DNA of 64,000 nt from Mucilaginibacter sp. CSA2-8R (lineage in GTDB: Bacteria > Bacteroidota > Bacteroidia > Sphingobacteriales > Sphingobacteriaceae): the NCBI RefSeq assembly GCF_038806765.1, contig NZ_CP152389.1, positions 4,526,001 to 4,590,000 on the forward strand, read 5' to 3'. The position numbers and the translations under genes were made by a program. Below are positions 1 to 64,000 of the stretch, piece by piece (position 1 is the stretch's first letter; each line of letters starts with the position of its first letter). The notes beneath the pieces are model-generated. The model saw nothing but the letters and a program-made list of their open reading frames with translations, did no database searches and was not told the DNA's origin.

Positions 1-1487
1 AAGGCGCAACGGTTAGCTGGATAATCAGCACCAATATCAAGGTAAAAAGCGTTGTTTTGATTTTTAACGAAGGTGAAAAATTGCCGCTCGAGGGCAACCG
101 GTTAAACGAGTGGAAAGGCTCGCGCACCATTACCAAACCCGGCTTTTATCAGGTAAGTATCAACGGAAAACTTTCAGACTTGTACCAGGTGCAGATTATT
201 AAAGATGCTATACCGGTAATTCACATTAAATCACCCAAGCAGTACACTCACATTGATGCCGGCGAGGCTCCAAAGGTTGTTGTGGATGCCAGCATTACTG
301 ATGATTATGGCATCAGCAATGCCCTGATTTTTGCTACCGTAGCCAAAGGCAGCGGCGAGTCGGTTAAATTTAAAGATACTACGTTTAACTTTGGCACCTC
401 TTTTAATCAGCATAACAAACAATACAACCTGCAGCGTATTATCGACCTGCCCAAATTGGGCATGGAGCCGGGCGATGAGCTTTACCTTTACCTGCAGGCA
501 CAAGATACACATCAGCAAAAAAGCCGCACGGATGTTTTGATTGTATCTATACAAGATACTGCACAGCTGTTAAGCATGGATGGTATTGTATCGGCCGCCA
601 ATATCAAGCCCGAATATTTCAGAAGTCAGCGGCAGATTATTTTGGATACCGAAAAACTGCTAAAAGAAAAAGACAGCATTGTGGTAACCGCGTTTAAAAG
701 CCGCTGCAATGATTTAGGTACCGACCAAAAAATGCTGCGACTGCGTTACGGCAAGTTTTTAGGTGATGAAGATGAGAGCGGTGCCGAAGGCGAAGGCAAA
801 GAGGATGTAGCCAAAGCCGAAAACTTTGGTAATGCCGCCGTAATTATGGACGCCTACACTGATAAACACGACAATGCCGAAGACGCTACTTTTTTAGAGC
901 CTGCCGTAAAAGCCCAGCTTAAAGCCACTCTGAACGAAATGTGGAAAGCAGAACTGCGGCTGCGCCTTTTTAAACCACAGGAGGCTTTGCCTTATGAGTA
1001 CAAAGCTTTACGCTTATTAAAAGACTTGCAGCAAAAGTCGCGCTCGTTTGTTGCCAAAACCAGCTATAATCCGCCTCCTTTAAAACCCGAAAAACGCCTA
1101 AGTGGAGATTTAAGTAAAGTTGGGCTACCTGTTAACCAACAAACACTCAAACCTGCAGCAGACAAATACGAAACATTAAAAAAAGCAATTACCGTATTGC
1201 AGCAATCCCGATATACGGCTTTAAACACGGGCGATAAACGCGTTTTACAACTAGCATCACAACAACTTGCGTTGCAGGCTTCCAGCCAGCCCGGCACCTA
1301 CCTGCGCGCGGTAAGCGCCCTGCGCCGTATCATCAATAACAAAGCAGCGCCATCAATTGCTGACAGGGCTACTATAGAAAAAGCTATTCAGCAGAGTTTA
1401 CCAGGAAGCAAGGTAACACCATCGGCAAACCTATCAGCTCCGGATATGGGATTGGCTCAACGCTATTACAAAAATTTAAACCGATAA
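1..1487 (+). CDS. DUF4175-type envelope protein, C-terminal part (partial)
   Basis: The reading frame is open from base 3 to the left edge, so the gene begins outside the window. The TTG at 57 lies inside a continuous domain and is not a credible start. The visible part is a beta-rich, Ig-like region for about the first 190 residues, then charged helices with a strongly acidic stretch (DEDESGAEGEGKED), then a Pro/Lys/Ala-rich tail. This layout resembles the large DUF4175 proteins of Bacteroidota, which normally have N-terminal membrane segments and sit in MoxR/DUF58/BatA-type clusters; that assignment is from family memory, not a search. It lies 8 bp upstream of the next membrane-protein gene, so the two are probably co-transcribed. 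The molecular role is unknown. Confidence 0.7.
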   Translation, partial: GATVSWIISTNIKVKSVVLIFNEGEKLPLEGNRLNEWKGSRTITKPGFYQVSINGKLSDLYQVQIIKDAIPVIHIKSPKQYTHIDAGEAPKVVVDASITDDYGISNALIFATVAKGSGESVKFKDTTFNFGTSFNQHNKQYNLQRIIDLPKLGMEPGDELYLYLQAQDTHQQKSRTDVLIVSIQDTAQLLSMDGIVSAANIKPEYFRSQRQIILDTEKLLKEKDSIVVTAFKSRCNDLGTDQKMLRLRYGKFLGDEDESGAEGEGKEDVAKAENFGNAAVIMDAYTDKHDNAEDATFLEPAVKAQLKATLNEMWKAELRLRLFKPQEALPYEYKALRLLKDLQQKSRSFVAKTSYNPPPLKPEKRLSGDLSKVGLPVNQQTLKPAADKYETLKKAITVLQQSRYTALNTGDKRVLQLASQQLALQASSQPGTYLRAVSALRRIINNKAAPSIADRATIEKAIQQSLPGSKVTPSANLSAPDMGLAQRYYKNLNR

Positions 1488-1495
1488 TATAAAGT

Positions 1496-3280
1496 ATGAA
1501 CTGGACACTATCGGTGATCATTATCTGCGTTATACTGGCACTCCTGTTTAGCTGGCAGGAATACCGCCGAACTGACCGGCGCCGTTTACTTTGGCGAATA
1601 ATGGCCATCTGGACTTCGCTGGCTGCTTTAGCCTGCATTGCGTTACCTATTACCTACCGTGCAACTACGCCAGCCGACGCACAAACAGATGCTGTTTTAC
1701 TCACCAATGGCTTTAATAAAGACAGCATTCCGGCCATTGCACCGGTGTTTACGGTTGACGAGGAAATAAAGAAAGCTTATCCAAAAGCTGTGTTAATGAG
1801 TACCCTGGACGAGCTTAACACACAACGCCTCCCTTTTAAACAAATTAAAATTTTAGGCTATGGCATTGATGAGGCCGATTTACCTCAACTGGATGAACTA
1901 TCCATCAGTTATCACACTCCACCCTCACCGGCAGGGTTACAAAATATTAACTGGCCATCAAAAATAAATACCGGCGAGCAATTAGCGGTGCAGGGCAAAT
2001 TTAATAATCAAGATGGGAAGCCGGTAAAACTACAGCTTAAAGGGCTGGGTACATTATCAGACTCTGTAATTATTTTGCCCGCCAAAACCGCTTATTTTCA
2101 GTTAAAAACCAAACCGAAGGCAACTGGCAGGCTCGTTTATCAAATAGTAGCCCTGGCCGGACAAGATACGCTGATGAATGAAAGCATCCCTGTAACCATC
2201 GAGACAACTAAACCTTTGCGGGTACTGATGCTGAATGCGGCTCCTAACTTTGAGAACCGCTTTTTAAAAAACTGGCTTGGCGAAAACGGCTATGCAGTAG
2301 CCTCCAAAGCAACTATCAGTCAAGGCAAAATCAGCGAAGATTATATTAACCTCAATAAATTAAATCTACGGCATCTTTCTGTTTCGTTACTGCACCAGTT
2401 TGACTTAGTGATTGGCGACCTATCTGCCTTGAAAACTTTGCCACCCAATGAAAGTGTCGCTTTAAAGCAGCAGGTTACCCAGAAAGGCTTGGGACTTATA
2501 GTACGGGCCGACAGTACCGACAAAACCACCTCTTGGCTGCAGCGCGACTTTCCGGTAAATACCGTTACCACCAAAGAGCAACCGATGGTAGCACTGACCT
2601 TGCAAGGATCAATCACTGCCACCGGTAAACTAAGCATCGATCCTTCGTATATTAGTTACCGGCCCAATACCCAAAGCTTGGTGACCGACGTTAATCAGCG
2701 TGAACTGGCTGCAATGACGCTATCGGGGGCGGGCAAACTGGTGTTTACCACGCTTAATCATACCAATACCTGGCTACTGGCCGGCAACCATGCAGATTAT
2801 GGCAACTTATGGTCGCTCCTTATCAGCCGCGCTGCTAAAAAACAATTTTCGGCGCAAAGTTGGCGGTTAGCTACCGCACTGCCCGTGGTAGATGAGCCCA
2901 CCCAGGTTATATGGCAAAGCGGCGTGGCACCACAAGATGTTACGATTAACGGAACCAGTATAGCACCAGAACAGAACCCAAACATTCCGTACGAGTGGAC
3001 CTTGACCTACTGGCCACAAAATGCCGGCTGGCAGACGGTAAAAATCAACAAAAACACCGCTATTGATTGGTTTGTGCACGAAAAACGCAGTTGGGAAAGC
3101 CTCCGGAAGCTTAAAAGAATGACTGCGACACAAAATTTTGTGGCTAACCAACACAAAACACTAACTGTAACAAAACAAATACAGCAATACAGACAAAAAG
3201 AGGTATCTAAAATTTATTTTTATTTACTTTTATTGATAGCGTGTACCTTTTTATGGGTAGAACGCAAGTTTGCGAACTAA
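1496..3280 (+). CDS. BatA-like membrane protein with large periplasmic domain
   Basis: ATG start 8 bp after the previous stop. Two hydrophobic segments at residues about 4-22 and 33-55 are followed by a large soluble region (about 60-570) and a single C-terminal transmembrane helix (IYFYLLLLIACTFLWVERKF) near 575-592. The soluble part has beta-rich stretches, including one starting near residue 130, and a central segment (LRVLMLNAAPNFENRFLKNW) resembling the glutamine-amidotransferase-like fold in proteins related to BatA. I see no intact MIDAS motif (DxSxS), so it is not a typical von Willebrand A protein. Its position between a DUF4175 gene and tldD suggests an envelope role. Function unknown; the product type is inferred from topology and neighbours. 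Confidence 0.6.
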   Translation: MNWTLSVIIICVILALLFSWQEYRRTDRRRLLWRIMAIWTSLAALACIALPITYRATTPADAQTDAVLLTNGFNKDSIPAIAPVFTVDEEIKKAYPKAVLMSTLDELNTQRLPFKQIKILGYGIDEADLPQLDELSISYHTPPSPAGLQNINWPSKINTGEQLAVQGKFNNQDGKPVKLQLKGLGTLSDSVIILPAKTAYFQLKTKPKATGRLVYQIVALAGQDTLMNESIPVTIETTKPLRVLMLNAAPNFENRFLKNWLGENGYAVASKATISQGKISEDYINLNKLNLRHLSVSLLHQFDLVIGDLSALKTLPPNESVALKQQVTQKGLGLIVRADSTDKTTSWLQRDFPVNTVTTKEQPMVALTLQGSITATGKLSIDPSYISYRPNTQSLVTDVNQRELAAMTLSGAGKLVFTTLNHTNTWLLAGNHADYGNLWSLLISRAAKKQFSAQSWRLATALPVVDEPTQVIWQSGVAPQDVTINGTSIAPEQNPNIPYEWTLTYWPQNAGWQTVKINKNTAIDWFVHEKRSWESLRKLKRMTATQNFVANQHKTLTVTKQIQQYRQKEVSKIYFYLLLLIACTFLWVERKFAN

Positions 3281-3310
3281 CAAACGATTAACTATACCAA
3301 ATTAATTACT

Positions 3311-3318
3311 AAAGGAGG
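3311..3318 (+). promoter_or_regulatory. Strong Shine-Dalgarno sequence for tldD-like gene
   Basis: AAAGGAGG lies 8 bases upstream of a TTG at 3327. It decides the start: without that TTG the first Met would be residue 18, which would remove the twin-arginine-like signal. Strong Shine-Dalgarno sites are uncommon in Bacteroidota. Confidence 0.7.
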
Positions 3319-3326
3319 ATTAAACC

Positions 3327-4964
3327 TTGAAACGCAGAAATTTTATTTATCTGTCGGGCGTAGGTGCAAGTGCATTAATGTTACCCAACCTGCCATCGTA
3401 CGGTACAGCGATTGACCCGGCCCAATCGCTGGAAACGGTTGATGTGCGCATTAAAAAAGAACTGGCCGATGTTGCCCTCAATACCGCCAAATCTAAAGGC
3501 GCATCTTATGCTGATATTCGTATAGGGCGTTATTTAAACCAAGCCGTTATTACCCGCGAAACCAGGGTGCTTAATGTAGCCAACGCCGAATCGTATGGTG
3601 TGGGTGTACGGGTGCTGGTTAACGGCTGCTGGGGCTTCGCTGCCAGCAACGTGGTAACTAAAGATGGAGTAGCTAAAACAGCAGAACGCGCCGTAGCAGT
3701 AGCAAAAGCCAACGCTAAAATTGGCGGCATGCCGGTACAACTGGCCCCGCAAAAAGGGTACGGCGAAGTAAGCTGGAAAACCCCGATTGAGAAAAACGCC
3801 TTTGAGGTTCCGATTAAAGAGAAAGTTGACCTGTTATTGGCAGCTAATGGCGTTGCTTTAGCAGGCGGAGCTAACTTTGTTAACTCTACTATACTGGCCA
3901 TCAATGAGCAAAAATATTTTGCTTCTACCGATGGCTCTTACATTGATCAGGATATCCACCGCTTATATCCAAACTTTAGCGTTACTAAAATTGATGCTGC
4001 TAAGGGTGCGTTTGAAACCCGCGCAGCGTTAAGCTCGCCGGTAGGCATGGGGTATGAATACCTTACCCCTACCGCGTCCGAAAAAATGCAGGGTGTAGTT
4101 ACCCGCTACCGCAACCGGTATGACATGATGGAGGACATGAAAAATGCCACCAAGAATGCTGCTGAAAAAGTAAATGCTAAAACCGTTGAGCCAGGCAAGT
4201 ATGACTTGGTGCTCGACCCTTCACATTTATGGTTGACCATCCACGAATCGGTTGCTCACCCTACCGAGCTCGACCGTGTATTGGGCTATGAGGCCAACTA
4301 TGCCGGTACCAGCTTCCTGACGTTAGATAAACTCAAATCTGGCAACTTTAAATTCGGTAGCCCGAATATGAACGTTGTTGCCGATAAAAATCAAAAAGGC
4401 TCATTAGGCGCTGTTGGATACGATGATGAAGGCGTTAAACCTAAAGAATGGCAGATTGTAAAAGATGGTACACTGGTAAATTTCCAAGCCATTCGCGATC
4501 AAGCCCATATGCTTGGCTTAAAAGAATCGCAGGGCTGCTGTTATGCGCAAACATGGGCCGATGTACAGTTTCAGCGTATGCCTAACGTATCGTTACAGCC
4601 AGGCAAAACGCCTTTGAGTGTAGATGATATGATTAAGAAAGTTGACAAAGGCATTTACATTGTAGGTAACGGTTCTTTTTCTATAGACCAGCAACGCTAC
4701 AACTTCCAGTTCGGCGGTCAGCTATTTTACGAAATTAAAGGCGGCAAAATTGTAGGCATGTTAAACGACGTAGCCTACCAAGCCACCAATCAGGAATTCT
4801 GGAACTCTCTGGCTGCTGTGTGTGATGAGCGCGACTATCGCTTAGGTGGCGCCTTTAACGATGGCAAGGGCCAGCCAAGCCAGTCGAACGCCGTATCGCA
4901 CGGATCATCAACTGCATTATTTAAGGGAGTAAATGTAATTAATACTAAACGAAGAATCGGATAA
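3327..4964 (+). CDS. TldD/PmbA-family metalloprotease, TldD-like, exported
   Basis: The 545-residue protein starts at TTG, supported by AAAGGAGG. TldD proteins are zinc proteases that cleave unfolded peptides together with PmbA/TldE. The metal motif HESVAH (HExxxH) is at residues 306-311, followed by the usual downstream region (ELDRVLGYEANYAGTSF). The N-terminus KRRNFIYLSGVGASALMLP looks like a twin-arginine signal (RRxFI, then a hydrophobic stretch), so the enzyme is probably exported, unlike cytoplasmic E. coli TldD. The pmbA-like gene follows after 9 bp, as expected for a heterodimer. The family is secure; periplasmic location is inferred from the signal; the natural substrate is unknown. 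Confidence 0.9.
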   Translation: MKRRNFIYLSGVGASALMLPNLPSYGTAIDPAQSLETVDVRIKKELADVALNTAKSKGASYADIRIGRYLNQAVITRETRVLNVANAESYGVGVRVLVNGCWGFAASNVVTKDGVAKTAERAVAVAKANAKIGGMPVQLAPQKGYGEVSWKTPIEKNAFEVPIKEKVDLLLAANGVALAGGANFVNSTILAINEQKYFASTDGSYIDQDIHRLYPNFSVTKIDAAKGAFETRAALSSPVGMGYEYLTPTASEKMQGVVTRYRNRYDMMEDMKNATKNAAEKVNAKTVEPGKYDLVLDPSHLWLTIHESVAHPTELDRVLGYEANYAGTSFLTLDKLKSGNFKFGSPNMNVVADKNQKGSLGAVGYDDEGVKPKEWQIVKDGTLVNFQAIRDQAHMLGLKESQGCCYAQTWADVQFQRMPNVSLQPGKTPLSVDDMIKKVDKGIYIVGNGSFSIDQQRYNFQFGGQLFYEIKGGKIVGMLNDVAYQATNQEFWNSLAAVCDERDYRLGGAFNDGKGQPSQSNAVSHGSSTALFKGVNVINTKRRIG

Positions 4965-4973
4965 CCTCGAGAT

Positions 4974-6305
4974 ATGCCAATACTTAGCAAAGAAGAAGCA
5001 CAAGCTTTATTAAAGAAAGTGCTTAGTTACTCAAAAGCCGACGAGTGCGAAATAGGACTAAATGGTAACGAAGGCGGAAACATTCGTACGGCGTTAAATG
5101 CTGTATCAACCGCCGGCGATATCAGTACTTTAGGATTAGCGGTGAGCTCGACCTTCGGTAAAAAAACCGGCACAGCTACCATTAACGAGTTTGATGACGC
5201 ATCATTAGAAAAAGTAGTGCGCCGCTCGGAAGAACTGGCACAACTGGCGCCAGAAAACCCGGAGCACATGCCGCCGTTAGGTCCGCAAACTTTTGCCGAA
5301 TCAAATACTTACAATGAAAAAACAGCTGCTATGACGCCGGAGAGCCGGGCCGATATGGTTGCCGCAAGTTTAAAAGCATCAAAAGACGCCGGTTTAGATG
5401 CAGCCGGCTTTTTGGAAAATACCACCAGCTTTTATGCTACCATGAACAACAAAGGGTTGTTTGCCTACAATAAATCAACAGACGTTACCTTTTCGGTAAC
5501 TACCCGTAACAAAGCCGGTACAGGCTCGGGTTACGCTGCACGTGGTTTTACCGATGTAAGCAAACTTGATACCTTGGGAGCCACCAAAATTGCCGCACAA
5601 AAGGCCAATGGGTCTGTTGGTGCACGCGCTATTGAGCCAGGTAAATATACTGTAATACTGGAGCCAACCGCTGCGGTATATATGATGGAAAACATGTTTA
5701 GGTTTGATGCCCGCAGTGCCGACGAAGGCCGCAGCTACCTGAGCAAGCGCGGCGGCGGCACCCGCCTGGGCGAAAAACTAATGGACGATAAGGTTAACAT
5801 TTATTCTGATCCGTTTAATGCCGACTTACCTGCCAACACCTGGAGTGGTGACGGACTGCCTTTAGAAAAAACCTACTGGATACAAAACGGCGTGGTAAAA
5901 AACCTGTCGTACTCGCGCTACTGGGCCGAAAAGAAAGGCGCTAAACCATTGCCCGGCCCGAGTAATATTATTATGGATGGCGGCACCACCAGCTTGGAAG
6001 ATATGATTAAGAGTACCGAACGCGGCATCCTGGTATCGCGCCTGTGGTATATCCGAATGGTAGACCCTCAGGTGTTAGCCTTAACCGGTCTTACCCGCGA
6101 CGGCACTTTTTATATCGAAAACGGCAAAATTAAATTCCCGATCAAGAACATGCGCTTTAATGAAAGCCCGGTAATTATGCTGAACAACGTTGAAGCTCTT
6201 GGAAAACCAGAGCGAGCTATTAGTGTAGAAAGCTACCGCAGTTATATGATTCCGCCGATGAAGATTCGCGATTTCACCTTTTCGTCTCTATCAGACGCTG
6301 TATAA
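4974..6305 (+). CDS. TldD/PmbA-family protein, PmbA (TldE)-like subunit
   Basis: 443 residues, ATG start 9 bp after tldD. The fold matches PmbA/TldE: it has the family C-terminal segment (LWYIRMVDPQVLALTGLTRDGTFYIENGK) but no HExxxH, so it should be the non-catalytic partner that shapes the cleft of the TldD heterodimer. No signal peptide is visible at its N-terminus (MPILSKEEAQALLKK), although its partner appears to carry one. Either it is exported as a complex with TldD through the Tat system or one location call is wrong. It is the last gene of the operon and is followed by a terminator hairpin. Confidence 0.88.
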   Translation: MPILSKEEAQALLKKVLSYSKADECEIGLNGNEGGNIRTALNAVSTAGDISTLGLAVSSTFGKKTGTATINEFDDASLEKVVRRSEELAQLAPENPEHMPPLGPQTFAESNTYNEKTAAMTPESRADMVAASLKASKDAGLDAAGFLENTTSFYATMNNKGLFAYNKSTDVTFSVTTRNKAGTGSGYAARGFTDVSKLDTLGATKIAAQKANGSVGARAIEPGKYTVILEPTAAVYMMENMFRFDARSADEGRSYLSKRGGGTRLGEKLMDDKVNIYSDPFNADLPANTWSGDGLPLEKTYWIQNGVVKNLSYSRYWAEKKGAKPLPGPSNIIMDGGTTSLEDMIKSTERGILVSRLWYIRMVDPQVLALTGLTRDGTFYIENGKIKFPIKNMRFNESPVIMLNNVEALGKPERAISVESYRSYMIPPMKIRDFTFSSLSDAV

Positions 6306-6318
6306 TCAGTATCGCATA

Positions 6319-6357
6319 AACAACAAAAGCTCCGTTTTTACGGAGCCTTTGTTGTTT
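6319..6357 (+). terminator. Bidirectional intrinsic terminator after pmbA
   Basis: Two 18-base arms with one mismatch (AAACAACAAAAGCTCCGT and ACGGAGCCTTTGTTGTTT) surround a short T-rich loop 14 bases after the pmbA stop. It lies between convergent genes (pmbA + and the DUF983 gene -) and could serve both. Confidence 0.75.
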
Positions 6358-6379
6358 ATAAGCATAACAAAAATTCGGT

Positions 6380-6805
6380 TTAGTAACCTTTTGCTCTATT
6401 AGGATCAAAATGCAAACCCGGTGTTAACCAGTATAATAAAACCACCCGCGAAAACCTGAAGTTAAACGGTGCAAGCACTAAAGCCGACGTTAAGAGGACG
6501 CTGATATACAACCAAGGCGATTCCAGGTTACCGGTTAGGATGTAAGTAGCCACGGCCAGTGTAACCATCTCAGCCACATTCATGGCATAGCTTACAAACA
6601 TGGCCACATAAAAATATCCGGGCTCTATCTCAAAATGAAAGCCACAATGCGGGCACTCATTATACATTTGCTGACCACCAAACCTGTACATACCGTTGGC
6701 AAACATATTACCGGTGCGGCATTTGGGGCATTTGGCATGCATGGCAGCTTTTAGTATAGATGGACTTGCTGTCATGTTACTTTTATCTAACGTTAATGTT
6801 TTCAT
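6380..6805 (-). CDS. DUF983 small membrane protein
   Basis: A 141-residue protein with two CxxC pairs at the N-terminal side (KCPKCRTG and ECPHCGFHF), which suggest a zinc ribbon, and two hydrophobic segments (YVAMFVSYAMNVAEMVTLAV and WLYISVLLTSALVLAPF). This is the typical DUF983 pattern. The function of the family is unknown. The ATG at 6805 overlaps the end of the AraC gene by 23 bp; a second ATG at 6775 would give a 131-residue protein starting MTASPSILKAAMHAKCPKC, closer to usual family starts. Either way it is probably co-transcribed and perhaps translationally coupled with the regulator upstream. Confidence 0.85.
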   Translation of the reverse strand: MKTLTLDKSNMTASPSILKAAMHAKCPKCRTGNMFANGMYRFGGQQMYNECPHCGFHFEIEPGYFYVAMFVSYAMNVAEMVTLAVATYILTGNLESPWLYISVLLTSALVLAPFNFRFSRVVLLYWLTPGLHFDPNRAKGY

Positions 6806-7685
6806 GATGATTGGTATTTAAAGCCTTATTTCTGAATTGCTCTGGCGTAAGGCCGGTTTGTTTTTTAAAAAACTTGGTAAAATATGAATTATCTTCAAAG
6901 TTGAGCCGCGCAGCAATCTCGCTGATGGTTAGCTGTAAATTAATAAGCAAACGTTTTGCTTCCAGCACAATACGATTCCGAATCAATTCTCCGGCAGGTA
7001 TCCCCATCACTTCTTTACAAATACCATTTAAGTGATTTGGCGTAATATAAAGCAGTTCGGCATACTCTTTAGGCAAGCGCAATCTGGTATAGTTTTGCTC
7101 AACTAATTGCTGAAAATTTTTTAGCAGGGTATAATTATAGGCATTCACCCGATCGGATGACGGCTCGGCACCTAAGCGACCTATCGTAATAAACAGCTGC
7201 AACAAAAGCGCACGAACTAAATCCGCACTCATCCGCTGGTCTTGCTCTGTCTCAGTAATTAATTGCTCAAACAGTGTTGTAACCGGCTGATGCGTTTTGG
7301 CAGGTAAATCAATAACTGCATCACGGATGTTGCCATCAAAAAAAGGGAACTGTGCTAAGTAATCCGGCTTCAACAAAAAAGACTGAAAAAAGAGCTCAGA
7401 AAAATTGATAACGTACCCGTCAACCTTGCCCTCAAAGCTCCAGCTATGCACCTGCCCTGGCACCATAAAATAAATCTGAAACGGCCTTACTACAAATTGC
7501 TCAAAATCGATAGCATGAGTACCACCACCTTTAGTAAAAAATACTAAATGGTAAAAGCTGTGCTTATGTGCCAAATGCAGATTATGATGCTGTGCCAGAT
7601 AAGGCGCAAACCGGCTAATCAGAATATCGTCCTGCTTAAACGCTGACAGCGTACAGATATCGTAAACCGGTATTTCCCTTTTCAT
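6783..7685 (-). CDS. AraC-family transcriptional regulator
   Basis: 300 residues. The N-terminal half is a cupin-like AraC ligand domain (HKHSFYHLVFFTKGGGTHAID, then VVRPFQIYFMVPGQVHSWSFEG). The C-terminal about 100 residues contain two helix-turn-helix units (PKEYAELLYITPNHLNGICKE and ISEIAARLNFEDNSYFTKFF, the second followed by KKQTGLTPEQFR). ATG start at 7685. It is divergent from the sialate O-acetylesterase gene with a 238-bp spacer that holds a 13-bp direct repeat at 7721-7754, a likely binding site. The ligand is unknown; the genomic position suggests a sugar or the esterase substrate, but control of the overlapping DUF983 gene is equally possible. Confidence 0.92.
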   Translation of the reverse strand: MKREIPVYDICTLSAFKQDDILISRFAPYLAQHHNLHLAHKHSFYHLVFFTKGGGTHAIDFEQFVVRPFQIYFMVPGQVHSWSFEGKVDGYVINFSELFFQSFLLKPDYLAQFPFFDGNIRDAVIDLPAKTHQPVTTLFEQLITETEQDQRMSADLVRALLLQLFITIGRLGAEPSSDRVNAYNYTLLKNFQQLVEQNYTRLRLPKEYAELLYITPNHLNGICKEVMGIPAGELIRNRIVLEAKRLLINLQLTISEIAARLNFEDNSYFTKFFKKQTGLTPEQFRNKALNTNHHENINVR

Positions 7686-7720
7686 GTTGTTACAAATATA
7701 GGGAGTAAGCGTCGGTCAGC

Positions 7721-7754
7721 TATGGTACTATTTCATGCTCGTATGGTACTATTT
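7721..7754. promoter_or_regulatory. Direct repeat TATGGTACTATTT, candidate AraC-type operator
   Basis: The 13-mer TATGGTACTATTT occurs at 7721-7733 and again at 7742-7754. The copies are identical and their starts are 21 bp apart, two helical turns, the spacing used by AraC-family dimers. The pair is 36 bp upstream of the araC-type start and about 170 bp upstream of the esterase start. Confidence 0.6.
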
Positions 7755-7923
7755 ACTTATTAACAATTTCTTTTCAAACAGCGCATCTTACTATATATTC
7801 TTGTATTAAACATTTATTGTACAAAGGCGGTATAAGGTTATGTTACTGCTATTGAATTTCAAATACTACCGATGGCCTATGCAACCGGCAGTATCCATTA
7901 ACGAATTACACAATTGACTTAAG

Positions 7924-9912
7924 ATGAATAAAGCCCGTACCTGCCTTTGGACAGTTATTTTACTTATTGTGGCCCTGTCAGAATGCACTACGCCAAGCCA
8001 GGCGCAGCTCAGTACATCCAGGCTTTTTGCCGACCATATGGTATTACAGCGCAACCAAAAAATTACTGTTTGGGGTTGGTGCAAAAATGCCGCGAAAGTA
8101 AAAGTGACCTTAAACGGGCAACAAGCTAATACAACAGCTGATACTAAAGGTAATTGGAAAGCTGTACTATCGCCCATGGCAGCTGGCGGCCCTTATGTTA
8201 TGGACATCACATCGGGCAAAGAGCACTTGCAATACAAGGACGTAATGCTTGGCGAAGTATGGATATGTTCGGGACAATCCAATATGCAGTTCTTTTTAAA
8301 CCAGGCAACCGGTTATGAGCAAGAGCAAAAACAAGCAGATACTATTCCGGTAAGGCAGTTTCTGGTTCCACAAAAAATGAGTTTGACGCCCGAAAAACAA
8401 CTGTCGGGCGGCGAGTGGATCAAAGCATTGGCCGATAAGGTGGGCTACTTTTCGGCAGTAGGCTATTATTTTGCCAAGCAATTGGCAAAAAAACTACATG
8501 TAACCATTGGTATTGTACACAGCAGCTGGGGAGCATCGCAAGCCGAGTGCTGGATTAGTAAAGAAGGCTTGTTACGTTCGCCCGAGTTGAGTACAGTTGT
8601 TAAGCAGCAGCCTGACAACTGGCCCGCTATTAAAAAGCTGGCCGAAGCCGATATAAAAGCTTATGCGTACCACAATCAACCGGTAAAAAACTATCAAGTT
8701 TCGCAATTAGCTCAGGAGTCCCCCGCTTTTTTCAACACTTGGCCTACCGGCACATTAGGCCCATGGCAATGGCAGGCTAACTGGTATGCTTACCGTGGCA
8801 CCGGTTTTATGCAGCGCAGCATGGTATTATATGATGATTTGGTTAATGCACCTTCCGCCTTAAAATTAGGTGATACCGATGCTGATATAGACCTATACAT
8901 TAACGGCAAATCAATATTTAAAGGCGCTTTGCCTAAAGGCAAAATGATTGACCTACCCACGGGCACTTGGAAGATTGGCGAAAACAACCTAGTACTTCAG
9001 TTACTTTCAGACCAAAAAGACCCCTGGTGGTTTGGCTTTGGCCTAAACGGTGATATGGCAAATACCTATATAAAATTTGCCACAACCACCATGCCCCTGG
9101 CCGACTACAAATGGCACTTGATGCCTGATTTTAGTAAGCCGTACCGCGTAGAACCCACTACCAACCAAACCGTATTTACAGTGTATAATGCCATGGTTAA
9201 CCCACTGGTTCCGTTATCTGTTGCCGGGGTGGCCTGGTATCAGGGCGAAAGTAACGCAGCCAGGGCCAACCAGTACAAAACCACATTGCCGTTACTTATT
9301 AATGACTGGCGCAGTAAATGGAAAACTAACCTGCCTTTTATGATTGTGCAATTGCCTGCCTTCGGCCCTTTCCAAAACAGTAATCAGGGCAGCACCTGGG
9401 CAGAATTGCGTGAAGCACAAACCATCGCGCTAAAGCTCCCCAATACGGGCATAGCAATAACTTATGATGTTGGCAACCCTCAAAACCTGCACCCCACTAA
9501 TAAGGCTCCGGTTGGTATGCGCCTGGCCGATGCTGCGCTGAACAAAGTTTACCACTTCCCGGGTGTTGATATAAGCCCTGTATACCAATCGGCAACTTTT
9601 TTAGAGGGGGCCGCCTGGGTTACGTTTACCGAGGCCGACAAAGGACTGACTACGAAAAACAGCAGCACGCCTAAAGGTTTTGAACTAGCTGGGGCAGATC
9701 ATAAGTTTTACCCTGCACAAGCGCAAATTACCGGCGAAAAAGTGAAGGTTTGGTGCAGCCAGGTTAAAGAGCCTGTATCCGTACGTTATGCCTGGAGCGA
9801 CTCGCCGCTTACAGCAAATTTATACAGTAAATCAGGCCTGCCTGTAAGCCCGTTCAGATCTGACGATTATCCGGGAATAACAGCCGGAAAAAAATTACAG
9901 CTTTTTAAATAA
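7924..9912 (+). CDS. Sialate O-acetylesterase (SASA family), secreted
   Basis: 662 residues, ATG start, with an N-terminal signal peptide (hydrophobic WTVILLIVALS, likely cut near SQAQ-L). The SGNH-type motif ICSGQSNMQ places the nucleophilic Ser at about residue 119. Further conserved blocks are VAWYQGESNA and the Asp/His-bearing segment ending NLHPTNKAPVGMRLA. Residues about 255-375 form an inserted beta-sandwich (DIDLYINGKSIFKG to PWWFGFGLNGDMANTYIKF), common in Bacteroidota members of this family. The enzyme removes O-acetyl groups from sialic acid or, in plant degraders, from pectin or xylan sugars. The substrate cannot be told from sequence. It stands alone, divergent from the AraC regulator. 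Confidence 0.88.
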   Translation: MNKARTCLWTVILLIVALSECTTPSQAQLSTSRLFADHMVLQRNQKITVWGWCKNAAKVKVTLNGQQANTTADTKGNWKAVLSPMAAGGPYVMDITSGKEHLQYKDVMLGEVWICSGQSNMQFFLNQATGYEQEQKQADTIPVRQFLVPQKMSLTPEKQLSGGEWIKALADKVGYFSAVGYYFAKQLAKKLHVTIGIVHSSWGASQAECWISKEGLLRSPELSTVVKQQPDNWPAIKKLAEADIKAYAYHNQPVKNYQVSQLAQESPAFFNTWPTGTLGPWQWQANWYAYRGTGFMQRSMVLYDDLVNAPSALKLGDTDADIDLYINGKSIFKGALPKGKMIDLPTGTWKIGENNLVLQLLSDQKDPWWFGFGLNGDMANTYIKFATTTMPLADYKWHLMPDFSKPYRVEPTTNQTVFTVYNAMVNPLVPLSVAGVAWYQGESNAARANQYKTTLPLLINDWRSKWKTNLPFMIVQLPAFGPFQNSNQGSTWAELREAQTIALKLPNTGIAITYDVGNPQNLHPTNKAPVGMRLADAALNKVYHFPGVDISPVYQSATFLEGAAWVTFTEADKGLTTKNSSTPKGFELAGADHKFYPAQAQITGEKVKVWCSQVKEPVSVRYAWSDSPLTANLYSKSGLPVSPFRSDDYPGITAGKKLQLFK

Positions 9913-9979
9913 AAAGTTGCAACATTTAAACAACCGGCACCGTATACAAAAAGTACATAGCTATATCTACCCTATACAT

Positions 9980-10231
9980 ATGAGTGCGGAAATCAACCTA
10001 ACAAAAATCAACAGCCAGAAAATGTGTGATTTGGCCGATTACCTGAAAAGTGCGATTCCAGGCTGCGGCTTTGCATTAATCGCCTTTGAGGTAGATGAAT
10101 ACGCTAACCAAGGCAATTATATTTCGAACGTACAAGACGACTTTATGATTAGCACACTCGAGCGGCAGCTTAAGGTGTTAAAAGCAGCAAAGACATACCA
10201 ACTCTCTAACCTGCAGATCCCGGAATATTAA
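9980..10231 (+). CDS. Small hypothetical protein (83 aa)
   Basis: The frame extends back to a TTG at 9917, but the ATG at 9980 gives a cleaner N-terminus (MSAEINLTKINSQKMCDLAD). It is a soluble mixed alpha/beta protein with no signal or membrane segment. I do not recognise a family. It lies 67 bp after the esterase and ends 18 bp before a strong terminator, which supports it being a transcribed gene. Confidence 0.55.
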   Translation: MSAEINLTKINSQKMCDLADYLKSAIPGCGFALIAFEVDEYANQGNYISNVQDDFMISTLERQLKVLKAAKTYQLSNLQIPEY

Positions 10232-10249
10232 AAGTCCCCAATCAGCAAT

Positions 10250-10293
10250 AAAAAGGCTAAATGCAATAGACGCATTTAGCCTTTTTATTTTTT
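10250..10293 (+). terminator. Intrinsic terminator
   Basis: Perfect 15-base arms AAAAAGGCTAAATGC (10250-10264) and GCATTTAGCCTTTTT (10272-10286) with a 7-base loop, followed by a T-rich tract to 10293. It ends the esterase/small-gene transcript. Confidence 0.9.
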
Positions 10294-10806
10294 AAGCGAT
10301 TTCATTATTAAAATATAACTATAGATTAATACCAAAGCATGGATTACACTCCTACATCAACGTAGTAAATTTTATTAACTTCAACTATTTGTTATTTCAA
10401 CTGCAGAATTTCTTTTTCTGCATAGTAATTTTTGGCACGTAAAAATTTCTTAAGCCTACAAGTTTTTTTTGACCACTAATACCATTAAAAATAAATCCCA
10501 AAAACTTTATTTTAACTTCTTATAAGGCATTTTTTCTAAATACAACTTCAAATTTTCTTCAACGAAACCCAAACGCACCTGCACGAAAAATGTACCTATT
10601 TTAGAGCAATTTTATTATATTTTTGTATATTTTTCAGAACACATATAACCTTGACTATAACTATATCGTATAATCACGTATAGAAAATAGAAAAAATTGA
10701 GCGCTGTAAAGCTTAAGAACTACTCCTCGAGCACTAAAGAACTCAATAAACTAATAAGTAAAAGCCCACGGTCATTTAGTTATTTAACTAACAAAAAGCA
10801 AGGTGT
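10294..10806. other. AT-rich intergenic leader before the exopolysaccharide-side beta-helix gene
   Basis: About 510 bp without a coding frame. It is strongly AT-rich with many homopolymer T runs. One exact match to the Bacteroidota -7 pattern TAnnTTTG (TATTTTTG, 10618-10625) is present, about 180 bp before the ATG at 10807, but I see no matching -33 TTTG at the right distance. No RNA gene or repeat recognised. Confidence 0.4.
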
Positions 10807-12882
10807 ATGAAAGCGCAGGAAAATTTACTAAGAGTTACAAGCTTTAAAAATTCTTTATCAAGCATGTTCCTGGCAATGTTATTAACGTTGTCGTCTTCTG
10901 CTAACGCCACTATTTACTACTTTTCGAGCTCAACAGGTGATGATAACCATAATATACTTGAAGCCCGTAATCCTGCCACTCCATGGAAATCTTTAAATAA
11001 ACTCAATAAAATTTTTACTAATTTGAGTTCGGGTGACTCGGTACTATTTAAGAGAGGTGACGTGTTTTACGGCGCCATTACAGTTTCAAGGTCAGGTGGT
11101 GTTTTTGCTCCTATATATTTAGGTGCTTATGGTAAAGGCAAAAACCCTGAAGTTAGCGGCTTCTCTACTTTAAACAACTGGAAAGCAGTTAAAAACGGAA
11201 TATACGAAAGCGCTTGCACATCTGCTGGCACTTCGTTGGTAATTAATGGTATTCAAAAAGCAATGGGACGTTACCCAAATACAGGTTACCTGACCTTTGA
11301 ATCTCATAACGAAAATAATTCGATTACTGACAATGAACTAACCGGTACTATCAATTGGACCGGTGCCGAGGCCGTTATCAGAAAAAATCGTTGGATTATT
11401 GACAAAAGCACCATCACCAACCATACTGGCAGCACCTTAACCTACGCTGCAGGCACTAAATCAGCACCCACTAATGGCTATGGTTATTTCATCCAAAAAA
11501 GTGCTAAAACCTTAGACCAGTTTGGCGAATGGTTTTATGACGAAGATCGTAAAGCCATGATGGTATATTTTGGCAATAAAAACCCGAACGGCTTTAGCGT
11601 TACTACCCCGACCGTAAGTAACCTGGTAGACATCAAACGTTTCAACTACGTAACTTTTGAAAACTTAACTTTTACCGGTGCCGGTAACAATAGTTTTAAT
11701 ATTGTTCAGTCTAAAAAAATCACTATAAAAAACTGCAATATTAATATGACCGGCGCTGAGGCCATTTTTGCCAACTACAGTCCTTATATCACTGTCGAAA
11801 ACTGTAAAATCAATCATTCGTTAAGCAGCGGCTTAAATTTTGATGCAGGTTGCATTAATTCAATAATCAGCAATAACCGCATTAACAACACCGGCTTAAT
11901 AGCTGGTGCGGGCAAAAGCGGTTCTGGTACATATGAAGCTATTACCTCTTTTGGCGACAATACTGTTATTGAGAAAAACGTAATTGACAGTGTAGGTTAT
12001 AACGGCATTTACTTCGGCGGTAATTCATCTTACGTTAAAAACAACTACATCACTTACTTTTGTTTAACCAAAGATGATGGTGCCGGTATTTATGTAGGTG
12101 ACTGGTCTAAAACCAGCAATAAAAAAATCATTGATAACATTGTACTGCACGGCGTGGGCAACGCTATGGGTGGCGGCCGTTATCCATCAATGCAAGCAGA
12201 AGGCATTTATATTGATGATAATTCTGAAAGCGTGGTTATTACCGGTAATACCGTAGCCTTATGCAGTAACAACGGCATTAAAGTACACAACGCTAAAGAG
12301 ATAAGCATTTATAACAATAACGTGGTAAACAATGGCGTACAGTTGCGCTTAGAGCAAGACCATTACATGGCCACCAGCAGCTTTATTAGAAACAACCAGA
12401 TCAAGAACAATAATTTTCTGTCTACTACTAACGCTCAAGCAACCATTAAGCTATCAACCCATCAGGATGACATAAAGGATTTTGGGCAGATTGATAGTAA
12501 TTTTTATTATCAACCAGCCACTAAAGCAGCCAGTATTGTGGCAGCAACTGTTAAAAACGGCAAAACCAATCAGGAAAGCTATAATTTATCTAATTGGAGA
12601 TCTTTTTCGGGTAAAGACCGCTCTTCTACTGAGTCAGATGCAGAGGCTGTATTATTTGAATATAACGCCAGCAATACAGCCAAAGTGGTAACGCTTAAAA
12701 ACAAGTATGTCGACGCTCAAAACCGTGTTTACTCCGGCAAAATAAACCTCGACTCTTATAGCTCTATAGTGTTAATGCTTGCCGACAAACCAGCAGTTAA
12801 GTCGGATCGTTTAGCTGTTATACGTCGCTCTTTAATTTATAACAAAAACAAGTACTGGGTCTCTAATCAGGTTAAATTGTAA
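10807..12882 (+). CDS. Secreted right-handed parallel beta-helix protein
   Basis: 691 residues. A signal peptide (hydrophobic FLAMLLTLSSSANA) precedes the opening segment TIYYFSSSTGDDNHNI. This resembles the start of PL9/Pel9A-like and other DUF1565-type beta-helix proteins (lead strand, SGDSVLFKRGDVFYG block). Residues about 270-540 carry repeated N-rich coils (IKNCNINMTG, VENCKINHS, ISNNRINNTG, IEKNVIDSVGYNGIYFGG). It may bind, cleave or epimerise a polysaccharide; no catalytic residues can be assigned. Its stop is only 11 bp from the convergent wecG-like stop, and a second beta-helix gene flanks the other end of the exopolysaccharide locus. A role in processing the exported polymer is inference. 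Confidence 0.8.
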   Translation: MKAQENLLRVTSFKNSLSSMFLAMLLTLSSSANATIYYFSSSTGDDNHNILEARNPATPWKSLNKLNKIFTNLSSGDSVLFKRGDVFYGAITVSRSGGVFAPIYLGAYGKGKNPEVSGFSTLNNWKAVKNGIYESACTSAGTSLVINGIQKAMGRYPNTGYLTFESHNENNSITDNELTGTINWTGAEAVIRKNRWIIDKSTITNHTGSTLTYAAGTKSAPTNGYGYFIQKSAKTLDQFGEWFYDEDRKAMMVYFGNKNPNGFSVTTPTVSNLVDIKRFNYVTFENLTFTGAGNNSFNIVQSKKITIKNCNINMTGAEAIFANYSPYITVENCKINHSLSSGLNFDAGCINSIISNNRINNTGLIAGAGKSGSGTYEAITSFGDNTVIEKNVIDSVGYNGIYFGGNSSYVKNNYITYFCLTKDDGAGIYVGDWSKTSNKKIIDNIVLHGVGNAMGGGRYPSMQAEGIYIDDNSESVVITGNTVALCSNNGIKVHNAKEISIYNNNVVNNGVQLRLEQDHYMATSSFIRNNQIKNNNFLSTTNAQATIKLSTHQDDIKDFGQIDSNFYYQPATKAASIVAATVKNGKTNQESYNLSNWRSFSGKDRSSTESDAEAVLFEYNASNTAKVVTLKNKYVDAQNRVYSGKINLDSYSSIVLMLADKPAVKSDRLAVIRRSLIYNKNKYWVSNQVKL

Positions 12883-12893
12883 GTGTTTTATAT

Positions 12894-13676
12894 TTAGCGA
12901 TTGATGTATGCTTTCTGAACTTCTGTTTTGTAAGCAGTTTGTGGATTAAACTTTTCAGCTACAATCATTTTCACGAAAACCGGACCGTAGTATAAATAAC
13001 GTTTCCATAAACGTTTAGGCTCATGTACTAAGCGGCCTAACCACTCTAAACCTAAGTTTATCCATATTTGATTAGGACGCTCGATGGTTCCTGCAAAAAA
13101 ATCAAATACGGCACCTATTGTACAAATTACATCAGCTTGCAGCAACTCTCTGTGCTCAAACGACCATTTTTCTTGTTTAGGAGCAGTCATACCTATAAAT
13201 AGTACGTCCGGTTTAAAAGCATTCACTGCTTGTACCATTGCAGCATTATCTTCTGCACTAAAGTGTTCTTTATATGGCGGAGAATAACTTTCTACTTTGA
13301 TGTTAGGATACTCTGCAGCCAGGCGCTCTTTAATTTTTGAAAGTGTATTTTCTGTTGCACCTAAGTAAAAACATTTTCCGCCTTCAGCATTCAGCTTATT
13401 TAATAAATGAAAATGCACATCTGCACCGGCAATCTTGTGCAATTTTTCGCCACTTAAAAAGCGAGCAGCTGCTACTACACCTATACCATCAGGCAATAAG
13501 ATATCTGAACTTTGCAAAGATTTTTTGAAATCCTCGTCCTGAGCAGCCATGCAGTAGGAGTATTGATTGATTGTATTAATCAACACTGACTTTTTACCAC
13601 CCTCTAAAGGCAAGTCATCAATGCTTTGATCAAACAGTGGAAACTCAGACAGGTTATAATGGTTTTGCAGCAGCAT
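12894..13676 (-). CDS. WecG/TagA/CpsF-family glycosyltransferase (GT26)
   Basis: 260 residues, ATG start. It shows the family signature: LLPDGIGVVAAARFLSG, then AGADVHFHLL, a Rossmann-type segment CFYLGATENTLSKIKERL, and the conserved DVLFIGMTAPKQEKW and CTIGAVFDFFAGTIERPNQI blocks, ending in RLVHEPKRLWKRYL. WecG/TagA enzymes transfer ManNAc or ManNAcA from UDP to a lipid-linked sugar on the inner face of the membrane. It probably adds an early sugar in the exopolysaccharide unit. It is set apart from the main operon by 365 bp of AT-rich DNA and so probably has its own promoter. Confidence 0.9.
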   Translation of the reverse strand: MLLQNHYNLSEFPLFDQSIDDLPLEGGKKSVLINTINQYSYCMAAQDEDFKKSLQSSDILLPDGIGVVAAARFLSGEKLHKIAGADVHFHLLNKLNAEGGKCFYLGATENTLSKIKERLAAEYPNIKVESYSPPYKEHFSAEDNAAMVQAVNAFKPDVLFIGMTAPKQEKWSFEHRELLQADVICTIGAVFDFFAGTIERPNQIWINLGLEWLGRLVHEPKRLWKRYLYYGPVFVKMIVAEKFNPQTAYKTEVQKAYINR

Positions 13677-14041
13677 TTTACTTAAAGTTTATTGTGTTAG
13701 CACCTTACTTAATAATAGTTCTTGTTGCTTAATTTAAGCCGAACTACCATGTTTGTAATAATTGTTATGCATATTATATGCCAACACTATAAGAAAATTC
13801 AACTTATCAAAAACTTCTTTAAAAAACTATACAAAAATTTGATTATCAAATAGTTAAGCTATAATATTATTTAACTTTTAAATAAATTTAAATATTACCA
13901 TATTTTTTAAAAACCATGTAAATAATTGCCTTATGTATAATAAATAGTGCATACAAATTAACAGTATTTTTTCAGTTAATTTTAATAATAGCAACGATAT
14001 TTTTTTTACAAATTATACGGGTAAAAAAATACCCAAAAAGG
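13677..14041. other. AT-rich spacer between the EPS operon end and wecG-like gene
   Basis: 365 bp, extremely AT-rich, no coding frame. A small hairpin (GGGTA and TACCC arms, 14019-14034) lies just past the stop of the last operon gene and may be a weak terminator. The rest probably holds the wecG-like promoter, but no clear -7/-33 pair was found. Confidence 0.4.
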
Positions 14042-14593
14042 TCACTTTTGAGGAAATAATTGGAGAGCTGTGAGGTGTTTTTGTAAATCATCTTTGGAGT
14101 TAAAACGATCTCTTATCTTTTTTGCAGGCACACCACCATAAATACTATAAGCTTCAACATCTTTTGTTACTACCGATCCTGCGGCAATAATGCTTCCATC
14201 ACCTATGGTTACACCGCTCAATATAGTTGAGCCATATCCAACCCATACATCACTTCCAATAATTGTCATGCTGTTTAAACCCAACCAATTATAATCTGCG
14301 TCGCGGATTTGTGATGCCAAACGCACCGGCACCCCAATTTGCTGATAATGATGATCGTACCGGCCCACTAAGGCTACCCGGTTTGCCCAGATCACATTGT
14401 CGCCAATAGTTACATCACTTTCAATAAAAGAATCGCGGCCAATATAAAAGTTACAACCTATCTGTATTTTTTGCCGGGCCCATATCCTTACCCTGATACC
14501 ACTATAAAAACCAGGTCCAATCTGATACCGGCGATAAATCACTCTCCGTAAAAATTCGTTCCTTATAGTTTTAAGTGTACCAACCAGTCCCAT
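14042..14593 (-). CDS. Hexapeptide-repeat acyltransferase (LbH family)
   Basis: 183 residues, ATG at 14593 overlapping the upstream glycosyltransferase stop by one base (TAATG), a typical coupled junction. Left-handed beta-helix repeats are visible (IGCNFYIGRDSFIESDVTIGDNVIW, then IIGSDVWVGYGSTILSGVTIGDGSIIAAGSVVTKDV). The C-terminal YSIYGGVPAKKIRDRF is the usual ending of sugar O-acetyltransferases of the NodL/WcaF/colanic type. It probably O-acetylates a sugar of the exopolysaccharide using acetyl-CoA. It is the last gene of the operon. Confidence 0.88.
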   Translation of the reverse strand: MGLVGTLKTIRNEFLRRVIYRRYQIGPGFYSGIRVRIWARQKIQIGCNFYIGRDSFIESDVTIGDNVIWANRVALVGRYDHHYQQIGVPVRLASQIRDADYNWLGLNSMTIIGSDVWVGYGSTILSGVTIGDGSIIAAGSVVTKDVEAYSIYGGVPAKKIRDRFNSKDDLQKHLTALQLFPQK

Positions 14594-15699
14594 TACAGTT
14601 TTATTGCTTGTTCTATAATTGCGCTCAGTTCGGCAGCAACCTGTGCCTTGCTAAACTCCTGCCCTTTTTTAACGTTTTGCTGTTTCATATCACGGAGCAA
14701 TTGTTCATCACTCAACAACATCTTGAGTGCCTGATAAACGCTTTCGCTATTTTGCCCCTCAGCCCATAAACAATTATCAGGCGAAGTTAAATAATCTGCA
14801 GCAGCCCTTGTTGGTGTAGTCACAATACCTAAGCCGGCAGCCACAGAGTTAAATAATGCCATCGGGAAACCCTCCGGAAAATAGGTAGGAAAAACCAGCA
14901 CATCGCTATTGGCGTAATAGGCCACCACATCCTGCTCAGGAATAAAGCCGGTAAAAATAACGTGGTCTGCTATATTAAGGCGCTCACACAACTGTTTTAA
15001 CTCGATCTCTTCAGTCCCCCAGCCTACTACAATTAACACCGTTTTAGTTAACTGATCATTAAGCCTGGCAAAACCCTCAATTACCTCATAAATACCTTTT
15101 TCCTTAATCAGGCGGCCAACAAAAAGCAGCACTTTGCAATCCGCAGGTATTTTAAGCTTTGACTTAAACAAACTATCATGCTTAAAATGATTACTGCGTA
15201 CAATGTTCTTAGTTACAAATACCCGTTGCTCTGGCAAAAAGCCTGAATTAACAATGAGCCTACGCTCTTCAGACGATAAAAACAGCCAGCCTGTTATGTT
15301 TTTTTGCAGGTATGGCAAAATGGTTTTGCTTACCAAGCGCTGCTTGCTCTGCAAAACATCAATATCTGAACCATGCGACTTGAGTAAGATACACACCGGC
15401 CTTCGGTAAAAAAGCCTGAACATTCGGATAGTGATATAATCGCGCATGCCCGCTATAACCTCCAGCCGGGAGTTAAAGTAAATCACGTCCGGTTTAAACT
15501 GCTTAGCTACTTTAACCAGTGCCCATGCGTTGCTCAAAATCACTTTTAAGCGCCCAGCGGTTGAGGTTACCCCCTCTTTAGCGGAATAACTAAATTGCCC
15601 GCACGGATAACCTAACTCTTGCAAGCCTTCCAGCTCATCCAGTGCTATTTCTACGTGATGCCGGGTAGGTATGCTAAACAATACTCGGGGTTTGCTCAT
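14593..15699 (-). CDS. Glycosyltransferase family 4 protein
   Basis: 368 residues with the GT-B architecture: an N-terminal acceptor domain and a C-terminal nucleotide-sugar domain starting near LLFVGRLIKEKGIYEVIEGF. The domain continues with FTGFIPEQDVVAYYANSDVLVFPTYFPEGFP. The EX7E motif is altered: Glu276 is present but the second position is Asn284 (EGFPMALFN). It overlaps its neighbours by 4 bp upstream (ATGA) and 1 bp downstream, so it is firmly inside the operon. It adds one sugar of the repeat unit; donor and linkage unknown. Confidence 0.88.
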   Translation of the reverse strand: MSKPRVLFSIPTRHHVEIALDELEGLQELGYPCGQFSYSAKEGVTSTAGRLKVILSNAWALVKVAKQFKPDVIYFNSRLEVIAGMRDYITIRMFRLFYRRPVCILLKSHGSDIDVLQSKQRLVSKTILPYLQKNITGWLFLSSEERRLIVNSGFLPEQRVFVTKNIVRSNHFKHDSLFKSKLKIPADCKVLLFVGRLIKEKGIYEVIEGFARLNDQLTKTVLIVVGWGTEEIELKQLCERLNIADHVIFTGFIPEQDVVAYYANSDVLVFPTYFPEGFPMALFNSVAAGLGIVTTPTRAAADYLTSPDNCLWAEGQNSESVYQALKMLLSDEQLLRDMKQQNVKKGQEFSKAQVAAELSAIIEQAIKL

Positions 15700-16226
15700 A
15701 GTTGCAGGTTATCATTTACAGGAATCATTCTTTTACGTTCAATACCGGGATTTCCGGTAACGGTGCTATAGGCCGACACATCTTTTACCACCACACTACC
15801 GCAGCCAATTTTTACATGGTCGGCAATGCTGATGTCGCCAATAATACACACATTACTGCCTATATCTACGTTATTACCAATAACCGGCGAAGTGCTGAAG
15901 CCCCCATCTTTAAGTTGCTTATTGCCAATGGTGGTACATTGCCGCAAAGTACAATTTTCGCCGATGATTACCTGGTTAGTCATTACCAATGCCTGACCAT
16001 GATACAGCGCTAAGTTTTTACCAATTTTGGTATTCCAGGGTATTTCGATACTAAAAAACCACTCTACCAGTATGCGATAAAACATCAAGTACGGAAAACC
16101 TATGTAATAATAGACTTTACGGGTCGAGCAAAAATTAGCTATACGAAAAAGGAGCAGTATAACCCGCCCTTTTGCATTGCCCCGGTTAGCATGCCAATCT
16201 TGAAAAATAAACTTAAAAAAAGACAT
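15696..16226 (-). CDS. Serine acetyltransferase-like hexapeptide transferase
   Basis: 176 residues. The C-terminal two thirds are hexapeptide repeats (IPWNTKIGKNLALYHGQALVMTN, then IIGENCTLRQCTTIGNKQ, IGNNVDIGSNVCIIGDISIADHVKIGCGSVV). This arrangement is close to CysE-like O-acetyltransferases found in capsule and exopolysaccharide clusters. The N-terminal region is basic and hydrophobic. By context it acetylates the polymer repeat unit rather than making O-acetylserine. Overlaps the GT4 gene by 4 bp. Confidence 0.85.
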   Translation of the reverse strand: MSFFKFIFQDWHANRGNAKGRVILLLFRIANFCSTRKVYYYIGFPYLMFYRILVEWFFSIEIPWNTKIGKNLALYHGQALVMTNQVIIGENCTLRQCTTIGNKQLKDGGFSTSPVIGNNVDIGSNVCIIGDISIADHVKIGCGSVVVKDVSAYSTVTGNPGIERKRMIPVNDNLQL

Positions 16227-16236
16227 GTGTCAATGT

Positions 16237-17298
16237 TTATCCTGTAACATATTTGCCATATGGCAATTTACTGATTAACCAGGCTACTAAATAACTTACA
16301 GTTAGGCATAGCAGTGTTAATAACGGTATAGCCAGTAAAGGGTTAATCACTTTGTAATTTAACCCGAAATATACCATAATTTTTAAAGGTAAGGGATGTA
16401 TAAGGTAAATGCCAAAGCCAAACTTTATTATCGACTCTTTTAACCAAAACGGCCGGTAATCCTCGATATTCTCACTTTGTCCTTTAATCAAAATAAATAC
16501 GCCGGCAGATAAGGCCAGCACATTTAAGCTTAGGTATTCGTAAAATATACCCGAAAATGCACGCTGGTATACAGAAGCCCAATAGGTACCTAACAATGTA
16601 ACCAGAAAACCAATTATTGATACCACTAAAGCAAACATATACAACTTCTTTGTAATCACTAAGCGGTGAGCTAAGTAGTAACCCGATAATAAATAACCTA
16701 CATAACCACTAAAGTACCTTAACTCTAAGGGTGATTGTTGGGGTATAAGTTTCCATTGCTTTACTACAATTGTAAGTAACCAGATGGACAAAAAGTAGAG
16801 TAAGGCCTTGTTATTAGCTGATTTTACCCAAGGCTGTAAAACAGGAATAAATAAGTATAAGCCCACCAGCATATAAATATACCAGAAAGAGGATATCGGC
16901 CCATCTAAAACCTGATGCCTGAACCACCTAAAGCTATCGTAATATGATGAAAAAACTGATTTATTGTTGGCCATTATCAGGTTGTAGATGATGTAGACAG
17001 TTCCCCAAAACACGGCGGGAATAAGTATACGGCCAAAACGTTTGGTTAAAAAAGGCTTTAACGACAAAGTTTGCGGCAGCAGCAACGCACCAGTAAGCAT
17101 TACAAACAAAGGCACACAACATCTAAATATCGACTCGTAAAAATTGCAAATCCACCAATGGATGTTAGCACCATTAACTGCATTAAATTCGCTGGCTATA
17201 CCGTATACTGAAACATGCAAGCCGATCACAAAAAGGGTAGCCAGTATTCTTACGTTGTCAATCCATCGTGCACGGGTATGTACATTAGCCAACCTCAT
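16237..17298 (-). CDS. Acyltransferase 3 family membrane protein
   Basis: 353 residues with about ten hydrophobic segments. The N-terminus RARWIDNVRILATLFVIGLHVS carries the conserved R...R/H pattern of acyltransferase family 3, followed by FRCCVPLFVMLTGALLL. These integral membrane enzymes move acyl groups (usually acetyl) onto extracytoplasmic or lipid-linked sugars. With two hexapeptide transferases nearby, it suggests a heavily acylated exopolysaccharide. It overlaps the upstream GT2 gene by 14 bp. Confidence 0.88.
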   Translation of the reverse strand: MRLANVHTRARWIDNVRILATLFVIGLHVSVYGIASEFNAVNGANIHWWICNFYESIFRCCVPLFVMLTGALLLPQTLSLKPFLTKRFGRILIPAVFWGTVYIIYNLIMANNKSVFSSYYDSFRWFRHQVLDGPISSFWYIYMLVGLYLFIPVLQPWVKSANNKALLYFLSIWLLTIVVKQWKLIPQQSPLELRYFSGYVGYLLSGYYLAHRLVITKKLYMFALVVSIIGFLVTLLGTYWASVYQRAFSGIFYEYLSLNVLALSAGVFILIKGQSENIEDYRPFWLKESIIKFGFGIYLIHPLPLKIMVYFGLNYKVINPLLAIPLLTLLCLTVSYLVAWLISKLPYGKYVTG

Positions 17299-18301
17299 TT
17301 ACTTTCAAAGATTTCTTCTTGGTTCTTTTCGTAGTTTCGGCACCGGTAAGCATACTATACGCATGCATAGCCTTGGTGTACAGCCATGGCGACAGGCTAA
17401 ATAGCCGGTAAGCTAACTCATGCTTTTTCCGGACTGCCGGGTTATGTTTAATGAACTGGTTGTAAGTATTTAAAGTAGTAATTACCTGTTGATACGCCTG
17501 CGGATAAACTTCCGTACCTGCCAATAACAACAAATTAAGCAACGAAAGGTTAGCCGTCACATCAAATGCCTGCGCTTCGGGCAGGCAATCAGGTGCTTTT
17601 GCTTTTACCATTTTTACTATTTGGGCCGATACGGCAATGGTTTCCAGATAGCGGGCGTTAAATTGTTTAACACTCACCGAATTGTCCCGTACGATGTAAT
17701 GGTATTTTACCACATTCTCAAATACTGACTTCTGAGCTTTTAAAAAAGCTTTACTGAGGTATAAAATATCTTCGTAAACATGACCATTAAATAATATTTG
17801 CTTAGCCAGTTCGGCTTTGTAAATTTTATTGTTAGCGCTCATGTCAAGTTCGCCTTTTAAAAACAGGGATAACGCTTGTTCATGCTGATAAATTTTAACC
17901 CCCACCTGCTCTGCCGGAGCTACCGTTTTATCAGGAAAAATAGTTTTTAGCCGGCAAATGGATATGTCTGCCTCATACTGTTCTGCATTATGTATCAGCA
18001 ACTCGTACATGTCTGCCTCTATAGCATCATCACTATCTATAAAACCAATGTATTTACCACTGGCCTTACTTAAACCAACATTACGGGCAGCTGATACACC
18101 ACCATTGGGTTGAGTAATGAGTATTATCCGGTTGTCTTTTTCTGCAAAGCGGCGGCATACTGCCTGGCTCTCGTCGGTCGAGCCGTCATCTACCAAAATC
18201 AGTTCAAAATCGGTAAAAGTTTGATTAAGTATAGATGTTAAACAGCCGTCTATATATTGTTCTTTGTTGTAAACCGGTATAATGATAGAGAGTATAGCCA
18301 T
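17285..18301 (-). CDS. Glycosyltransferase family 2 protein
   Basis: 338 residues. GT-A fold signatures are at the N-terminus: LSIIIPVYNKEQYIDGCLTS, FELILVDDGSTDESQAVC, GGVSAARNVGLSKASGKYIGFIDSDDAI (the DxD motif). The rest is a variable helical C-terminus with little hydrophobicity. It transfers one sugar of the repeat unit on the cytoplasmic face; the donor cannot be predicted. It sits 20 bp downstream of the flippase gene. Confidence 0.9.
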   Translation of the reverse strand: MAILSIIIPVYNKEQYIDGCLTSILNQTFTDFELILVDDGSTDESQAVCRRFAEKDNRIILITQPNGGVSAARNVGLSKASGKYIGFIDSDDAIEADMYELLIHNAEQYEADISICRLKTIFPDKTVAPAEQVGVKIYQHEQALSLFLKGELDMSANNKIYKAELAKQILFNGHVYEDILYLSKAFLKAQKSVFENVVKYHYIVRDNSVSVKQFNARYLETIAVSAQIVKMVKAKAPDCLPEAQAFDVTANLSLLNLLLLAGTEVYPQAYQQVITTLNTYNQFIKHNPAVRKKHELAYRLFSLSPWLYTKAMHAYSMLTGAETTKRTKKKSLKVNEVG

Positions 18302-18320
18302 AAAACTATATTACATAAAA

Positions 18321-19772
18321 CTATTTAACAGCTTGCTGTAACCGGCGTTGTGCTAAAATAAAATATAAGCCGCATACAACCACGAGCATTAAAAAAAATG
18401 CAAATAACAAATACGGATGTATATAGGCACTTCCATACTGGCAGCTTATCGCCGTAAGCACAACAACCAAATAAAATAACACCGCGTGCCTAACCATAAT
18501 CATTTCTTTACGGATCAGGAAAACATCCTGCAGTAAATGAAAAACGATAAACGAAGCAAAAACGGCGTAATTAACTATTTGCAGCTCTTTAAAAAACAGC
18601 AGCCCCACAATGCTGACCGTAACATGTACTGTTAAACTAATTAAATTAAACCACATATCAAGCTTTTCTAACCCCATAGCTACAATCAGGTTAGCCTGCA
18701 GTAATACCGTAGGCAAAACCAGTATGGTTAAAAACATCTGCTGCATACAGCTTACCGCACCAGGGTAATTGTTGCCAAAAGCTATCGGGATAACCTTATC
18801 TGCAAAAACGTATACAAACACGTAAGTGGTAATAGCGAACAGGGTATAAAGCACAAATATATTTTTGTACAGGTTTTTTAATGCTGATAAATCCCGGCTG
18901 TTAAAATATTTAATAAACTGTGGATATATGGTTGAAGATGCTACCAGAGGCAGTATTTGCAGTATAGAGAAAAAGCGAAATGCCACTTCGTAATCGGCCA
19001 CATGGGCTAGGGTAAGCATCTTTGAGATGATGATGTTACCGCTGCGCCAGTAAATGATTGAAATACTCCCGATAACTACAAACCTCCAGTTATCTAAAAC
19101 CAGCTGTTTGGCATCAGCCATTAACACCGGTGCACGCCACAACGATAACAGATTAATATTGCTTGATGAACCTAACCTGAGCATGATGCCAAGTGTAAGC
19201 AACCGCACGGCTATTACCAATACCGAAAGCCAAACAATAGACAATGGATAGATGAAAAGCACAGCGCTAACCAACAGCCGCAAAAAGCCGTCAACCATCA
19301 ATACAATAGCCGATTTGCGTTGCTCGCCTTCGGCTACGTTGAGTGTTTTTATGGCGTTGATAAAGTTATCAAATACGATGTTAGTACCTAACACTACACA
19401 TAATACCCTGATTTGCTCATCCTGGTAAAGCACAAGTGCCACCACCATATTTATGAGCATAAATACCATGCCCATGCCGGCCTGTAGTTTTAAAAATTTG
19501 TTTGTAAAAAAACGCTTATCATGTTCGAGTGCATACTGCCTGATAAACCATTGCCCCAGGCCCATTGATGAGAAAGAAGCGACAATCTGGTAAACAGTAT
19601 TGGCTACCAAAAAACGGCCAAATACCGCAGGCTGGTAACGACGTGCCATGATAGCAAAAAAGAGGCTGACAAATAGCACCTGTAAAACACTGGCTATAAC
19701 ACCCCAGGCACCATTCTTAACGAGTGATGACTTTTGTTCTTCTTGAGCAGTTTCAGGCAGAGGCGGATTCAT
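18321..19772 (-). CDS. Polysaccharide flippase (Wzx, MOP superfamily)
   Basis: The ATG at 19772 is preferred to an upstream TTG at 19799 because AAAGGA lies just before it, giving 483 residues that overlap the ligase gene by 20 bp. About twelve to fourteen hydrophobic segments run through the protein (first: NGAWGVIASVLQVLFVSLFFA), as expected for Wzx/PST flippases that turn the lipid-linked repeat across the inner membrane. It pairs with the polymerase/ligase-type gene directly upstream and with Wza and Wzc, giving a Wzx/Wzy-dependent assembly line. Confidence 0.88.
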   Translation of the reverse strand: MNPPLPETAQEEQKSSLVKNGAWGVIASVLQVLFVSLFFAIMARRYQPAVFGRFLVANTVYQIVASFSSMGLGQWFIRQYALEHDKRFFTNKFLKLQAGMGMVFMLINMVVALVLYQDEQIRVLCVVLGTNIVFDNFINAIKTLNVAEGEQRKSAIVLMVDGFLRLLVSAVLFIYPLSIVWLSVLVIAVRLLTLGIMLRLGSSSNINLLSLWRAPVLMADAKQLVLDNWRFVVIGSISIIYWRSGNIIISKMLTLAHVADYEVAFRFFSILQILPLVASSTIYPQFIKYFNSRDLSALKNLYKNIFVLYTLFAITTYVFVYVFADKVIPIAFGNNYPGAVSCMQQMFLTILVLPTVLLQANLIVAMGLEKLDMWFNLISLTVHVTVSIVGLLFFKELQIVNYAVFASFIVFHLLQDVFLIRKEMIMVRHAVLFYLVVVLTAISCQYGSAYIHPYLLFAFFLMLVVVCGLYFILAQRRLQQAVK

Positions 19773-21072
19773 TGTAATCCTTTTGCGGATAGGCAACAAT
19801 TAACACAATCATGCAGGTTACCATAATAAGCAGCCGGTAATCGGTAATAGAGTAAACACTATAAAACGGCACCATCCAACTGAGCAATACAGCAATGAGC
19901 AATACTACCCGGCGGTCGTATAAGTTAGTAAAAAAATAAATTAGTCCTTTTACAACAGGGACTACTAAATATAATGCAAATGCGGCAAAACCTATATAGC
20001 CTAACTCTACCAGTATTTTTAAATAACCGTTTTCGGGCTGGGTAAAATACAGCAGTTCCTGGTTTTCAAGTTCCAGGTACTGGTCCTGGTCGTGGCGCAT
20101 AATGTAATTCTGATAATTGTTCCAGCCGATGCCTAACATCGGATGCTTTTTGGCAATGTTTAGTGCATCACGCCAAATAGAAGCCCGGTAAGAGTAGTCA
20201 TCGTTAATACGGCTTGCACGCTCAAATATACCTGATTTAGGCGACAGCACCAGGTAGGCAATCGCGCCTATAGTAATGATAGTTATACCGTATACACGAT
20301 ACTGCCCTGATCCGATCATTATAACCAAAACGAGGCCTAAGCCAAAACCGGCTAAAGCGGCACGGCTGCCTGCCAGCAAAATACCGGCTATAGCCAATGC
20401 AAATACCAGGTAGTTTAACATTGCCATTTTTTTGGTTGTATCTTTTTCTAAAAATAAGAAAAGGAAACTCCCCATGGCTAAAAACTGCCCGCTGGCTTGT
20501 GAGTCGAAGAAAACACCGGGATAGCGTACAGTATGAAAAACCGGGTCGATGGTGTTAGGTCCTAATACCGGATAAAAAGTAAACCTTAAGCCAACAATCG
20601 TTTGTATAAACAAAACGGATAATGCAACAACATAGCTTATTTTTAGTGCATTAATGGCCTTGATGTAAAAGCGGTCATCTTTATAAAATTCGGTAAGCAA
20701 AAACCGGCCGAATATAAAGATGGGTAACATCCTGATTACGTTAAAATAGGTTTTAGCAGGAAACTCAGAGGCTAAACCACCGATGAGCAAAATGATTACG
20801 ATAACCAGGAAGAGGAAAAAATAAAAGTTATTATGCGTGTTTAAGTTCACCATAATAAACTCTTTGAGCAAAAAAATTAAGCAATAAAGGCAGATGATGT
20901 CAAAGGTTTTAAAACCGCCCCACGCCTCTTTAGTCACTTTTAAATCCATTAAGGGTAAAAACGCCAGTACAAACAGCATGCAAGACTGGACGTTATTACC
21001 TCTAAAAAAAATATTAGCAAAGAAAAGCAGCAAGGTTATCCCCGGTAGGATAAATATAAGTTTATCTGCCAT
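19753..21072 (-). CDS. O-antigen ligase/polymerase family protein (Wzy-like)
   Basis: 439 residues, about eleven hydrophobic segments, with a large loop near residues 260-330 that contains the Wzy_C-type motif region (ASIWRDALNIAKKHPMLGIGWNNYQNYI). This is the O-antigen polymerase/ligase superfamily. In this operon, between Wzc and Wzx, it is the best candidate for the exopolysaccharide polymerase acting in the periplasm. Distinguishing polymerase from ligase by sequence is unreliable, so Wzy is inferred from context. Confidence 0.85.
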   Translation of the reverse strand: MADKLIFILPGITLLLFFANIFFRGNNVQSCMLFVLAFLPLMDLKVTKEAWGGFKTFDIICLYCLIFLLKEFIMVNLNTHNNFYFFLFLVIVIILLIGGLASEFPAKTYFNVIRMLPIFIFGRFLLTEFYKDDRFYIKAINALKISYVVALSVLFIQTIVGLRFTFYPVLGPNTIDPVFHTVRYPGVFFDSQASGQFLAMGSFLFLFLEKDTTKKMAMLNYLVFALAIAGILLAGSRAALAGFGLGLVLVIMIGSGQYRVYGITIITIGAIAYLVLSPKSGIFERASRINDDYSYRASIWRDALNIAKKHPMLGIGWNNYQNYIMRHDQDQYLELENQELLYFTQPENGYLKILVELGYIGFAAFALYLVVPVVKGLIYFFTNLYDRRVVLLIAVLLSWMVPFYSVYSITDYRLLIMVTCMIVLIVAYPQKDYNESASA

Positions 21073-21145
21073 TTAGTGATACAAAAGGTTGGTCATAAAA
21101 AATCGGTAGTATATTATACTAAGCAATGCGCCAAGCCTTTACTAA

Positions 21146-23542
21146 TTAAAACCGGGTTAAAAAGCGTTTTAATTTTACGTCGAAACCAACTTTTTTCTTT
21201 TCAGAATAATAGCTGTTGTCGTAGCTGTAACCATAACCGTATTTGTCTTTACGGATACCGTTAAACACGATGTTGATATTTGGCAATTTATCGCCCTCAC
21301 TAATTTCCTGGATGAATGCTAATTCATCTTTTTTAGTGTATCCCTGTCTAACCATGTACAGGCAAATATCGGCCTGTTTGCCAATAATCATGGAGTCGGT
21401 TACCAGGTGCAGCGGCGGAGTATCGATAATTACATCATCATAGCGATCTCTTAACTCAGAAATCAATTCTGCTAATCGATCACCTTCCAGCAATTCGGAT
21501 GGTTCTGTTGATATTTCACCACAGGCAATAATATCCAGATTCTCGATACCGGATGGTTGTATGATGCTATCTAATGATGATATTCTACCTTGTAAATATT
21601 CGGTAATACCCGGACGGCCCGGCTCGATACCAAAGTTTTTTAACACTTTCGGCTTACGAAGGTCCATCTCCAGAATAACCGTTCTACGGCGTAGAGCAGC
21701 CAACGATACAGCGATGTTAGTACCTACAAAGCTCTTACCTTCTTTTGCAACGCTGGAGGTGAACAAAGTAACCCTACCACGCTGATCATGATCTTCACTA
21801 ACCGAACTTCCTACAAAGCTTCCCTGATGCAAATTAAGCTTAATAGCTGATGGGCTCAACTGCCGGTTTTGATGCAGGTAATATAAGTTAGTACGCAAGG
21901 TTCTGAACTGTTCGCCAATCAGGTTATGCCTGTCATTTACTACAATAGAGTTTTTTCCTAAGTTTTCGTAAGTAATTTCACCAACTACAGGTACTTCAAT
22001 TGATGTTTCGATATCACGGCGACTGGTAATGCTTCCATTAAAGGTATGCCTGAAAAAGATAATCAGGAAAGGCAATCCGATACCGGCCAGCAGCGCAATA
22101 GCTGATACTAATGCCGGCCGAGGCCACTGAATGTCGCCAATGCTGGCCTCATCAACAATACGGGCATCAGTAACAGTAGCTGCATAGCTTAGAGACAGGT
22201 CATCACGTTTTTTCAGAAGGTACACATAAGAATTCTCTTTTAACTCTTGCTGACGTTTCATGTCGCCGATCTGACGGTCCTGATTAGGCAGATCCTGTAA
22301 CGAAGACTGCGTTTTAGAGCTTACCACCTGCATCTGACGTTTAGAACTTAGCAAAGACGATTTTACACCTCTGATAACTTCTTTAATAGATGCTTTGGTT
22401 AAAGCGATTTGTTCGTTAATAGGCTTAAATATGGGGTTAGCTTCAGGTGTAGTACCTAAAAGCTCGGTGCGCTTTAACTGCAAATCAACCAGTTTTTCTA
22501 CCTGCTTGGTAAGCGTAGGGTCTGAAATACCCATGGTTGATGGCGGATTACCTGATGCTGAATTTACATACTGCTCAATGCCGTTAATTACATTCAATTG
22601 TACATTAACATCATTCAGCCTGGCATCATTCGACTGCGAATTTTCAATATAGGCTTTTGCCTGGCTATTAATATCCGCAAGACCCTGGGAACTACGATAA
22701 CCTTGTACTTTAGATTCTGCATGACTTAATTCGCCCGACAAAGAAGCCAAACGCTTATCAAGAAAATCAATCATGTTTTTGGTTACCCGTTTTTGTTCGA
22801 CCATAGCTGCATTGTTATATGCAGCTATTAGGCCGTTCAAAAAGTCTTGTCCGCGCTTTGGAACTTCATCCTCTACAAACAATCCAATGGTTGGTGCCTG
22901 CTTGTCTAACAAGTGGGCATCCAGCATTTTCACGTAATTGTTAGTAGCAATCAGCGGGTCATTAACCTCGATATTGATTTTTGAACCAACATATTGGTCT
23001 ATAAAATCTGTCGGAACAAGTTTCCATGTTCCAAAAGCGCTTTTGTAATCTGTATTAAAATTAACCGCCTGTTTCTGACCGCTTAAGTTTTCAACCTCAA
23101 ACTGAGTTTTACTTTTAATGGTAACCTCAATTTTTTGCTTTTGAGGTGTGCCGGTTTTTTGAACCATCACAAACTTAACCGGGGTAGACTCATACAAATC
23201 AGTAGTTTTTAAACCTTGTTTGGTTTTGTAACTGGCCCATAACTGGTATTTGTCTACTACCTGGTTAATCAGCTTTTTCGACCGCACAATTTCTATTTCC
23301 GCTTCAGCGTTTTTAGGCGAAGTTGTTTGCTCTAACTCTGGCAAAGCGGCCTTTTCTTCAGGCGATTTCTTTTCATCCTTTACCAGGATGGTAGCACTAA
23401 CTTCATAAACCGGGTTGGTAACGTTTAAGTAAGTATAAGCGATGCCTCCTGCTATTAACAATCCAAGCACAAAAAGAGGCCAATGATAAAGGTACCTTTT
23501 AAGAACCGCACCTAAATCCACAAAATTATTCTTAGTATCCAT
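21146..23542 (-). CDS. Polysaccharide co-polymerase / BY-type tyrosine autokinase (Wzc-like)
   Basis: 798 residues: a first membrane helix (about 18-38), a Wzz-type periplasmic domain with coiled coil, a second helix near 510-530 (ALVSAIALLAGIGLPFLIIFF) and a cytoplasmic kinase domain. The kinase has Walker A (VAKEGKSFVGTN, Lys about 603), Walker A' (VILEMDLRKP) and a Walker B-like VIIDTPP. A Tyr-rich tail (YGYGYSYDNSYY) is the autophosphorylation cluster. Wzc controls chain length and export with Wza. It is a fused kinase, unlike the split Firmicutes pair. No separate low-molecular-weight phosphatase gene (Wzb) is in the window. Confidence 0.93.
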   Translation of the reverse strand: MDTKNNFVDLGAVLKRYLYHWPLFVLGLLIAGGIAYTYLNVTNPVYEVSATILVKDEKKSPEEKAALPELEQTTSPKNAEAEIEIVRSKKLINQVVDKYQLWASYKTKQGLKTTDLYESTPVKFVMVQKTGTPQKQKIEVTIKSKTQFEVENLSGQKQAVNFNTDYKSAFGTWKLVPTDFIDQYVGSKINIEVNDPLIATNNYVKMLDAHLLDKQAPTIGLFVEDEVPKRGQDFLNGLIAAYNNAAMVEQKRVTKNMIDFLDKRLASLSGELSHAESKVQGYRSSQGLADINSQAKAYIENSQSNDARLNDVNVQLNVINGIEQYVNSASGNPPSTMGISDPTLTKQVEKLVDLQLKRTELLGTTPEANPIFKPINEQIALTKASIKEVIRGVKSSLLSSKRQMQVVSSKTQSSLQDLPNQDRQIGDMKRQQELKENSYVYLLKKRDDLSLSYAATVTDARIVDEASIGDIQWPRPALVSAIALLAGIGLPFLIIFFRHTFNGSITSRRDIETSIEVPVVGEITYENLGKNSIVVNDRHNLIGEQFRTLRTNLYYLHQNRQLSPSAIKLNLHQGSFVGSSVSEDHDQRGRVTLFTSSVAKEGKSFVGTNIAVSLAALRRRTVILEMDLRKPKVLKNFGIEPGRPGITEYLQGRISSLDSIIQPSGIENLDIIACGEISTEPSELLEGDRLAELISELRDRYDDVIIDTPPLHLVTDSMIIGKQADICLYMVRQGYTKKDELAFIQEISEGDKLPNINIVFNGIRKDKYGYGYSYDNSYYSEKKKVGFDVKLKRFLTRF

Positions 23543-23578
23543 TTTAAACTTGCTTTAAACGATTACCACCCAACTTAA

Positions 23579-24373
23579 TTAGTTGTTGTTGTGTAAAACC
23601 GAAATTGCAATGGCAACTAATGATAAAGCAGAAATAACTAAAGACGCTTTTTGGTAACCATTATCAGCATTGCTTAACTTCAGCTTGCCGGGTTGTACGT
23701 AGATTAAATCATTTGGTTTCATATAAAAATATGGAGATTCAAATAATCTTTTTGAAGTTAAATCTAAAGGCACAGTTACACGTACACCGTTTTCTTCTCT
23801 TACTAACAATACATCTTCGCGGTGAGCAGTGATGTTTAAGTCACCTGCCAATGCTAAGGCTTCGGTTACAGTTAATCTTTCGCTCGGGCTGGCATAAACG
23901 TTCGGACGCAATACGTCGCCCATAACAGCTACTTTAAAGCTAACCAAACGTATAGATACAACCGGGTTAGTTAAGTAAGTGCCTAATTTTTGCTCTAATT
24001 GAGTAGATAATTGTTGGGTAGTTAAACCGCTTACTTTTACAACGCCTACTAAAGGTAGTTTTACCTCGCCGTTTTGATCTACCAGGTAGCCATAAACGGG
24101 GCTTTGAGTTTGGGTTCCGGCGCTCAGTGTATTATTACTAAATACGTTTGCTGCGTCTTGGTTTAAGCTGCTAACAGTAATGGCAATTTGGTCTTTAGGC
24201 TGAATAGTTGGGTAAGACAGATTGTTGATGTCGGTGGTAGTAATTTTGCTCCGGCTTAAATCCTGGAAGTAAGGCACTTTATCATAAGAAGCACAAGAGC
24301 TTAAAAACAATATGCCTGCTGCGGTAGCAACTTTAAAAAGATTGCGCAAGTTTAAGGTAGTTTTTACTTTCAT
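23579..24373 (-). CDS. Polysaccharide export lipoprotein (Wza-like)
   Basis: 264 residues. The lipobox LFLSSC near residues 22-27 marks an outer-membrane lipoprotein. The polysaccharide export domain (YPTIQPKDQIAITVSSLNQD) is followed by SLBB-type repeats (VKLPLVGVVKVSGLTTQQLS, then VAVMGDVLRPNVYASPSERLTV). A C-terminal hydrophobic helix (ASLVISALSLVAIAISVL) ends the protein, matching the outer-membrane helix of Wza. It forms the export channel with Wzc. It is separated from wzc by 36 bp. Confidence 0.92.
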   Translation of the reverse strand: MKVKTTLNLRNLFKVATAAGILFLSSCASYDKVPYFQDLSRSKITTTDINNLSYPTIQPKDQIAITVSSLNQDAANVFSNNTLSAGTQTQSPVYGYLVDQNGEVKLPLVGVVKVSGLTTQQLSTQLEQKLGTYLTNPVVSIRLVSFKVAVMGDVLRPNVYASPSERLTVTEALALAGDLNITAHREDVLLVREENGVRVTVPLDLTSKRLFESPYFYMKPNDLIYVQPGKLKLSNADNGYQKASLVISALSLVAIAISVLHNNN

Positions 24374-24428
24374 AGTTGTAACACTGAATTATGAGATTGA
24401 TTGAAATTGTTTAATATATATTGTATTG

Positions 24429-25811
24429 TTAATATGCATTTTTTTCGCCCTTAAACATATTGATCACGGTCAGGAACACTATTTTCAGATCGAGCATCAC
24501 CGACCAGTTTTCCATGTACCATATATCATGTTCAACACGTTTTTCCATAAGCCATGACTCTTTGGTTTCTCCGCGGTAACCATTAATCTGAGCCCAACCC
24601 GTAATGCCAGGCTTTAAAAACTGGCGCAGCATGTACTTGTCTACAATCTGGCTGTATTGCTCGGTATGTGACAACATATGAGGCCTGGGCCCTACTATAC
24701 TCATATACCCTAACAACACGTTAAAGAACTGCGGAAACTCATCCAAACTGGTTTTGCGTATAAAGCGCCCTATAGGTGTAATCCGGTCATCGTTAATACT
24801 AGCCTGCCGTTTATCACTGTCATCATTGAGGCGCATGCTCCTGAATTTGTAACACCAAAAAGGCTTTTTGTTGCGCCCTGTGCGCAACTGAGCAAAAAAC
24901 ACCGGCCCTTTACTTTGTAGTTTTATAATTATTGCCAGTAACGGATAAAGCCAGGTAAAAATAAATATTATTACACCCAAACTAACAATAATATCAAAAA
25001 CACGTTTCTTAAGCCTATTTTTAATATCCTCCAGGGGTTCTTTACGTGCGCTAAGCACCGTAAAATCTCCCATCTTGTCAAACTTAAAGGTTGACTCCAG
25101 CATGCTCATGTCTGGCACAAACTTTAAGTTGATACAGTTTTTTTCGCCCTCCCTAATCAAATAGGTTAAATCATTTAGCCTGTCGGGCCTTACAGAAACA
25201 TACACCTCTTCCACACCTTTTTTGGCAGCAGCTCTCAAATACTCGATTGCTGCAGATATCTTGAATGTCCCTTTTCTGCTTATGGTGGCATTATCCTTAT
25301 CAAGGATACCGACGAATTTTAAACTGTTTTGTTTTAACAGGTAAGAGGCCAGCTTCATACCACCCTCGTTCATGCCAAGCACAGCAACAGCTTTACCAAG
25401 ACTAAAATTTTTGCTATACAAACTTATAAATAGCGTGCCAAAAAATCGGCTGAGTAAAAAACCGAGTACCATTTGCAAGTAAAAGAACACCAAAAACCTG
25501 CGCGGAAAGTGCGTTTGCTCGCAAAAAAACAAAAAAGAAAGAAATAATACTAAGTGGAGAGATATGCTTTGAAGGGTGGCTTTATAGATAGCCTCCAGCT
25601 TATGAAACGTTTTTTTGAAGTAAAGAGTGTAAACAAACGAGCATACAACCCAAATTAAGTTACAGATAATCAAATCATATCGGTAATCTAACGTAAATGT
25701 AGACTCATACACATTTAATAATTGCGACGCTATAAAGAAGCACACATTCACTAATAGAATATCGCTGCATGCGAGCGCATAACGTAAAATGTAAGAGTAG
25801 CGGGTTTCCAT
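24429..25811 (-). CDS. Undecaprenyl-phosphate sugar phosphotransferase (WcaJ/PNPT type)
   Basis: Start at ATG 25811, one codon inside a TTG. 460 residues: about four or five N-terminal hydrophobic segments, a CoA-binding-like central domain (AVAVLGMNEGGMKLASYLL) and a C-terminal bacterial sugar transferase domain (RVFDIIVSLGVIIFIFTWLY, then FFAQLRTGRNKKPFWCYKFRSM, TSLDEFPQFFNVLLG, MSIVGPRPH, LKPGITGWAQINGYRGET). It transfers a sugar phosphate (often glucose-1-P or galactose-1-P) from UDP to undecaprenyl phosphate and starts the repeat unit. It is the first gene of the EPS operon. Confidence 0.93.
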   Translation of the reverse strand: METRYSYILRYALACSDILLVNVCFFIASQLLNVYESTFTLDYRYDLIICNLIWVVCSFVYTLYFKKTFHKLEAIYKATLQSISLHLVLFLSFLFFCEQTHFPRRFLVFFYLQMVLGFLLSRFFGTLFISLYSKNFSLGKAVAVLGMNEGGMKLASYLLKQNSLKFVGILDKDNATISRKGTFKISAAIEYLRAAAKKGVEEVYVSVRPDRLNDLTYLIREGEKNCINLKFVPDMSMLESTFKFDKMGDFTVLSARKEPLEDIKNRLKKRVFDIIVSLGVIIFIFTWLYPLLAIIIKLQSKGPVFFAQLRTGRNKKPFWCYKFRSMRLNDDSDKRQASINDDRITPIGRFIRKTSLDEFPQFFNVLLGYMSIVGPRPHMLSHTEQYSQIVDKYMLRQFLKPGITGWAQINGYRGETKESWLMEKRVEHDIWYMENWSVMLDLKIVFLTVINMFKGEKNAY

Positions 25812-26176
25812 CAACTTAGTGTATATATCAGTATATAATGATGTCTAAAATTTACTTCAAAAATTTCGCACAATAGTTTAATACTAATTCACTTCATCAG
25901 GGCAACCAACATTTATGCCAAAAATAAAATCTTTATACTATACAACTTCTTTGTTTGATGCCGGCAGTCTGCAAAAGTAACATTTAAAAGGATAATGATA
26001 TTTATTTAATCTCCGTTTTAATTATTTTCAGTAATCAGTTATATTATATCGTTAAAGCGGAAGTCTAAAAATTTTAAAATGTAAGCCCGTTGATTTGCCA
26101 TGAACCTGAAAAATCCGGAATATGTTTATTGGATTTGTATTTTGTGTACAATGGTGTCTATTTGTACATTTACCCA
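25812..26176. promoter_or_regulatory. Divergent control region of the EPS operon and beta-helix gene
   Basis: 365 bp between divergent starts. On the minus strand TATTTTTG (plus-strand bases 25919-25926) matches the Bacteroidota -7 element TAnnTTTG, about 108 bp before the sugar-transferase ATG. The upstream TTG lies about 16 bases away rather than the usual 19-21, so the promoter call is tentative. No clear operator palindrome was seen. Confidence 0.35.
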
Positions 26177-27508
26177 ATGAGGTTTTTTTACGCTTGCATT
26201 TTCTTGATAGCCTGCCTACCGGCCCTGGCCAAAAATTATTACGTAAATAGTGAAACCGGTAAGCCCGGCAATAACGGCAAAAGCACTTCGAAACCCAAAA
26301 GCCGAATACAGGATATTGTTAAGCTAACCCAGCCCGGAGACACGGTTTTTGTAATGAACGGAACTTATACGCCTGAGTGCAGTGTATGTGATGTTTTAGT
26401 GATAGACAGAGGAGGCAGGCGCGAAAAGAATAAAGAAAAATATGTAGTGTATACTAATTACCCGGGTCATCACCCGGTAATCAGGTTTACAGGGTGGTCC
26501 GGAATCTCAATCAGGAATGGGGCAAGCTTCATCAAAATTATCGGGTTTGAGGTGTTAGGCAACAATGGTAATGTAAAACTCGAAAAGGCCTTAATGCAAC
26601 CTCAAGGCTGCCGTAACAAGCGTGGCAGTGTTGAACCCAGGTATAATGGCAATGGCATTATCATCAGCAGTGATGGCAAAAAGCATTCGCACCACATTAT
26701 TATTGCTAAAAATATAGTGCATGATTGCGGTGGCGGCGGTATCGGTGCAATACAAGCCGATTATATTACGGTAGAAGATAACCTGGTTTATAACAACAGC
26801 CTTTACACCATATATGGCACCAGCGGTATCTCGTTTTACCAGTTTTGGAACTCTAACCATATCAAGGGGTACCATAATTTTATCCGCCGTAATAAATGTT
26901 ATTACAATCGCTCGCTGGTGCCTTGGATTAAAAACTGCCAACTGGCTGATGGCAACGGAATCATCATTGATGATTTCAGGAACAAGCAATATGGTTCGAG
27001 ATTGGGTAACTATGAAGGCCGCACCCTAATTGAAAACAATGTAAGTTGGTTTAACGGCGGCACGGGCATCCATACATTCCAGAGCGACCATATCGACATT
27101 ATTAACAATACTGCATTCTGTAATTCTAGAACGCCGGGTATTAACGCTGGGCAAATACTATCGGGGCTAAGCGATGATAATAAGATCATGAATAACATCC
27201 TGGTATCTGATTCTACCGTGCTTATCAACTCCAACTACACCAACACCAACCTTACTTACAAAAACAATATGCACTACAACATCAGCCATCCGCGGCGCGA
27301 GCTGATCAGCGTTACCGGCGAGGGTTGTATCAGCGGTATTTATCCGCGCTTTATTAGCCCCATCCATAGTATTAAGGCAAACTTTGGTTTGGCAGATGAC
27401 AGCCCTGCACGAAGCAAGGGCAATACTAACTTTTACAGTAAGTTTGATATTGAAGGGAGGCCGCGTGCACAAGGTAAAGCGCCTAATATGGGCGCATATG
27501 AAAACTAA
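26177..27508 (+). CDS. Secreted right-handed beta-helix protein (DUF1565-like)
   Basis: ATG at 26177 gives 443 residues and a proper signal peptide (MRFFYACIFLIACLPALA); an earlier TTG at 26090 would add a non-signal extension. The opening KNYYVNSETGKPGNNGKSTSKP and the block TQPGDTVFVMNGTY are typical of DUF1565/beta-helix lyase-like proteins. Coils such as IIIAKNIVHDCGGGGIGAIQADYITVEDN and IENNVSWFNGGTGIHTFQSDHIDIINNT follow. The C-terminal SPARSKGN...GRPRAQGKAPNMGAYE is the common end of this group. It is divergent from the sugar transferase gene and may process the polymer. No catalytic residue can be assigned. Confidence 0.82.
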   Translation: MRFFYACIFLIACLPALAKNYYVNSETGKPGNNGKSTSKPKSRIQDIVKLTQPGDTVFVMNGTYTPECSVCDVLVIDRGGRREKNKEKYVVYTNYPGHHPVIRFTGWSGISIRNGASFIKIIGFEVLGNNGNVKLEKALMQPQGCRNKRGSVEPRYNGNGIIISSDGKKHSHHIIIAKNIVHDCGGGGIGAIQADYITVEDNLVYNNSLYTIYGTSGISFYQFWNSNHIKGYHNFIRRNKCYYNRSLVPWIKNCQLADGNGIIIDDFRNKQYGSRLGNYEGRTLIENNVSWFNGGTGIHTFQSDHIDIINNTAFCNSRTPGINAGQILSGLSDDNKIMNNILVSDSTVLINSNYTNTNLTYKNNMHYNISHPRRELISVTGEGCISGIYPRFISPIHSIKANFGLADDSPARSKGNTNFYSKFDIEGRPRAQGKAPNMGAYEN

Positions 27509-27535
27509 CTCGGATGCTGTTTCTAAGGGTTGCCT

Positions 27536-28870
27536 TTAGAATCGGTTATGTATTTCGGTCATCACCCGTACCATTTCCGCTCTAATTTCGGCCGTGGGGC
27601 AGGTAAAATTGTTGTTCATGTAAGAGAAGATTAACTTTTTGCCTTTGCGGGTAATCAGGTAGCCACTTTGGTTGTGGTTGTTGGATAGGCTTCCGGTTTT
27701 GCCCCATACAAAAGGCACGCCGTTGTCGGTTTGATAGGCTCTTTTTAACGTTCCTGACACGCCGCCGGCAGGTAACAGTTTATGCAGCCTTTCTTCGTTC
27801 CCCACCTTATCAGCTATCTTTTGCAGCAGGGCTATTGTGGTACGGGGCGTAAACAAATCCTGACGCGATAGTCCTGAACCATCAACCCACTGCGGCTCGT
27901 CGGGAAGGTCGCTCATAAAATGTTTTTTGCTGTAAGCAATCGCGTCAGCTGTACTTAAGTCTCCGCCAGGTAAGGTAGATGAGCACACCAACAGCAGTTG
28001 TTCCGCCACAAAATTATCGCTCGGTAAATTCATACGTTTATAAACCGAATCGGCAGCAATAGAATATAAGGTTCTGGCACTGTCAGGCATTTTCATACTG
28101 ATTAAGCCGATGGGCTTTTTAAGCGTATCCTGCAACAAGGTTAATGTTAGGGCTGAACTGGTTTTCCATGGGATTTCCTGACTAAAGCCAACAGGTACCG
28201 GCATATTAGGATACCTGAATTTATTTTCGGTAAGCGACCGCTCTACTGCAAAGCTTTGCGGATGAAACGCATTATCTGCTTGGAGATAGTTTTTTAAAAA
28301 TGCGGGGACAATCGTTAAGCCGCCCTTACCGTCGGCCTTAATCAGCGCTACATTATCCTGAACGGGCATGTCGGTAATTTCGGCCTGGTAATAATCGCCG
28401 TAATTATCATATGGCCAGTTTACACCATAAAAGGCCCCTTTATAATTGGTAGCTGAGTAAAAAAGCTTTTTATTGCTCCTTTTCAGCAAATCATAAGCCT
28501 TGGTAGATTTTAGCGTTGAATGCAAAAAAGAAGGATCACCCGTTCCCCAGAAAATAAGAGAGTCGCCTTTGGTGATGTAGCGCAGGCCGGGTATCGAATC
28601 GCCCAGCATATTTAAGGCCGTATAAAAGGTATACAATTTGGTATTCGAGGCTGGAATGAAGTATTTATCAGCATTGTACTCATAAATCATTTTCTTTTTT
28701 TCCGGGTCGTACAGTGCAAAGCCGGTAAAATGATCGCGGTTAACGGCCGACTTTTCTATCAGTTTTCGGATTTTGCGTTTGGGGATGCGCTGCGCGTGTA
28801 GGCTTTGGCAAAAGACTGTGCAGGTTAATAAAAGACTTACTAAGCAGAAACAAAATTTTGTGTTAACCAT
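27536..28870 (-). CDS. dacB: D-Ala-D-Ala carboxypeptidase/endopeptidase (PBP4, peptidase S13)
   Basis: The ATG at 28870 is preferred because it places the signal peptide (MVNTKFCFCLVSLLLTCTVFCQSLHA) at the N-terminus; an upstream ATG at 28912 would add 14 residues. The penicillin-binding motifs are clear: SxxK in PASNTKLY, the second motif in DGSGLSRQD, and KTG in VWGKTGSLSNNHNQSGYL. PBP4 trims and opens peptidoglycan cross-links in the periplasm. It is 21 bp downstream of the PLP-enzyme gene and likely forms one operon with it and the epimerase, pointing to peptidoglycan peptide turnover. Confidence 0.92.
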   Translation of the reverse strand: MVNTKFCFCLVSLLLTCTVFCQSLHAQRIPKRKIRKLIEKSAVNRDHFTGFALYDPEKKKMIYEYNADKYFIPASNTKLYTFYTALNMLGDSIPGLRYITKGDSLIFWGTGDPSFLHSTLKSTKAYDLLKRSNKKLFYSATNYKGAFYGVNWPYDNYGDYYQAEITDMPVQDNVALIKADGKGGLTIVPAFLKNYLQADNAFHPQSFAVERSLTENKFRYPNMPVPVGFSQEIPWKTSSALTLTLLQDTLKKPIGLISMKMPDSARTLYSIAADSVYKRMNLPSDNFVAEQLLLVCSSTLPGGDLSTADAIAYSKKHFMSDLPDEPQWVDGSGLSRQDLFTPRTTIALLQKIADKVGNEERLHKLLPAGGVSGTLKRAYQTDNGVPFVWGKTGSLSNNHNQSGYLITRKGKKLIFSYMNNNFTCPTAEIRAEMVRVMTEIHNRF

Positions 28871-28933
28871 ATCCTGATACGGCGATGGCCTTTTAAATAC
28901 ATTGCTTTTCATTTAAAATCAAAAGTAATTCGT

Positions 28934-29977
28934 TTATACATTCCACTGCCGGTGTAAAACCTCGGCCAAGCGGTCTAAATCAGCCGGTGTATGCCCGGCG
29001 TTAACTACAATGCGGTTGAGCTTTGGGCTGTTAGGTGTGGGATAGGCAAAAGAGGAAATAATTATCCCATCATCATACAAATGCTTTTCGTTGACCTGTG
29101 CAGGCAGCACAAATACCGGAAAACCGGCGGTGTAATGTACACCCGGCAATTGCCTTGTATGCCCGGCAAAGTAAGCGATGTTTTGCCTAAGCTTTTCGCG
29201 CTGCTGTGCATAAATGTGCTGCCCGTTTATAAAAGCATAACCCTGCGCCGGCGAGATGGGCGTGCTACCCGTGTAAGCCGGTAACGATTTATAGTAGGCA
29301 GCCCGCACGGCAGTACAACTTATAGCGCCGCCACTGATGCCAAAGGCCTTTGATAACGAATAAGTAAAAATATATTCAAGGCTGCCTTGTTTCGGAACAG
29401 ATGCACTGGTACCAAAACCGTCGCCTCCTATTAAACCTACACCGTGCGAGTCATCAACAATTAAGGTAAGCGGGCGCTGCGTTCGTTCTAAAAAGCTGAA
29501 ATCATAAATAGTAGCTGCCAGTGGGTTAGCTGAGTCACTGGCAATAATCAAAGGCTGCTCTGACTCATCAGCACTGTTTAAAACCTGCTGCTGCCACGCT
29601 GCAATATCCGGCAAACCGCTTTTATGGCGCAGAATAGCTGGATGCGAAGCGGGTGAGTTGTTAATAGCTTGCGGCAGCGATGTGGCTACACGCCCTGCAG
29701 TAAAACCTGTTGGCAAAAGCACCGCCGCTTCGCATCCGGTTGCTTTGGCCAGCATAGCTTCGCATTCGTCGTACAAACGTAGCCGGGTGTTTGATATACG
29801 CGACGACGGGAACAGCCATCCGTACCTGCGTACCCCCTCTTGTAGTAAAGCATTAAACTCAGGATGGTTATTGATGCCTAAATAATTATACCCCGAAAAG
29901 AATAAAAACTCGCGCCCCCCTACCCTGGCTGTACGACCGGGCATAGCGTCGAGGTATAAATTATTCAGCTCTTCCAT
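28934..29977 (-). CDS. PLP-dependent aminotransferase / alpha-oxoamine synthase-like enzyme
   Basis: 347 residues, fold type I. The PLP lysine is in TYSLSKAFGISGGAIS, and the upstream DDSHGVGLIGGDGFG matches the Asp/His pair of the alpha-oxoamine synthase group (BioF, Kbl). LLPTGFTAGRVAT precedes it. It is about 40 residues shorter than typical BioF. No biotin genes are nearby; it lies 15 bp from the dipeptide epimerase and 21 bp from PBP4. The reaction is therefore uncertain: it could condense an amino acid released from muropeptides with an acyl-CoA, or act as an aminotransferase. The family is well supported, the substrate is not. Confidence 0.8.
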   Translation of the reverse strand: MEELNNLYLDAMPGRTARVGGREFLFFSGYNYLGINNHPEFNALLQEGVRRYGWLFPSSRISNTRLRLYDECEAMLAKATGCEAAVLLPTGFTAGRVATSLPQAINNSPASHPAILRHKSGLPDIAAWQQQVLNSADESEQPLIIASDSANPLAATIYDFSFLERTQRPLTLIVDDSHGVGLIGGDGFGTSASVPKQGSLEYIFTYSLSKAFGISGGAISCTAVRAAYYKSLPAYTGSTPISPAQGYAFINGQHIYAQQREKLRQNIAYFAGHTRQLPGVHYTAGFPVFVLPAQVNEKHLYDDGIIISSFAYPTPNSPKLNRIVVNAGHTPADLDRLAEVLHRQWNV

Positions 29978-29992
29978 CGGCAGTAAAAGCTT

Positions 29993-31090
29993 TTATATTT
30001 TAACCGACTCTAATTTATCCAGATAAGCTTGGTCTACCGTGGCACCAATACCGGGTTGGTCGGTAATTTCGAGTGCCATACCGTTGTACCAAAAACCGCC
30101 GATTACCGGGTCGGCTAATTGGCCAAGCAAACAGGTATCCAGGTCAAAAAATTGCAGATTAGTAAAAGCCATGGCGAAATGTACATTGGCAGTTAATGCC
30201 AGCCGGCTCTCCAGCATACTACCCAGCATACAAGGCATACCACTCGCCTCGGCAACCTCGTTAATTTTGATGGCCTCGTTAATGCCGCCGCTTTTAGCAA
30301 ATTTAATATTGATAAAATGGGCAGCGTTATTTCTAATGATACGACCGGCATCATAGTGGGTGTACACACTTTCATCAGCCATAATAGCAATAGGCGATTG
30401 CCGGCACAGTTGGGGAAGCCACTCATCGTTATACGTACGCATAGGCTGCTCGCAAAAACTGATGTTGTATTGTGCCAGTTGCTTTAAAGCATAGGCAGCT
30501 TCATCAAACGTCCACCCCTGGTTGGCGTCAATGCGTATATCTACCTCTGCAGGTATGGCCTGCCTGATGGCTTTTATACGCTGTATATCATCGTCCGGCT
30601 TTTTGCCAAGTTTAACTTTAATAATCCGGAACCCTTGAGCTACAAATTTTGCGGCCGAGGCAGCCATTTTTTCGGCAGTATCAATACCAATGGTAACGTC
30701 GGTAATAATTTGCCGCTTTTTGCCGCCCAAATAGCGGTACAAAGGTAGCCCTACTTGTTTTGCGGCCAAGTCGTAAAGCAGCATATCGAAGGCACTTTTG
30801 ATGGTATAGTTACCGGCGGTGTACAAATGCAATTCGGCCAGGCGGCTTTCTATATCCGTGGCATCTCTACCTTTCCATATTGCGGCAAAATCTTTACCCA
30901 TCTCAAATCCGGTGGCTTGGGTTTCGCCCACAATCATCGGGAAGGCCGAACACTCGCCGTACCCTGTTAAGCCGTTATCTGTATAGCCTTTAACCAATAC
31001 ATTTTGCGCAAAATGCATAGTACCCGTTGCAATGGTAAACGGCTCAATAGGTATTGAATATTTATAGATTTCGAATGCGGTAAACTTCAT
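29993..31090 (-). CDS. Dipeptide epimerase (L-Ala-D/L-Glu epimerase, enolase superfamily)
   Basis: 365 residues of the muconate-lactonizing/enolase fold. The second-shell and catalytic motifs are visible: KxK (RIIKVKLG), the metal ligands in DANQGW, CEQPM and MADES, and the opposite lysine in INIKFAKSGGINEA. This pattern fits YcjG/YkfB-type L-Ala-D/L-Glu epimerases, which feed murein tripeptide recycling. The operon with PBP4 supports that substrate. Precise specificity in this superfamily varies among dipeptides. Confidence 0.9.
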   Translation of the reverse strand: MKFTAFEIYKYSIPIEPFTIATGTMHFAQNVLVKGYTDNGLTGYGECSAFPMIVGETQATGFEMGKDFAAIWKGRDATDIESRLAELHLYTAGNYTIKSAFDMLLYDLAAKQVGLPLYRYLGGKKRQIITDVTIGIDTAEKMAASAAKFVAQGFRIIKVKLGKKPDDDIQRIKAIRQAIPAEVDIRIDANQGWTFDEAAYALKQLAQYNISFCEQPMRTYNDEWLPQLCRQSPIAIMADESVYTHYDAGRIIRNNAAHFINIKFAKSGGINEAIKINEVAEASGMPCMLGSMLESRLALTANVHFAMAFTNLQFFDLDTCLLGQLADPVIGGFWYNGMALEITDQPGIGATVDQAYLDKLESVKI

Positions 31091-31240
31091 GCTTTTATGA
31101 CGCCTGATTTGATTACTTTACAGTGAATGGAGTTGTTGCAACAAGATTAACTATAATTCTTTTTATAAAATTATAACAATTGCTTTACTTAGGCTGCAAA
31201 CCGGCCGATAGTAATGGCGCTTAAAGTATAATTGTACATA

Positions 31241-32470
31241 ATGCCTAACGTGCTTCAACCACTTATTCACTCACGAACATCTATGCATCTTTTTGTAAAC
31301 TACAATTCTTACAAAGAACCGTTACTTAATAGCGGATTAATGACGCACGAATTGCTGAAAGAAAAGATCAGCACAATCACTAACCAAAAAAAGATTGAAG
31401 TAAAAATAGCCGGTTACTCCGCCCAGCATCGCGAAATATACCAGCTCTCTGTTGGGCGCGGCCCTATACCCGTGATGCTCTGGAGCCAGATGCATGGCGA
31501 CGAACCTACCGGCACCCGCGCTTTTTTTGATTTGTTCAATTTTTTGCAGGCAGACGATGAGCACAATGATTTTCGTCAGTTGATATTTAACCATTGCACG
31601 CTGCACTTTATCCCGATGCTTAACCCCGACGGTGCGGAACTTAACGAACGCCGCAATGCACAGGGAATTGATATTAACCGCGATTTTTTGCAACAGCAGA
31701 GCCCCGAAGCACAATTACTGACGCGACTTCATCAACAAATACAACCAGCCTTTGGCTTTAACATGCACGATCAGGAAGCACTGTGGTCGGTAGCAGGCAC
31801 TAAGCAACCAGCATCTATCTCTTTACTGGCACCGCCGGCGGATGACTTGGCCTTGGTTAGCCCAAGCCGGTTAAAGGCGATGCAATTGGTGGCCGGCATT
31901 AACGGAATATTATCTTCCATTATTCCTGGTTATGTGGGCAAATGGAGCGAAACCTTTGAGCCGCATGCCTTTGGCGATAACTTTCAGCGCCTGGGCACTT
32001 CCACTTTACTGATAGAAGCCGGCGGGTACCCGGGCGATGCTGAACGGCAGTTCGTTCGCGAGCTAAATTTTAAGATTTTGCTGTATGCGCTGGAGCAAAT
32101 TACAACGGCAGGCTACCAGCACCACAGCATAACGGCATATCATCAAATCCCACAAAACGTAAAAGAACTGTTTCATCTGCTTATTAAAAACGTGATTTTA
32201 CCCACGCCGGCCGGAATTATCAGAGTAGATATCGGCCTTAACCATTCTCATAGCTTTGATGCAGTGCCTTTGCAACACCAGGCACTGTATGCCATTCAAG
32301 ATATTGGCGACTTAAGCACCTACAATGCTTATCAAACAATAGATGTACAGGGTTATGAATTTGCACATGCTCTTAGCCTTGGCAGCCTGGCTAATTTTAC
32401 GGTTATTGATGCTTTAAATAATACCTATTCCTTTCAAAACGGGCAGCTCTTCTTCATCAGGAAAACTTAA
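31241..32470 (+). CDS. M14-family zinc carboxypeptidase
   Basis: ATG at 31241 (409 residues); an in-frame TTG lies 9 bases upstream and other ATGs at 31283 and 31340 are possible. The zinc ligands HxxE are in SQMHGDEPTGTRAFF, the substrate Arg/Asn segment is LNPDGAELNERRNAQGIDINRDF, and FGFNMHDQ gives the third ligand His. The catalytic Glu is probably in LIEAGGYPGD. No clear signal peptide is seen. It is divergent from the epimerase operon and may release terminal residues from muropeptide-derived peptides, but that link rests on position alone. Confidence 0.85.
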   Translation: MPNVLQPLIHSRTSMHLFVNYNSYKEPLLNSGLMTHELLKEKISTITNQKKIEVKIAGYSAQHREIYQLSVGRGPIPVMLWSQMHGDEPTGTRAFFDLFNFLQADDEHNDFRQLIFNHCTLHFIPMLNPDGAELNERRNAQGIDINRDFLQQQSPEAQLLTRLHQQIQPAFGFNMHDQEALWSVAGTKQPASISLLAPPADDLALVSPSRLKAMQLVAGINGILSSIIPGYVGKWSETFEPHAFGDNFQRLGTSTLLIEAGGYPGDAERQFVRELNFKILLYALEQITTAGYQHHSITAYHQIPQNVKELFHLLIKNVILPTPAGIIRVDIGLNHSHSFDAVPLQHQALYAIQDIGDLSTYNAYQTIDVQGYEFAHALSLGSLANFTVIDALNNTYSFQNGQLFFIRKT

Positions 32471-32590
32471 ATTGCAGCAAACATTCACCACTCTTGGTTG
32501 TAGTAGATTGTATAAATCTTCAGCCCATCTGCATAAGAATACTTTCTTCACTTAAAGCTGAACGCTGAATTTCAGGACTACTACCTTGGC

Positions 32591-33409
32591 ATGAATAACA
32601 TTTTACTCCTAAACGATTTTTCGGCAGAAGCCGAACATGCATTTACCTATGCACAAAAACTGGCTCAAACATTACAGGCTAATCTACTTATTTGGAATTT
32701 AATTGAACCTGTAAGCAGGCAATCTGCCCCAGCCTTAGTGGCCGCAGGGCGCGAAACGGCAAATAGCACTGATGCCTACATCACCCAAACTTTACTAAAC
32801 CAGGCATACCCTGACGGTGTAGGGCTGGGTACTATTACTCATTTTACGAAAAAAGATACTGAAGGCTTTACCTTGCATGAATTGGTACAAAAGCATCAAG
32901 TTAATTTAATTATTAAAGGTACAGGAAGCCACGGGCATGCTTTAGATAAGTTAACCTCGCAATTTTTACGTAAAACGCTTTGCCCGGTATTGTTGGTGCC
33001 TCAGCAAGCAGAATACATTGGTATAAAACAAATGGTTTATTTAACCGATTTACGATATTGCCGTGCACATATTACTGGCTATTTAAAGCAGATTGCTCAT
33101 CAATTAAACGCCGGACTGGCAATGGCGCATATTACTGCTGCTAAATTGCCTGAACCCGAAACTACCTATGCACTAACCCTTTACCGGCAAGCTATTGGTT
33201 CTAACAGCAATCAGCTCAATCTTTCCTTTCAGCACATTACCGAACCTTGCATCAATAAAGCGGCAGATGTATTGATTAATGCTTTGCATAACAACTGGCT
33301 GGCCATGGCTTATGGCAAACACCACCACAATGCCCTCAGTACAGCCTGCGCTACAGGGCAGCAAAAACCTGCAGAAATTAATGTTCCGCTATTGCTGTTC
33401 AACTGCTAA
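32591..33409 (+). CDS. Universal stress protein (UspA fold)
   Basis: 272 residues with two tandem UspA-like halves. The N-terminal strand MNNILLLNDFSAEAEHAFTYAQKLA and the segment VNLIIKGTGSHGHALDKLTSQFLRKTLCPVLLVP match UspA, but the ATP-binding pattern G-x2-G-x9-GS/T is incomplete (no final G-S/T), so nucleotide binding is doubtful. The second half is more degenerate. Role: probable stress-response protein in the cytoplasm. A strong terminator follows, so it is a single-gene unit. Confidence 0.85.
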   Translation: MNNILLLNDFSAEAEHAFTYAQKLAQTLQANLLIWNLIEPVSRQSAPALVAAGRETANSTDAYITQTLLNQAYPDGVGLGTITHFTKKDTEGFTLHELVQKHQVNLIIKGTGSHGHALDKLTSQFLRKTLCPVLLVPQQAEYIGIKQMVYLTDLRYCRAHITGYLKQIAHQLNAGLAMAHITAAKLPEPETTYALTLYRQAIGSNSNQLNLSFQHITEPCINKAADVLINALHNNWLAMAYGKHHHNALSTACATGQQKPAEINVPLLLFNC

Positions 33410-33421
33410 GGGCAAAAATAT

Positions 33422-33480
33422 AAAGGCCCTGAGTTTACCGGCATGTCGTAAAATTCAGTAAATTCAGGGCTTTCTTGTTT
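33422..33480 (+). terminator. Intrinsic terminator after the universal stress gene
   Basis: Arms AAAGGCCCTGAGTTTAC (33422-33438) and GTAAATTCAGGGCTTT (33458-33473) pair with small irregularities, followed by a T-rich run to 33480. The last bases lie just before the GH43 start at 33485. Confidence 0.75.
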
Positions 33481-33484
33481 ATTG

Positions 33485-34495
33485 ATGAACCGGTTACTTA
33501 GCCTCAATATTTACTTACTACTGCTGCTTTCGGCAACTTATTGCAACGCCCAAAACTTAATAACAAATATATCGGTACACGACCCGGTACTGATTAAGCA
33601 AGATTCGGTATATCACTTGTTTTGTACGGGTCGCGGCATATCCGCATGGAGTTCGACCGACCTGCAACATTGGAAAACAGAACTGCCGGTATTTACCACG
33701 CCTCCGCAATGGGCCATGGATGCCGTGCCCGGGTTTAAGGGCCACATTTGGGCACCTGATATTTCTTACTATAACGGCCTGTATTATCTTTATTATTCTG
33801 TTTCGGCGTTTGGTAAAAACACGTCATGCATAGGCCTGGCTACCAACAAAACGTTAAACACGGCCAGCCCTGAATACCACTGGACGGACCATGGCAAAAT
33901 CATCGAATCAGTACCCACACGAACCAACTGGAATGCCATTGACCCGAATTTAATTACTGATCATGATGGCACCCCCTATTTGGCCTTCGGCTCTTTTTGG
34001 GACGGCATCAAACTGGCTAAATTAAAAGCCGACCGCACCGGTTTAGCTCAAGCCACCGACAAATTACCTACCTTGGCCCGCCGGAAAGCAGATACAAATC
34101 AATACACACTTTTGCCCGGTAGCTACCCTGCTGATGCCGGAACCAATGCCATTGAAGCGCCTTTCATTTTTAAGCGCGACAGATACTTTTATCTATTTGT
34201 ATCGGCAGATTACTGTTGCCGCGGCCCTAAAAGCACTTACAAAATGCTGGTTGGCCGCTCAAAAAATTTAAAGGGCCCTTACAAAGACAAGCAGGGAAAA
34301 AAGATGACCGACGGCGGCGGAACATTAATACTGGAAGGCGACACCAACTGGTATGGCGTTGGCCATAATGCTGTGTGCAACTTTAGTGGCACAGATTATC
34401 TGGTGTATCATGCCTACGATGCCGCCGATAAGGGAATATCCAAACTGTTAATCAGAAAATTGACATGGGTTAACGGCTGGCCGCAGGTAAAATGA
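33485..34495 (+). CDS. GH43 endo-arabinanase-like glycoside hydrolase
   Basis: ATG at 33485, one codon inside a TTG. 336 residues with a signal peptide ending in ATYCNAQ. Five-bladed propeller features of family 43: the general base Asp in SVHDPVLIK, the second Asp in IDPNLITDHDGTPYLAFGSFW, and the acid Glu in AIEAPFIFKRDRYFYLFVS. Fits endo- or exo-alpha-1,5-L-arabinanases that cut arabinan side chains of pectin; other GH43 activities are possible. It is not linked to the pectin cluster 20 kb downstream, but the substrates would complement each other. It ends 1 bp from the convergent AsmA-like gene. Confidence 0.9.
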   Translation: MNRLLSLNIYLLLLLSATYCNAQNLITNISVHDPVLIKQDSVYHLFCTGRGISAWSSTDLQHWKTELPVFTTPPQWAMDAVPGFKGHIWAPDISYYNGLYYLYYSVSAFGKNTSCIGLATNKTLNTASPEYHWTDHGKIIESVPTRTNWNAIDPNLITDHDGTPYLAFGSFWDGIKLAKLKADRTGLAQATDKLPTLARRKADTNQYTLLPGSYPADAGTNAIEAPFIFKRDRYFYLFVSADYCCRGPKSTYKMLVGRSKNLKGPYKDKQGKKMTDGGGTLILEGDTNWYGVGHNAVCNFSGTDYLVYHAYDAADKGISKLLIRKLTWVNGWPQVK

Positions 34496-34496
34496 G

Positions 34497-36302
34497 CTAT
34501 TGATCTTTTTGAATCTTTACTCCCTTCTTGTGGGGCTTAATAATTTTACTCAACAATTTAGTCACGATGTTTTTATTCGGCTTCTGTTTGTGCTGATTAA
34601 ACCCCATCATAGCCGACGACATACCATCGAGTGTACTTTTCCATAACAAACCAAAAAACGAGTCGTGCGGGTCGCGAATAACGTTTATAGGTCCTTTCCT
34701 GAATTTGCCATTACTTTTAGGATTATCATTAGGCATAAAGGCATTAGCAAAAAACGAAATGAATCCACGCTTTTTTAGCGTATCAGCTTCATCATCACGT
34801 TTTAGCAAATTTACCTTCATATTGGCATAATACAGATCAAGGTTACCGGTAGCTCTGTGAGTATCAGCATCCAAGTGCATGTACATTTTATTGATAGTAC
34901 CCGATTTAATTTCCATCATAGCTAGCGGTTTAACTAATGGGTTCATGGCTTTACCGTCCATGCTGCCCATCCTAGCGGTACAACTAAAGGCACCTATAGC
35001 GCTTGCCAAGTTAAACTTGTAAGTCAGATTCATCCGCCCTGCACCCATTACTCGCGTTTGGCTGTGGATGGTGGCAAATGGGTTGCGTTTTTTTGCAACA
35101 GCGTTGTTGGTAATATTGTAGTATTGCCCCTCGGTATGCTTCATCAATAACACCGAGTTTTCTTCAGACTTTCGGGCCGCAATTACATACCTGAAATATC
35201 CATTATGCATCAGCATCGTATCAATAGTCAAGTCAAAGGCTAGCCTTTGCAGCTTTTGGTGAGGGTAAGCGTAGGGCCGGATGGGTGGCTTACGCTTCGG
35301 CCAGTGGTAATTATTAACTACTTCTCCCCAAAAACCACCAATGATGCTGGAGCCTATATGAAACTGCTGCCGGTTAATTAATCGCGCCAAATCAATATGG
35401 TTCATAGTTACCTGTTTATACAGCAGATGAATACGGTCTTTATCGTATTTTACGGCCTGGTAAAATGCATTCCGCTCCAATCTTGGCTTAAGCTCAACGC
35501 TACCTACAGCCAATGTTCGGCGCATGGGTGTAAATGCAAAATCAGTAAAGTCAAGATGATAAAGGCTATCGGGTGTAGCAATACGCACCAGTTTAGCCTT
35601 GTAAAATACCGTTTTTTTATTGCCCGTAGTATCGTTGGTGCGAGCAGTGATCCGGTCAGTATTAAAACCATCCACCCTAATGTTCCAATGCTCAAACGAT
35701 GTTGTTTTTTCGCGGCCGTCATTCTGATTAACCCAAGTAAAATACAGGTTTTGCATCACCATTTTTTGCACCGAGGATACGGTAAGTATATGTTTCATCA
35801 GTTTAACCATTACCGATGATTTTTGCCCGGACGACGTATCATTATAAGGCAAACGTTTATTAACTACCCTGATTACGGGATGCTTCAATACCACACCTCG
35901 CACATTAAAGCGTTGGCCTGAAGCAGTTTTGATAAATCCAAAACTGTTAAGTATTAGGCTGTCGGCACGGATATGCATAACATTGTTAGGTGCCTTATGC
36001 GCTGCCAGTAAGCGTTTGTAAACCGCACTGTCCGGTATCAACTTAAAATTGGTGATTAGTCCTTGCCCCGAATCGATGTTTAGCTCAAAACGGTCGTACG
36101 TTAAGTGGTACAAGCTGTCACTGGCCTCAGTAATCATCTTTTTAAGTTGATTAGTTAGTAAAGGCTTAACCACCTTACTTTGCGGGTTAGCCAAATCCTT
36201 TTTAAGAAAATGCCAGCCGGCGTAACCGGCAATGCCAACAACCGCAAGTATGCCCAAAATCCAAAGCCATATTTTGCTTTTTCTTTTATTTGGTGCAGTC
36301 AT
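34497..36302 (-). CDS. AsmA-like envelope protein, single N-terminal TM
   Basis: 601 residues. One hydrophobic segment near the N-terminus (IWLWILGILAVVGIAGYAGWHFL) anchors it, and the rest is a long beta-rich periplasmic region with repeated short lipid-transfer-like strands (LITNFKLIPDSAVY, FGFIKTASGQRFNVRGVVLKHPVIRVV). This resembles AsmA/DUF748-type proteins that carry lipids between membranes. The C-terminus is very basic. The family call is from topology and strand pattern, not a firm match. It shares a 22-bp gap with the upstream lipoprotein gene. Confidence 0.6.
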   Translation of the reverse strand: MTAPNKRKSKIWLWILGILAVVGIAGYAGWHFLKKDLANPQSKVVKPLLTNQLKKMITEASDSLYHLTYDRFELNIDSGQGLITNFKLIPDSAVYKRLLAAHKAPNNVMHIRADSLILNSFGFIKTASGQRFNVRGVVLKHPVIRVVNKRLPYNDTSSGQKSSVMVKLMKHILTVSSVQKMVMQNLYFTWVNQNDGREKTTSFEHWNIRVDGFNTDRITARTNDTTGNKKTVFYKAKLVRIATPDSLYHLDFTDFAFTPMRRTLAVGSVELKPRLERNAFYQAVKYDKDRIHLLYKQVTMNHIDLARLINRQQFHIGSSIIGGFWGEVVNNYHWPKRKPPIRPYAYPHQKLQRLAFDLTIDTMLMHNGYFRYVIAARKSEENSVLLMKHTEGQYYNITNNAVAKKRNPFATIHSQTRVMGAGRMNLTYKFNLASAIGAFSCTARMGSMDGKAMNPLVKPLAMMEIKSGTINKMYMHLDADTHRATGNLDLYYANMKVNLLKRDDEADTLKKRGFISFFANAFMPNDNPKSNGKFRKGPINVIRDPHDSFFGLLWKSTLDGMSSAMMGFNQHKQKPNKNIVTKLLSKIIKPHKKGVKIQKDQ

Positions 36303-36324
36303 GCCAGCCTTACTTTGATCATTG

Positions 36325-36987
36325 TTAGCGACGCTCTATCACGGTATCAGTAATCAGACCATCTTTCTGCATACGCTCCAGGGTCGATTTTACGTAGCCT
36401 TTTATAAAGCTATTGATACTCGACGGGTCATACGTTTCTGACTGTGCCGCCCATATCAATTCTTCTGTTTTGGCATCGTATAGGTTGGTTTCCAGATAAT
36501 ACACCTGCGATTCGTCGTAATAACCAGGTGCATACAGGTAAGGGTACCAGTTGTTATAATAACTCCAGAAACGGTTATAATAACCATAGCGCAACCCAGG
36601 GTTCCAACCGCCGCCGCCGGGGATAAATCGGGTTTCGTTTTCTTTTTTCAGTAAGGCTACGGTTACAATACCATCGGCGTTGGTAGCTTGTATTTTACTT
36701 AAAACAAGCTCGCGCTGCGCACCGGTTTGATTACTAAAATTGGGCGGAAAAACATCGGCACTTTTGGTGACGGTCAAACCGCGCCGCTGCAGTTCTGCTT
36801 GCAAACCGCTTTCTACCGCTTGCTTAGCCGGTATGTTACTGCTAATAGCCGCAATGAAAATATTACGGTAACCATTGGCAGTGGCATTAGGCTTACGCCA
36901 CGAACTTGTAATACTGGTGCTGGTACTGCATGCGCTTATTACTAATACGCAAAACAGCAACAGGCTTATATTTTTATTTTTTTTCAT
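36325..36987 (-). CDS. Hypothetical lipoprotein (220 aa)
   Basis: A signal peptide with lipobox (LLLFCVLVISACS) makes this a probable lipoprotein. The mature part has an alpha/beta head (YRNIFIAAISSNIPAKQAVESGLQAELQRRGL) like the DUF4136/CsgG-type small domain, and a Tyr/Pro/Gly-rich central segment (RYGYYNRFWSYYNNWYPYLYAPGYYDE). No catalytic motif was recognised. It precedes the AsmA-like gene by 22 bp in the same direction and may act with it at the envelope. Confidence 0.65.
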   Translation of the reverse strand: MKKNKNISLLLFCVLVISACSTSTSITSSWRKPNATANGYRNIFIAAISSNIPAKQAVESGLQAELQRRGLTVTKSADVFPPNFSNQTGAQRELVLSKIQATNADGIVTVALLKKENETRFIPGGGGWNPGLRYGYYNRFWSYYNNWYPYLYAPGYYDESQVYYLETNLYDAKTEELIWAAQSETYDPSSINSFIKGYVKSTLERMQKDGLITDTVIERR

Positions 36988-37185
36988 AGGTGATGAATGC
37001 TAAAAGCCTCTTTCGTTAAATACAATTTTCTTGTCTAAAAAAGGTAGTGGGTAGATAAACAGGGCTGCGTTAAAGTGCAGTTCTCCAAAAAAAATTGGGA
37101 GTATAGTACAAAAAGGTAAAAGCTATACACACCATGTACTTTGGTCGAAATAAATACATGCATGTATAACGTTATAGCAGATAGT

Positions 37186-37210
37186 TAAAAAAAGATCCGG
37201 CAAAGCCGGA
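37186..37210 (-). terminator. Intrinsic terminator of the catalase gene
   Basis: Arms TCCGGC (37196-37201) and GCCGGA (37205-37210), loop AAA on the plus strand, with a T run on the minus strand (37186-37193 reads A on the plus strand). It lies 11 bp past the catalase stop. Confidence 0.75.
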
Positions 37211-37221
37211 CCAAATCAACA

Positions 37222-38103
37222 TTACGGCAAAATGGTGTCTTTAATATTTTCCAGGATACCTTTATCCATACCGCCGGTCATTTGCTGGCTTTGTGCAAAG
37301 CCTTGCGGGTCTGGCGGTGCCAACTTAGGCTCCTGGCCTAATGGTTGGGCATAAGTGTAGGTAAATTCGCCTTTGCCATCAATAGACGGACCGCTTGCCC
37401 AGCGGGCCTGGGGTGGTTCCGGCTTTTCTATATTGGTTGATACAAAGGTGTAAGCGAATTCATTAACCTGATCGTTTGCAGAGAAAGTATTCGGAATAGG
37501 TAAATTGGCATTTAAACCTCCTAAATCTTCGAGTACGGCCAGCCATTGGTTTTGGTGCATGCTGTCGCGAGCTATTAAAAAGGCTAACATATCTTTCATG
37601 CCGGGGTCGTCGGTTACTTGCCAGAGCCGGGTAGCCAATACGCGCCCCGTCGATTCGGCCATCACGTTGGCATACATATCGGCAGCAATGTTACCGCTAC
37701 CAACCACCCACGAGCCGTTAAAAGGCACACCATTGGCATCAACCGCCATGGCTGATAAACCTGATGATAACACATGACGCGGGTCCATCCCGCCCAAAAT
37801 ACTGCCTACAATAGGATTTTCGCCGGCAATCTTATCTTTCAGTTCAACAGTAGCGCCCTCTAAATTAAGTGCAACCGCTGTGCTAAGCATTTCAATGTGC
37901 GAAATTTCTTCGGTACCGGTATCCATCAGCATATCGCGATATTTGTTGGGGCCGCGGCTGCCCCAAGCTTGAAACAAGTATTGCAAACATACTCTAATTT
38001 CACCCTCAATGCCGCCGATAGCCTGCTGCAGTAATTTTGCAAAGGCCGGATTTGGTTTTTCTACGCGTACTTCATACTGAAGTTTCTTGTCATGATAAAA
38101 CAT
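37222..38103 (-). CDS. Manganese catalase (non-heme, ferritin-like)
   Basis: 293 residues. The di-manganese ligands fit the family: Glu in GGIEGEIRVCLQYLFQA, the ExxH pair in DTGTEEISHIEML, Glu in ANVMAESTGRVLAT and His in IARDSMHQNQWLAVLE. Mn catalases dismutate hydrogen peroxide in the cytoplasm without heme. ATG start at 38103; the terminator at 37186-37210 closes the transcript. It is separated by 187 bp from three upstream stress/envelope genes on the same strand. Confidence 0.93.
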   Translation of the reverse strand: MFYHDKKLQYEVRVEKPNPAFAKLLQQAIGGIEGEIRVCLQYLFQAWGSRGPNKYRDMLMDTGTEEISHIEMLSTAVALNLEGATVELKDKIAGENPIVGSILGGMDPRHVLSSGLSAMAVDANGVPFNGSWVVGSGNIAADMYANVMAESTGRVLATRLWQVTDDPGMKDMLAFLIARDSMHQNQWLAVLEDLGGLNANLPIPNTFSANDQVNEFAYTFVSTNIEKPEPPQARWASGPSIDGKGEFTYTYAQPLGQEPKLAPPDPQGFAQSQQMTGGMDKGILENIKDTILP

Positions 38104-38290
38104 ACTTTTTTTGATTTTTTTTAAACAGATTAAAACTGGCTAATAAATGCGATCGGCAAGTATGGAATGACAGGATAAAATAAAGAACTATATGCGGTTA
38201 ATCCCTATCAGTATGTATCAGAGCTATTATACAGAATTAACACCCAAAAAGAAAACAAGTTTCTTTTAAATTTAATTTATTTAAATAAAG

Positions 38291-38737
38291 TTAACTTCTT
38301 TTAGTATTTATAGTTTTGTAAGCCGCAGCTGTAACTAACCCAAATATTACGTGTGCTAAAACTAATTGCGGATAGTAAGTTTTCAAATCAACTCCTGGCG
38401 GATTAGGATGCGCTTTGAATGTTGTTTTCCAAATACCTACACCGGCTAAACCACTTAAAAGCCCATATGCTAAGCCGCTTGTAGCATTTGCTTTGGTATT
38501 AGTTTGTTTGAGGTACAACTGATACATCGCAGCAAATACTACGCCTGCGCCATAGTGTGCCAGCCAGCCGGCCAGTCTGGCCTGCGACTTACTTAAAGGT
38601 GTTATGCGGTTTAACAATTTGCCTAATATTTCGGCTTCGTTGTAATTACTACCTTTTACTTTAGACATCAGCTCGCTAAAGGCCGTCATCAAAGTAGTTC
38701 CGGCCAAACTGGCCACTATCATTTGGTTTGTTTTCAT
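38291..38737 (-). CDS. Small membrane protein, DUF1440-like (unassigned)
   Basis: ATG at 38737, 3 codons inside a TTG, giving 148 residues. Three or four hydrophobic segments are visible (MIVASLAGTTLMTAFSELMS, LAGWLAHYGAGVVFAAMYQLYL, SGLAYGLLSGLAGVGIWKT, LVLAHVIFGLVTAAAYKTI), with a Glu/Ser-containing helix between. The pattern resembles YagU/DUF1440-type inner-membrane proteins, but I cannot name the family with certainty. It lies 5 bp downstream of the channel-like gene and is probably in its operon. Confidence 0.6.
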   Translation of the reverse strand: MKTNQMIVASLAGTTLMTAFSELMSKVKGSNYNEAEILGKLLNRITPLSKSQARLAGWLAHYGAGVVFAAMYQLYLKQTNTKANATSGLAYGLLSGLAGVGIWKTTFKAHPNPPGVDLKTYYPQLVLAHVIFGLVTAAAYKTINTKRS

Positions 38738-38742
38738 TACTG

Positions 38743-39594
38743 TCAATATCTAAAGGCTAAGCCAACAAAATATTCTTTCTGTGCTGTTTTCTGCAAGCCG
38801 TAATTTAACCCGGCATCCACCTTTACATCGGGGGTTATTTCTAACTCAAGAGCGGCATCCAAAAAGTTGTTTATTTTATGCTCTTTAAAATTGTACGTAT
38901 AAAAGCTTTCGCCAAATACCTCCAGTTTTTTAAACAGCACATGGCTAATCACTACGGATTGCAGTGCTTCCATATGGCGCGCGGGTTGGTCATCATCCCT
39001 TAAATAACTGCCTTCTACCTGTAAACCAATTTTCCAGTCGTGAGGCAATTTAATCAGCATTGGCACTAACAATCCCTCTTCGTATTTTTGATTATCAGCA
39101 TACCTATTGGTTGGTATTTTTACGTAGGGTAACAGCGCTATACTAAAATTGCCGTTATAGTTACCAAATAAGCATTGTTTTACCCGTACAATTAAATCGC
39201 CAAAACCTGAGCCGGTTTGCTTTTGGTTGGTGATTAAATCTGTAACCGATTCTCTATTGTAGCTCTGTACAATTACCTGCAAAGCAGTATTTTTTAAAAG
39301 GCCCAGTTTAAGGTTAGCCTGGTTATAAAGCCAGCGCCGCTGTTTGCTTTGGTCGGTAATTTCACGCTGATGCCTGAACATATCTGTTTCGTACTGAAAA
39401 TGCCCGGCATCTACCGTATGCGGTGTTTCGGTAACATTGGGCCGGTCGGTTTCCATTTGCTTGCGCTCTAACGATTTAGGCATCGGCTTAAATAAATGGT
39501 AAGACGAGCGCGTACTGTCTTGCGCCTTAACCTGTGTGTGGCACATCAATACTACAGATGTCGTTAATAAATACAATAAGTAAGTTTTGTTCAT
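38743..39594 (-). CDS. Outer-membrane transporter-like protein (phenol MetA-like family)
   Basis: 283 residues with an N-terminal signal peptide (LLYLLTTSVVLMCHTQVKA). The motif METDRPNVTETPHTVDAGHFQYETD is characteristic of the PF13557-type outer-membrane proteins. A C-terminal aromatic strand (EYFVGLAFRY) is typical of beta-barrels. Its substrate is unknown. It sits in an operon with a DUF6766-type membrane protein upstream (9 bp) and the small membrane protein downstream. Confidence 0.75.
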   Translation of the reverse strand: MNKTYLLYLLTTSVVLMCHTQVKAQDSTRSSYHLFKPMPKSLERKQMETDRPNVTETPHTVDAGHFQYETDMFRHQREITDQSKQRRWLYNQANLKLGLLKNTALQVIVQSYNRESVTDLITNQKQTGSGFGDLIVRVKQCLFGNYNGNFSIALLPYVKIPTNRYADNQKYEEGLLVPMLIKLPHDWKIGLQVEGSYLRDDDQPARHMEALQSVVISHVLFKKLEVFGESFYTYNFKEHKINNFLDAALELEITPDVKVDAGLNYGLQKTAQKEYFVGLAFRY

Positions 39595-39603
39595 ATAATG
39601 ATG

Positions 39604-40275
39604 TTATTTCCCGGTTTCCATATGTGGCGCGTCCACCGGTTTTGATTCGGGCGAGCCTTTTTGTCGTAAATAGACGGTTAAAAAAACAATAGAGACGATA
39701 GATATAAATTCACTCTGCCAGTTTTGAAATGTTTCGAACCAAAAGGTTGGTTCGCCCAAAAACTGCGTTAATGTATCCTGAGGTTTGTGCATCAGTACCT
39801 GCTGATTGTTGTGCACTATCCAGCTACCATATAAGTGTAACCCCCAGCTGATGAAAAATAAAATTATGAAACACAACGACAAAGAATTACTGTACAGCGT
39901 TAACCAGATTCCTCCTCTTTTTACCGGCCAGGGCGCATCGGGCGATGGTTTGGGCTCACGGTCCACTTCTTCAGGCTCATTTAAACTTTTTGACTCGGCA
40001 GATCCGACCTGTCTTAATCCTACTGTTAGCAACACATACATTCCCATTTGCAAAAACTCGCTCTGAAAGTTTTCGAATGTGGCCGATATAAAGTGTCCGC
40101 TTCTTAAATACTGCGATAAACTTAAAGAGGTACCGCCAATGTCTTGCAGTTGTTGATTATTTTCCTTCCATCCGGTTAATGTCTGCGCAATGAGCGTGAT
40201 AAAAAACAGAAACAAAAAAAACAAAGTAAGCCCATTACGATACCAAAACGATGACTTATTAGACTGATGATGCAT
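39604..40275 (-). CDS. DUF6766-type membrane protein with internal duplication
   Basis: ATG at 40275 gives 223 residues; an upstream GTG at 40302 would add 9 residues. The protein is two halves with the same layout: a membrane helix (LTLFFLFLFFITLIAQTLTG and LSLCFIILFFISWGLHLYG), a polar loop, then FENFQSEFLQMGMYVLLTV and FQNWQSEFISIVSIVFLTV, each ending LRQxGSxESK. It is thus a tandem duplicate. The family has no known function. Divergent from the small gene at 40533. Confidence 0.7.
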   Translation of the reverse strand: MHHQSNKSSFWYRNGLTLFFLFLFFITLIAQTLTGWKENNQQLQDIGGTSLSLSQYLRSGHFISATFENFQSEFLQMGMYVLLTVGLRQVGSAESKSLNEPEEVDREPKPSPDAPWPVKRGGIWLTLYSNSLSLCFIILFFISWGLHLYGSWIVHNNQQVLMHKPQDTLTQFLGEPTFWFETFQNWQSEFISIVSIVFLTVYLRQKGSPESKPVDAPHMETGK

Positions 40276-40532
40276 AGGTTTGATTGGATTTATAACCAAC
40301 ACTTTAGCTATGAAACTTCAAAACATTACCATTTGTTTCATTCCCTGAAGTTGTATATTTTGAAAATATAATTTAATATTTTAATTTTTAAGAAAACACA
40401 ACACTTGTCATGCTTGTTTAAATAACATCTGTCGTGCTTCAATTTGTTAATAAATTTAAAGTAAGCGCATTACAGCCGTTCATAGTCATTATCCAGATTA
40501 TATGCATTAATGATAAATACACTTAACCATAC

Positions 40533-40763
40533 ATGAAATACGATTTTAAAGTCATAGACAAAGGATTAGTACAACCCATTACCATTGAGCCTGTTATTTA
40601 CCAGGGAAGGCATATCTATGAAGTAGGTATTAACGGAATGTACACCTTAGTATACCAGGATGACGACCAATGGAAATGTGAAGATGAGCATCAAATGAAT
40701 GCTGATTTACTGGCGCAGGTTTCGGAAAAAATCATGCTGTTAACCCGAAAACTACAAGCTTAA
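40533..40763 (+). CDS. Small hypothetical protein (76 aa)
   Basis: ATG start, 76 residues, soluble with a beta-rich N-terminal half (VIYQGRHIYEVGINGMYTLVYQDDDQWKCE) and a helical end. No family recognised. A perfect hairpin terminator begins inside its last codons, which supports it as a real, compact transcription unit. Confidence 0.6.
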   Translation: MKYDFKVIDKGLVQPITIEPVIYQGRHIYEVGINGMYTLVYQDDDQWKCEDEHQMNADLLAQVSEKIMLLTRKLQA

Positions 40764-40780
40764 TGGTAAGCTTGTAGTTT
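40749..40780 (+). terminator. Terminator overlapping the 3' end of the small gene
   Basis: Perfect 14-base arms AAACTACAAGCTTA (40749-40762) and TAAGCTTGTAGTTT (40767-40780) with a 4-base loop ATGG. The left arm contains the last sense codons and two bases of the TAA stop. T-rich bases follow. Confidence 0.8.
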
Positions 40781-40804
40781 GTTGTTCCCGAGCCCGTTCC
40801 CTGT

Positions 40805-41674
40805 TTATTTGTGGGGCGGGTTTATTTCGGGGATGGTAAACCTTTCACCTTTCGACAGGATGTCGACGTTTAGTCCACGAATGGTAAGCATCTCATCATC
40901 TCCGTGGGTATGTATGTTAGTGCCATGGCTCTTAAAGCCGTTAATCACTATAATTACACCACAGCCTACCACCTCGGCATCTTTACCATTGCGTACCACC
41001 ATAGCTGTGTCTTCTTCAATACCCACACCTATCGAGGTTGGATTAGTAGCAATCACCTGCGACATCCGTACAAATCGGCCACGGTTTACAAAGTGGGTGT
41101 CAATACATACATCACGTAAAAACTCCAGGCCGGTGGTAATTTTTACATTACCGGCTATCATTTCATCTCTCCCCACCCCCTGGTAAATCATTGGTGTTGA
41201 CATGGCCATGGCCCCCGCACTGGTACCGGCAATTACCAGTTTATCATGAATGTAACGCTCTTTCAGTAACAGTAATACATCTGTGCCGCCATATACAGCC
41301 GTCAGCTTCAGCTGGTCTCCCCCGGCTATAAATACGCCATGTGCTGCTTTTAATCGGTTTTCAATATCGGCAAGCACCACATCATCCCGGTTATCATGAT
41401 GAATGTGATTAACCACGTAAGCTCCTAATTCTTTAAAAGACTGTTCGTAGTTATTAAACGAGTCATCAGGGTCTTCAGACGAAGCCGAGGTAATAACTTC
41501 GATAACAGGCTGCTCGCTGCTAAGCAGTTTCATAAAGCACGATAATACTTCCATTCCTATCGATGCTGCATTACCGTCATTTTTTGATGCATCTTCTTTA
41601 GCCTCTGCACCGCCAATAATTAACAATGCCCCGGTAGGTGTCGGGCATGTGTTTTTCTCTGACATAATTTTCAT
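40805..41674 (-). CDS. Cyanophycinase-like protein (peptidase S51)
   Basis: 289 residues with the S51 fold: GALLIIGGAEAKED, then HGVFIAGGDQLKLTAVYGGTDV, the nucleophile elbow in AGTSAGAMAMS, and GRFVRMSQVIATNPTSIGVGIEEDTAMVV with the His region FVNRGRF. Cyanophycinases cut cyanophycin (poly-Asp-Arg) into dipeptides; related enzymes cleave other Asp peptides. No cyanophycin synthetase or isoaspartyl dipeptidase gene is in the window. ATG at 41674, with a second at 41665. It is divergent from pncB. Confidence 0.88.
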   Translation of the reverse strand: MKIMSEKNTCPTPTGALLIIGGAEAKEDASKNDGNAASIGMEVLSCFMKLLSSEQPVIEVITSASSEDPDDSFNNYEQSFKELGAYVVNHIHHDNRDDVVLADIENRLKAAHGVFIAGGDQLKLTAVYGGTDVLLLLKERYIHDKLVIAGTSAGAMAMSTPMIYQGVGRDEMIAGNVKITTGLEFLRDVCIDTHFVNRGRFVRMSQVIATNPTSIGVGIEEDTAMVVRNGKDAEVVGCGVIIVINGFKSHGTNIHTHGDDEMLTIRGLNVDILSKGERFTIPEINPPHK

Positions 41675-41803
41675 TAAAGTGTTTAATTGGTATTTATAGC
41701 ATCGGCTAAGTACATCTTAAAAACCCTGTAACAGCTAAGAGGTTTACTAAAACTTTATTTGAATTGAAGACACACTGGCTGTGACTACAAACATTTTGAA
41801 ACC

Positions 41804-41830
41804 TTGTTACACTCCATTATGTTGTAACAA
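41804..41830 (+). promoter_or_regulatory. Inverted repeat just upstream of pncB start
   Basis: TTGTTACA (41804-41811) and TGTAACAA (41823-41830) are exact inverted copies separated by 11 bp, ending 3 bp before the pncB ATG. It may be an operator or a leader hairpin covering the translation start. The binding factor is unknown. Confidence 0.5.
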
Positions 41831-41833
41831 AAT

Positions 41834-43018
41834 ATGAATACCCAACCTGTGCTTCCACTGCCCTCTATGCTTGATAATGATTTTTATAAGTTTACTATGC
41901 AGCAGGGAGTGGTACGCCTTTTTCCGGGAGCAAGGGTAAAATACGAGTTTATCAACCGTGGTAAACACCAGTTTCCGCCGGGTTTTGCACAGGCGCTGCG
42001 CGAGGCTGTCGATGCCATGACCGGCCTTAAGCTAACACCGCACGAAAAACAATTTCTGCAGGTTGCCTGCCCTTATCTCGACCCTTTATATCTCGATTTT
42101 CTGGAGGGCTATCAGTACAACCCGCAAGAGGTCCAAATAGAGCAGCATGGCACTGAATTAAAGGTACATATTGAAGGTTTTTGGTACCGGACTATTTTAT
42201 GGGAGGTGCCGGTGATGTCGCTCATCTGCGAACTGTTTTACAACTTAACCCACGCTCAGCGTATCATTGATGATGAAATTATTGAATGCACACGCAAAAA
42301 GATAGAACGTTACCAAAGCCTGGGTGTTAAAGTGGCCGAGTTTGGTACCCGCCGCCGCTATTCGTATGCCTGCCATAACCTAGTGGTAAATGCATTACAG
42401 CAACATGGAAGCGGCACCTTTGTAGGTACCAGTAATGTACACCTGGCTATGCAATACCAAACCAAGCCCATTGGTACCCATGCCCACGAGTGGTTTATGT
42501 TTCACGCCGCCAGGTACGGTTTTAAAATGGCCAACTCGCTGGGCCTCGAACATTGGGTACAGGTTTACCGCGGCGATTTAGGGATAGCTCTTTCGGACAC
42601 CTATACTACGGATGTATTTTTTAAACAGTTTGATAAAATGTTTGCCAAGCTGTTTGACGGTGTGCGGCACGATAGCGGCGACCCATTGCAGTTTGCCGAT
42701 AAGGTTATAGAGCACTACCAGCGCCTGGGTGTTGATCCGGTCAGTAAAACCATCATATTTTCGGATGCCTTAAATTACGATAAGGTAGCACGTATTGCCG
42801 AGCATTGCAAAGGCCGGATAGGTATATCTTTTGGTATTGGCACTAACTTAACTAACGATTTTGGCCCGGCACCGATGAACATCGTGATTAAAATGACCGA
42901 AGCCCTGCCGCAGGATGATGAATGGACCGAAGTGGTTAAACTATCTGACGAGCATGGTAAATATACCGGTACCGAACACATGATAAACCTGGCTAAAACT
43001 ATACTGCATATTGATTAA
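41834..43018 (+). CDS. pncB: Nicotinate phosphoribosyltransferase
   Basis: 394 residues, ATG start. Conserved blocks are all present: MLDNDFYKFTMQQGV, VKYEFINRGKHQFPPGF, VAEFGTRRRYSYACHN, GTSNVHLAMQY, the regulatory phosphohistidine region IGTHAHEWFMFHAA, SDTYTTDVFFKQF, FDGVRHDSGDPLQFADK, FSDALNYDK and FGIGTNLTND. The enzyme converts nicotinate and PRPP to nicotinate mononucleotide in NAD salvage, with ATP hydrolysis. It is preceded by an inverted repeat and divergent from the cyanophycinase-like gene. Confidence 0.96.
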   Translation: MNTQPVLPLPSMLDNDFYKFTMQQGVVRLFPGARVKYEFINRGKHQFPPGFAQALREAVDAMTGLKLTPHEKQFLQVACPYLDPLYLDFLEGYQYNPQEVQIEQHGTELKVHIEGFWYRTILWEVPVMSLICELFYNLTHAQRIIDDEIIECTRKKIERYQSLGVKVAEFGTRRRYSYACHNLVVNALQQHGSGTFVGTSNVHLAMQYQTKPIGTHAHEWFMFHAARYGFKMANSLGLEHWVQVYRGDLGIALSDTYTTDVFFKQFDKMFAKLFDGVRHDSGDPLQFADKVIEHYQRLGVDPVSKTIIFSDALNYDKVARIAEHCKGRIGISFGIGTNLTNDFGPAPMNIVIKMTEALPQDDEWTEVVKLSDEHGKYTGTEHMINLAKTILHID

Positions 43019-43035
43019 CAAAAACCGATAATGCG

Positions 43036-43758
43036 ATGACGGAGGTGGAAGTAGATAATATTGAGCATTATTTAAGGCTGATTAAAGAAATTAAGGATGA
43101 CAACCTGAAAAGAGGTAATTATGAAGATTTTTTATTCAGGGGACAAACGGTTGATTATCCGCTCATCCCCAAGTTGTGCCGCTTAAAAGCTAAAGGCGAT
43201 TTGCTGGAAACGGAACAATTGCTTTTGCAGGAGTTTAAGCGTACCAACCCCTTGTTGATTGAGGGCCATCGCCCAATGGACGATTGGGACTACCTTACCT
43301 TAGGTCAGCATTTTGGCTTGCCTACCCGGCTGCTCGACTGGTCTAACAATGCGTTAACAGCACTTTGGTTTGCTACCAGCGACACTGTCACACCCAACAA
43401 CTCCCGCTATTCTGTGATATGGATTCTGACTGCTCACCAAAAAGATTTTGATATTAATATTGAGCAGATACAGCCTTTTGACGTGCCCGAAACCAAAATC
43501 ATTCGTCCGCGAATTATTAAGCTTCGTATCAATAACCAGTCGGGGGTGTTTAGCGTGCCGTCGTCAGAAGAGATATTAGAGAAACGTTATATGAATGACA
43601 GTGACTCTTTCGACCAAAAACTGTTTAAAGTAAAAATCCCGGCAGATAAGCTTAACGACATCCGTACCGATTTAAATACGCTTGGCGTAAACGCCTTTAC
43701 TATATTTCCGGAATTGGAAGGTTTATGTACTTACTTGCAATGGCGCTATTTTGATTGA
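43036..43758 (+). CDS. FRG-domain protein
   Basis: 240 residues. The FRG motif is plain (EDFLFRGQTVDYPLIPKLCR), followed by the conserved DDWDYLTLGQHFGLPTRLLDWSNNALTALWFATS. FRG proteins are small, often mobile, and of unknown function; some are linked to toxins or stress. It starts 17 bp after pncB on the same strand, and ends 1 bp from the convergent hypothetical gene, sharing a perfect 16-bp palindrome at the junction. Co-transcription with pncB is possible. Role unknown. Confidence 0.85.
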   Translation: MTEVEVDNIEHYLRLIKEIKDDNLKRGNYEDFLFRGQTVDYPLIPKLCRLKAKGDLLETEQLLLQEFKRTNPLLIEGHRPMDDWDYLTLGQHFGLPTRLLDWSNNALTALWFATSDTVTPNNSRYSVIWILTAHQKDFDINIEQIQPFDVPETKIIRPRIIKLRINNQSGVFSVPSSEEILEKRYMNDSDSFDQKLFKVKIPADKLNDIRTDLNTLGVNAFTIFPELEGLCTYLQWRYFD

Positions 43759-43770
43759 TTTATAAATCAA
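43755..43770. terminator. Perfect palindrome shared by two convergent stops
   Basis: TTGATTTATAAATCAA is a perfect 16-bp palindrome that contains both the FRG gene stop (TGA, 43756-43758) and the minus-strand stop (43760-43762). It is AT-only apart from two G/C pairs, so it would be a weak terminator. Confidence 0.35.
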
Positions 43771-44038
43771 CCTTAAATTTGAGGTGTTGATGGTCGGCGC
43801 CGTTGTCTTTGTTAAATTCGGCCATTAAAAGGTAAACCATGCATTTGGCCGTATACTCATAGTCGGCTTTAGATACACTGAGGGTAGATACAATATAATA
43901 CCCATCAGCCTTTTGTATGCTGAAGTTGTTGCCCGGATTGGTTACATCATGAATGCGTACCGTATTATCTACCACCAAAGCTTTATAACCTTTACTGATG
44001 GCATACACTTCAAACATTTTAAGCGGTTCTGGCTCCAT
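43760..44038 (-). CDS. Small hypothetical protein (92 aa)
   Basis: 92 residues with an alpha/beta pattern (VYAISKGYKALVVDNTVRIHDVTNPGNNFSI, then ADGYYIVSTLSVSKADYEYTAKCMVYLLMAEF). ATG at 44038, second ATG seven codons later. No family recognised. It is convergent with the FRG gene with a 1-bp gap, and downstream of nothing on its strand except the terminators of the lut genes. Confidence 0.55.
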   Translation of the reverse strand: MEPEPLKMFEVYAISKGYKALVVDNTVRIHDVTNPGNNFSIQKADGYYIVSTLSVSKADYEYTAKCMVYLLMAEFNKDNGADHQHLKFKVDL

Positions 44039-44162
44039 AAATTTTGCATTTAGATAAAAGGGGATATTATTACAAGCAGCCGGTAGGGTAATAGTTTTGC
44101 TTATTTTGTCCTATTTAAATGCTTGTTCAAATTACCCCTTGTCACGGCTCAGGGCAAAAAAC

Positions 44163-44208
44163 AAAAGCTATTCAAAAGTATCGTATCGAATACTTCCGAA
44201 TAGCTTTT
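44163..44208 (-). terminator. Hairpin downstream of lutC (distal)
   Basis: AAAAGCTATTC (44163-44173) and GAATAGCTTTT (44198-44208) pair, with further pairing AAGTAT/ATACTT inside. On the minus strand it is followed by a T-rich tract. Second of two tandem hairpins after lutC. Confidence 0.65.
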
Positions 44209-44210
44209 AT

Positions 44211-44240
44211 CAAAAATCGATGCTCAAATTGAGCATCGAT
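44211..44240 (-). terminator. Intrinsic terminator of lutC
   Basis: Perfect arms ATCGATGCTC (44216-44225) and GAGCATCGAT (44231-44240) with a short loop. On the minus strand it lies 14 bases past the lutC stop and is followed by TTTTTG. Confidence 0.85.
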
Positions 44241-44254
44241 AACTTTTGTCTTGG

Positions 44255-44851
44255 TTAATCTTGCAAAATAAACACCGTCATACTACGCGGGCCGTGGGCA
44301 CCTAATACTAACGACTGTTCTATATCGGCAGTTTTAGATGGGCCGGCTATAAACGCGCCCCAACCATAAGTTTCTGAACCAATACGCATATAAGCGCGGT
44401 GCATGGTATCTACCAAATTAGATGCCGTGATTACTGCTGCTAAGTGCTGGCAAATAAAAGGCACGGCACGATGGCCTAATAGTTCTTCTGTCACCCATAC
44501 CGAACCATTTTCGGCCACACCAAAATGTGCTTTAATCAAGGCCAGTTCTACATCGGCTAAATGGTGTGCTGCCGGATTAATTTCATAGGCCGATGTGGCT
44601 ACGTCATCCAACTCGGGCACTAAGCTCAATACACGTACATTTTGTGCGTTGTATTTTTCTTTAACAATGGTTTTAACTTCGTCCCAGTTGCTTACCCGGT
44701 GTACCTTGCCGCCAATGGCAGTCAGTACAGCTTCATACTGCCCAATAATGTCAGTATAACCAATTTCCTTAAAGGGCGCTATATTGGGTAGCGGCTTAGC
44801 TTCAGGCTTATTTTGCGCTACCGCCGCTAATATTTTATCTCTGCTGCTCAT
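44255..44851 (-). CDS. lutC: LutC-type lactate utilization protein (LUD domain)
   Basis: 198 residues of the LUD/YkgG family (DVELALIKAHFGVAENGSVWVTEELLGHRAVPFICQHLAAVI, then FIAGPSKTADIEQSLVLGAHGPRSMTVFIL). LutC is part of the LutABC L-lactate oxidising complex that turns lactate into pyruvate. It follows lutB on the minus strand, but with an unusual 302-bp gap filled with repeats. ATG at 44851. Two hairpins follow the stop. Confidence 0.9.
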   Translation of the reverse strand: MSSRDKILAAVAQNKPEAKPLPNIAPFKEIGYTDIIGQYEAVLTAIGGKVHRVSNWDEVKTIVKEKYNAQNVRVLSLVPELDDVATSAYEINPAAHHLADVELALIKAHFGVAENGSVWVTEELLGHRAVPFICQHLAAVITASNLVDTMHRAYMRIGSETYGWGAFIAGPSKTADIEQSLVLGAHGPRSMTVFILQD

Positions 44852-45153
44852 AAATCAATGAGTGAATAAGTGAGTTGTGAATGAGTGAATGGAGGCCAAT
44901 GAGTGAATTTTGAATGAGCTAATGAGTGAGTAAATCCAAGCTGTCATGTCGAGCAATAGCGAGACATCCTGCTACTCGCAGTAAATTAACGGATTGATGT
45001 AATAACAACTCTTCTGTCCAATATCTATATTCTTTACTCTTTATTCTAAAACTGTGCTTATTGTCCCTAATTTTAATTCTGTACTCTTGACTCTATACTC
45101 TTTATTCTAAAATCTCGGCTCCTGTCTCTTGTTTCTTGGCTCTAATCTTACCT
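44852..45153. repeat. Repeat-rich gap between lutC and lutB
   Basis: 302 bp without a gene, inside the operon. ATGAGTGA occurs four times (44858, 44881, 44899, 44922). A REP-like inverted element lies at about 44946-44967 (ATGTC...GACAT arms around GAGC/GCGA). A 16-mer ACTCTTTATTCTAAAA occurs at 45036-45051 and 45097-45112, in a pyrimidine-rich stretch. It does not look like coding DNA or a CRISPR. Confidence 0.65.
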
Positions 45154-46527
45154 CTATTTCTTATTCTTCGCGTACCACTCGCCGAAAGATTCTTTGGGCG
45201 GTGTAGGCATATCACGTTCTTTGTACCAGGCGTTAAGCTTGTTGTTTACTGCAAATGGGGCATACTTAATAGTTGCCCTGCCCATCTTACCGGCAGCATG
45301 ATAAAGCGTTGGTGAGGCTAGTGTGGTGGCCATTACCTGCATAGCAATTTTTTTGCTGGTTGGTGCATAGCCTTCTTTTACCAGTACTTGTCGCCACTTA
45401 TACAACTGGTCGTGAATGTCAATTTTTACCGGGCACACATTACTGCATGATCCGCATAACGTTGATGCAAACGGCAGATCTGCATATTTTTTCATATCCA
45501 GGTTAGGTGCCAAAATGGAACCTATAGGCCCTGCAACAGCGGTATGATAGCTATGGCCGCCACTGCGGCGATACACAGGGCAGGTATTCATACAGGCACC
45601 ACAGCGGATGCATTTGAGCGAATTACGGAAATCCTCCCGGCCTAACTGCACACTACGGCCGTTATCAACCAGTACAATGTGCATTTGCTGCCCAGCTCTT
45701 GGTTTACTAAAATGACTGCTGTAAGTGGTAATGGGCTGCCCGGTGGCACTACGGGTAAGCAGGCGTAAAAACACACCTAAGTGTTCACGATTAGGAATCA
45801 GCTTTTCAATACCCATACAGGCAATGTGCACATCAGCCAAATGGGCGCCCATATCGGCATTTCCTTCGTTGGTACACACCACAAATTCACCAGTTTCGGC
45901 AATAGCAAAGTTTACACCGGTTAAAGCCACTTTACGGGTCAAAAAGGTTTCGCGCAGGCTGCCACGTGCAGTTTCTGTTAAAAACTGCGGGTCAGACATG
46001 TTGGATGGCGTACCCAGGTACATATGAAACAGGTCGCCTATCTCTTCTTTCTTTTTATGGATACAAGGCAGTACAATGTGGCTGGGCGCTTCTCCAGCCA
46101 GCTGTACAATCCGTTCGCCCAAATCAGAGTCTATTACTTCAATGCCATGCGTAGCCAGGTAATCATTCAGGTGGCACTCTTCGGTAAGCATTGATTTGCT
46201 TTTTACCATCTGTGTTACCTTATTTTCGGTAAGCAGGCGGTGCACAATTTCGTTATGCTCCTGGGCATCAGCGGCCCAATGTATAATGATACCGTTGGCT
46301 TTGGCAGCAGCTTCAAACTGCTCCAGGTAAGTATTTAAATTACTGAGTACGTTAAACTTTATGTTAGAGGCAGCTTCGCGCAATGCTTCCCACTCGGGTA
46401 ACTGATGTACGCTTTTATCCCGCTTGGCCCTTATCCACCATAAGGTTTCATCGTGCCAGTCAACCCGCTCCTCGTCCCTGTTAAATATTTCTGCCAGTTC
46501 GGCATGGTCTTTAGTTGCTACATCCAT
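45154..46527 (-). CDS. lutB: LutB-type iron-sulfur lactate utilization protein
   Basis: 457 residues: an N-terminal LUD domain (GVNFAIAETGEFVVCTNEGNADM) and a ferredoxin-type C-terminal part with two 4Fe-4S clusters (CIRCGACMNTCPVYRRSGGHSYH and TLCGSCSNVCPVKIDIHDQLYKW). With LutA and LutC it oxidises L-lactate to pyruvate. ATG at 46527, with lutA ending 1 bp before; the junction is tight, whereas the gap to lutC is long. Confidence 0.93.
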   Translation of the reverse strand: MDVATKDHAELAEIFNRDEERVDWHDETLWWIRAKRDKSVHQLPEWEALREAASNIKFNVLSNLNTYLEQFEAAAKANGIIIHWAADAQEHNEIVHRLLTENKVTQMVKSKSMLTEECHLNDYLATHGIEVIDSDLGERIVQLAGEAPSHIVLPCIHKKKEEIGDLFHMYLGTPSNMSDPQFLTETARGSLRETFLTRKVALTGVNFAIAETGEFVVCTNEGNADMGAHLADVHIACMGIEKLIPNREHLGVFLRLLTRSATGQPITTYSSHFSKPRAGQQMHIVLVDNGRSVQLGREDFRNSLKCIRCGACMNTCPVYRRSGGHSYHTAVAGPIGSILAPNLDMKKYADLPFASTLCGSCSNVCPVKIDIHDQLYKWRQVLVKEGYAPTSKKIAMQVMATTLASPTLYHAAGKMGRATIKYAPFAVNNKLNAWYKERDMPTPPKESFGEWYAKNKK

Positions 46528-46528
46528 C

Positions 46529-47263
46529 TCACTCTGCGTTTAATATTTCGGCAATATGTAATACCCTAACTTTGCTGCCCTGACGTTTCAGGATGCCTTC
46601 CATATGCATCAGGCACGACATATCGGCACCTGTGATGTACTCGGCGCCATGCTTTAAATGGTCGGCTACACGGTCTTTGCCCATTTTGGACGATACAGCT
46701 TCTTCAACTACGCAAAAGGTACCGCCAAAGCCGCAGCACTCGTCTTTGCGCTCCAGTTCAATCAGCTCCAGGTCTTTTACCATATTCAGCAACGAGCCTG
46801 GCTTGGAAAAACTTGGGGCTACCAGTTCGGTCATAGAACTTAAATGTAAACCACGCTGACCATGGCAGCTTTGATGCACTCCAACTTTATGGGGAAAACG
46901 TGCCTGCAGGCTCTGCACCTTAAGTACGTCTGTCAAAAATGATGTTAACTCCCAAACTTTATGACTTATTTCTTTGGCTTCGCCGGGGCGCTTATCATCG
47001 TGCAAATGTTCGCGGATGTGCAATACACAACTACCCGAAGGCGACACGATATAATCAAATCCTGAAAAATTATCGATAAATAACCTGTTACAGCCGCCGG
47101 TTAAGTGTTCAAAACCGGAGTTGGCCATGGGCTGCCCGCAGCAGGTTTGATTTTTAGGATATACCACTTCAACCCCAAGTTTTTCGAGCAATTGCAAAGT
47201 GGCAATGGCTGCACCGGGATAAAACTGGTCAACATAACATGGTACAAATAACCCTACACGCAT
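46529..47263 (-). CDS. lutA: LutA-type (Fe-S)-binding protein (CCG domain)
   Basis: 244 residues with two cysteine-rich CCG domains: NQTCCGQPMANSGF and KDECCGFGGTF, like the GlpC/HdrD group. The N-terminus MRVGLFVPCYVDQFYPGAAI is typical of LutA. It provides electron transfer in the LutABC complex. It starts 23 bp after the kinase gene stop, so lutABC are joined to the rhamnose operon. Confidence 0.92.
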   Translation of the reverse strand: MRVGLFVPCYVDQFYPGAAIATLQLLEKLGVEVVYPKNQTCCGQPMANSGFEHLTGGCNRLFIDNFSGFDYIVSPSGSCVLHIREHLHDDKRPGEAKEISHKVWELTSFLTDVLKVQSLQARFPHKVGVHQSCHGQRGLHLSSMTELVAPSFSKPGSLLNMVKDLELIELERKDECCGFGGTFCVVEEAVSSKMGKDRVADHLKHGAEYITGADMSCLMHMEGILKRQGSKVRVLHIAEILNAE

Positions 47264-47286
47264 CTTTTGCTCCTGTGTTATAATTT

Positions 47287-48672
47287 TTAAGTAGTTAATG
47301 TATGAGTAGCCGAATAATACTTCAGCTCCAGTAAATCGTGAGGTAAAGGTTTGGTATTCCAGGCATGATGAATAGCTAAAGCAGCACCTACCGCCGTGGC
47401 TTGCGCCATCGAAGCTGCAAAAACCTCTACGGTAGGGAAAGCATTAGCCAGCATATGCATGTAAACCGAATTTTTGCTAAATCCTCCGTCCACAAAAATA
47501 CGTTTCACCGTACCGTCTTTAAGCACATAACCTGTCGAAATTTTTTGCTGGTCAACAATATCCAGCATCAGGCGATGGTAAGCTTCAATGTCGTTGGCAA
47601 ATTCGCTTAAATTGCGCTGGCCAAATACAGACGCTTTTAAACTGGTAGCGCCTGATATTTTAGTAGTTTCTTTAGCCAGCAGTTGCGTAGTTAAATCGGC
47701 ATCGTACCTGATAGTGCGGTAATAAGCAATGTTTTGGTTAAAGTGAGCTGCAATGCGTTTGACCTGCTGCTCATACTCATACCCGGCAAATAAACGCGAT
47801 GCCTTGACCGGCTGACCTTTATACTGAATAAATTTCAGACAATCGTTTTTCAGTTCCTCGTCTGTTAACGGCGAGTCATCAAAAGGATTGAGCGTAATGG
47901 TCCAGGTACCGGTAGACAGCAGCACAAAAGGCTCTGTAAAGCTTACCAGGTAAGGAATTAAGGCTGCCGAACTATCGTGCAAGCCAATGCCTACACTGTA
48001 ATTATTACCCGGAAACTCAGCCGGCAAAACTTCGTCGGCATTGCGTACAGGCGCTAACTTTTCGGCCAGACCTTCTTTTTTTACCCAATCGTGATAGTCG
48101 TTTTTCTCAAAGTCCCACAGGCTGGTATGGCAACCAATACTGGTTAAATCGGTAAAAGCCTGACCGCTGATTAAGTAACTGAGATACTGAGGCAAATGCA
48201 GTGCATACTTAATACGGTTAAAGATATCAGGTTTTTGAAACTTCAACCGGTACAGCTGCATACCCGAGTTCAGATTACCTAAAACCGGGGAAGCGGTTTG
48301 CCTCGCTACCGTTGCTTCGCCACCGTAAGTGCTGTAAAACTGCCGATGCAAATCATCAGGAAAAGCCTTTAAATAATTGTATAACGGCGTTAATGGTGCG
48401 CCATCCTCGTCCAGATACACAAAGCTGGCACCGTAAGATGAAAAGTTTACGGCCTTAATATCAAATTCAGGGCGCCTGATAATTTCGCGCAGAGAATCGA
48501 ACACCGAAAGCCGTAAACTATCAATATTTTCGCAGGGGTCGCCATCCTCATCGGTCGTTTCGTTAAAACGGGCCGACTTTTCGTAAACAATTTTATAGTC
48601 TTCGTTAAACAAGAACAATTTTTTGTTGGTCTTGCCTACATCAAATACTGCTATTACGGGTGTTGGCGTCAT
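47287..48672 (-). CDS. FGGY-family sugar kinase, probable L-rhamnulokinase
   Basis: 461 residues. FGGY kinase blocks: VIAVFDVGKTNKKLFLFNE, IKAVNFSSYGASFVYLDEDG, VGIGLHDSSAALIPYL, VLLSTGTWTITLNPF and the C-terminal RIFVDGGFSKNSVYMHMLA. It phosphorylates the ketose at C1. Position between isomerase and lut genes in the rha operon supports L-rhamnulose as substrate; fuculose or other 6-deoxyketoses are alternatives. It lies 3 bp after the isomerase gene. Confidence 0.88.
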   Translation of the reverse strand: MTPTPVIAVFDVGKTNKKLFLFNEDYKIVYEKSARFNETTDEDGDPCENIDSLRLSVFDSLREIIRRPEFDIKAVNFSSYGASFVYLDEDGAPLTPLYNYLKAFPDDLHRQFYSTYGGEATVARQTASPVLGNLNSGMQLYRLKFQKPDIFNRIKYALHLPQYLSYLISGQAFTDLTSIGCHTSLWDFEKNDYHDWVKKEGLAEKLAPVRNADEVLPAEFPGNNYSVGIGLHDSSAALIPYLVSFTEPFVLLSTGTWTITLNPFDDSPLTDEELKNDCLKFIQYKGQPVKASRLFAGYEYEQQVKRIAAHFNQNIAYYRTIRYDADLTTQLLAKETTKISGATSLKASVFGQRNLSEFANDIEAYHRLMLDIVDQQKISTGYVLKDGTVKRIFVDGGFSKNSVYMHMLANAFPTVEVFAASMAQATAVGAALAIHHAWNTKPLPHDLLELKYYSATHTLTT

Positions 48673-48675
48673 GTT

Positions 48676-49950
48676 TTATAATCCTGTAGCTACTGTTTTT
48701 TCGCCACGCTCTTTAATTAAATTTTTACGTACATCCAGGCTACGGTAAGCAGAAAGCGGGCTTAAAGCGCCACCCTCGCGTAAACGGGCCTCGGCCACTA
48801 AAGGACGTACATCCGTGCGGTAAGCACGCTGCAGAATTTCCTGTGCGGCAACGGCATCATTAGCAGCCTGTGCTTCTTTTAAAGCAGCAGTATCTACCAG
48901 TAAAGCCTGCGCATAAGCAATTTTAATAGCTTCTACCGACTGCAATAAATCCTCAATCGGATCTTTCAGGTTGTGCGAAGCATCAATCATCCAGCCAATA
49001 TCAGTAGCATGCGTCATGCCGCGGGCATCCATACCTTCTACCAGTTCGTTAAAAATAAGGAACAGCTGGTAAGGGTTAATACTGCCCACGGTTAAGTCGT
49101 CATCGCCGTATTTAGAATCGTTGAAATGGAAACCAGCTAATTTGCCTTCCATTAATAATAACGATACAATCTGTTCAATATTGGTATTCGGCAAGTGGTG
49201 ACCCAAGTCAACCAGGGTCGATGCTTTAGGGCCTAATTTGTTAGCTAACAATAAAGATTGCCCCCAATCGCCGATAGTTGTCGAATAGAAATTCGGTTCG
49301 TAGGGTTTGTACTCCACCCATACTTTCCAGTCATCAGGCAAGGCAGCATAAATTTCCTGCAAGCTTTCTAAGGTATTTTGGAAAGCGTTACGGAAGTTTA
49401 ACTGACCAGGAAAGTTTGAACCATCTGCTAACCAAACAGAAAGGGCATTAGAGCCTAACTCTTTACCGTATTTAATTACTTCGATGTTATGTTCAACCGC
49501 TTGCTTGCGCACGGCTTTATCAGCGTGGTGCAGTGAGCCGTACTTGTAGCTTAGCTGCTGATCTTTCTGATCCTGAAAAGTGTTAGAATTTACCGCATCA
49601 AAACGCAGTCCGTGCTGCGCAGCTACGGCTTTAATCGCATCTGCATTAGATGGTATATCCCAGGGGATATGTAATGAAATAGAATTACTTGATTTATTTA
49701 AAGCATGGATAGCGCCTACATCCTCAATCTTTTCTTCGAGGCTGCGCGGCTCGCCACCACCCGAAAAACGACCGAAACGTGTACCACCGGTACCTAAAGC
49801 CCAGCTTGGGATGGCAATATTAAAAGCCTGAAGTTTGTTTAAAACGCCGTCCAGGTTAGCCACATCAGCAGCCACATAATCAAACGCACGCTGATGTTTG
49901 CTGCTCAACTGATGATTGCTCTCATCAATTTTGTATTTTTCTATTAACAT
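48676..49950 (-). CDS. L-rhamnose isomerase-type sugar isomerase (TIM barrel)
   Basis: 424 residues. Metal and active-site blocks fit the RhaI/Pseudomonas stutzeri-type L-rhamnose isomerase: WVEYKPYEPNFYSTTIGDWG (Glu ligand), LVDLGHHLPNTNIEQIV (Asp), GFHFNDSKYGDDDLTVG (His/Asp) and an ATDIGWMIDASHNLKD block. It differs from E. coli RhaA. It converts L-rhamnose to L-rhamnulose. It follows the aldolase gene after a 100-bp gap that contains repeats. Confidence 0.9.
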   Translation of the reverse strand: MLIEKYKIDESNHQLSSKHQRAFDYVAADVANLDGVLNKLQAFNIAIPSWALGTGGTRFGRFSGGGEPRSLEEKIEDVGAIHALNKSSNSISLHIPWDIPSNADAIKAVAAQHGLRFDAVNSNTFQDQKDQQLSYKYGSLHHADKAVRKQAVEHNIEVIKYGKELGSNALSVWLADGSNFPGQLNFRNAFQNTLESLQEIYAALPDDWKVWVEYKPYEPNFYSTTIGDWGQSLLLANKLGPKASTLVDLGHHLPNTNIEQIVSLLLMEGKLAGFHFNDSKYGDDDLTVGSINPYQLFLIFNELVEGMDARGMTHATDIGWMIDASHNLKDPIEDLLQSVEAIKIAYAQALLVDTAALKEAQAANDAVAAQEILQRAYRTDVRPLVAEARLREGGALSPLSAYRSLDVRKNLIKERGEKTVATGL

Positions 49951-49966
49951 GAGTATTTATTAATAA

Positions 49967-50040
49967 GTTCATAGATAATAGTTCATGGTTCATAGCTGAC
50001 AGTCACGTTTTGCATGAACCATCAACTATGAACCATGAAC
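49967..50040. repeat. Inverted repeat between the aldolase and isomerase genes
   Basis: Perfect 15-bp arms GTTCATGGTTCATAG (49981-49995) and CTATGAACCATGAAC (50026-50040), with extra GTTCATAG at 49967 and CATGAACCAT near 50013. It is inside the rha operon, just after the aldolase stop as read on the minus strand. Might be a stabilising or attenuating hairpin. Confidence 0.7.
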
Positions 50041-50050
50041 CTTTTGCTTT

Positions 50051-52171
50051 TTATCTTACAAAGCCGGCAGCAACACCACCGTCAACGTTAATGACGTTAC
50101 CTGTTGATTTAGCTAATAAGCCGCCGGTTAAAGCGAAACAGGCATTAGCAATGTCTACCGGTAAAATAATCTCGTTTAGTAAAGTGCGTTTGGCGTAGTA
50201 AGCAGGCAGTTCGGCAACAGTAATGCCGTAGGCTTTAGCACGGCCTTCGGCCCAGCCACCAGCCCAAATGTTGCTATCGCTGATTACGGCATCAGGGTTG
50301 ACTACGTTAACACGGATTTTGTCCGGACCTAACTCGGCAGCATTTAAACGGCTTAAGTGTAACTGGGCAGCTTTAGCACTACCGTAACCGGCATTGTTAG
50401 GGCCGCTTACCAAAGCGTTTTTACTCACAATATTAATCACGTCACCACCAATGGCTTGTTTTTTCATTACAGCTACGGCAGCCTGGGTTACAAAGAACTG
50501 GCCTTTCACCAATACGTCATATAAAAGATCCCAGTCTTTTTCGGTATGGTCGCCGATAGTTTTAGAGATAGATAAACCTGCGTTGTTTACAATCAGGTCA
50601 ACACCACCAAAATTAAGAGCAGCTACATCCATCGCAGCCTGAATTTGATCTGCACTGGTTACATCCATTACCGCTGTAGCGTATGAATCTTTACCGTAAG
50701 CAGCTTTAAACTCTTCGCCGGCACTTTCTAAACGCTCAGCGTTCATGTCATTCAAAATAACAACGGCGCCTTCTTCTACAAACTTTTTGGCAATAGCTTT
50801 ACCAATACCACCGGCACTACCGGTAATTAAAGCAATACGACCCGACAAAGCTTTGGGCTTAGGCATACGCTGTAACTTGGCTTCTTCTAACAACCAGTAC
50901 TCAATATCAAAAGCCTCCTGGCGTGGTAACGAAGTGTACTCAGAGATAGCCTCTGCACCTTTCATTACGTTAATCGCGTTGGTATAAAACTCGGCAGCTA
51001 CGCGGGCAGTCTGCTTATCTTTAGAGAAACTGAACATACCTACACCAGGATACAGGATGATTACCGGGTTGGTATCGCGGATAGCCGGGCTATTTGAATG
51101 TTTGCAGGTATTGTAGTAGTCGGTATACATTTGACGGTACGCCTCAAATGCAGGGGCTAATTTAGCTTTTAAGCCTTCTACGTCACTCAAGTCAGCCTCA
51201 GGGGCCAAATCTAAAACCAGCGGGCTGATTTTAGTACGTAAAAAGTGATCGGGACAGCTGGTACCCATTGGGGCCAGTCTTTCCAGATCGTTAGAATTTA
51301 TATATTCCAGTACGCGGGCATCATCGGTAAAATGACCGATCATGTTACGCTCGCTTGAGCAGAAACCACGTAATATCGGAGCCAGGGCTACCGCTTGTTT
51401 TTTACGACCGGCTTCTTCTAAACTTTGTACTTTCTGACCGCCAAAAACAGGGCCTTTTTTGCCATAGTTTTGCTCCAGGTACTCGGCACATTTTTCAATT
51501 ACTTCTAAAGTATTGATGTAGCTTTCGTAAGCGGTATCGCCCCAGGTAAATAAACCATGCGAACCCAGCATAATGCCGCGGATGCCGGGGTTGGCATCTA
51601 AACAGGCTTTTAACTGTAAGCCTAACTCGAAGCCTGGTTTTTTCCATTCTACCCAACCAATGGTACCGCCAAATAATTCTTCAGTAATTTGTTTACCGTC
51701 TTTAGCTGCAGCAATAGCGATAGCGGCATCAGGGTGCAGGTGGTCGATGTGTGCAAACGGCAAAAAGCCGTGTAACGGCGTATCAATAGATGGTGCTTTA
51801 GAATTTAAATCGTAGATGCTGTGGTTAAACAACTCTACCATTTCGTCTTCGTGCTCAACACCGCGGTATACATTTTTAAGGCTGCGCAAGCGGTCAACGT
51901 ATAAAGCAGCCAAGCCGCTTTTTTTCAAAGTACCGATATCACCGCCAGAGCCTTTAATCCACATTACTTCTACGTCCTGACCGGTTAACGGGTCTTTAGA
52001 CATGAGTTTGCAAGAGGTATTACCACCACCGTAGTTGGTGAGACGCAAATCGGCACCCAATAAGTTGGAACGGTATATTAAAAGGGCTACTTCGTCACCC
52101 GCCAGTTCGGCGGCTTTAGCGTCGTCCCATAAATAGCTTACGTGCTTAAATTCGGTTGTTTTAACAGACAT
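50051..52171 (-). CDS. Bifunctional rhamnulose-1-phosphate aldolase / short-chain dehydrogenase
   Basis: 706 residues. The N-terminal part (to about 430) is a class II aldolase/AraD-like domain with GGGNTSCK, the zinc histidines in FAHIDHLHPDAAIAIAAAK and GSHGLFTWG. The C-terminal part (from about 442) is a short-chain dehydrogenase: GxxxGxG in LITGSAGGIGKAIA and YxxxK in GYGSAKAA. This corresponds to the RhaEW-type fusion: aldolase making dihydroxyacetone phosphate and lactaldehyde, and a dehydrogenase that oxidises lactaldehyde. It is the second gene of the operon, 29 bp after rhaT. Confidence 0.93.
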   Translation of the reverse strand: MSVKTTEFKHVSYLWDDAKAAELAGDEVALLIYRSNLLGADLRLTNYGGGNTSCKLMSKDPLTGQDVEVMWIKGSGGDIGTLKKSGLAALYVDRLRSLKNVYRGVEHEDEMVELFNHSIYDLNSKAPSIDTPLHGFLPFAHIDHLHPDAAIAIAAAKDGKQITEELFGGTIGWVEWKKPGFELGLQLKACLDANPGIRGIMLGSHGLFTWGDTAYESYINTLEVIEKCAEYLEQNYGKKGPVFGGQKVQSLEEAGRKKQAVALAPILRGFCSSERNMIGHFTDDARVLEYINSNDLERLAPMGTSCPDHFLRTKISPLVLDLAPEADLSDVEGLKAKLAPAFEAYRQMYTDYYNTCKHSNSPAIRDTNPVIILYPGVGMFSFSKDKQTARVAAEFYTNAINVMKGAEAISEYTSLPRQEAFDIEYWLLEEAKLQRMPKPKALSGRIALITGSAGGIGKAIAKKFVEEGAVVILNDMNAERLESAGEEFKAAYGKDSYATAVMDVTSADQIQAAMDVAALNFGGVDLIVNNAGLSISKTIGDHTEKDWDLLYDVLVKGQFFVTQAAVAVMKKQAIGGDVINIVSKNALVSGPNNAGYGSAKAAQLHLSRLNAAELGPDKIRVNVVNPDAVISDSNIWAGGWAEGRAKAYGITVAELPAYYAKRTLLNEIILPVDIANACFALTGGLLAKSTGNVINVDGGVAAGFVR

Positions 52172-52200
52172 ATGAATTGAATGATTTACTTATACAGTTA

Positions 52201-53280
52201 TTATTTTAATGAATTACCATAGCCTACAATAAGCACCGATAATATAATGGTAGCAATACCGGCAACCACGGTGATGTAAGCTTTACGACTTACGCCTTTC
52301 CACTCTTTTAACACCAATCCCCAACAGTTGGCGATCAGGATGATAAAAGCCATGTGCAATATCCATGAGCTTGGGCCATTACCTAAACGGCTCTCGCCCA
52401 TGCCATAAAAGAAGAATTGCAGAAACCATGTAGTACCCGCCAGTGCAGAAAACAGGTAATTGGCTACCAGCGGCGTTTTCTTATTGGTATAGTCGCCGAA
52501 AGTTTTGTTACGGGCGTTTAGTATCATGCAGTAGATAAAGTTGGTGGTTAAACCGCCCCAGAGTATTACTACATAAGTTACGTTGTTTTGGTACAAGAAA
52601 TTGCCCTGACCGGGGTTGGCTGCCATCCAGATATGGTTAGCGGTTTCGGCCATGGAATGACCTGCCTCAATGCCAAAGTTAAAGCAAGCACTTAACACGC
52701 CCGAAACAATGGCCAGGGTAATACCCAAACCAAATTTATAGTCGCTGTTAGTATCGGCCACCGAACCATCATTAGATAGTTCTTTTTCTTTCATTACTCC
52801 GGCTTTGCCGCAAATGATGATACCGATTACGCAGACCAAAATACCCAGTAGCACCATTTGCCCCCAATGGGTAGTCATTAAAGTGCTAATAGTATCTTTG
52901 TTTGGCTCAGGGAAAAAGTTATAATAAACTGACGGAATTAATGATCCGAAAATTGAGCACAAGCCCAGTATGATTGAGCTACCCAAAGCTACGCCCAAGT
53001 AACGGACGCCCAACCCGTAGGTTAAGCCGCCGATACCCCAAAGCACACCAAAAAAATAGGTTAGCAACAGGATATGGCCCGAAGTGTTTTTGATAATATC
53101 TGTAAAGTTGGGAATAGTTAACCAGGCAGCTAACGGCGGAACGATAAGCCAGGAAAAGATACCGCCTACAATCCAGAAACTTTCCCAGGCCCACCCCTTA
53201 ACTTTCTTATAAGGAATGTAAAAACTGCCCGAAGCAAAGCCTCCTATAAAATGGAAAACAACACCTAAAACTGCCTGCAT
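52201..53280 (-). CDS. rhaT: L-rhamnose/proton symporter (RhaT-like)
   Basis: The ATG at 53280 is preferred: MQAVLGVVFHFIGGFASGSFYIPYKKVKGWAWE matches the usual RhaT N-terminus, whereas the frame extends back to 53343. This gives 359 residues with about ten hydrophobic segments. RhaT imports L-rhamnose with protons across the inner membrane. It is the first gene of the operon and is divergent from the GntR-type regulator. Confidence 0.92.
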   Translation of the reverse strand: MQAVLGVVFHFIGGFASGSFYIPYKKVKGWAWESFWIVGGIFSWLIVPPLAAWLTIPNFTDIIKNTSGHILLLTYFFGVLWGIGGLTYGLGVRYLGVALGSSIILGLCSIFGSLIPSVYYNFFPEPNKDTISTLMTTHWGQMVLLGILVCVIGIIICGKAGVMKEKELSNDGSVADTNSDYKFGLGITLAIVSGVLSACFNFGIEAGHSMAETANHIWMAANPGQGNFLYQNNVTYVVILWGGLTTNFIYCMILNARNKTFGDYTNKKTPLVANYLFSALAGTTWFLQFFFYGMGESRLGNGPSSWILHMAFIILIANCWGLVLKEWKGVSRKAYITVVAGIATIILSVLIVGYGNSLK

Positions 53281-53585
53281 TAGCTCTAATTTAATATAAT
53301 TGGTTAAAGCGAAAGTAGAAAAGCTGTATAACACAGCTATCATGCACTGTCATGGTTAATTTACAGTGCTAACCTATTTTCGCCCGCCCAGTATAACGAA
53401 AAATATTAAGTCCATTATCGTCAAAAATTAACATAAATAAGCATAATTTTGACAATAAACACGTCGTGTTAACGCTTACATAACAGGCCGCCTTTCTTAC
53501 TGGTTTAACAATGCACAGACATCAGGCTATCTGTGCTTAAACACCTAACTTGTATACAAGCAGTGACACTGATTACACTACGCAA
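53281..53585. promoter_or_regulatory. rhaT/gntR divergent control region
   Basis: 305 bp. It holds four inverted repeats: AGCTGT-N5-ACAGCT (53322-53338), GCACTGT-N12-ACAGTGC (53344-53369), GTCAAAAATTA-N13-TAATTTTGAC (53420-53453), and the perfect palindrome CTTGTATACAAG (53549-53560) 25 bp before the regulator ATG. The last fits a GntR-type operator (TTGTATACAA). Which repeats are real sites is undetermined. Confidence 0.55.
53549..53560. promoter_or_regulatory. Palindrome CTTGTATACAAG, probable GntR operator
   Basis: A perfect 12-bp palindrome with the GT-N-AT-N-AC-like core common to GntR/HutC-family sites, 25 bp upstream of the GntR-type ATG. Expected for autoregulation. Confidence 0.55.
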
Positions 53586-54617
53586 ATGAAACCTACATCG
53601 TTTTTAGAATATATTGAGATAGATTATTACTCATCGACTCCTAAATACCTGCAACTGGCCAACTCAATAGCCAAGGCTGTTAGAGACGGGCGACTTAATC
53701 GTAATGATACCTTACCTTCTATTAATGAGTTAAACTACAACTTCGAGATATCGCGTGATACGGCCGAGAAAGCTTACAAGCATTTAAAATCTATTGGTAT
53801 ATTAGGTTCGGTTCCCGGTAAAGGTTACTACATTAAAAGCGTTGAGACCATGCAGCGCTTTAAAGTATTTTTACTGTTTAATAAGTTAAGTACACATAAA
53901 AAGTTAATTTACGACGCTATTGTAGCCGGATTGGACAACCAGGCAGCTATCGACTTATATATTTATAACAACGACTTTTTATTATTTAAAAAGCTGCTCG
54001 AAAACGCTCATGAAGATTATACGCATTACGTCATCATCAGTCACTTTTTGGATGGCGGAGAGAGTGCAACTGAGGTAATTAACAAGATACCTAAAGAAAA
54101 ACTCATTTTACTGGACAAGATGGTAAAGGGTGTTGAGGGCGAGTATGCTGCCGTGTACGAGAACTTTGAGCAGGATATTTTTAAGGCCCTGGAGCAAGCC
54201 CTGCAACCGTTGAGTAAATACCAGACTATTAAAATTGTATTTCCCGAACACACGTACCATTCTACCGAGATATTGAAAGGCTTTTACAGCTTTTGTACTC
54301 AATACGCCTTTAATTACAAATTGGTACGCGATATTCAGGAAGAACCGCTGAACAGTGGCGAGGTGTATATTACGCTGATGGAAAACGACGTGGTAGTACT
54401 GATTGAACGCTTACTGCAAACCGATTTTAAGATAGGTGAGGACGTGGGTATCATCTCGTACAACGAAACGCCGTTAAAAAAAATAATCTTGAACGGGCTA
54501 ACTACCGTCTCTACTGATTTTCAGAAAATGGGTGAAATTGTTGCCCAGATGGTTATCAACAACCGGCGCGAGCATGTAGAGAACCCGTTTTATTTAACAT
54601 TGCGGGCTTCTTTGTAA
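53586..54617 (+). CDS. GntR-family transcriptional regulator with PBP-like ligand domain
   Basis: ATG at 53586 gives 343 residues; the frame reaches back to a TTG at 53550. A winged helix at residues about 10-80 (YLQLANSIAKAVRDGRLNRNDTLPSINELNYNFEISRDTAEKAYKHLKSIGILGSVPGKGYYI) is followed by a LacI-like periplasmic-binding domain with GEVYITLMENDVV and a tail GLTTVSTDFQKMGEIVAQMVI. Divergent from the rha operon, it is the likely rhamnose regulator; the ligand could be L-rhamnose or rhamnulose. It is convergent with uxaA, sharing a terminator. Confidence 0.9.
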   Translation: MKPTSFLEYIEIDYYSSTPKYLQLANSIAKAVRDGRLNRNDTLPSINELNYNFEISRDTAEKAYKHLKSIGILGSVPGKGYYIKSVETMQRFKVFLLFNKLSTHKKLIYDAIVAGLDNQAAIDLYIYNNDFLLFKKLLENAHEDYTHYVIISHFLDGGESATEVINKIPKEKLILLDKMVKGVEGEYAAVYENFEQDIFKALEQALQPLSKYQTIKIVFPEHTYHSTEILKGFYSFCTQYAFNYKLVRDIQEEPLNSGEVYITLMENDVVVLIERLLQTDFKIGEDVGIISYNETPLKKIILNGLTTVSTDFQKMGEIVAQMVINNRREHVENPFYLTLRASL

Positions 54618-54634
54618 AACAGGAAAAACTAAAC

Positions 54635-54669
54635 AAAAATAGCCAATGCAAAATGCATCGGCTATTTTT
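54635..54669. terminator. Bidirectional terminator between gntR and uxaA
   Basis: Arms AAAAATAGCCAATGCA (54635-54650) and TGCATCGGCTATTTTT (54654-54669) pair with one mismatch over a 3-base loop. T/A tracts on both sides suit convergent genes. Confidence 0.85.
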
Positions 54670-54691
54670 GTTTGATATATTTTGATTGACA

Positions 54692-56347
54692 TTACAGCGA
54701 CACACCACGTTTCCACGGGATGAAGTCGTCTTGCCCATGGCGCACGGCACAAACTTCCACTTCGCCGCTGGCCACTTTAACTACGTAATCTAAAATACGT
54801 TCGCCGGCTTGTTCAATAGTTTCCTCACCTTCAATAATGGTACCTGTATTTAAGTCGATGATATCGCTCATTTTGTTGTACAGGTTAGTATTGGTAGCAA
54901 TTTTAACTACGGGTGCAATTGGGTTACCTGTTGGCGTACCCAAGCCTGTGGTAAATAACACCACGTTGGCGCCCGAACCTACCTCGGCTGTGGTACTTTC
55001 CACATCGTTACCAGGAGTACATAGCAGATTTAAACCGGGCTGTACTACTTTTTCGGGATAATCCAATACATCAACCACCGGCGATGTACCGCCTTTTTTA
55101 GCAGCACCTGCCGATTTAATGGCATCCGTAATTAAACCGTCTTTAATATTACCCGGCGAAGGGTTCATATCAAAGCCCGATCCGGCTTCTTCGGCACGCT
55201 GGGCATAGGTACGCACCAGGCTTACAAAGCGGTCGGCGTCTTCTTCCTGCACACAACGGTCGATTAAATTCTGTTCAACACCGCATAGTTCCGGAAACTC
55301 GGCTAAGATAACCGAACCACCCAAAGCAACCAGCAAATCCGAGGTGTAACCGATAGCTGGATTGGCCGAAATACCCGAAAAACCATCAGACCCACCGCAC
55401 TCTAAGCCAATGGTAATTTTACTTAATGGTGCAGGCTGACGGGTAGCCTCATTAGCCTGAATTAAACCAGCCAGCGTTTTACGCAAGGCCTGCTCAATCA
55501 TATCCGACTCTTTGCCTATGGTTTGCTGATCAAGTATATATAATGGTTTGCTAAAATTAGGCGAGCGCTTTTCGATCTCGCGCTGTAAAATACTTACCTG
55601 CGCGTTTTGGCAGCCTAAACTTAATACTGTTGCACCGGCAACGTTAGGGTGCGTAATATAACCGGCCAATAAACCACAAAGGGTTTCGGCGTCCTGACGG
55701 ACACCGCCGCAACCACCAGTATGAGTTAAAAACTTAATACCATCTACATTCGGAAAAACCTTGCTCTCGCGGCTTGTGGCATCAGCAGCATCAATCTCTG
55801 TATAAAGCACCTCGTCAATGCTTCCACCCGATTTAACTTTATTAATCAAATGTTGCGCCTTGGTTTCGTACGTTTTTTTACGACCGTAACCTAAAGGTTT
55901 AACTAAAGCATCCTGCAACACTTCCAAGTTGCGGTTTTCGCAAAACACCATAGGTATAACCAGCCAATAGTTAGCAGTGCCTACACTGCCATCTGCGCGG
56001 TGGTAACCGTTAAAGGTACGGCTTTGCCATGCGCTAACGTCCGGCTGCTGCCAGTTGGCAGCATGCTTGCTTTCGGTTAAATTACTGTTGGCGGCATGGC
56101 GAATGTTACTGGTGGTTATTACGCCACCCGATTTTATTTCGTATTGCGCCTTGCCTACCAGCACACCATACATAATAATATCATCGTCAGCCTTAATATC
56201 ATGTATAGCCACCTTATGTTTTGCCGGTATCAGATCAATAGTGGTAAAAGTATCGGCTCCGTAAGTGATTTCCTGGCCTACCGGTAAATCAACTAAAGCA
56301 ACCAGAACATTATCATTTGGATGGATTTTCAATATGGTCTGTTTCAT
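54692..56347 (-). CDS. uxaA: Altronate dehydratase (UxaA)
   Basis: 551 residues: an N-terminal SAF-type domain (about 1-95) and the altronate dehydratase C-terminal domain with GGCGGVRQDAETLCGLLAGYI, LSLGCQNAQV, GLECGGSDGFSGISANPAIG and GSGANVVLFTTGLGTPTGNP. UxaA dehydrates D-altronate to 2-keto-3-deoxygluconate in galacturonate breakdown. It is the last gene of the pectin operon, 14 bp after uxaB. Confidence 0.95.
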   Translation of the reverse strand: MKQTILKIHPNDNVLVALVDLPVGQEITYGADTFTTIDLIPAKHKVAIHDIKADDDIIMYGVLVGKAQYEIKSGGVITTSNIRHAANSNLTESKHAANWQQPDVSAWQSRTFNGYHRADGSVGTANYWLVIPMVFCENRNLEVLQDALVKPLGYGRKKTYETKAQHLINKVKSGGSIDEVLYTEIDAADATSRESKVFPNVDGIKFLTHTGGCGGVRQDAETLCGLLAGYITHPNVAGATVLSLGCQNAQVSILQREIEKRSPNFSKPLYILDQQTIGKESDMIEQALRKTLAGLIQANEATRQPAPLSKITIGLECGGSDGFSGISANPAIGYTSDLLVALGGSVILAEFPELCGVEQNLIDRCVQEEDADRFVSLVRTYAQRAEEAGSGFDMNPSPGNIKDGLITDAIKSAGAAKKGGTSPVVDVLDYPEKVVQPGLNLLCTPGNDVESTTAEVGSGANVVLFTTGLGTPTGNPIAPVVKIATNTNLYNKMSDIIDLNTGTIIEGEETIEQAGERILDYVVKVASGEVEVCAVRHGQDDFIPWKRGVSL

Positions 56348-56361
56348 CAGTATTATTCCTT

Positions 56362-57867
56362 TTAAACTGTAGTTTCCTTTAACAAAATAGCATGTGTACC
56401 TTCTTCAGTAATTTGCTGCAAATGATGTAATACCGCAGCTTCAAAACCCGGCAGTTGCGTTAAGTCGGCCTCCCATAAAGTTTTATTACTTAATAAAGCA
56501 TTTACTACCCCTGGTAACTCCTGCATTTTCCATGCCTCACTAAATACATCTGCCTGGCTGTCAGTTATGGCATACTCTTTACCATTGTTTTTGCCGACAT
56601 ATTTACCGTCTTCACTTTTTTCTGATTTCATGAACCTGATAAAGGCCGCAAATCCCAGTGCAAAATAATGAGGTACAAAATTATGCAACTTATAATGATT
56701 TAACAGCAACGGGATAGTACGCATTTTTATTTTGGATGAGTACTGCGCCGAAATACTGATCCACTGGTGCTCGATGGATGGGTTGCGGAAACGGTCTAAC
56801 ACCTTACCGGCAAAATCGGCAGCGGCGCTATAGTCTACTTCGTAAGGTATGGCAGGCGCAATTTCTTTCAGCATCAGCTGGTTAATGAAATTGGCAAACG
56901 ATTCATCTTCCATCGCTTCGCTTACCGTTTTAAAGCCCGACAAAAATGCCACTGCACAGCTTAAGGTATGCGTGCCGTTAAGCAGGCGGAGCTTTAGCTC
57001 CCTGAACATTTCGATGTTGGGTACAATGACTACGCCTTCATCTACCTGCGCAAAACTAAGTACATCTTTCACCTGCAGGTTGCCTTCAATAGCCCAAAGC
57101 GAATATACTTCTGATACAACGCGTAAATCATCCTCATAACCGCAGCTTTCTTCCATTGCACTGGCCAGTTCGGGTTGTGGTTTGCCGGGCACAATGCGGT
57201 CTACTAGTGAGTTGCAAAAGTGGTTATGCTCTTCCAGCCAGTCCATAAAAGCGGGCTCCAACTTGTTCAGATGGGCCAGTTCCAGCACTATAGCCTCCAG
57301 TTTTTTGCCGTTATCTACAATCAGTTCGGTAGGTACAATCACCAAACCACTGTCGGCACTGCCCTTAAACGCCTCAAAACGTTTGTACAAAACGGCCAAC
57401 AATTTACCAGGAAAGGATACCGGCGGATTTTTACGAATATCATCCTGCACCAGTTGTATGCCTACTTCGGTAGTGTTAGATATCACCACTTTTAAGTCAG
57501 GGCTTTTAGCAACATTCAGGATAGCGTCCCAATCACCGCCGGCGGCCAGCACACGGCTTACGGCCGAACATACGATTTGCTCGTTAACCTCTGTACCTTT
57601 GTCAATACCTTTAATATACAAAGTATACAAACTATCCTGGCGGTCAAACTCAGTGGCCGAACCTGTATCGGTTGATTTTACGACAACCACACGCCCATTA
57701 AATATGCCGGCACGGTTAGCTTTATCAATGTAGTAATCGGGCAGGGCACGCAGCAATACGCCGGTACCAAACTGCAATACTTTTTCGGGTAGCTCAAACA
57801 CCTTTGCATCAGGCACCACCACGTCAGGCAGATCTATCTTACTTAAATTATATCGGGAGAGTCTCAT
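56362..57867 (-). CDS. uxaB: Tagaturonate reductase (UxaB)
   Basis: 501 residues of the mannitol dehydrogenase superfamily. The nucleotide-binding N-terminus (VLQFGTGVLLRALPDYYIDKAN) is followed by NNTEVG-like NTTEVGIQLV, the conserved LRLLNGTHTLSCAVAFLSGF and a long helical C-terminus. It reduces tagaturonate to altronate. The product order (uxaB, uxaA) and pectin enzymes upstream support a galacturonate route. It lies 10 bp from the PL10 gene. The isomerase UxaC is not seen here. Confidence 0.93.
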   Translation of the reverse strand: MRLSRYNLSKIDLPDVVVPDAKVFELPEKVLQFGTGVLLRALPDYYIDKANRAGIFNGRVVVVKSTDTGSATEFDRQDSLYTLYIKGIDKGTEVNEQIVCSAVSRVLAAGGDWDAILNVAKSPDLKVVISNTTEVGIQLVQDDIRKNPPVSFPGKLLAVLYKRFEAFKGSADSGLVIVPTELIVDNGKKLEAIVLELAHLNKLEPAFMDWLEEHNHFCNSLVDRIVPGKPQPELASAMEESCGYEDDLRVVSEVYSLWAIEGNLQVKDVLSFAQVDEGVVIVPNIEMFRELKLRLLNGTHTLSCAVAFLSGFKTVSEAMEDESFANFINQLMLKEIAPAIPYEVDYSAAADFAGKVLDRFRNPSIEHQWISISAQYSSKIKMRTIPLLLNHYKLHNFVPHYFALGFAAFIRFMKSEKSEDGKYVGKNNGKEYAITDSQADVFSEAWKMQELPGVVNALLSNKTLWEADLTQLPGFEAAVLHHLQQITEEGTHAILLKETTV

Positions 57868-57877
57868 ATGCTATCAA

Positions 57878-58915
57878 TCAATTTACATTATTTTTTTTGG
57901 CCCAGGCAAAATACTGCTTACTCAATATTTTGGCAGGCCACACCCCATACCAGGCATAACCGGCACGACGCTCATTTTCTATCTCGGTAATATTATATTT
58001 TTTTTGACTATCGCGGCCCGAAAAAAAAGGCTTATTGGTGCCAATCTCGTAATACCTTGCCCAAATAGTTGAATTTGGGTCGGCTACCAAAACCGCATCT
58101 TTTTTAGTGGGCTGACTATTATTTGTGATATGATCAAATCGATATCCGGTAATTTTCACAGTATCAAACCAGGCAACAGCATTACTTACGGCAGCTTTAA
58201 TATCGGCAGAGGGCGACGGCAAGCGCATTAAGAATTCCACAATAGCAGCCGACTCGGACGTAGCTAAACCTACCAGTTCAAACTTACGTGCCATTACTGG
58301 CTGCAGCGTACGGTGATCATATTGCTGGTTCCAGGCGGTGAGCTTACCGTTTACTTTAATCTGCGTTTTTAAAATGCAGTCAATCCCACGTTTAACTGCA
58401 TCTGTAGCCGGAGCTACCAGTGCCTGGTCAACCACCTCAAAGCCTTTGGTACGGTTGGCTACGTTATACAACAGGTTCATTACGTTAATCATGGCGTTAT
58501 CGTTAAACGTAATTTGCCCCCGGTATAGGCTGCTGTCGGGGTAATACTGTGGCCAGCCCCCGTTGGCATACTGGGCTTTCAGTAAATACCGGATGCCTTT
58601 CTCGGCTGATTGCAGGTAAGCTTTATTATTGGTTTGCGGATAAGCGTTAATCAGGTAATTAATTTCTTTAAAAGTGGCGTTATTATCAATGGTAGCATCA
58701 ATACGGCCGGCATCTTTTAGGGTAGATGCTTTTTGCGCATCGGTAAGTGTTTTATTATAATCGACTTTTACTTCGCCAACTGCTTTGGGCCACCCACCCA
58801 CACTGCGCTGATAGAGTAACATGTTTTCGGCTACTGCGTCGGTAGTTTGCGCCTCGGCTGTTCGGTAAAATCCTAAACCAGCCATCAGTAGCATAATAAA
58901 TAATTTCGGGCGCAT
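57878..58915 (-). CDS. PL10 pectate lyase, secreted
   Basis: ATG at 58915, four codons inside a TTG, giving 345 residues with a signal peptide ending in TAEAQ. Family PL10 features: YQRSVGGWPKAVGEV, RIDATIDNNATFKEINYLI, GGWPQYYPDSSLYRGQITFNDNAMINVMNLLYNVA and the C-terminal SRDGIKK-like block GRDSQKKYNITEIENERRAGYAWYG. It cuts polygalacturonate by beta-elimination. It has no extra binding domain. Confidence 0.92.
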   Translation of the reverse strand: MRPKLFIMLLMAGLGFYRTAEAQTTDAVAENMLLYQRSVGGWPKAVGEVKVDYNKTLTDAQKASTLKDAGRIDATIDNNATFKEINYLINAYPQTNNKAYLQSAEKGIRYLLKAQYANGGWPQYYPDSSLYRGQITFNDNAMINVMNLLYNVANRTKGFEVVDQALVAPATDAVKRGIDCILKTQIKVNGKLTAWNQQYDHRTLQPVMARKFELVGLATSESAAIVEFLMRLPSPSADIKAAVSNAVAWFDTVKITGYRFDHITNNSQPTKKDAVLVADPNSTIWARYYEIGTNKPFFSGRDSQKKYNITEIENERRAGYAWYGVWPAKILSKQYFAWAKKNNVN

Positions 58916-58932
58916 TGTGTTTTTCAATTAGC

Positions 58933-59967
58933 TTAGTTTAATAACGGATTCCATTGCTTATCAAGTGCCCATAGCGCAGTTATGTTCTTAGCTGTTGGTG
59001 CGCCCACGGCGCTGCTTAAATTATTGGCAAACCATGTATAATCACCGCCGGTTCGGTGGCAGTTGTAATAGTAAACCCGCTCGCCCCATTGTACACCGGT
59101 TGAACTTGCCGCTTTAAATATCGGCGCATTGGCCAAGTTACTGTCAAAGGTACAGTTAATGAGATAAAATTGCGACTCGCGGTGATAGCGGCCCAGTTTA
59201 AAGCCTTGGTCACCCTCAAATTTACAGTTAACTAATACCGTTTTCTGATTGATATTGCCAGAACCATCATGCCAGATGGCGGCTTCTTTGCTATGGCATA
59301 TAAATGTGCAGTTTTCGGCATAGGCCCAGCCACGCGGGCAATAAAAATCAACACCGCCCTCCAGAGTGCAATCCTTAAAATAAAATAAGCCCGAAGCACT
59401 GTTCCAAGGGCTTACCGTATCGCCGCCCAAAGCACGGAACGTACAATTCAAAATTTTTAAGCGGGTAGTTTGAAAAGAGCGTAAAGCCATCTGGTGACCT
59501 GTTACACTTACTGTTTTGGTTGATGCCGGCTCAGTGCCTGCCTGGCAATTAATGGTAGTATCCTTACGGTGATGAAAACCATAACCGTTGATTACCGACA
59601 AATTTTGCAAGGTAATATCACTGCCGCGCAAATTTAGCGTAGCTACGCCCCAATCATCAGCATTGCCCTGGCAGCGCCAGACGTCGCGGGCAATATCCTG
59701 GGTAATGATGACGCCTTTCTCGCTTTCGCCTTTTAAAACCAAATGATTTTTGGTGATAAAAAGCTTTTCGTTATAGGTGCCATTTTTAATTAGGATTACA
59801 CGATCGGCCGTAGCATAATCGGGCAGACTATTGATAGCGGCTTGTATAGATTTAAAAGATCCGTTACCTCTGGCATCAACCACCAAAGGAATATTTTTTT
59901 TGGATTGAGCCATGAGCCCAACCCAATTAAATATCATCAAACCCCAAATCCACAAAAGCCGCTTCAT
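58933..59967 (-). CDS. CE8 pectinesterase-like protein with altered pocket
   Basis: 344 residues, with a signal peptide (LLWIWGLMIFNWVGLMAQS). The CE8 beta-helix is visible (VVDARGNGSFKSIQAAINSLP, then IKNGTYNEKLFITKNHLVLKGE). Catalytic Asp183 sits in GGDTV, where the usual QDT has Gly182 in place of Gln; the second Asp is in GGVDFYCPRGWAYAENC and the Arg in KLGRYHR. The loss of the Gln that normally helps the oxyanion hole makes activity on methyl-ester pectin uncertain. It lies 4 bp from the GH105 gene and 17 bp from PL10. Confidence 0.85.
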   Translation of the reverse strand: MKRLLWIWGLMIFNWVGLMAQSKKNIPLVVDARGNGSFKSIQAAINSLPDYATADRVILIKNGTYNEKLFITKNHLVLKGESEKGVIITQDIARDVWRCQGNADDWGVATLNLRGSDITLQNLSVINGYGFHHRKDTTINCQAGTEPASTKTVSVTGHQMALRSFQTTRLKILNCTFRALGGDTVSPWNSASGLFYFKDCTLEGGVDFYCPRGWAYAENCTFICHSKEAAIWHDGSGNINQKTVLVNCKFEGDQGFKLGRYHRESQFYLINCTFDSNLANAPIFKAASSTGVQWGERVYYYNCHRTGGDYTWFANNLSSAVGAPTAKNITALWALDKQWNPLLN

Positions 59968-59970
59968 TGT

Positions 59971-61890
59971 TTACTTTGCCGGAATTTGCTTGGTTAACCA
60001 GCTAACCACATCGTTAGCTGCCTTAAAATTCTCGAATTCGGCAGGCAACTTACGGCCGTCCAAGTATTCGTTGTAAAACCATGGATCGCCCACGGCCAGC
60101 ACTACCCCCTTACCATACTTGGCCATCGCTACCGCTACCTCGCCTTTTTGGTTTAGCACCGATTGCCCCGGGGGCGTTAATGCAAACGTACTGATCTCTT
60201 TAATATAAATCTTTTTAGCCGTTTTAAATACCGGGTTATTAGCCGGTATAGCTACCGCTCCCTGCTCAAACTGGGCGCCCTGCACATGGTTAATGCTGTT
60301 TTCTTTAAACGTGAGGCCAAATTTGCTCATCAATGTATTGAAGTGCTTAAACTCAGCGTTGCCCGTATCATTATGTAAAACCAGTAATACGCCGCCTTGC
60401 TTTACCCAGTCGGTAATAGCCGTAACATGAGCCGGCTCCATATATTTGGCATTTGGGTTCTCTTTCGGAATATCCGGGTCTACAATGACATAAACCGAAG
60501 CCGGTTTTAAATTGGCTGCCGTAGGTGCCTGGTATAGCGTACCTAAGTTTAAGCCATAATTATTAAAAATGTGGCCGAATAAAGAAAAGCCGTTGTTATC
60601 CCACTCTTCCCATTTATAATGGTAAGGCAACAATGTTCCGGTAATATCTTTTTTGCGCTCATCGTTAAAATAGCTGTCCAAAACCACGTTTCTATCACGA
60701 CCTGCTGATAAGTTGGCTAAGCGCTCCATCTCTACACTGGCTTGTATAAAGGCGCCCACACCTTTGGCATCATTCGTTACTACCTTTTCGCTCAAGTAAT
60801 AGGCATAGCTGCCGTCGCGGTAAGGGTTACCGCCTAAACCAGCCACGCTCACCGTACCGTTTAAATTAATCTGACCGTTAGCATCGGTGCTAATGAACTG
60901 CTTAATAATACCGTTAAACCCTGTTTGGGCCACCGCTTTAAAATATTGCGGCAAATTATGCTGACGCACACCTTTAGCTAAAGCATATACAAACATGCAC
61001 GATGCTGAAGATTCGAGATAGTTACCTTTCTCTGCCCCCTTATCCAGCACCTGGTACCAAACACCGGATTTTTTATCCTGGTATTTAGCTACGGCTGTAG
61101 CATAGCGGTTAAGAATTACCAGCAGTTCGGCACGTTTAGGGTGATTTACCGGCATCTGGTCTAACACATCAACCAGGGCCATCCCAAACCAGCCCATCGC
61201 ACGTCCCCAAAAGTTTGGCGAAAGGCCTGTTTCTTTATTAGCCCAACGCTCTTGTTTACTCTGATCCCAGGCGTGGTATAGTAACCCGGTTTTAGGGTCG
61301 CGGGCATGGCGCTCCATCAGTATAAACTGGCGGGCAATATCGTTAAAGGCTGTATCTTCATGAAAAGTGCTGGCATACTCTGCGTAAAACGGTTCGCCCA
61401 TGTACAAACCATCCAGCCACATTTGGTTGGGATAACGTTTTTTGTGCCAGAAACCGCCCTCGGGTATACGTGGCTGCTTGCTTAACTGCGTGCGCAATGT
61501 ACTGGCCGCTTTAAAATATTTTTCGTTGTTGAGTACCTTGTACAACATCAATACGGTGCGGCCATCCAATATATTGTCAATATTGTAATCCTCCATTTTG
61601 TAGCTGCGAATGCTACCATCTGGCATTACATATTTATCAACCGTATTTTGTAAAAACTGGAAATATTTCTTCTCGCCGGTTTGCAGCCAAACGTTTTCAA
61701 TGCCTTTCCATACCACTCCCTGCTCGTAGGTCCAGTGGCCGGTAGTTACCGTATCGCTCCATTTGGTCATAGCAGTTTGTGCCATGCGTTGAGACCACGG
61801 CTGGGTTTGCGCCTGTGCTACAGCAGCACCGGTACCCAACAGTACACAACAAGCCAAAATACTTCTCTTAAAAAGTTCCTTATATCTCAT
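59971..61890 (-). CDS. GH105 unsaturated rhamnogalacturonyl hydrolase with C-terminal DUF4350-like domain
   Basis: 639 residues with an N-terminal signal peptide (ACCVLLGTGAAVAQAQ). Residues about 25-430 are a GH105/GH88 barrel, with the catalytic Asp in QMWLDGLYMGEPFYAEYA and the conserved FWGRAMGWFGMALVDVLDQM. Residues from about 440 form a second domain (VYVIVDPDIPKENPNAKYMEP, then VKQGGVLLVLHNDTGNAEF) resembling DUF4350. It removes unsaturated galacturonyl units made by pectate or rhamnogalacturonan lyases. The role of the tail is unknown. An AT-rich gap with two palindromes precedes it. Confidence 0.9.
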   Translation of the reverse strand: MRYKELFKRSILACCVLLGTGAAVAQAQTQPWSQRMAQTAMTKWSDTVTTGHWTYEQGVVWKGIENVWLQTGEKKYFQFLQNTVDKYVMPDGSIRSYKMEDYNIDNILDGRTVLMLYKVLNNEKYFKAASTLRTQLSKQPRIPEGGFWHKKRYPNQMWLDGLYMGEPFYAEYASTFHEDTAFNDIARQFILMERHARDPKTGLLYHAWDQSKQERWANKETGLSPNFWGRAMGWFGMALVDVLDQMPVNHPKRAELLVILNRYATAVAKYQDKKSGVWYQVLDKGAEKGNYLESSASCMFVYALAKGVRQHNLPQYFKAVAQTGFNGIIKQFISTDANGQINLNGTVSVAGLGGNPYRDGSYAYYLSEKVVTNDAKGVGAFIQASVEMERLANLSAGRDRNVVLDSYFNDERKKDITGTLLPYHYKWEEWDNNGFSLFGHIFNNYGLNLGTLYQAPTAANLKPASVYVIVDPDIPKENPNAKYMEPAHVTAITDWVKQGGVLLVLHNDTGNAEFKHFNTLMSKFGLTFKENSINHVQGAQFEQGAVAIPANNPVFKTAKKIYIKEISTFALTPPGQSVLNQKGEVAVAMAKYGKGVVLAVGDPWFYNEYLDGRKLPAEFENFKAANDVVSWLTKQIPAK

Positions 61891-61948
61891 AAGATTGTTT
61901 TAAATAGTTGCGGTAAGACTGTAAAAACTTACCCAAGGTTTATAGTTA

Positions 61949-61983
61949 TGTACCGGTTACACTAAGCACAGGTACAATTGTAC
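61949..61983. promoter_or_regulatory. Two palindromes upstream of the GH105 operon
   Basis: TGTACCGGTTACA (61949-61961) is an imperfect palindrome with a CCGG centre, like LacI-family operators (TGTAACCGGTTACA-type). GTACAATTGTAC (61972-61983) is a perfect 12-bp palindrome. Both lie within 95 bp upstream of the GH105 start, in a 216-bp gap that splits the pectin gene cluster. Confidence 0.45.
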
Positions 61984-62106
61984 TTACATTTTAAAGATTT
62001 TATACCCCTACTGCCCCTAAAAATTTATGCAAACGTTCCCAAAGAAAATAAAAGCTTCGGCTCATCGCCTGCATAATAATCCGGTCATCAAAGCCTGCTA
62101 AAATCA

Positions 62107-63114
62107 TTACTCGGTGCTGCCCGGTTGCCAGTTATCTTTACCAGCCAATACATTTTTTACAGTGTATTGCCTGGCTTCGCGTGCTGTTAACTGCTTAGAC
62201 CAGCTTACCCGTTCGCCGGTTTTTGCACCCGGCCCGAAATTTTGATATTCGGCGTAATAAGTTGTTTTTTCTTTATCCGGAAACATCGCATCACCCTTCC
62301 ATGGGTTCCAACCTTGCGGAACAATGTGACTACCCATTTCGGTATTGATAAATACCGTTTTGGCATAGGGCCGCCACGGTCGGCCTAAAAACACTTTATT
62401 GGCGGCGCTGTCAGTAATCAGTTTACAGTTGAGCAATACAAACCCAAAAGCCTGCCCTTGCGGTGTTGCCGCTGCTGTAATGTAAGAATTAAGCAAACTT
62501 TTAATCGTGCAGCGATTAAATACTACAGTAGCTTCTCCAAACAAAAAATCAGTTGTGCCTTCCATATAACAGTCTTCGTACAACTGGCGACTGTTACCAG
62601 TAGCCGCATACAGCGTATCCTGGTTGCCTAATAAACGGCATTTTCTAATCACACAACGATCTCCCTCTACATGCAAGGCAACGGCCTGTCCTACGCGTCC
62701 GGCTGCATTTTCAATAGTAAGATTTTCGGCCATGAAATCATTACCCTGTACCAGTAACGTGTATGAGGTGTAAGTGCTCATTTTAGCATTACCAAAGGCG
62801 TCCTTTCCACCCGGAACCGCCTTGCCCGAATAATCGCTGTTGGTGATGATGGTATTTTCGGCACTCTCGCCAATTAATGAAATTTTGGTTTTCCAGCTCG
62901 GAATCACCAGTTTTTCATGGTAGATGCCTTTTTTAATGTGGATGGTTACCCGCCACTGCCCTAAATCACGCACCGCGTTCACCGCTTCCTGTATGGTTTT
63001 GTAATTGCCGCTGCCATCCTGTGCTACGGTAAGTTCTTTGGGCCGGACCGCTTCCTGGGCAAACAGGCACCCTGAAAGCAACAGGCCGACAATAAACAAG
63101 CAAAGCGTTTTCAT
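62107..63114 (-). CDS. CE8 pectinesterase, secreted
   Basis: 335 residues with a signal peptide (LCLFIVGLLLSGCLFAQEA). Complete CE8 motifs: KTIQEAVNAVRD, GVGQAVALHVEGD-type segment GRVGQAVALHVEGDRCV, LGNQDTLYAATGNSRQLYEDCYMEGTTDFLFGEATVVF and KVFLGRPWRPYAKTVF. It removes methyl esters from homogalacturonan so that lyase and polygalacturonase can act. Unlike the other CE8 in this operon, it keeps QDT, DF and LGRPW. It starts 9 bp after the GH28 gene end. Confidence 0.93.
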   Translation of the reverse strand: MKTLCLFIVGLLLSGCLFAQEAVRPKELTVAQDGSGNYKTIQEAVNAVRDLGQWRVTIHIKKGIYHEKLVIPSWKTKISLIGESAENTIITNSDYSGKAVPGGKDAFGNAKMSTYTSYTLLVQGNDFMAENLTIENAAGRVGQAVALHVEGDRCVIRKCRLLGNQDTLYAATGNSRQLYEDCYMEGTTDFLFGEATVVFNRCTIKSLLNSYITAAATPQGQAFGFVLLNCKLITDSAANKVFLGRPWRPYAKTVFINTEMGSHIVPQGWNPWKGDAMFPDKEKTTYYAEYQNFGPGAKTGERVSWSKQLTAREARQYTVKNVLAGKDNWQPGSTE

Positions 63115-63123
63115 ACAGCTAAT

Positions 63124-64000
63124 TTATTTAGATACGGTTAGTACTTTGCTATCGGCACCGGCTTTAAATTCGGTTTGCTTTGCGGCCTTTGATAAATCCG
63201 AATGTAGCACCTGGATATTACCGGAACGCTTGCCGCCAATACTGAATAGCAGTTGTGTGTTAGCGCCATAACGCAGGTTGTCGAATTTCACATCATTACT
63301 ATTGCGAACGGTAATCAGCGGATTAGCATTAGTGCTCTCTACAAACACATTTTTAAGGTTGATGCCTTTGCCTTCAATAATCTCGATACCGTTTTTAGTT
63401 TTTAGGTTGATATTATCCAGGTTAATGTTTTTAATGCTCATTTCGGGTAAACCGCGAATCAGCAAACCCCTGTCAGCGCCGTTGCAGGCAACGTTGCTGA
63501 CGTAAAAATCGCGAAACTGCGGTGTAGCTTCTGTTACGGGTGGCAAAGCCACATCGGTTACCGACTCATCATCCGTTGGCGACTTGCCCGTGTAATACAT
63601 ATCAAATAGTATAGCACTGGTGATGATATCTTTCATGGCGATATTTTTAATGTAAATTTTTTCTACCACTCCGCCACGGCCGCGGGTGGTTTTAAAACGC
63701 AAACCGATATCGGTACCCATAAATGTACAGTCGGACACAAAGATGTTGCGTGCGCCGCCCGACATTTCGCTGCCTATCACAAAGCCACCATGACCGCGGT
63801 ATACGATGCTGTTTTTAACCACCATATTTTCGGTAGGCATGCCGCGTTTACGGCCTTCTTCATCCCGTCCTGATTTTACGCAAATTCCGTCGTCGCCGGC
63901 ATCAAACGTACTGTTATCAATCAATACATTTTTGCACGACTCTACATCAATAGCATCACCGTTCTGAGCATTCCAGGGATTACGCACTTTAACACCCTGC
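63124..64000 (-). CDS. GH28 polygalacturonase family protein (partial)
   Basis: The gene runs off the right edge; the frame is open through base 64000, so only its C-terminal part is visible. GH28 catalytic blocks are present: NGDAIDVE (NxD), FDAGDDGICVKSG (DD), YRGHGGFVIGSEMSGG (GHG) and LRFKT (R-x-K). The beta-helix continues to AKQTEFKAGADSKVLTVSK. It hydrolyses homogalacturonan in the pectin utilisation cluster. Together with the nearby CE8 gene it is the first visible part of the operon. Confidence 0.93.
   Translation of the reverse strand, partial: QGVKVRNPWNAQNGDAIDVESCKNVLIDNSTFDAGDDGICVKSGRDEEGRKRGMPTENMVVKNSIVYRGHGGFVIGSEMSGGARNIFVSDCTFMGTDIGLRFKTTRGRGGVVEKIYIKNIAMKDIITSAILFDMYYTGKSPTDDESVTDVALPPVTEATPQFRDFYVSNVACNGADRGLLIRGLPEMSIKNINLDNINLKTKNGIEIIEGKGINLKNVFVESTNANPLITVRNSNDVKFDNLRYGANTQLLFSIGGKRSGNIQVLHSDLSKAAKQTEFKAGADSKVLTVSK

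Follow-up and report, generated by a model that had tools for sequence, protein, structure and literature searches.

What is the role of an exact direct repeat in the intergenic region between an araC-type regulator gene and a divergent esterase gene of Mucilaginibacter sp. CSA2-8R? Within the window, i.e., the whole 64,000-nt stretch of DNA that was analyzed from a 5.34-Mb genome in a single contig, TATGGTACTATTT occurs exactly and twice on the plus strand, at 7721-7733 and 7742-7754, which confirms the 13-bp repeat with 21-bp phasing, start to start, that had been noticed earlier. It is flanked by the araC-type gene (6783-7685, minus strand) and a SASA-type esterase gene (PF03629; 7924-9912, plus strand). 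Read toward the araC-type gene, the region consists of AAATAGTACCATA-N8-AAATAGTACCATA, a spacer of 20 bp, TATATTTG (7700-7693), another 7 bp, and the ATG. No other exact 13-mer pair within 60 nt is present in the window, and 60 first-order Markov sequences contained 0.15 such pairs on average and 3 at most. As a single-sequence pattern the repeat is mildly unusual and, alone, weak evidence. The single 13-mer (up to 3 mismatches) showed no enrichment across the window (27 matches versus 34.9 expected). The bare core pair ANTACCA-N14-ANTACCA (1 mismatch) had 115 matches in the whole genome versus 102 for the reversed control pattern; a scan with the bare core hence does not recover a regulon and was dropped for a 52-position sequence model. 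What raises the repeat above chance is its conservation in register across orthologous promoters.

Orthologs of the araC-type gene were searched for in 60 genomes; of the 37 that belong to the genus, 31 (the window's own included) have one with at least 58% identity. The closest named orthologs, from uncultured Mucilaginibacter assemblies, were 92% identical. Both half-sites were in register, with the 21-bp period, in all 30 fetched ortholog loci, the window's own counted. The upstream half-site has a TACCA/CACCA-type core with an invariant ACCA, and the downstream half-site has an invariant CC that is extended to CCA in 29 of the 30 loci. The 31st ortholog genome (G027) likewise possesses the site, with a score of 29.7 in a position weight matrix (PWM). 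This matrix was built from the first 30 loci and then applied to 80 named loci of a second collection, 70 of which scored above 20 and the remaining 10 below -16. Seventeen of the 70, nearly all of them Mucilaginibacter records, repeat loci already present in the first set, such that 53 of 63 new loci have the operator. Together, the two sets comprise 83 distinct araC loci and 80 distinct operator sequences, all 80 with an invariant CCA in the upstream half-site; these counts run over orthologous promoters, i.e., over samples that are related by descent and not independent. The 10 loci without an operator before araC belong to Chitinophaga, Spirosoma, and one Desertivirga copy, and Rhodocytophaga orthologs lack it likewise. 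The original prediction of an AraC-type direct-repeat operator with 21-bp phasing is supported by these half-sites, and the comparison with related genomes that it had called for found the repeat kept upstream of AraC orthologs, not absent from orthologous regions (30/30 and 70/80).

In the predicted operator, two equally oriented half-sites follow each other with a 21-bp period, each an exact copy of AAATAGTACCATA on the minus strand. The promoter-distal one (7742-7754) is the best conserved, and the promoter-proximal one (7721-7733) is in register in 30/30 orthologs. Conservation also includes a 5' extension of the distal half-site (7755-7760, minus strand; columns -6 to -1), which reads ATAAGT here and mostly ATCAGT elsewhere, in the 30 orthologs as well as in the 80 distinct operators. 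The alignment and the 52-position model (A1/R1) delimit an operator region of 7717-7768 on the minus strand, and the model matches this araC site with 41.4 bits (E 5.1e-10). Two loci, L026 (2450-2462; genome G022) and L349, have an extra half-site-like motif in opposite orientation upstream of the operator.

The repeat is also held at a fixed distance from a promoter box. On the minus strand, TATATTTG (7693-7700) matches the -7 box TAnnTTTG of Bacteroidota sigma-A promoters, 20 bp from the proximal half-site. The spacing between the end of the proximal half-site and TAnnTTTG is 19 or 20 bp in 30/30 ortholog promoters (one box with one mismatch) and in 69 of the 70 named operator loci. At non-araC sites, the 19-20 bp spacing is exact in 12 of 17 and present with one mismatch in two more; no TAnnTTTG box was found in the register used at the other three. 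The sigma-A box TAnnTTTG of Flavobacterium psychrophilum is placed at -12 to -5 (PMC9723704). The same placement here predicts a transcription start near position 7688, which would leave a leader of 3 nt and put the distal half-site at -66 to -54 and the proximal half-site at -45 to -33. Given this predicted start, the proximal half-site would occupy the -35/-33 region at a fixed distance from the promoter box and coincide with the position of the -33 element, where an activator would stand in for the upstream promoter element.

Which genes does this promoter serve? The best reading of the sequence data is that the controlled unit is probably an araC-DUF983 operon. The second gene (6380-6805, minus strand; 141 aa) overlaps the end of araC and encodes a DUF983 protein (PF06170, 25.5 bits, cut-off 22.6). 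The order araC then DUF983 is kept in 20/20 fetched neighborhoods, and operator and DUF983 neighbor are present in the identical 70 of 80 named loci and both missing in the other 10. Clustering of the open reading frames (ORFs) around araC in the 80 loci found DUF983 in 70, followed by a cluster with mixed positions in 39 loci; clusters beyond these top two appear lineage-specific. In Chitinophaga filiformis and Chitinophaga rhizophila, two of these 10, araC has neither an operator nor a DUF983 neighbor. In both species, the one strong site in the whole-genome model search lies before a DUF983 gene elsewhere, at a spacing of 20 (E 7.3e-7 in C. filiformis, at two contig places with identical sequence, and 3.8e-7 in C. 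rhizophila). The operator hence goes with DUF983 irrespective of where araC lies, the pattern that a target bound in trans would show. Of the 21 DUF983 loci that were scored, five had a site (PWM 29.7 to 45.4) and the other 16 scored -1.4 or lower. These 16 include two further DUF983 paralogs in the window's own genome.

The araC-type gene product (300 aa) is a member of the AraC/XylS family, with a C-terminal double helix-turn-helix (HTH) domain (HTH_18, PF12833; residues 208-286; 74.7 bits, cut-off 33.6) and an N-terminal cupin-like domain (AraC_binding, PF02311; 44.4 bits, cut-off 21.1). Its AlphaFold2 model (mean pLDDT 82.6, pTM 0.75) has predicted helices in the HTH region with pLDDT mostly 88-95, and Foldseek matched it to ToxT, Rns, RhaR, and AraC. 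The fold resembles the RhaR regulatory domain (5u93_B, TM 0.81 over the target, rmsd 2.7) and, over the whole protein, ToxT (6p7t, E 9.4e-9); compared with RhaR/ToxT/Rns-type structures, identity is low (13-17%), and the protein stays below the RhaR and HpaA cut-offs. It stayed below the cut-off of every NCBIfam equivalog listed. Orthology to Escherichia coli AraC (NCBIfam equivalog 65.0 bits, cut-off 208) and to RhaR (best NCBIfam equivalog 67.6 bits, cut-off 363) was rejected.

Is this protein the predicted binder of the site? All 31 genomes of the genus with an ortholog (at least 58% identity) have a site. G003, G007, G011, and G030, four near-complete genomes that lack a close ortholog, have no site at E <= 0.001, yet DUF983 genes are present in them. 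At this threshold, a site was found in 132 of 149 genomes of the genus, and araC status was covered in four of the 17 without. In G014, the site precedes an araC start that is cut by the contig end; in G009 (58% complete), where no ortholog was found, a site precedes DUF1348. By contrast, Spirosoma arboris has an araC ortholog and no strong site genome-wide (best E 0.16). The joint occurrence within the genus points to the AraC-type protein as the likely binder.

Sites also recur before other genes. In the window's own genome, two model matches fall below E 0.001, i.e., the araC site and a second one with 26.3 bits (G000:C1:3122309-3122349), 20 bp before the TACCTTTG box of a DUF1348 (PF07080) gene; site and gene together span 3122309-3122814 (L130, L150). 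Nineteen matches were inspected in this and 30 further genomes of the genus: four lie before DUF1348, two before PNPOx-like, and two before cyanase genes, and one before a truncated araC; the other 10 lie within or next to unrelated genes. Weak model matches inside coding regions (these 10, and also that in L358) were taken as noise. In the reverse test, which was not independent as some of its 43 loci had prompted the search, the upstream regions of 11/28 DUF1348, 2/12 PNPOx-like, and 3/3 cyanase loci scored above 8 with the PWM; 17/28 DUF1348 and 10/12 PNPOx-like loci scored below 8. The reversed matrix exceeded 8 in one of the 43 target-family loci (9.3). A later, freer test of 20 regions from multi-match genomes recovered 13 non-araC sites, seven of them before DUF1348 and one before cyanase. 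The remaining five concern a gene divergent from an araC copy, msrA, a DinB-like gene, an 82-aa ORF, and one position inside a gene.

The gene for a GAF/sigma-54-activator, msrA, the DinB-like gene, and the 82-aa ORF (no Pfam match) are single-site occurrences, one each. The GAF/sigma-54-activator gene has its own operator (PWM 42.5, spacing 19) in L343 (G066:C1:1622000-1626000), divergent to a second araC copy that also has an operator and is without DUF983. The msrA gene (PF01625) in L350 (G065:C8:40500-44600) is preceded by a single site (PWM 24.8), and TAnnTTTG was not found at the usual spacing from it. Interrupted DUF1348 frames occur near position 5430 in L273 of Desertivirga arenae, behind araC-DUF983, and in G006:C122:5101-5504 (L172), behind a strong operator.

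What can be read from the sequences is that the repeat exists and is conserved, that its distance to the -7 box is fixed, that it is linked to araC-DUF983, and that it recurs before the same gene families. With high confidence, we regard the repeat as the putative AraC operator of the araC-DUF983 operon, with class-II-like self-activation and further sites in trans before other genes; the AraC-type regulator very probably docks there to turn on araC-DUF983 as well as one or more further genes. Briefly, the two subunits of an AraC-type dimer would bind head to tail to the two half-sites, which are separated by two helical turns and so share one face of the DNA. The proximal subunit would then occupy the position of the -33 element, at 19-20 bp from TAnnTTTG, and most likely substitute for this element by touching RNA polymerase (class-II-like activation). 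The regulator would thereby activate its own operon and act in trans on similar sites before the DUF1348 gene in this genome, and before cyanase and PNPOx-like genes too in relatives. Its cupin-like domain presumably senses a small molecule. The regulator probably activates and does not repress, a reading that fits best because the spacing to the -7 box is fixed.

The same operator could also serve repression, with the bound regulator sitting over the promoter and shutting its own operon down. Many AraC relatives repress themselves, and a protein on the proximal half-site, where the -33 element would be, could block RNA polymerase. However, the tight 19-20 bp spacing at unrelated promoters is expected for polymerase contact and unneeded for blocking, and most AraC-family members with this fold activate, which makes autorepression unlikely. 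Alternatively, a different regulator might bind the site, with araC as merely one of its targets. Sites before other genes, and araC orthologs of Rhodocytophaga, Spirosoma, and Chitinophaga that have no site before them, would be consistent with such an outside regulator. Yet the presence of the site follows the presence of araC in the genus, and the Rhodocytophaga site is flanked by araC on one side and by a divergent CMD-PNPOx gene pair on the other. We consider another binder to be improbable, considerably more so than autorepression.

The original prediction further held the repeat to be well placed for the control of both flanking genes. Its position in the shared intergenic stretch and the preservation of this arrangement in two close relatives (L195 and L196, both ~92% identical) agree with joint control of araC and the divergent esterase. 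These two are, however, the only ones among the 80 named loci with the esterase beside the operator (absent in the other 78), and the esterase was found in none of 20 fetched ortholog neighborhoods. The operator is polar, with an exact promoter box on the araC side only: an exact TAnnTTTG was not found on the plus strand of 7686-7923, and the one imperfect plus-strand box, at 7796, is 41 nt beyond the repeat versus the usual 19-20. Joint control is very unlikely, and esterase control as the main function was rejected for want of a conserved neighbor and of an exact promoter box; we judge the esterase gene to be outside the regulon, so that this part of the prediction was not borne out. TldD/TldE were rejected as operator partners as well, with 0/20 neighborhoods and TldE in 2/80 loci, both close relatives. 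Finally, the repeat could be due to chance or be the non-functional leftover of a local duplication, in keeping with an expectation of 0.15 for exact 13-mer pairs no more than 60 nt apart in the window. However, 80 distinct operator sequences at 83 loci share these half-sites and this spacing; a recent local duplication is therefore impossible, and this explanation has a negligible probability.

To what signal could the proposed araC-DUF983 activator respond? It is tempting, although speculative and rather improbable, to propose a regulon against cyanide-type or other respiratory or electrophile poisons, with a regulator whose ligand would be cyanide, a nitrile, cyanate, or a reactive compound related to them. 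Sensing would switch on DUF983 (oxidase maintenance), cyanase, DUF1348, and PNPOx/CMD-type proteins, possibly also methionine sulfoxide reductase in one genome. Two araC orthologs, in Desertivirga xinjiangensis (L234:2294-3936) and Spirosoma arboris (L268:2597-3974), directly follow AIR-synthase-like and MSMEG_0570-like Nit1C genes (TIGR04049 and TIGR04042, over cut-off), and in D. xinjiangensis a DUF1348 gene lies between the Nit1C-type genes and araC. The likeness to the Nit1C nitrilase cluster (PMC1199592, PMC11049912) consists of these two araC orthologs at its end; Pseudomonas nit1C is described with a sigma-54 regulator in the same sources. The Nit1C marker TIGR04042 was found in 0/149 genomes of the window's genus, where Nit1C was consequently rejected as a target, and over cut-off in 0/395 sampled genomes of the phylum.

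In Rhodocytophaga, the site (PWM 21.5) is located 19 bp before the TACCTTTA box of a divergent CMD gene, which is followed by a PNPOx-like gene. Bacterial COX operons include DUF983 (PMC4013037). In Neurospora, cercosporin resistance was raised by a fungal DUF1348 protein whose own knockout had no phenotype (PMC4608573). In a Desertivirga locus (L275), a cytochrome bd oxidase subunit I gene (7-1341, minus strand) is divergent from the operator-araC-DUF983 operon. The window's own genome has a DUF983 paralog without operator in an SCO1/SenC-DUF420 oxidase-biogenesis cluster (L316; G000:C1 near 4446662-4447033), with a Pfam score of 20.5, below the cut-off of 22.6. All of these contexts, and the cyanase targets too, are hints compatible with regulation by cyanide-like or oxidative poisons, none of them strong by itself.

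E. coli AraC binds araI1-araI2, two direct half-sites with a 21-bp period of which the proximal one is at the -35 region, and its half-site ends in a CCATA-like core. The half-site layout proposed here is the same, whereas the promoter is of the Bacteroidota sigma-A type and the regulator is not an AraC ortholog. Operators of the AraC-family regulator RhaR in Bacteroides, Bacillales, and Enterococcus were predicted by comparative genomics to be direct repeats with 21-bp periodicity (PMC3870299). The 21-bp direct repeat is shared with them; sequence and regulator differ, and the RhaR operators described there serve sugar catabolism genes, in contrast to the DUF983, DUF1348, cyanase, and PNPOx-like genes found here. 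The mechanism would thus be of a known kind, and the predicted regulon appears new within the literature searched, as the searches made in openly licensed PMC literature turned up no account of it.

The mechanism itself is textbook. A 34-bp observation has become a testable regulon with a 52-position operator model, a named regulator, and a fixed promoter geometry. The proposed geometry is class-II-like for an AraC-type protein and is found on Bacteroidota promoters, where, in our judgement, few operators have been mapped. DUF983 and DUF1348, the named targets, are families without an assigned function, for which a defined regulator, together with a search for its inducer, would give the first functional leads.
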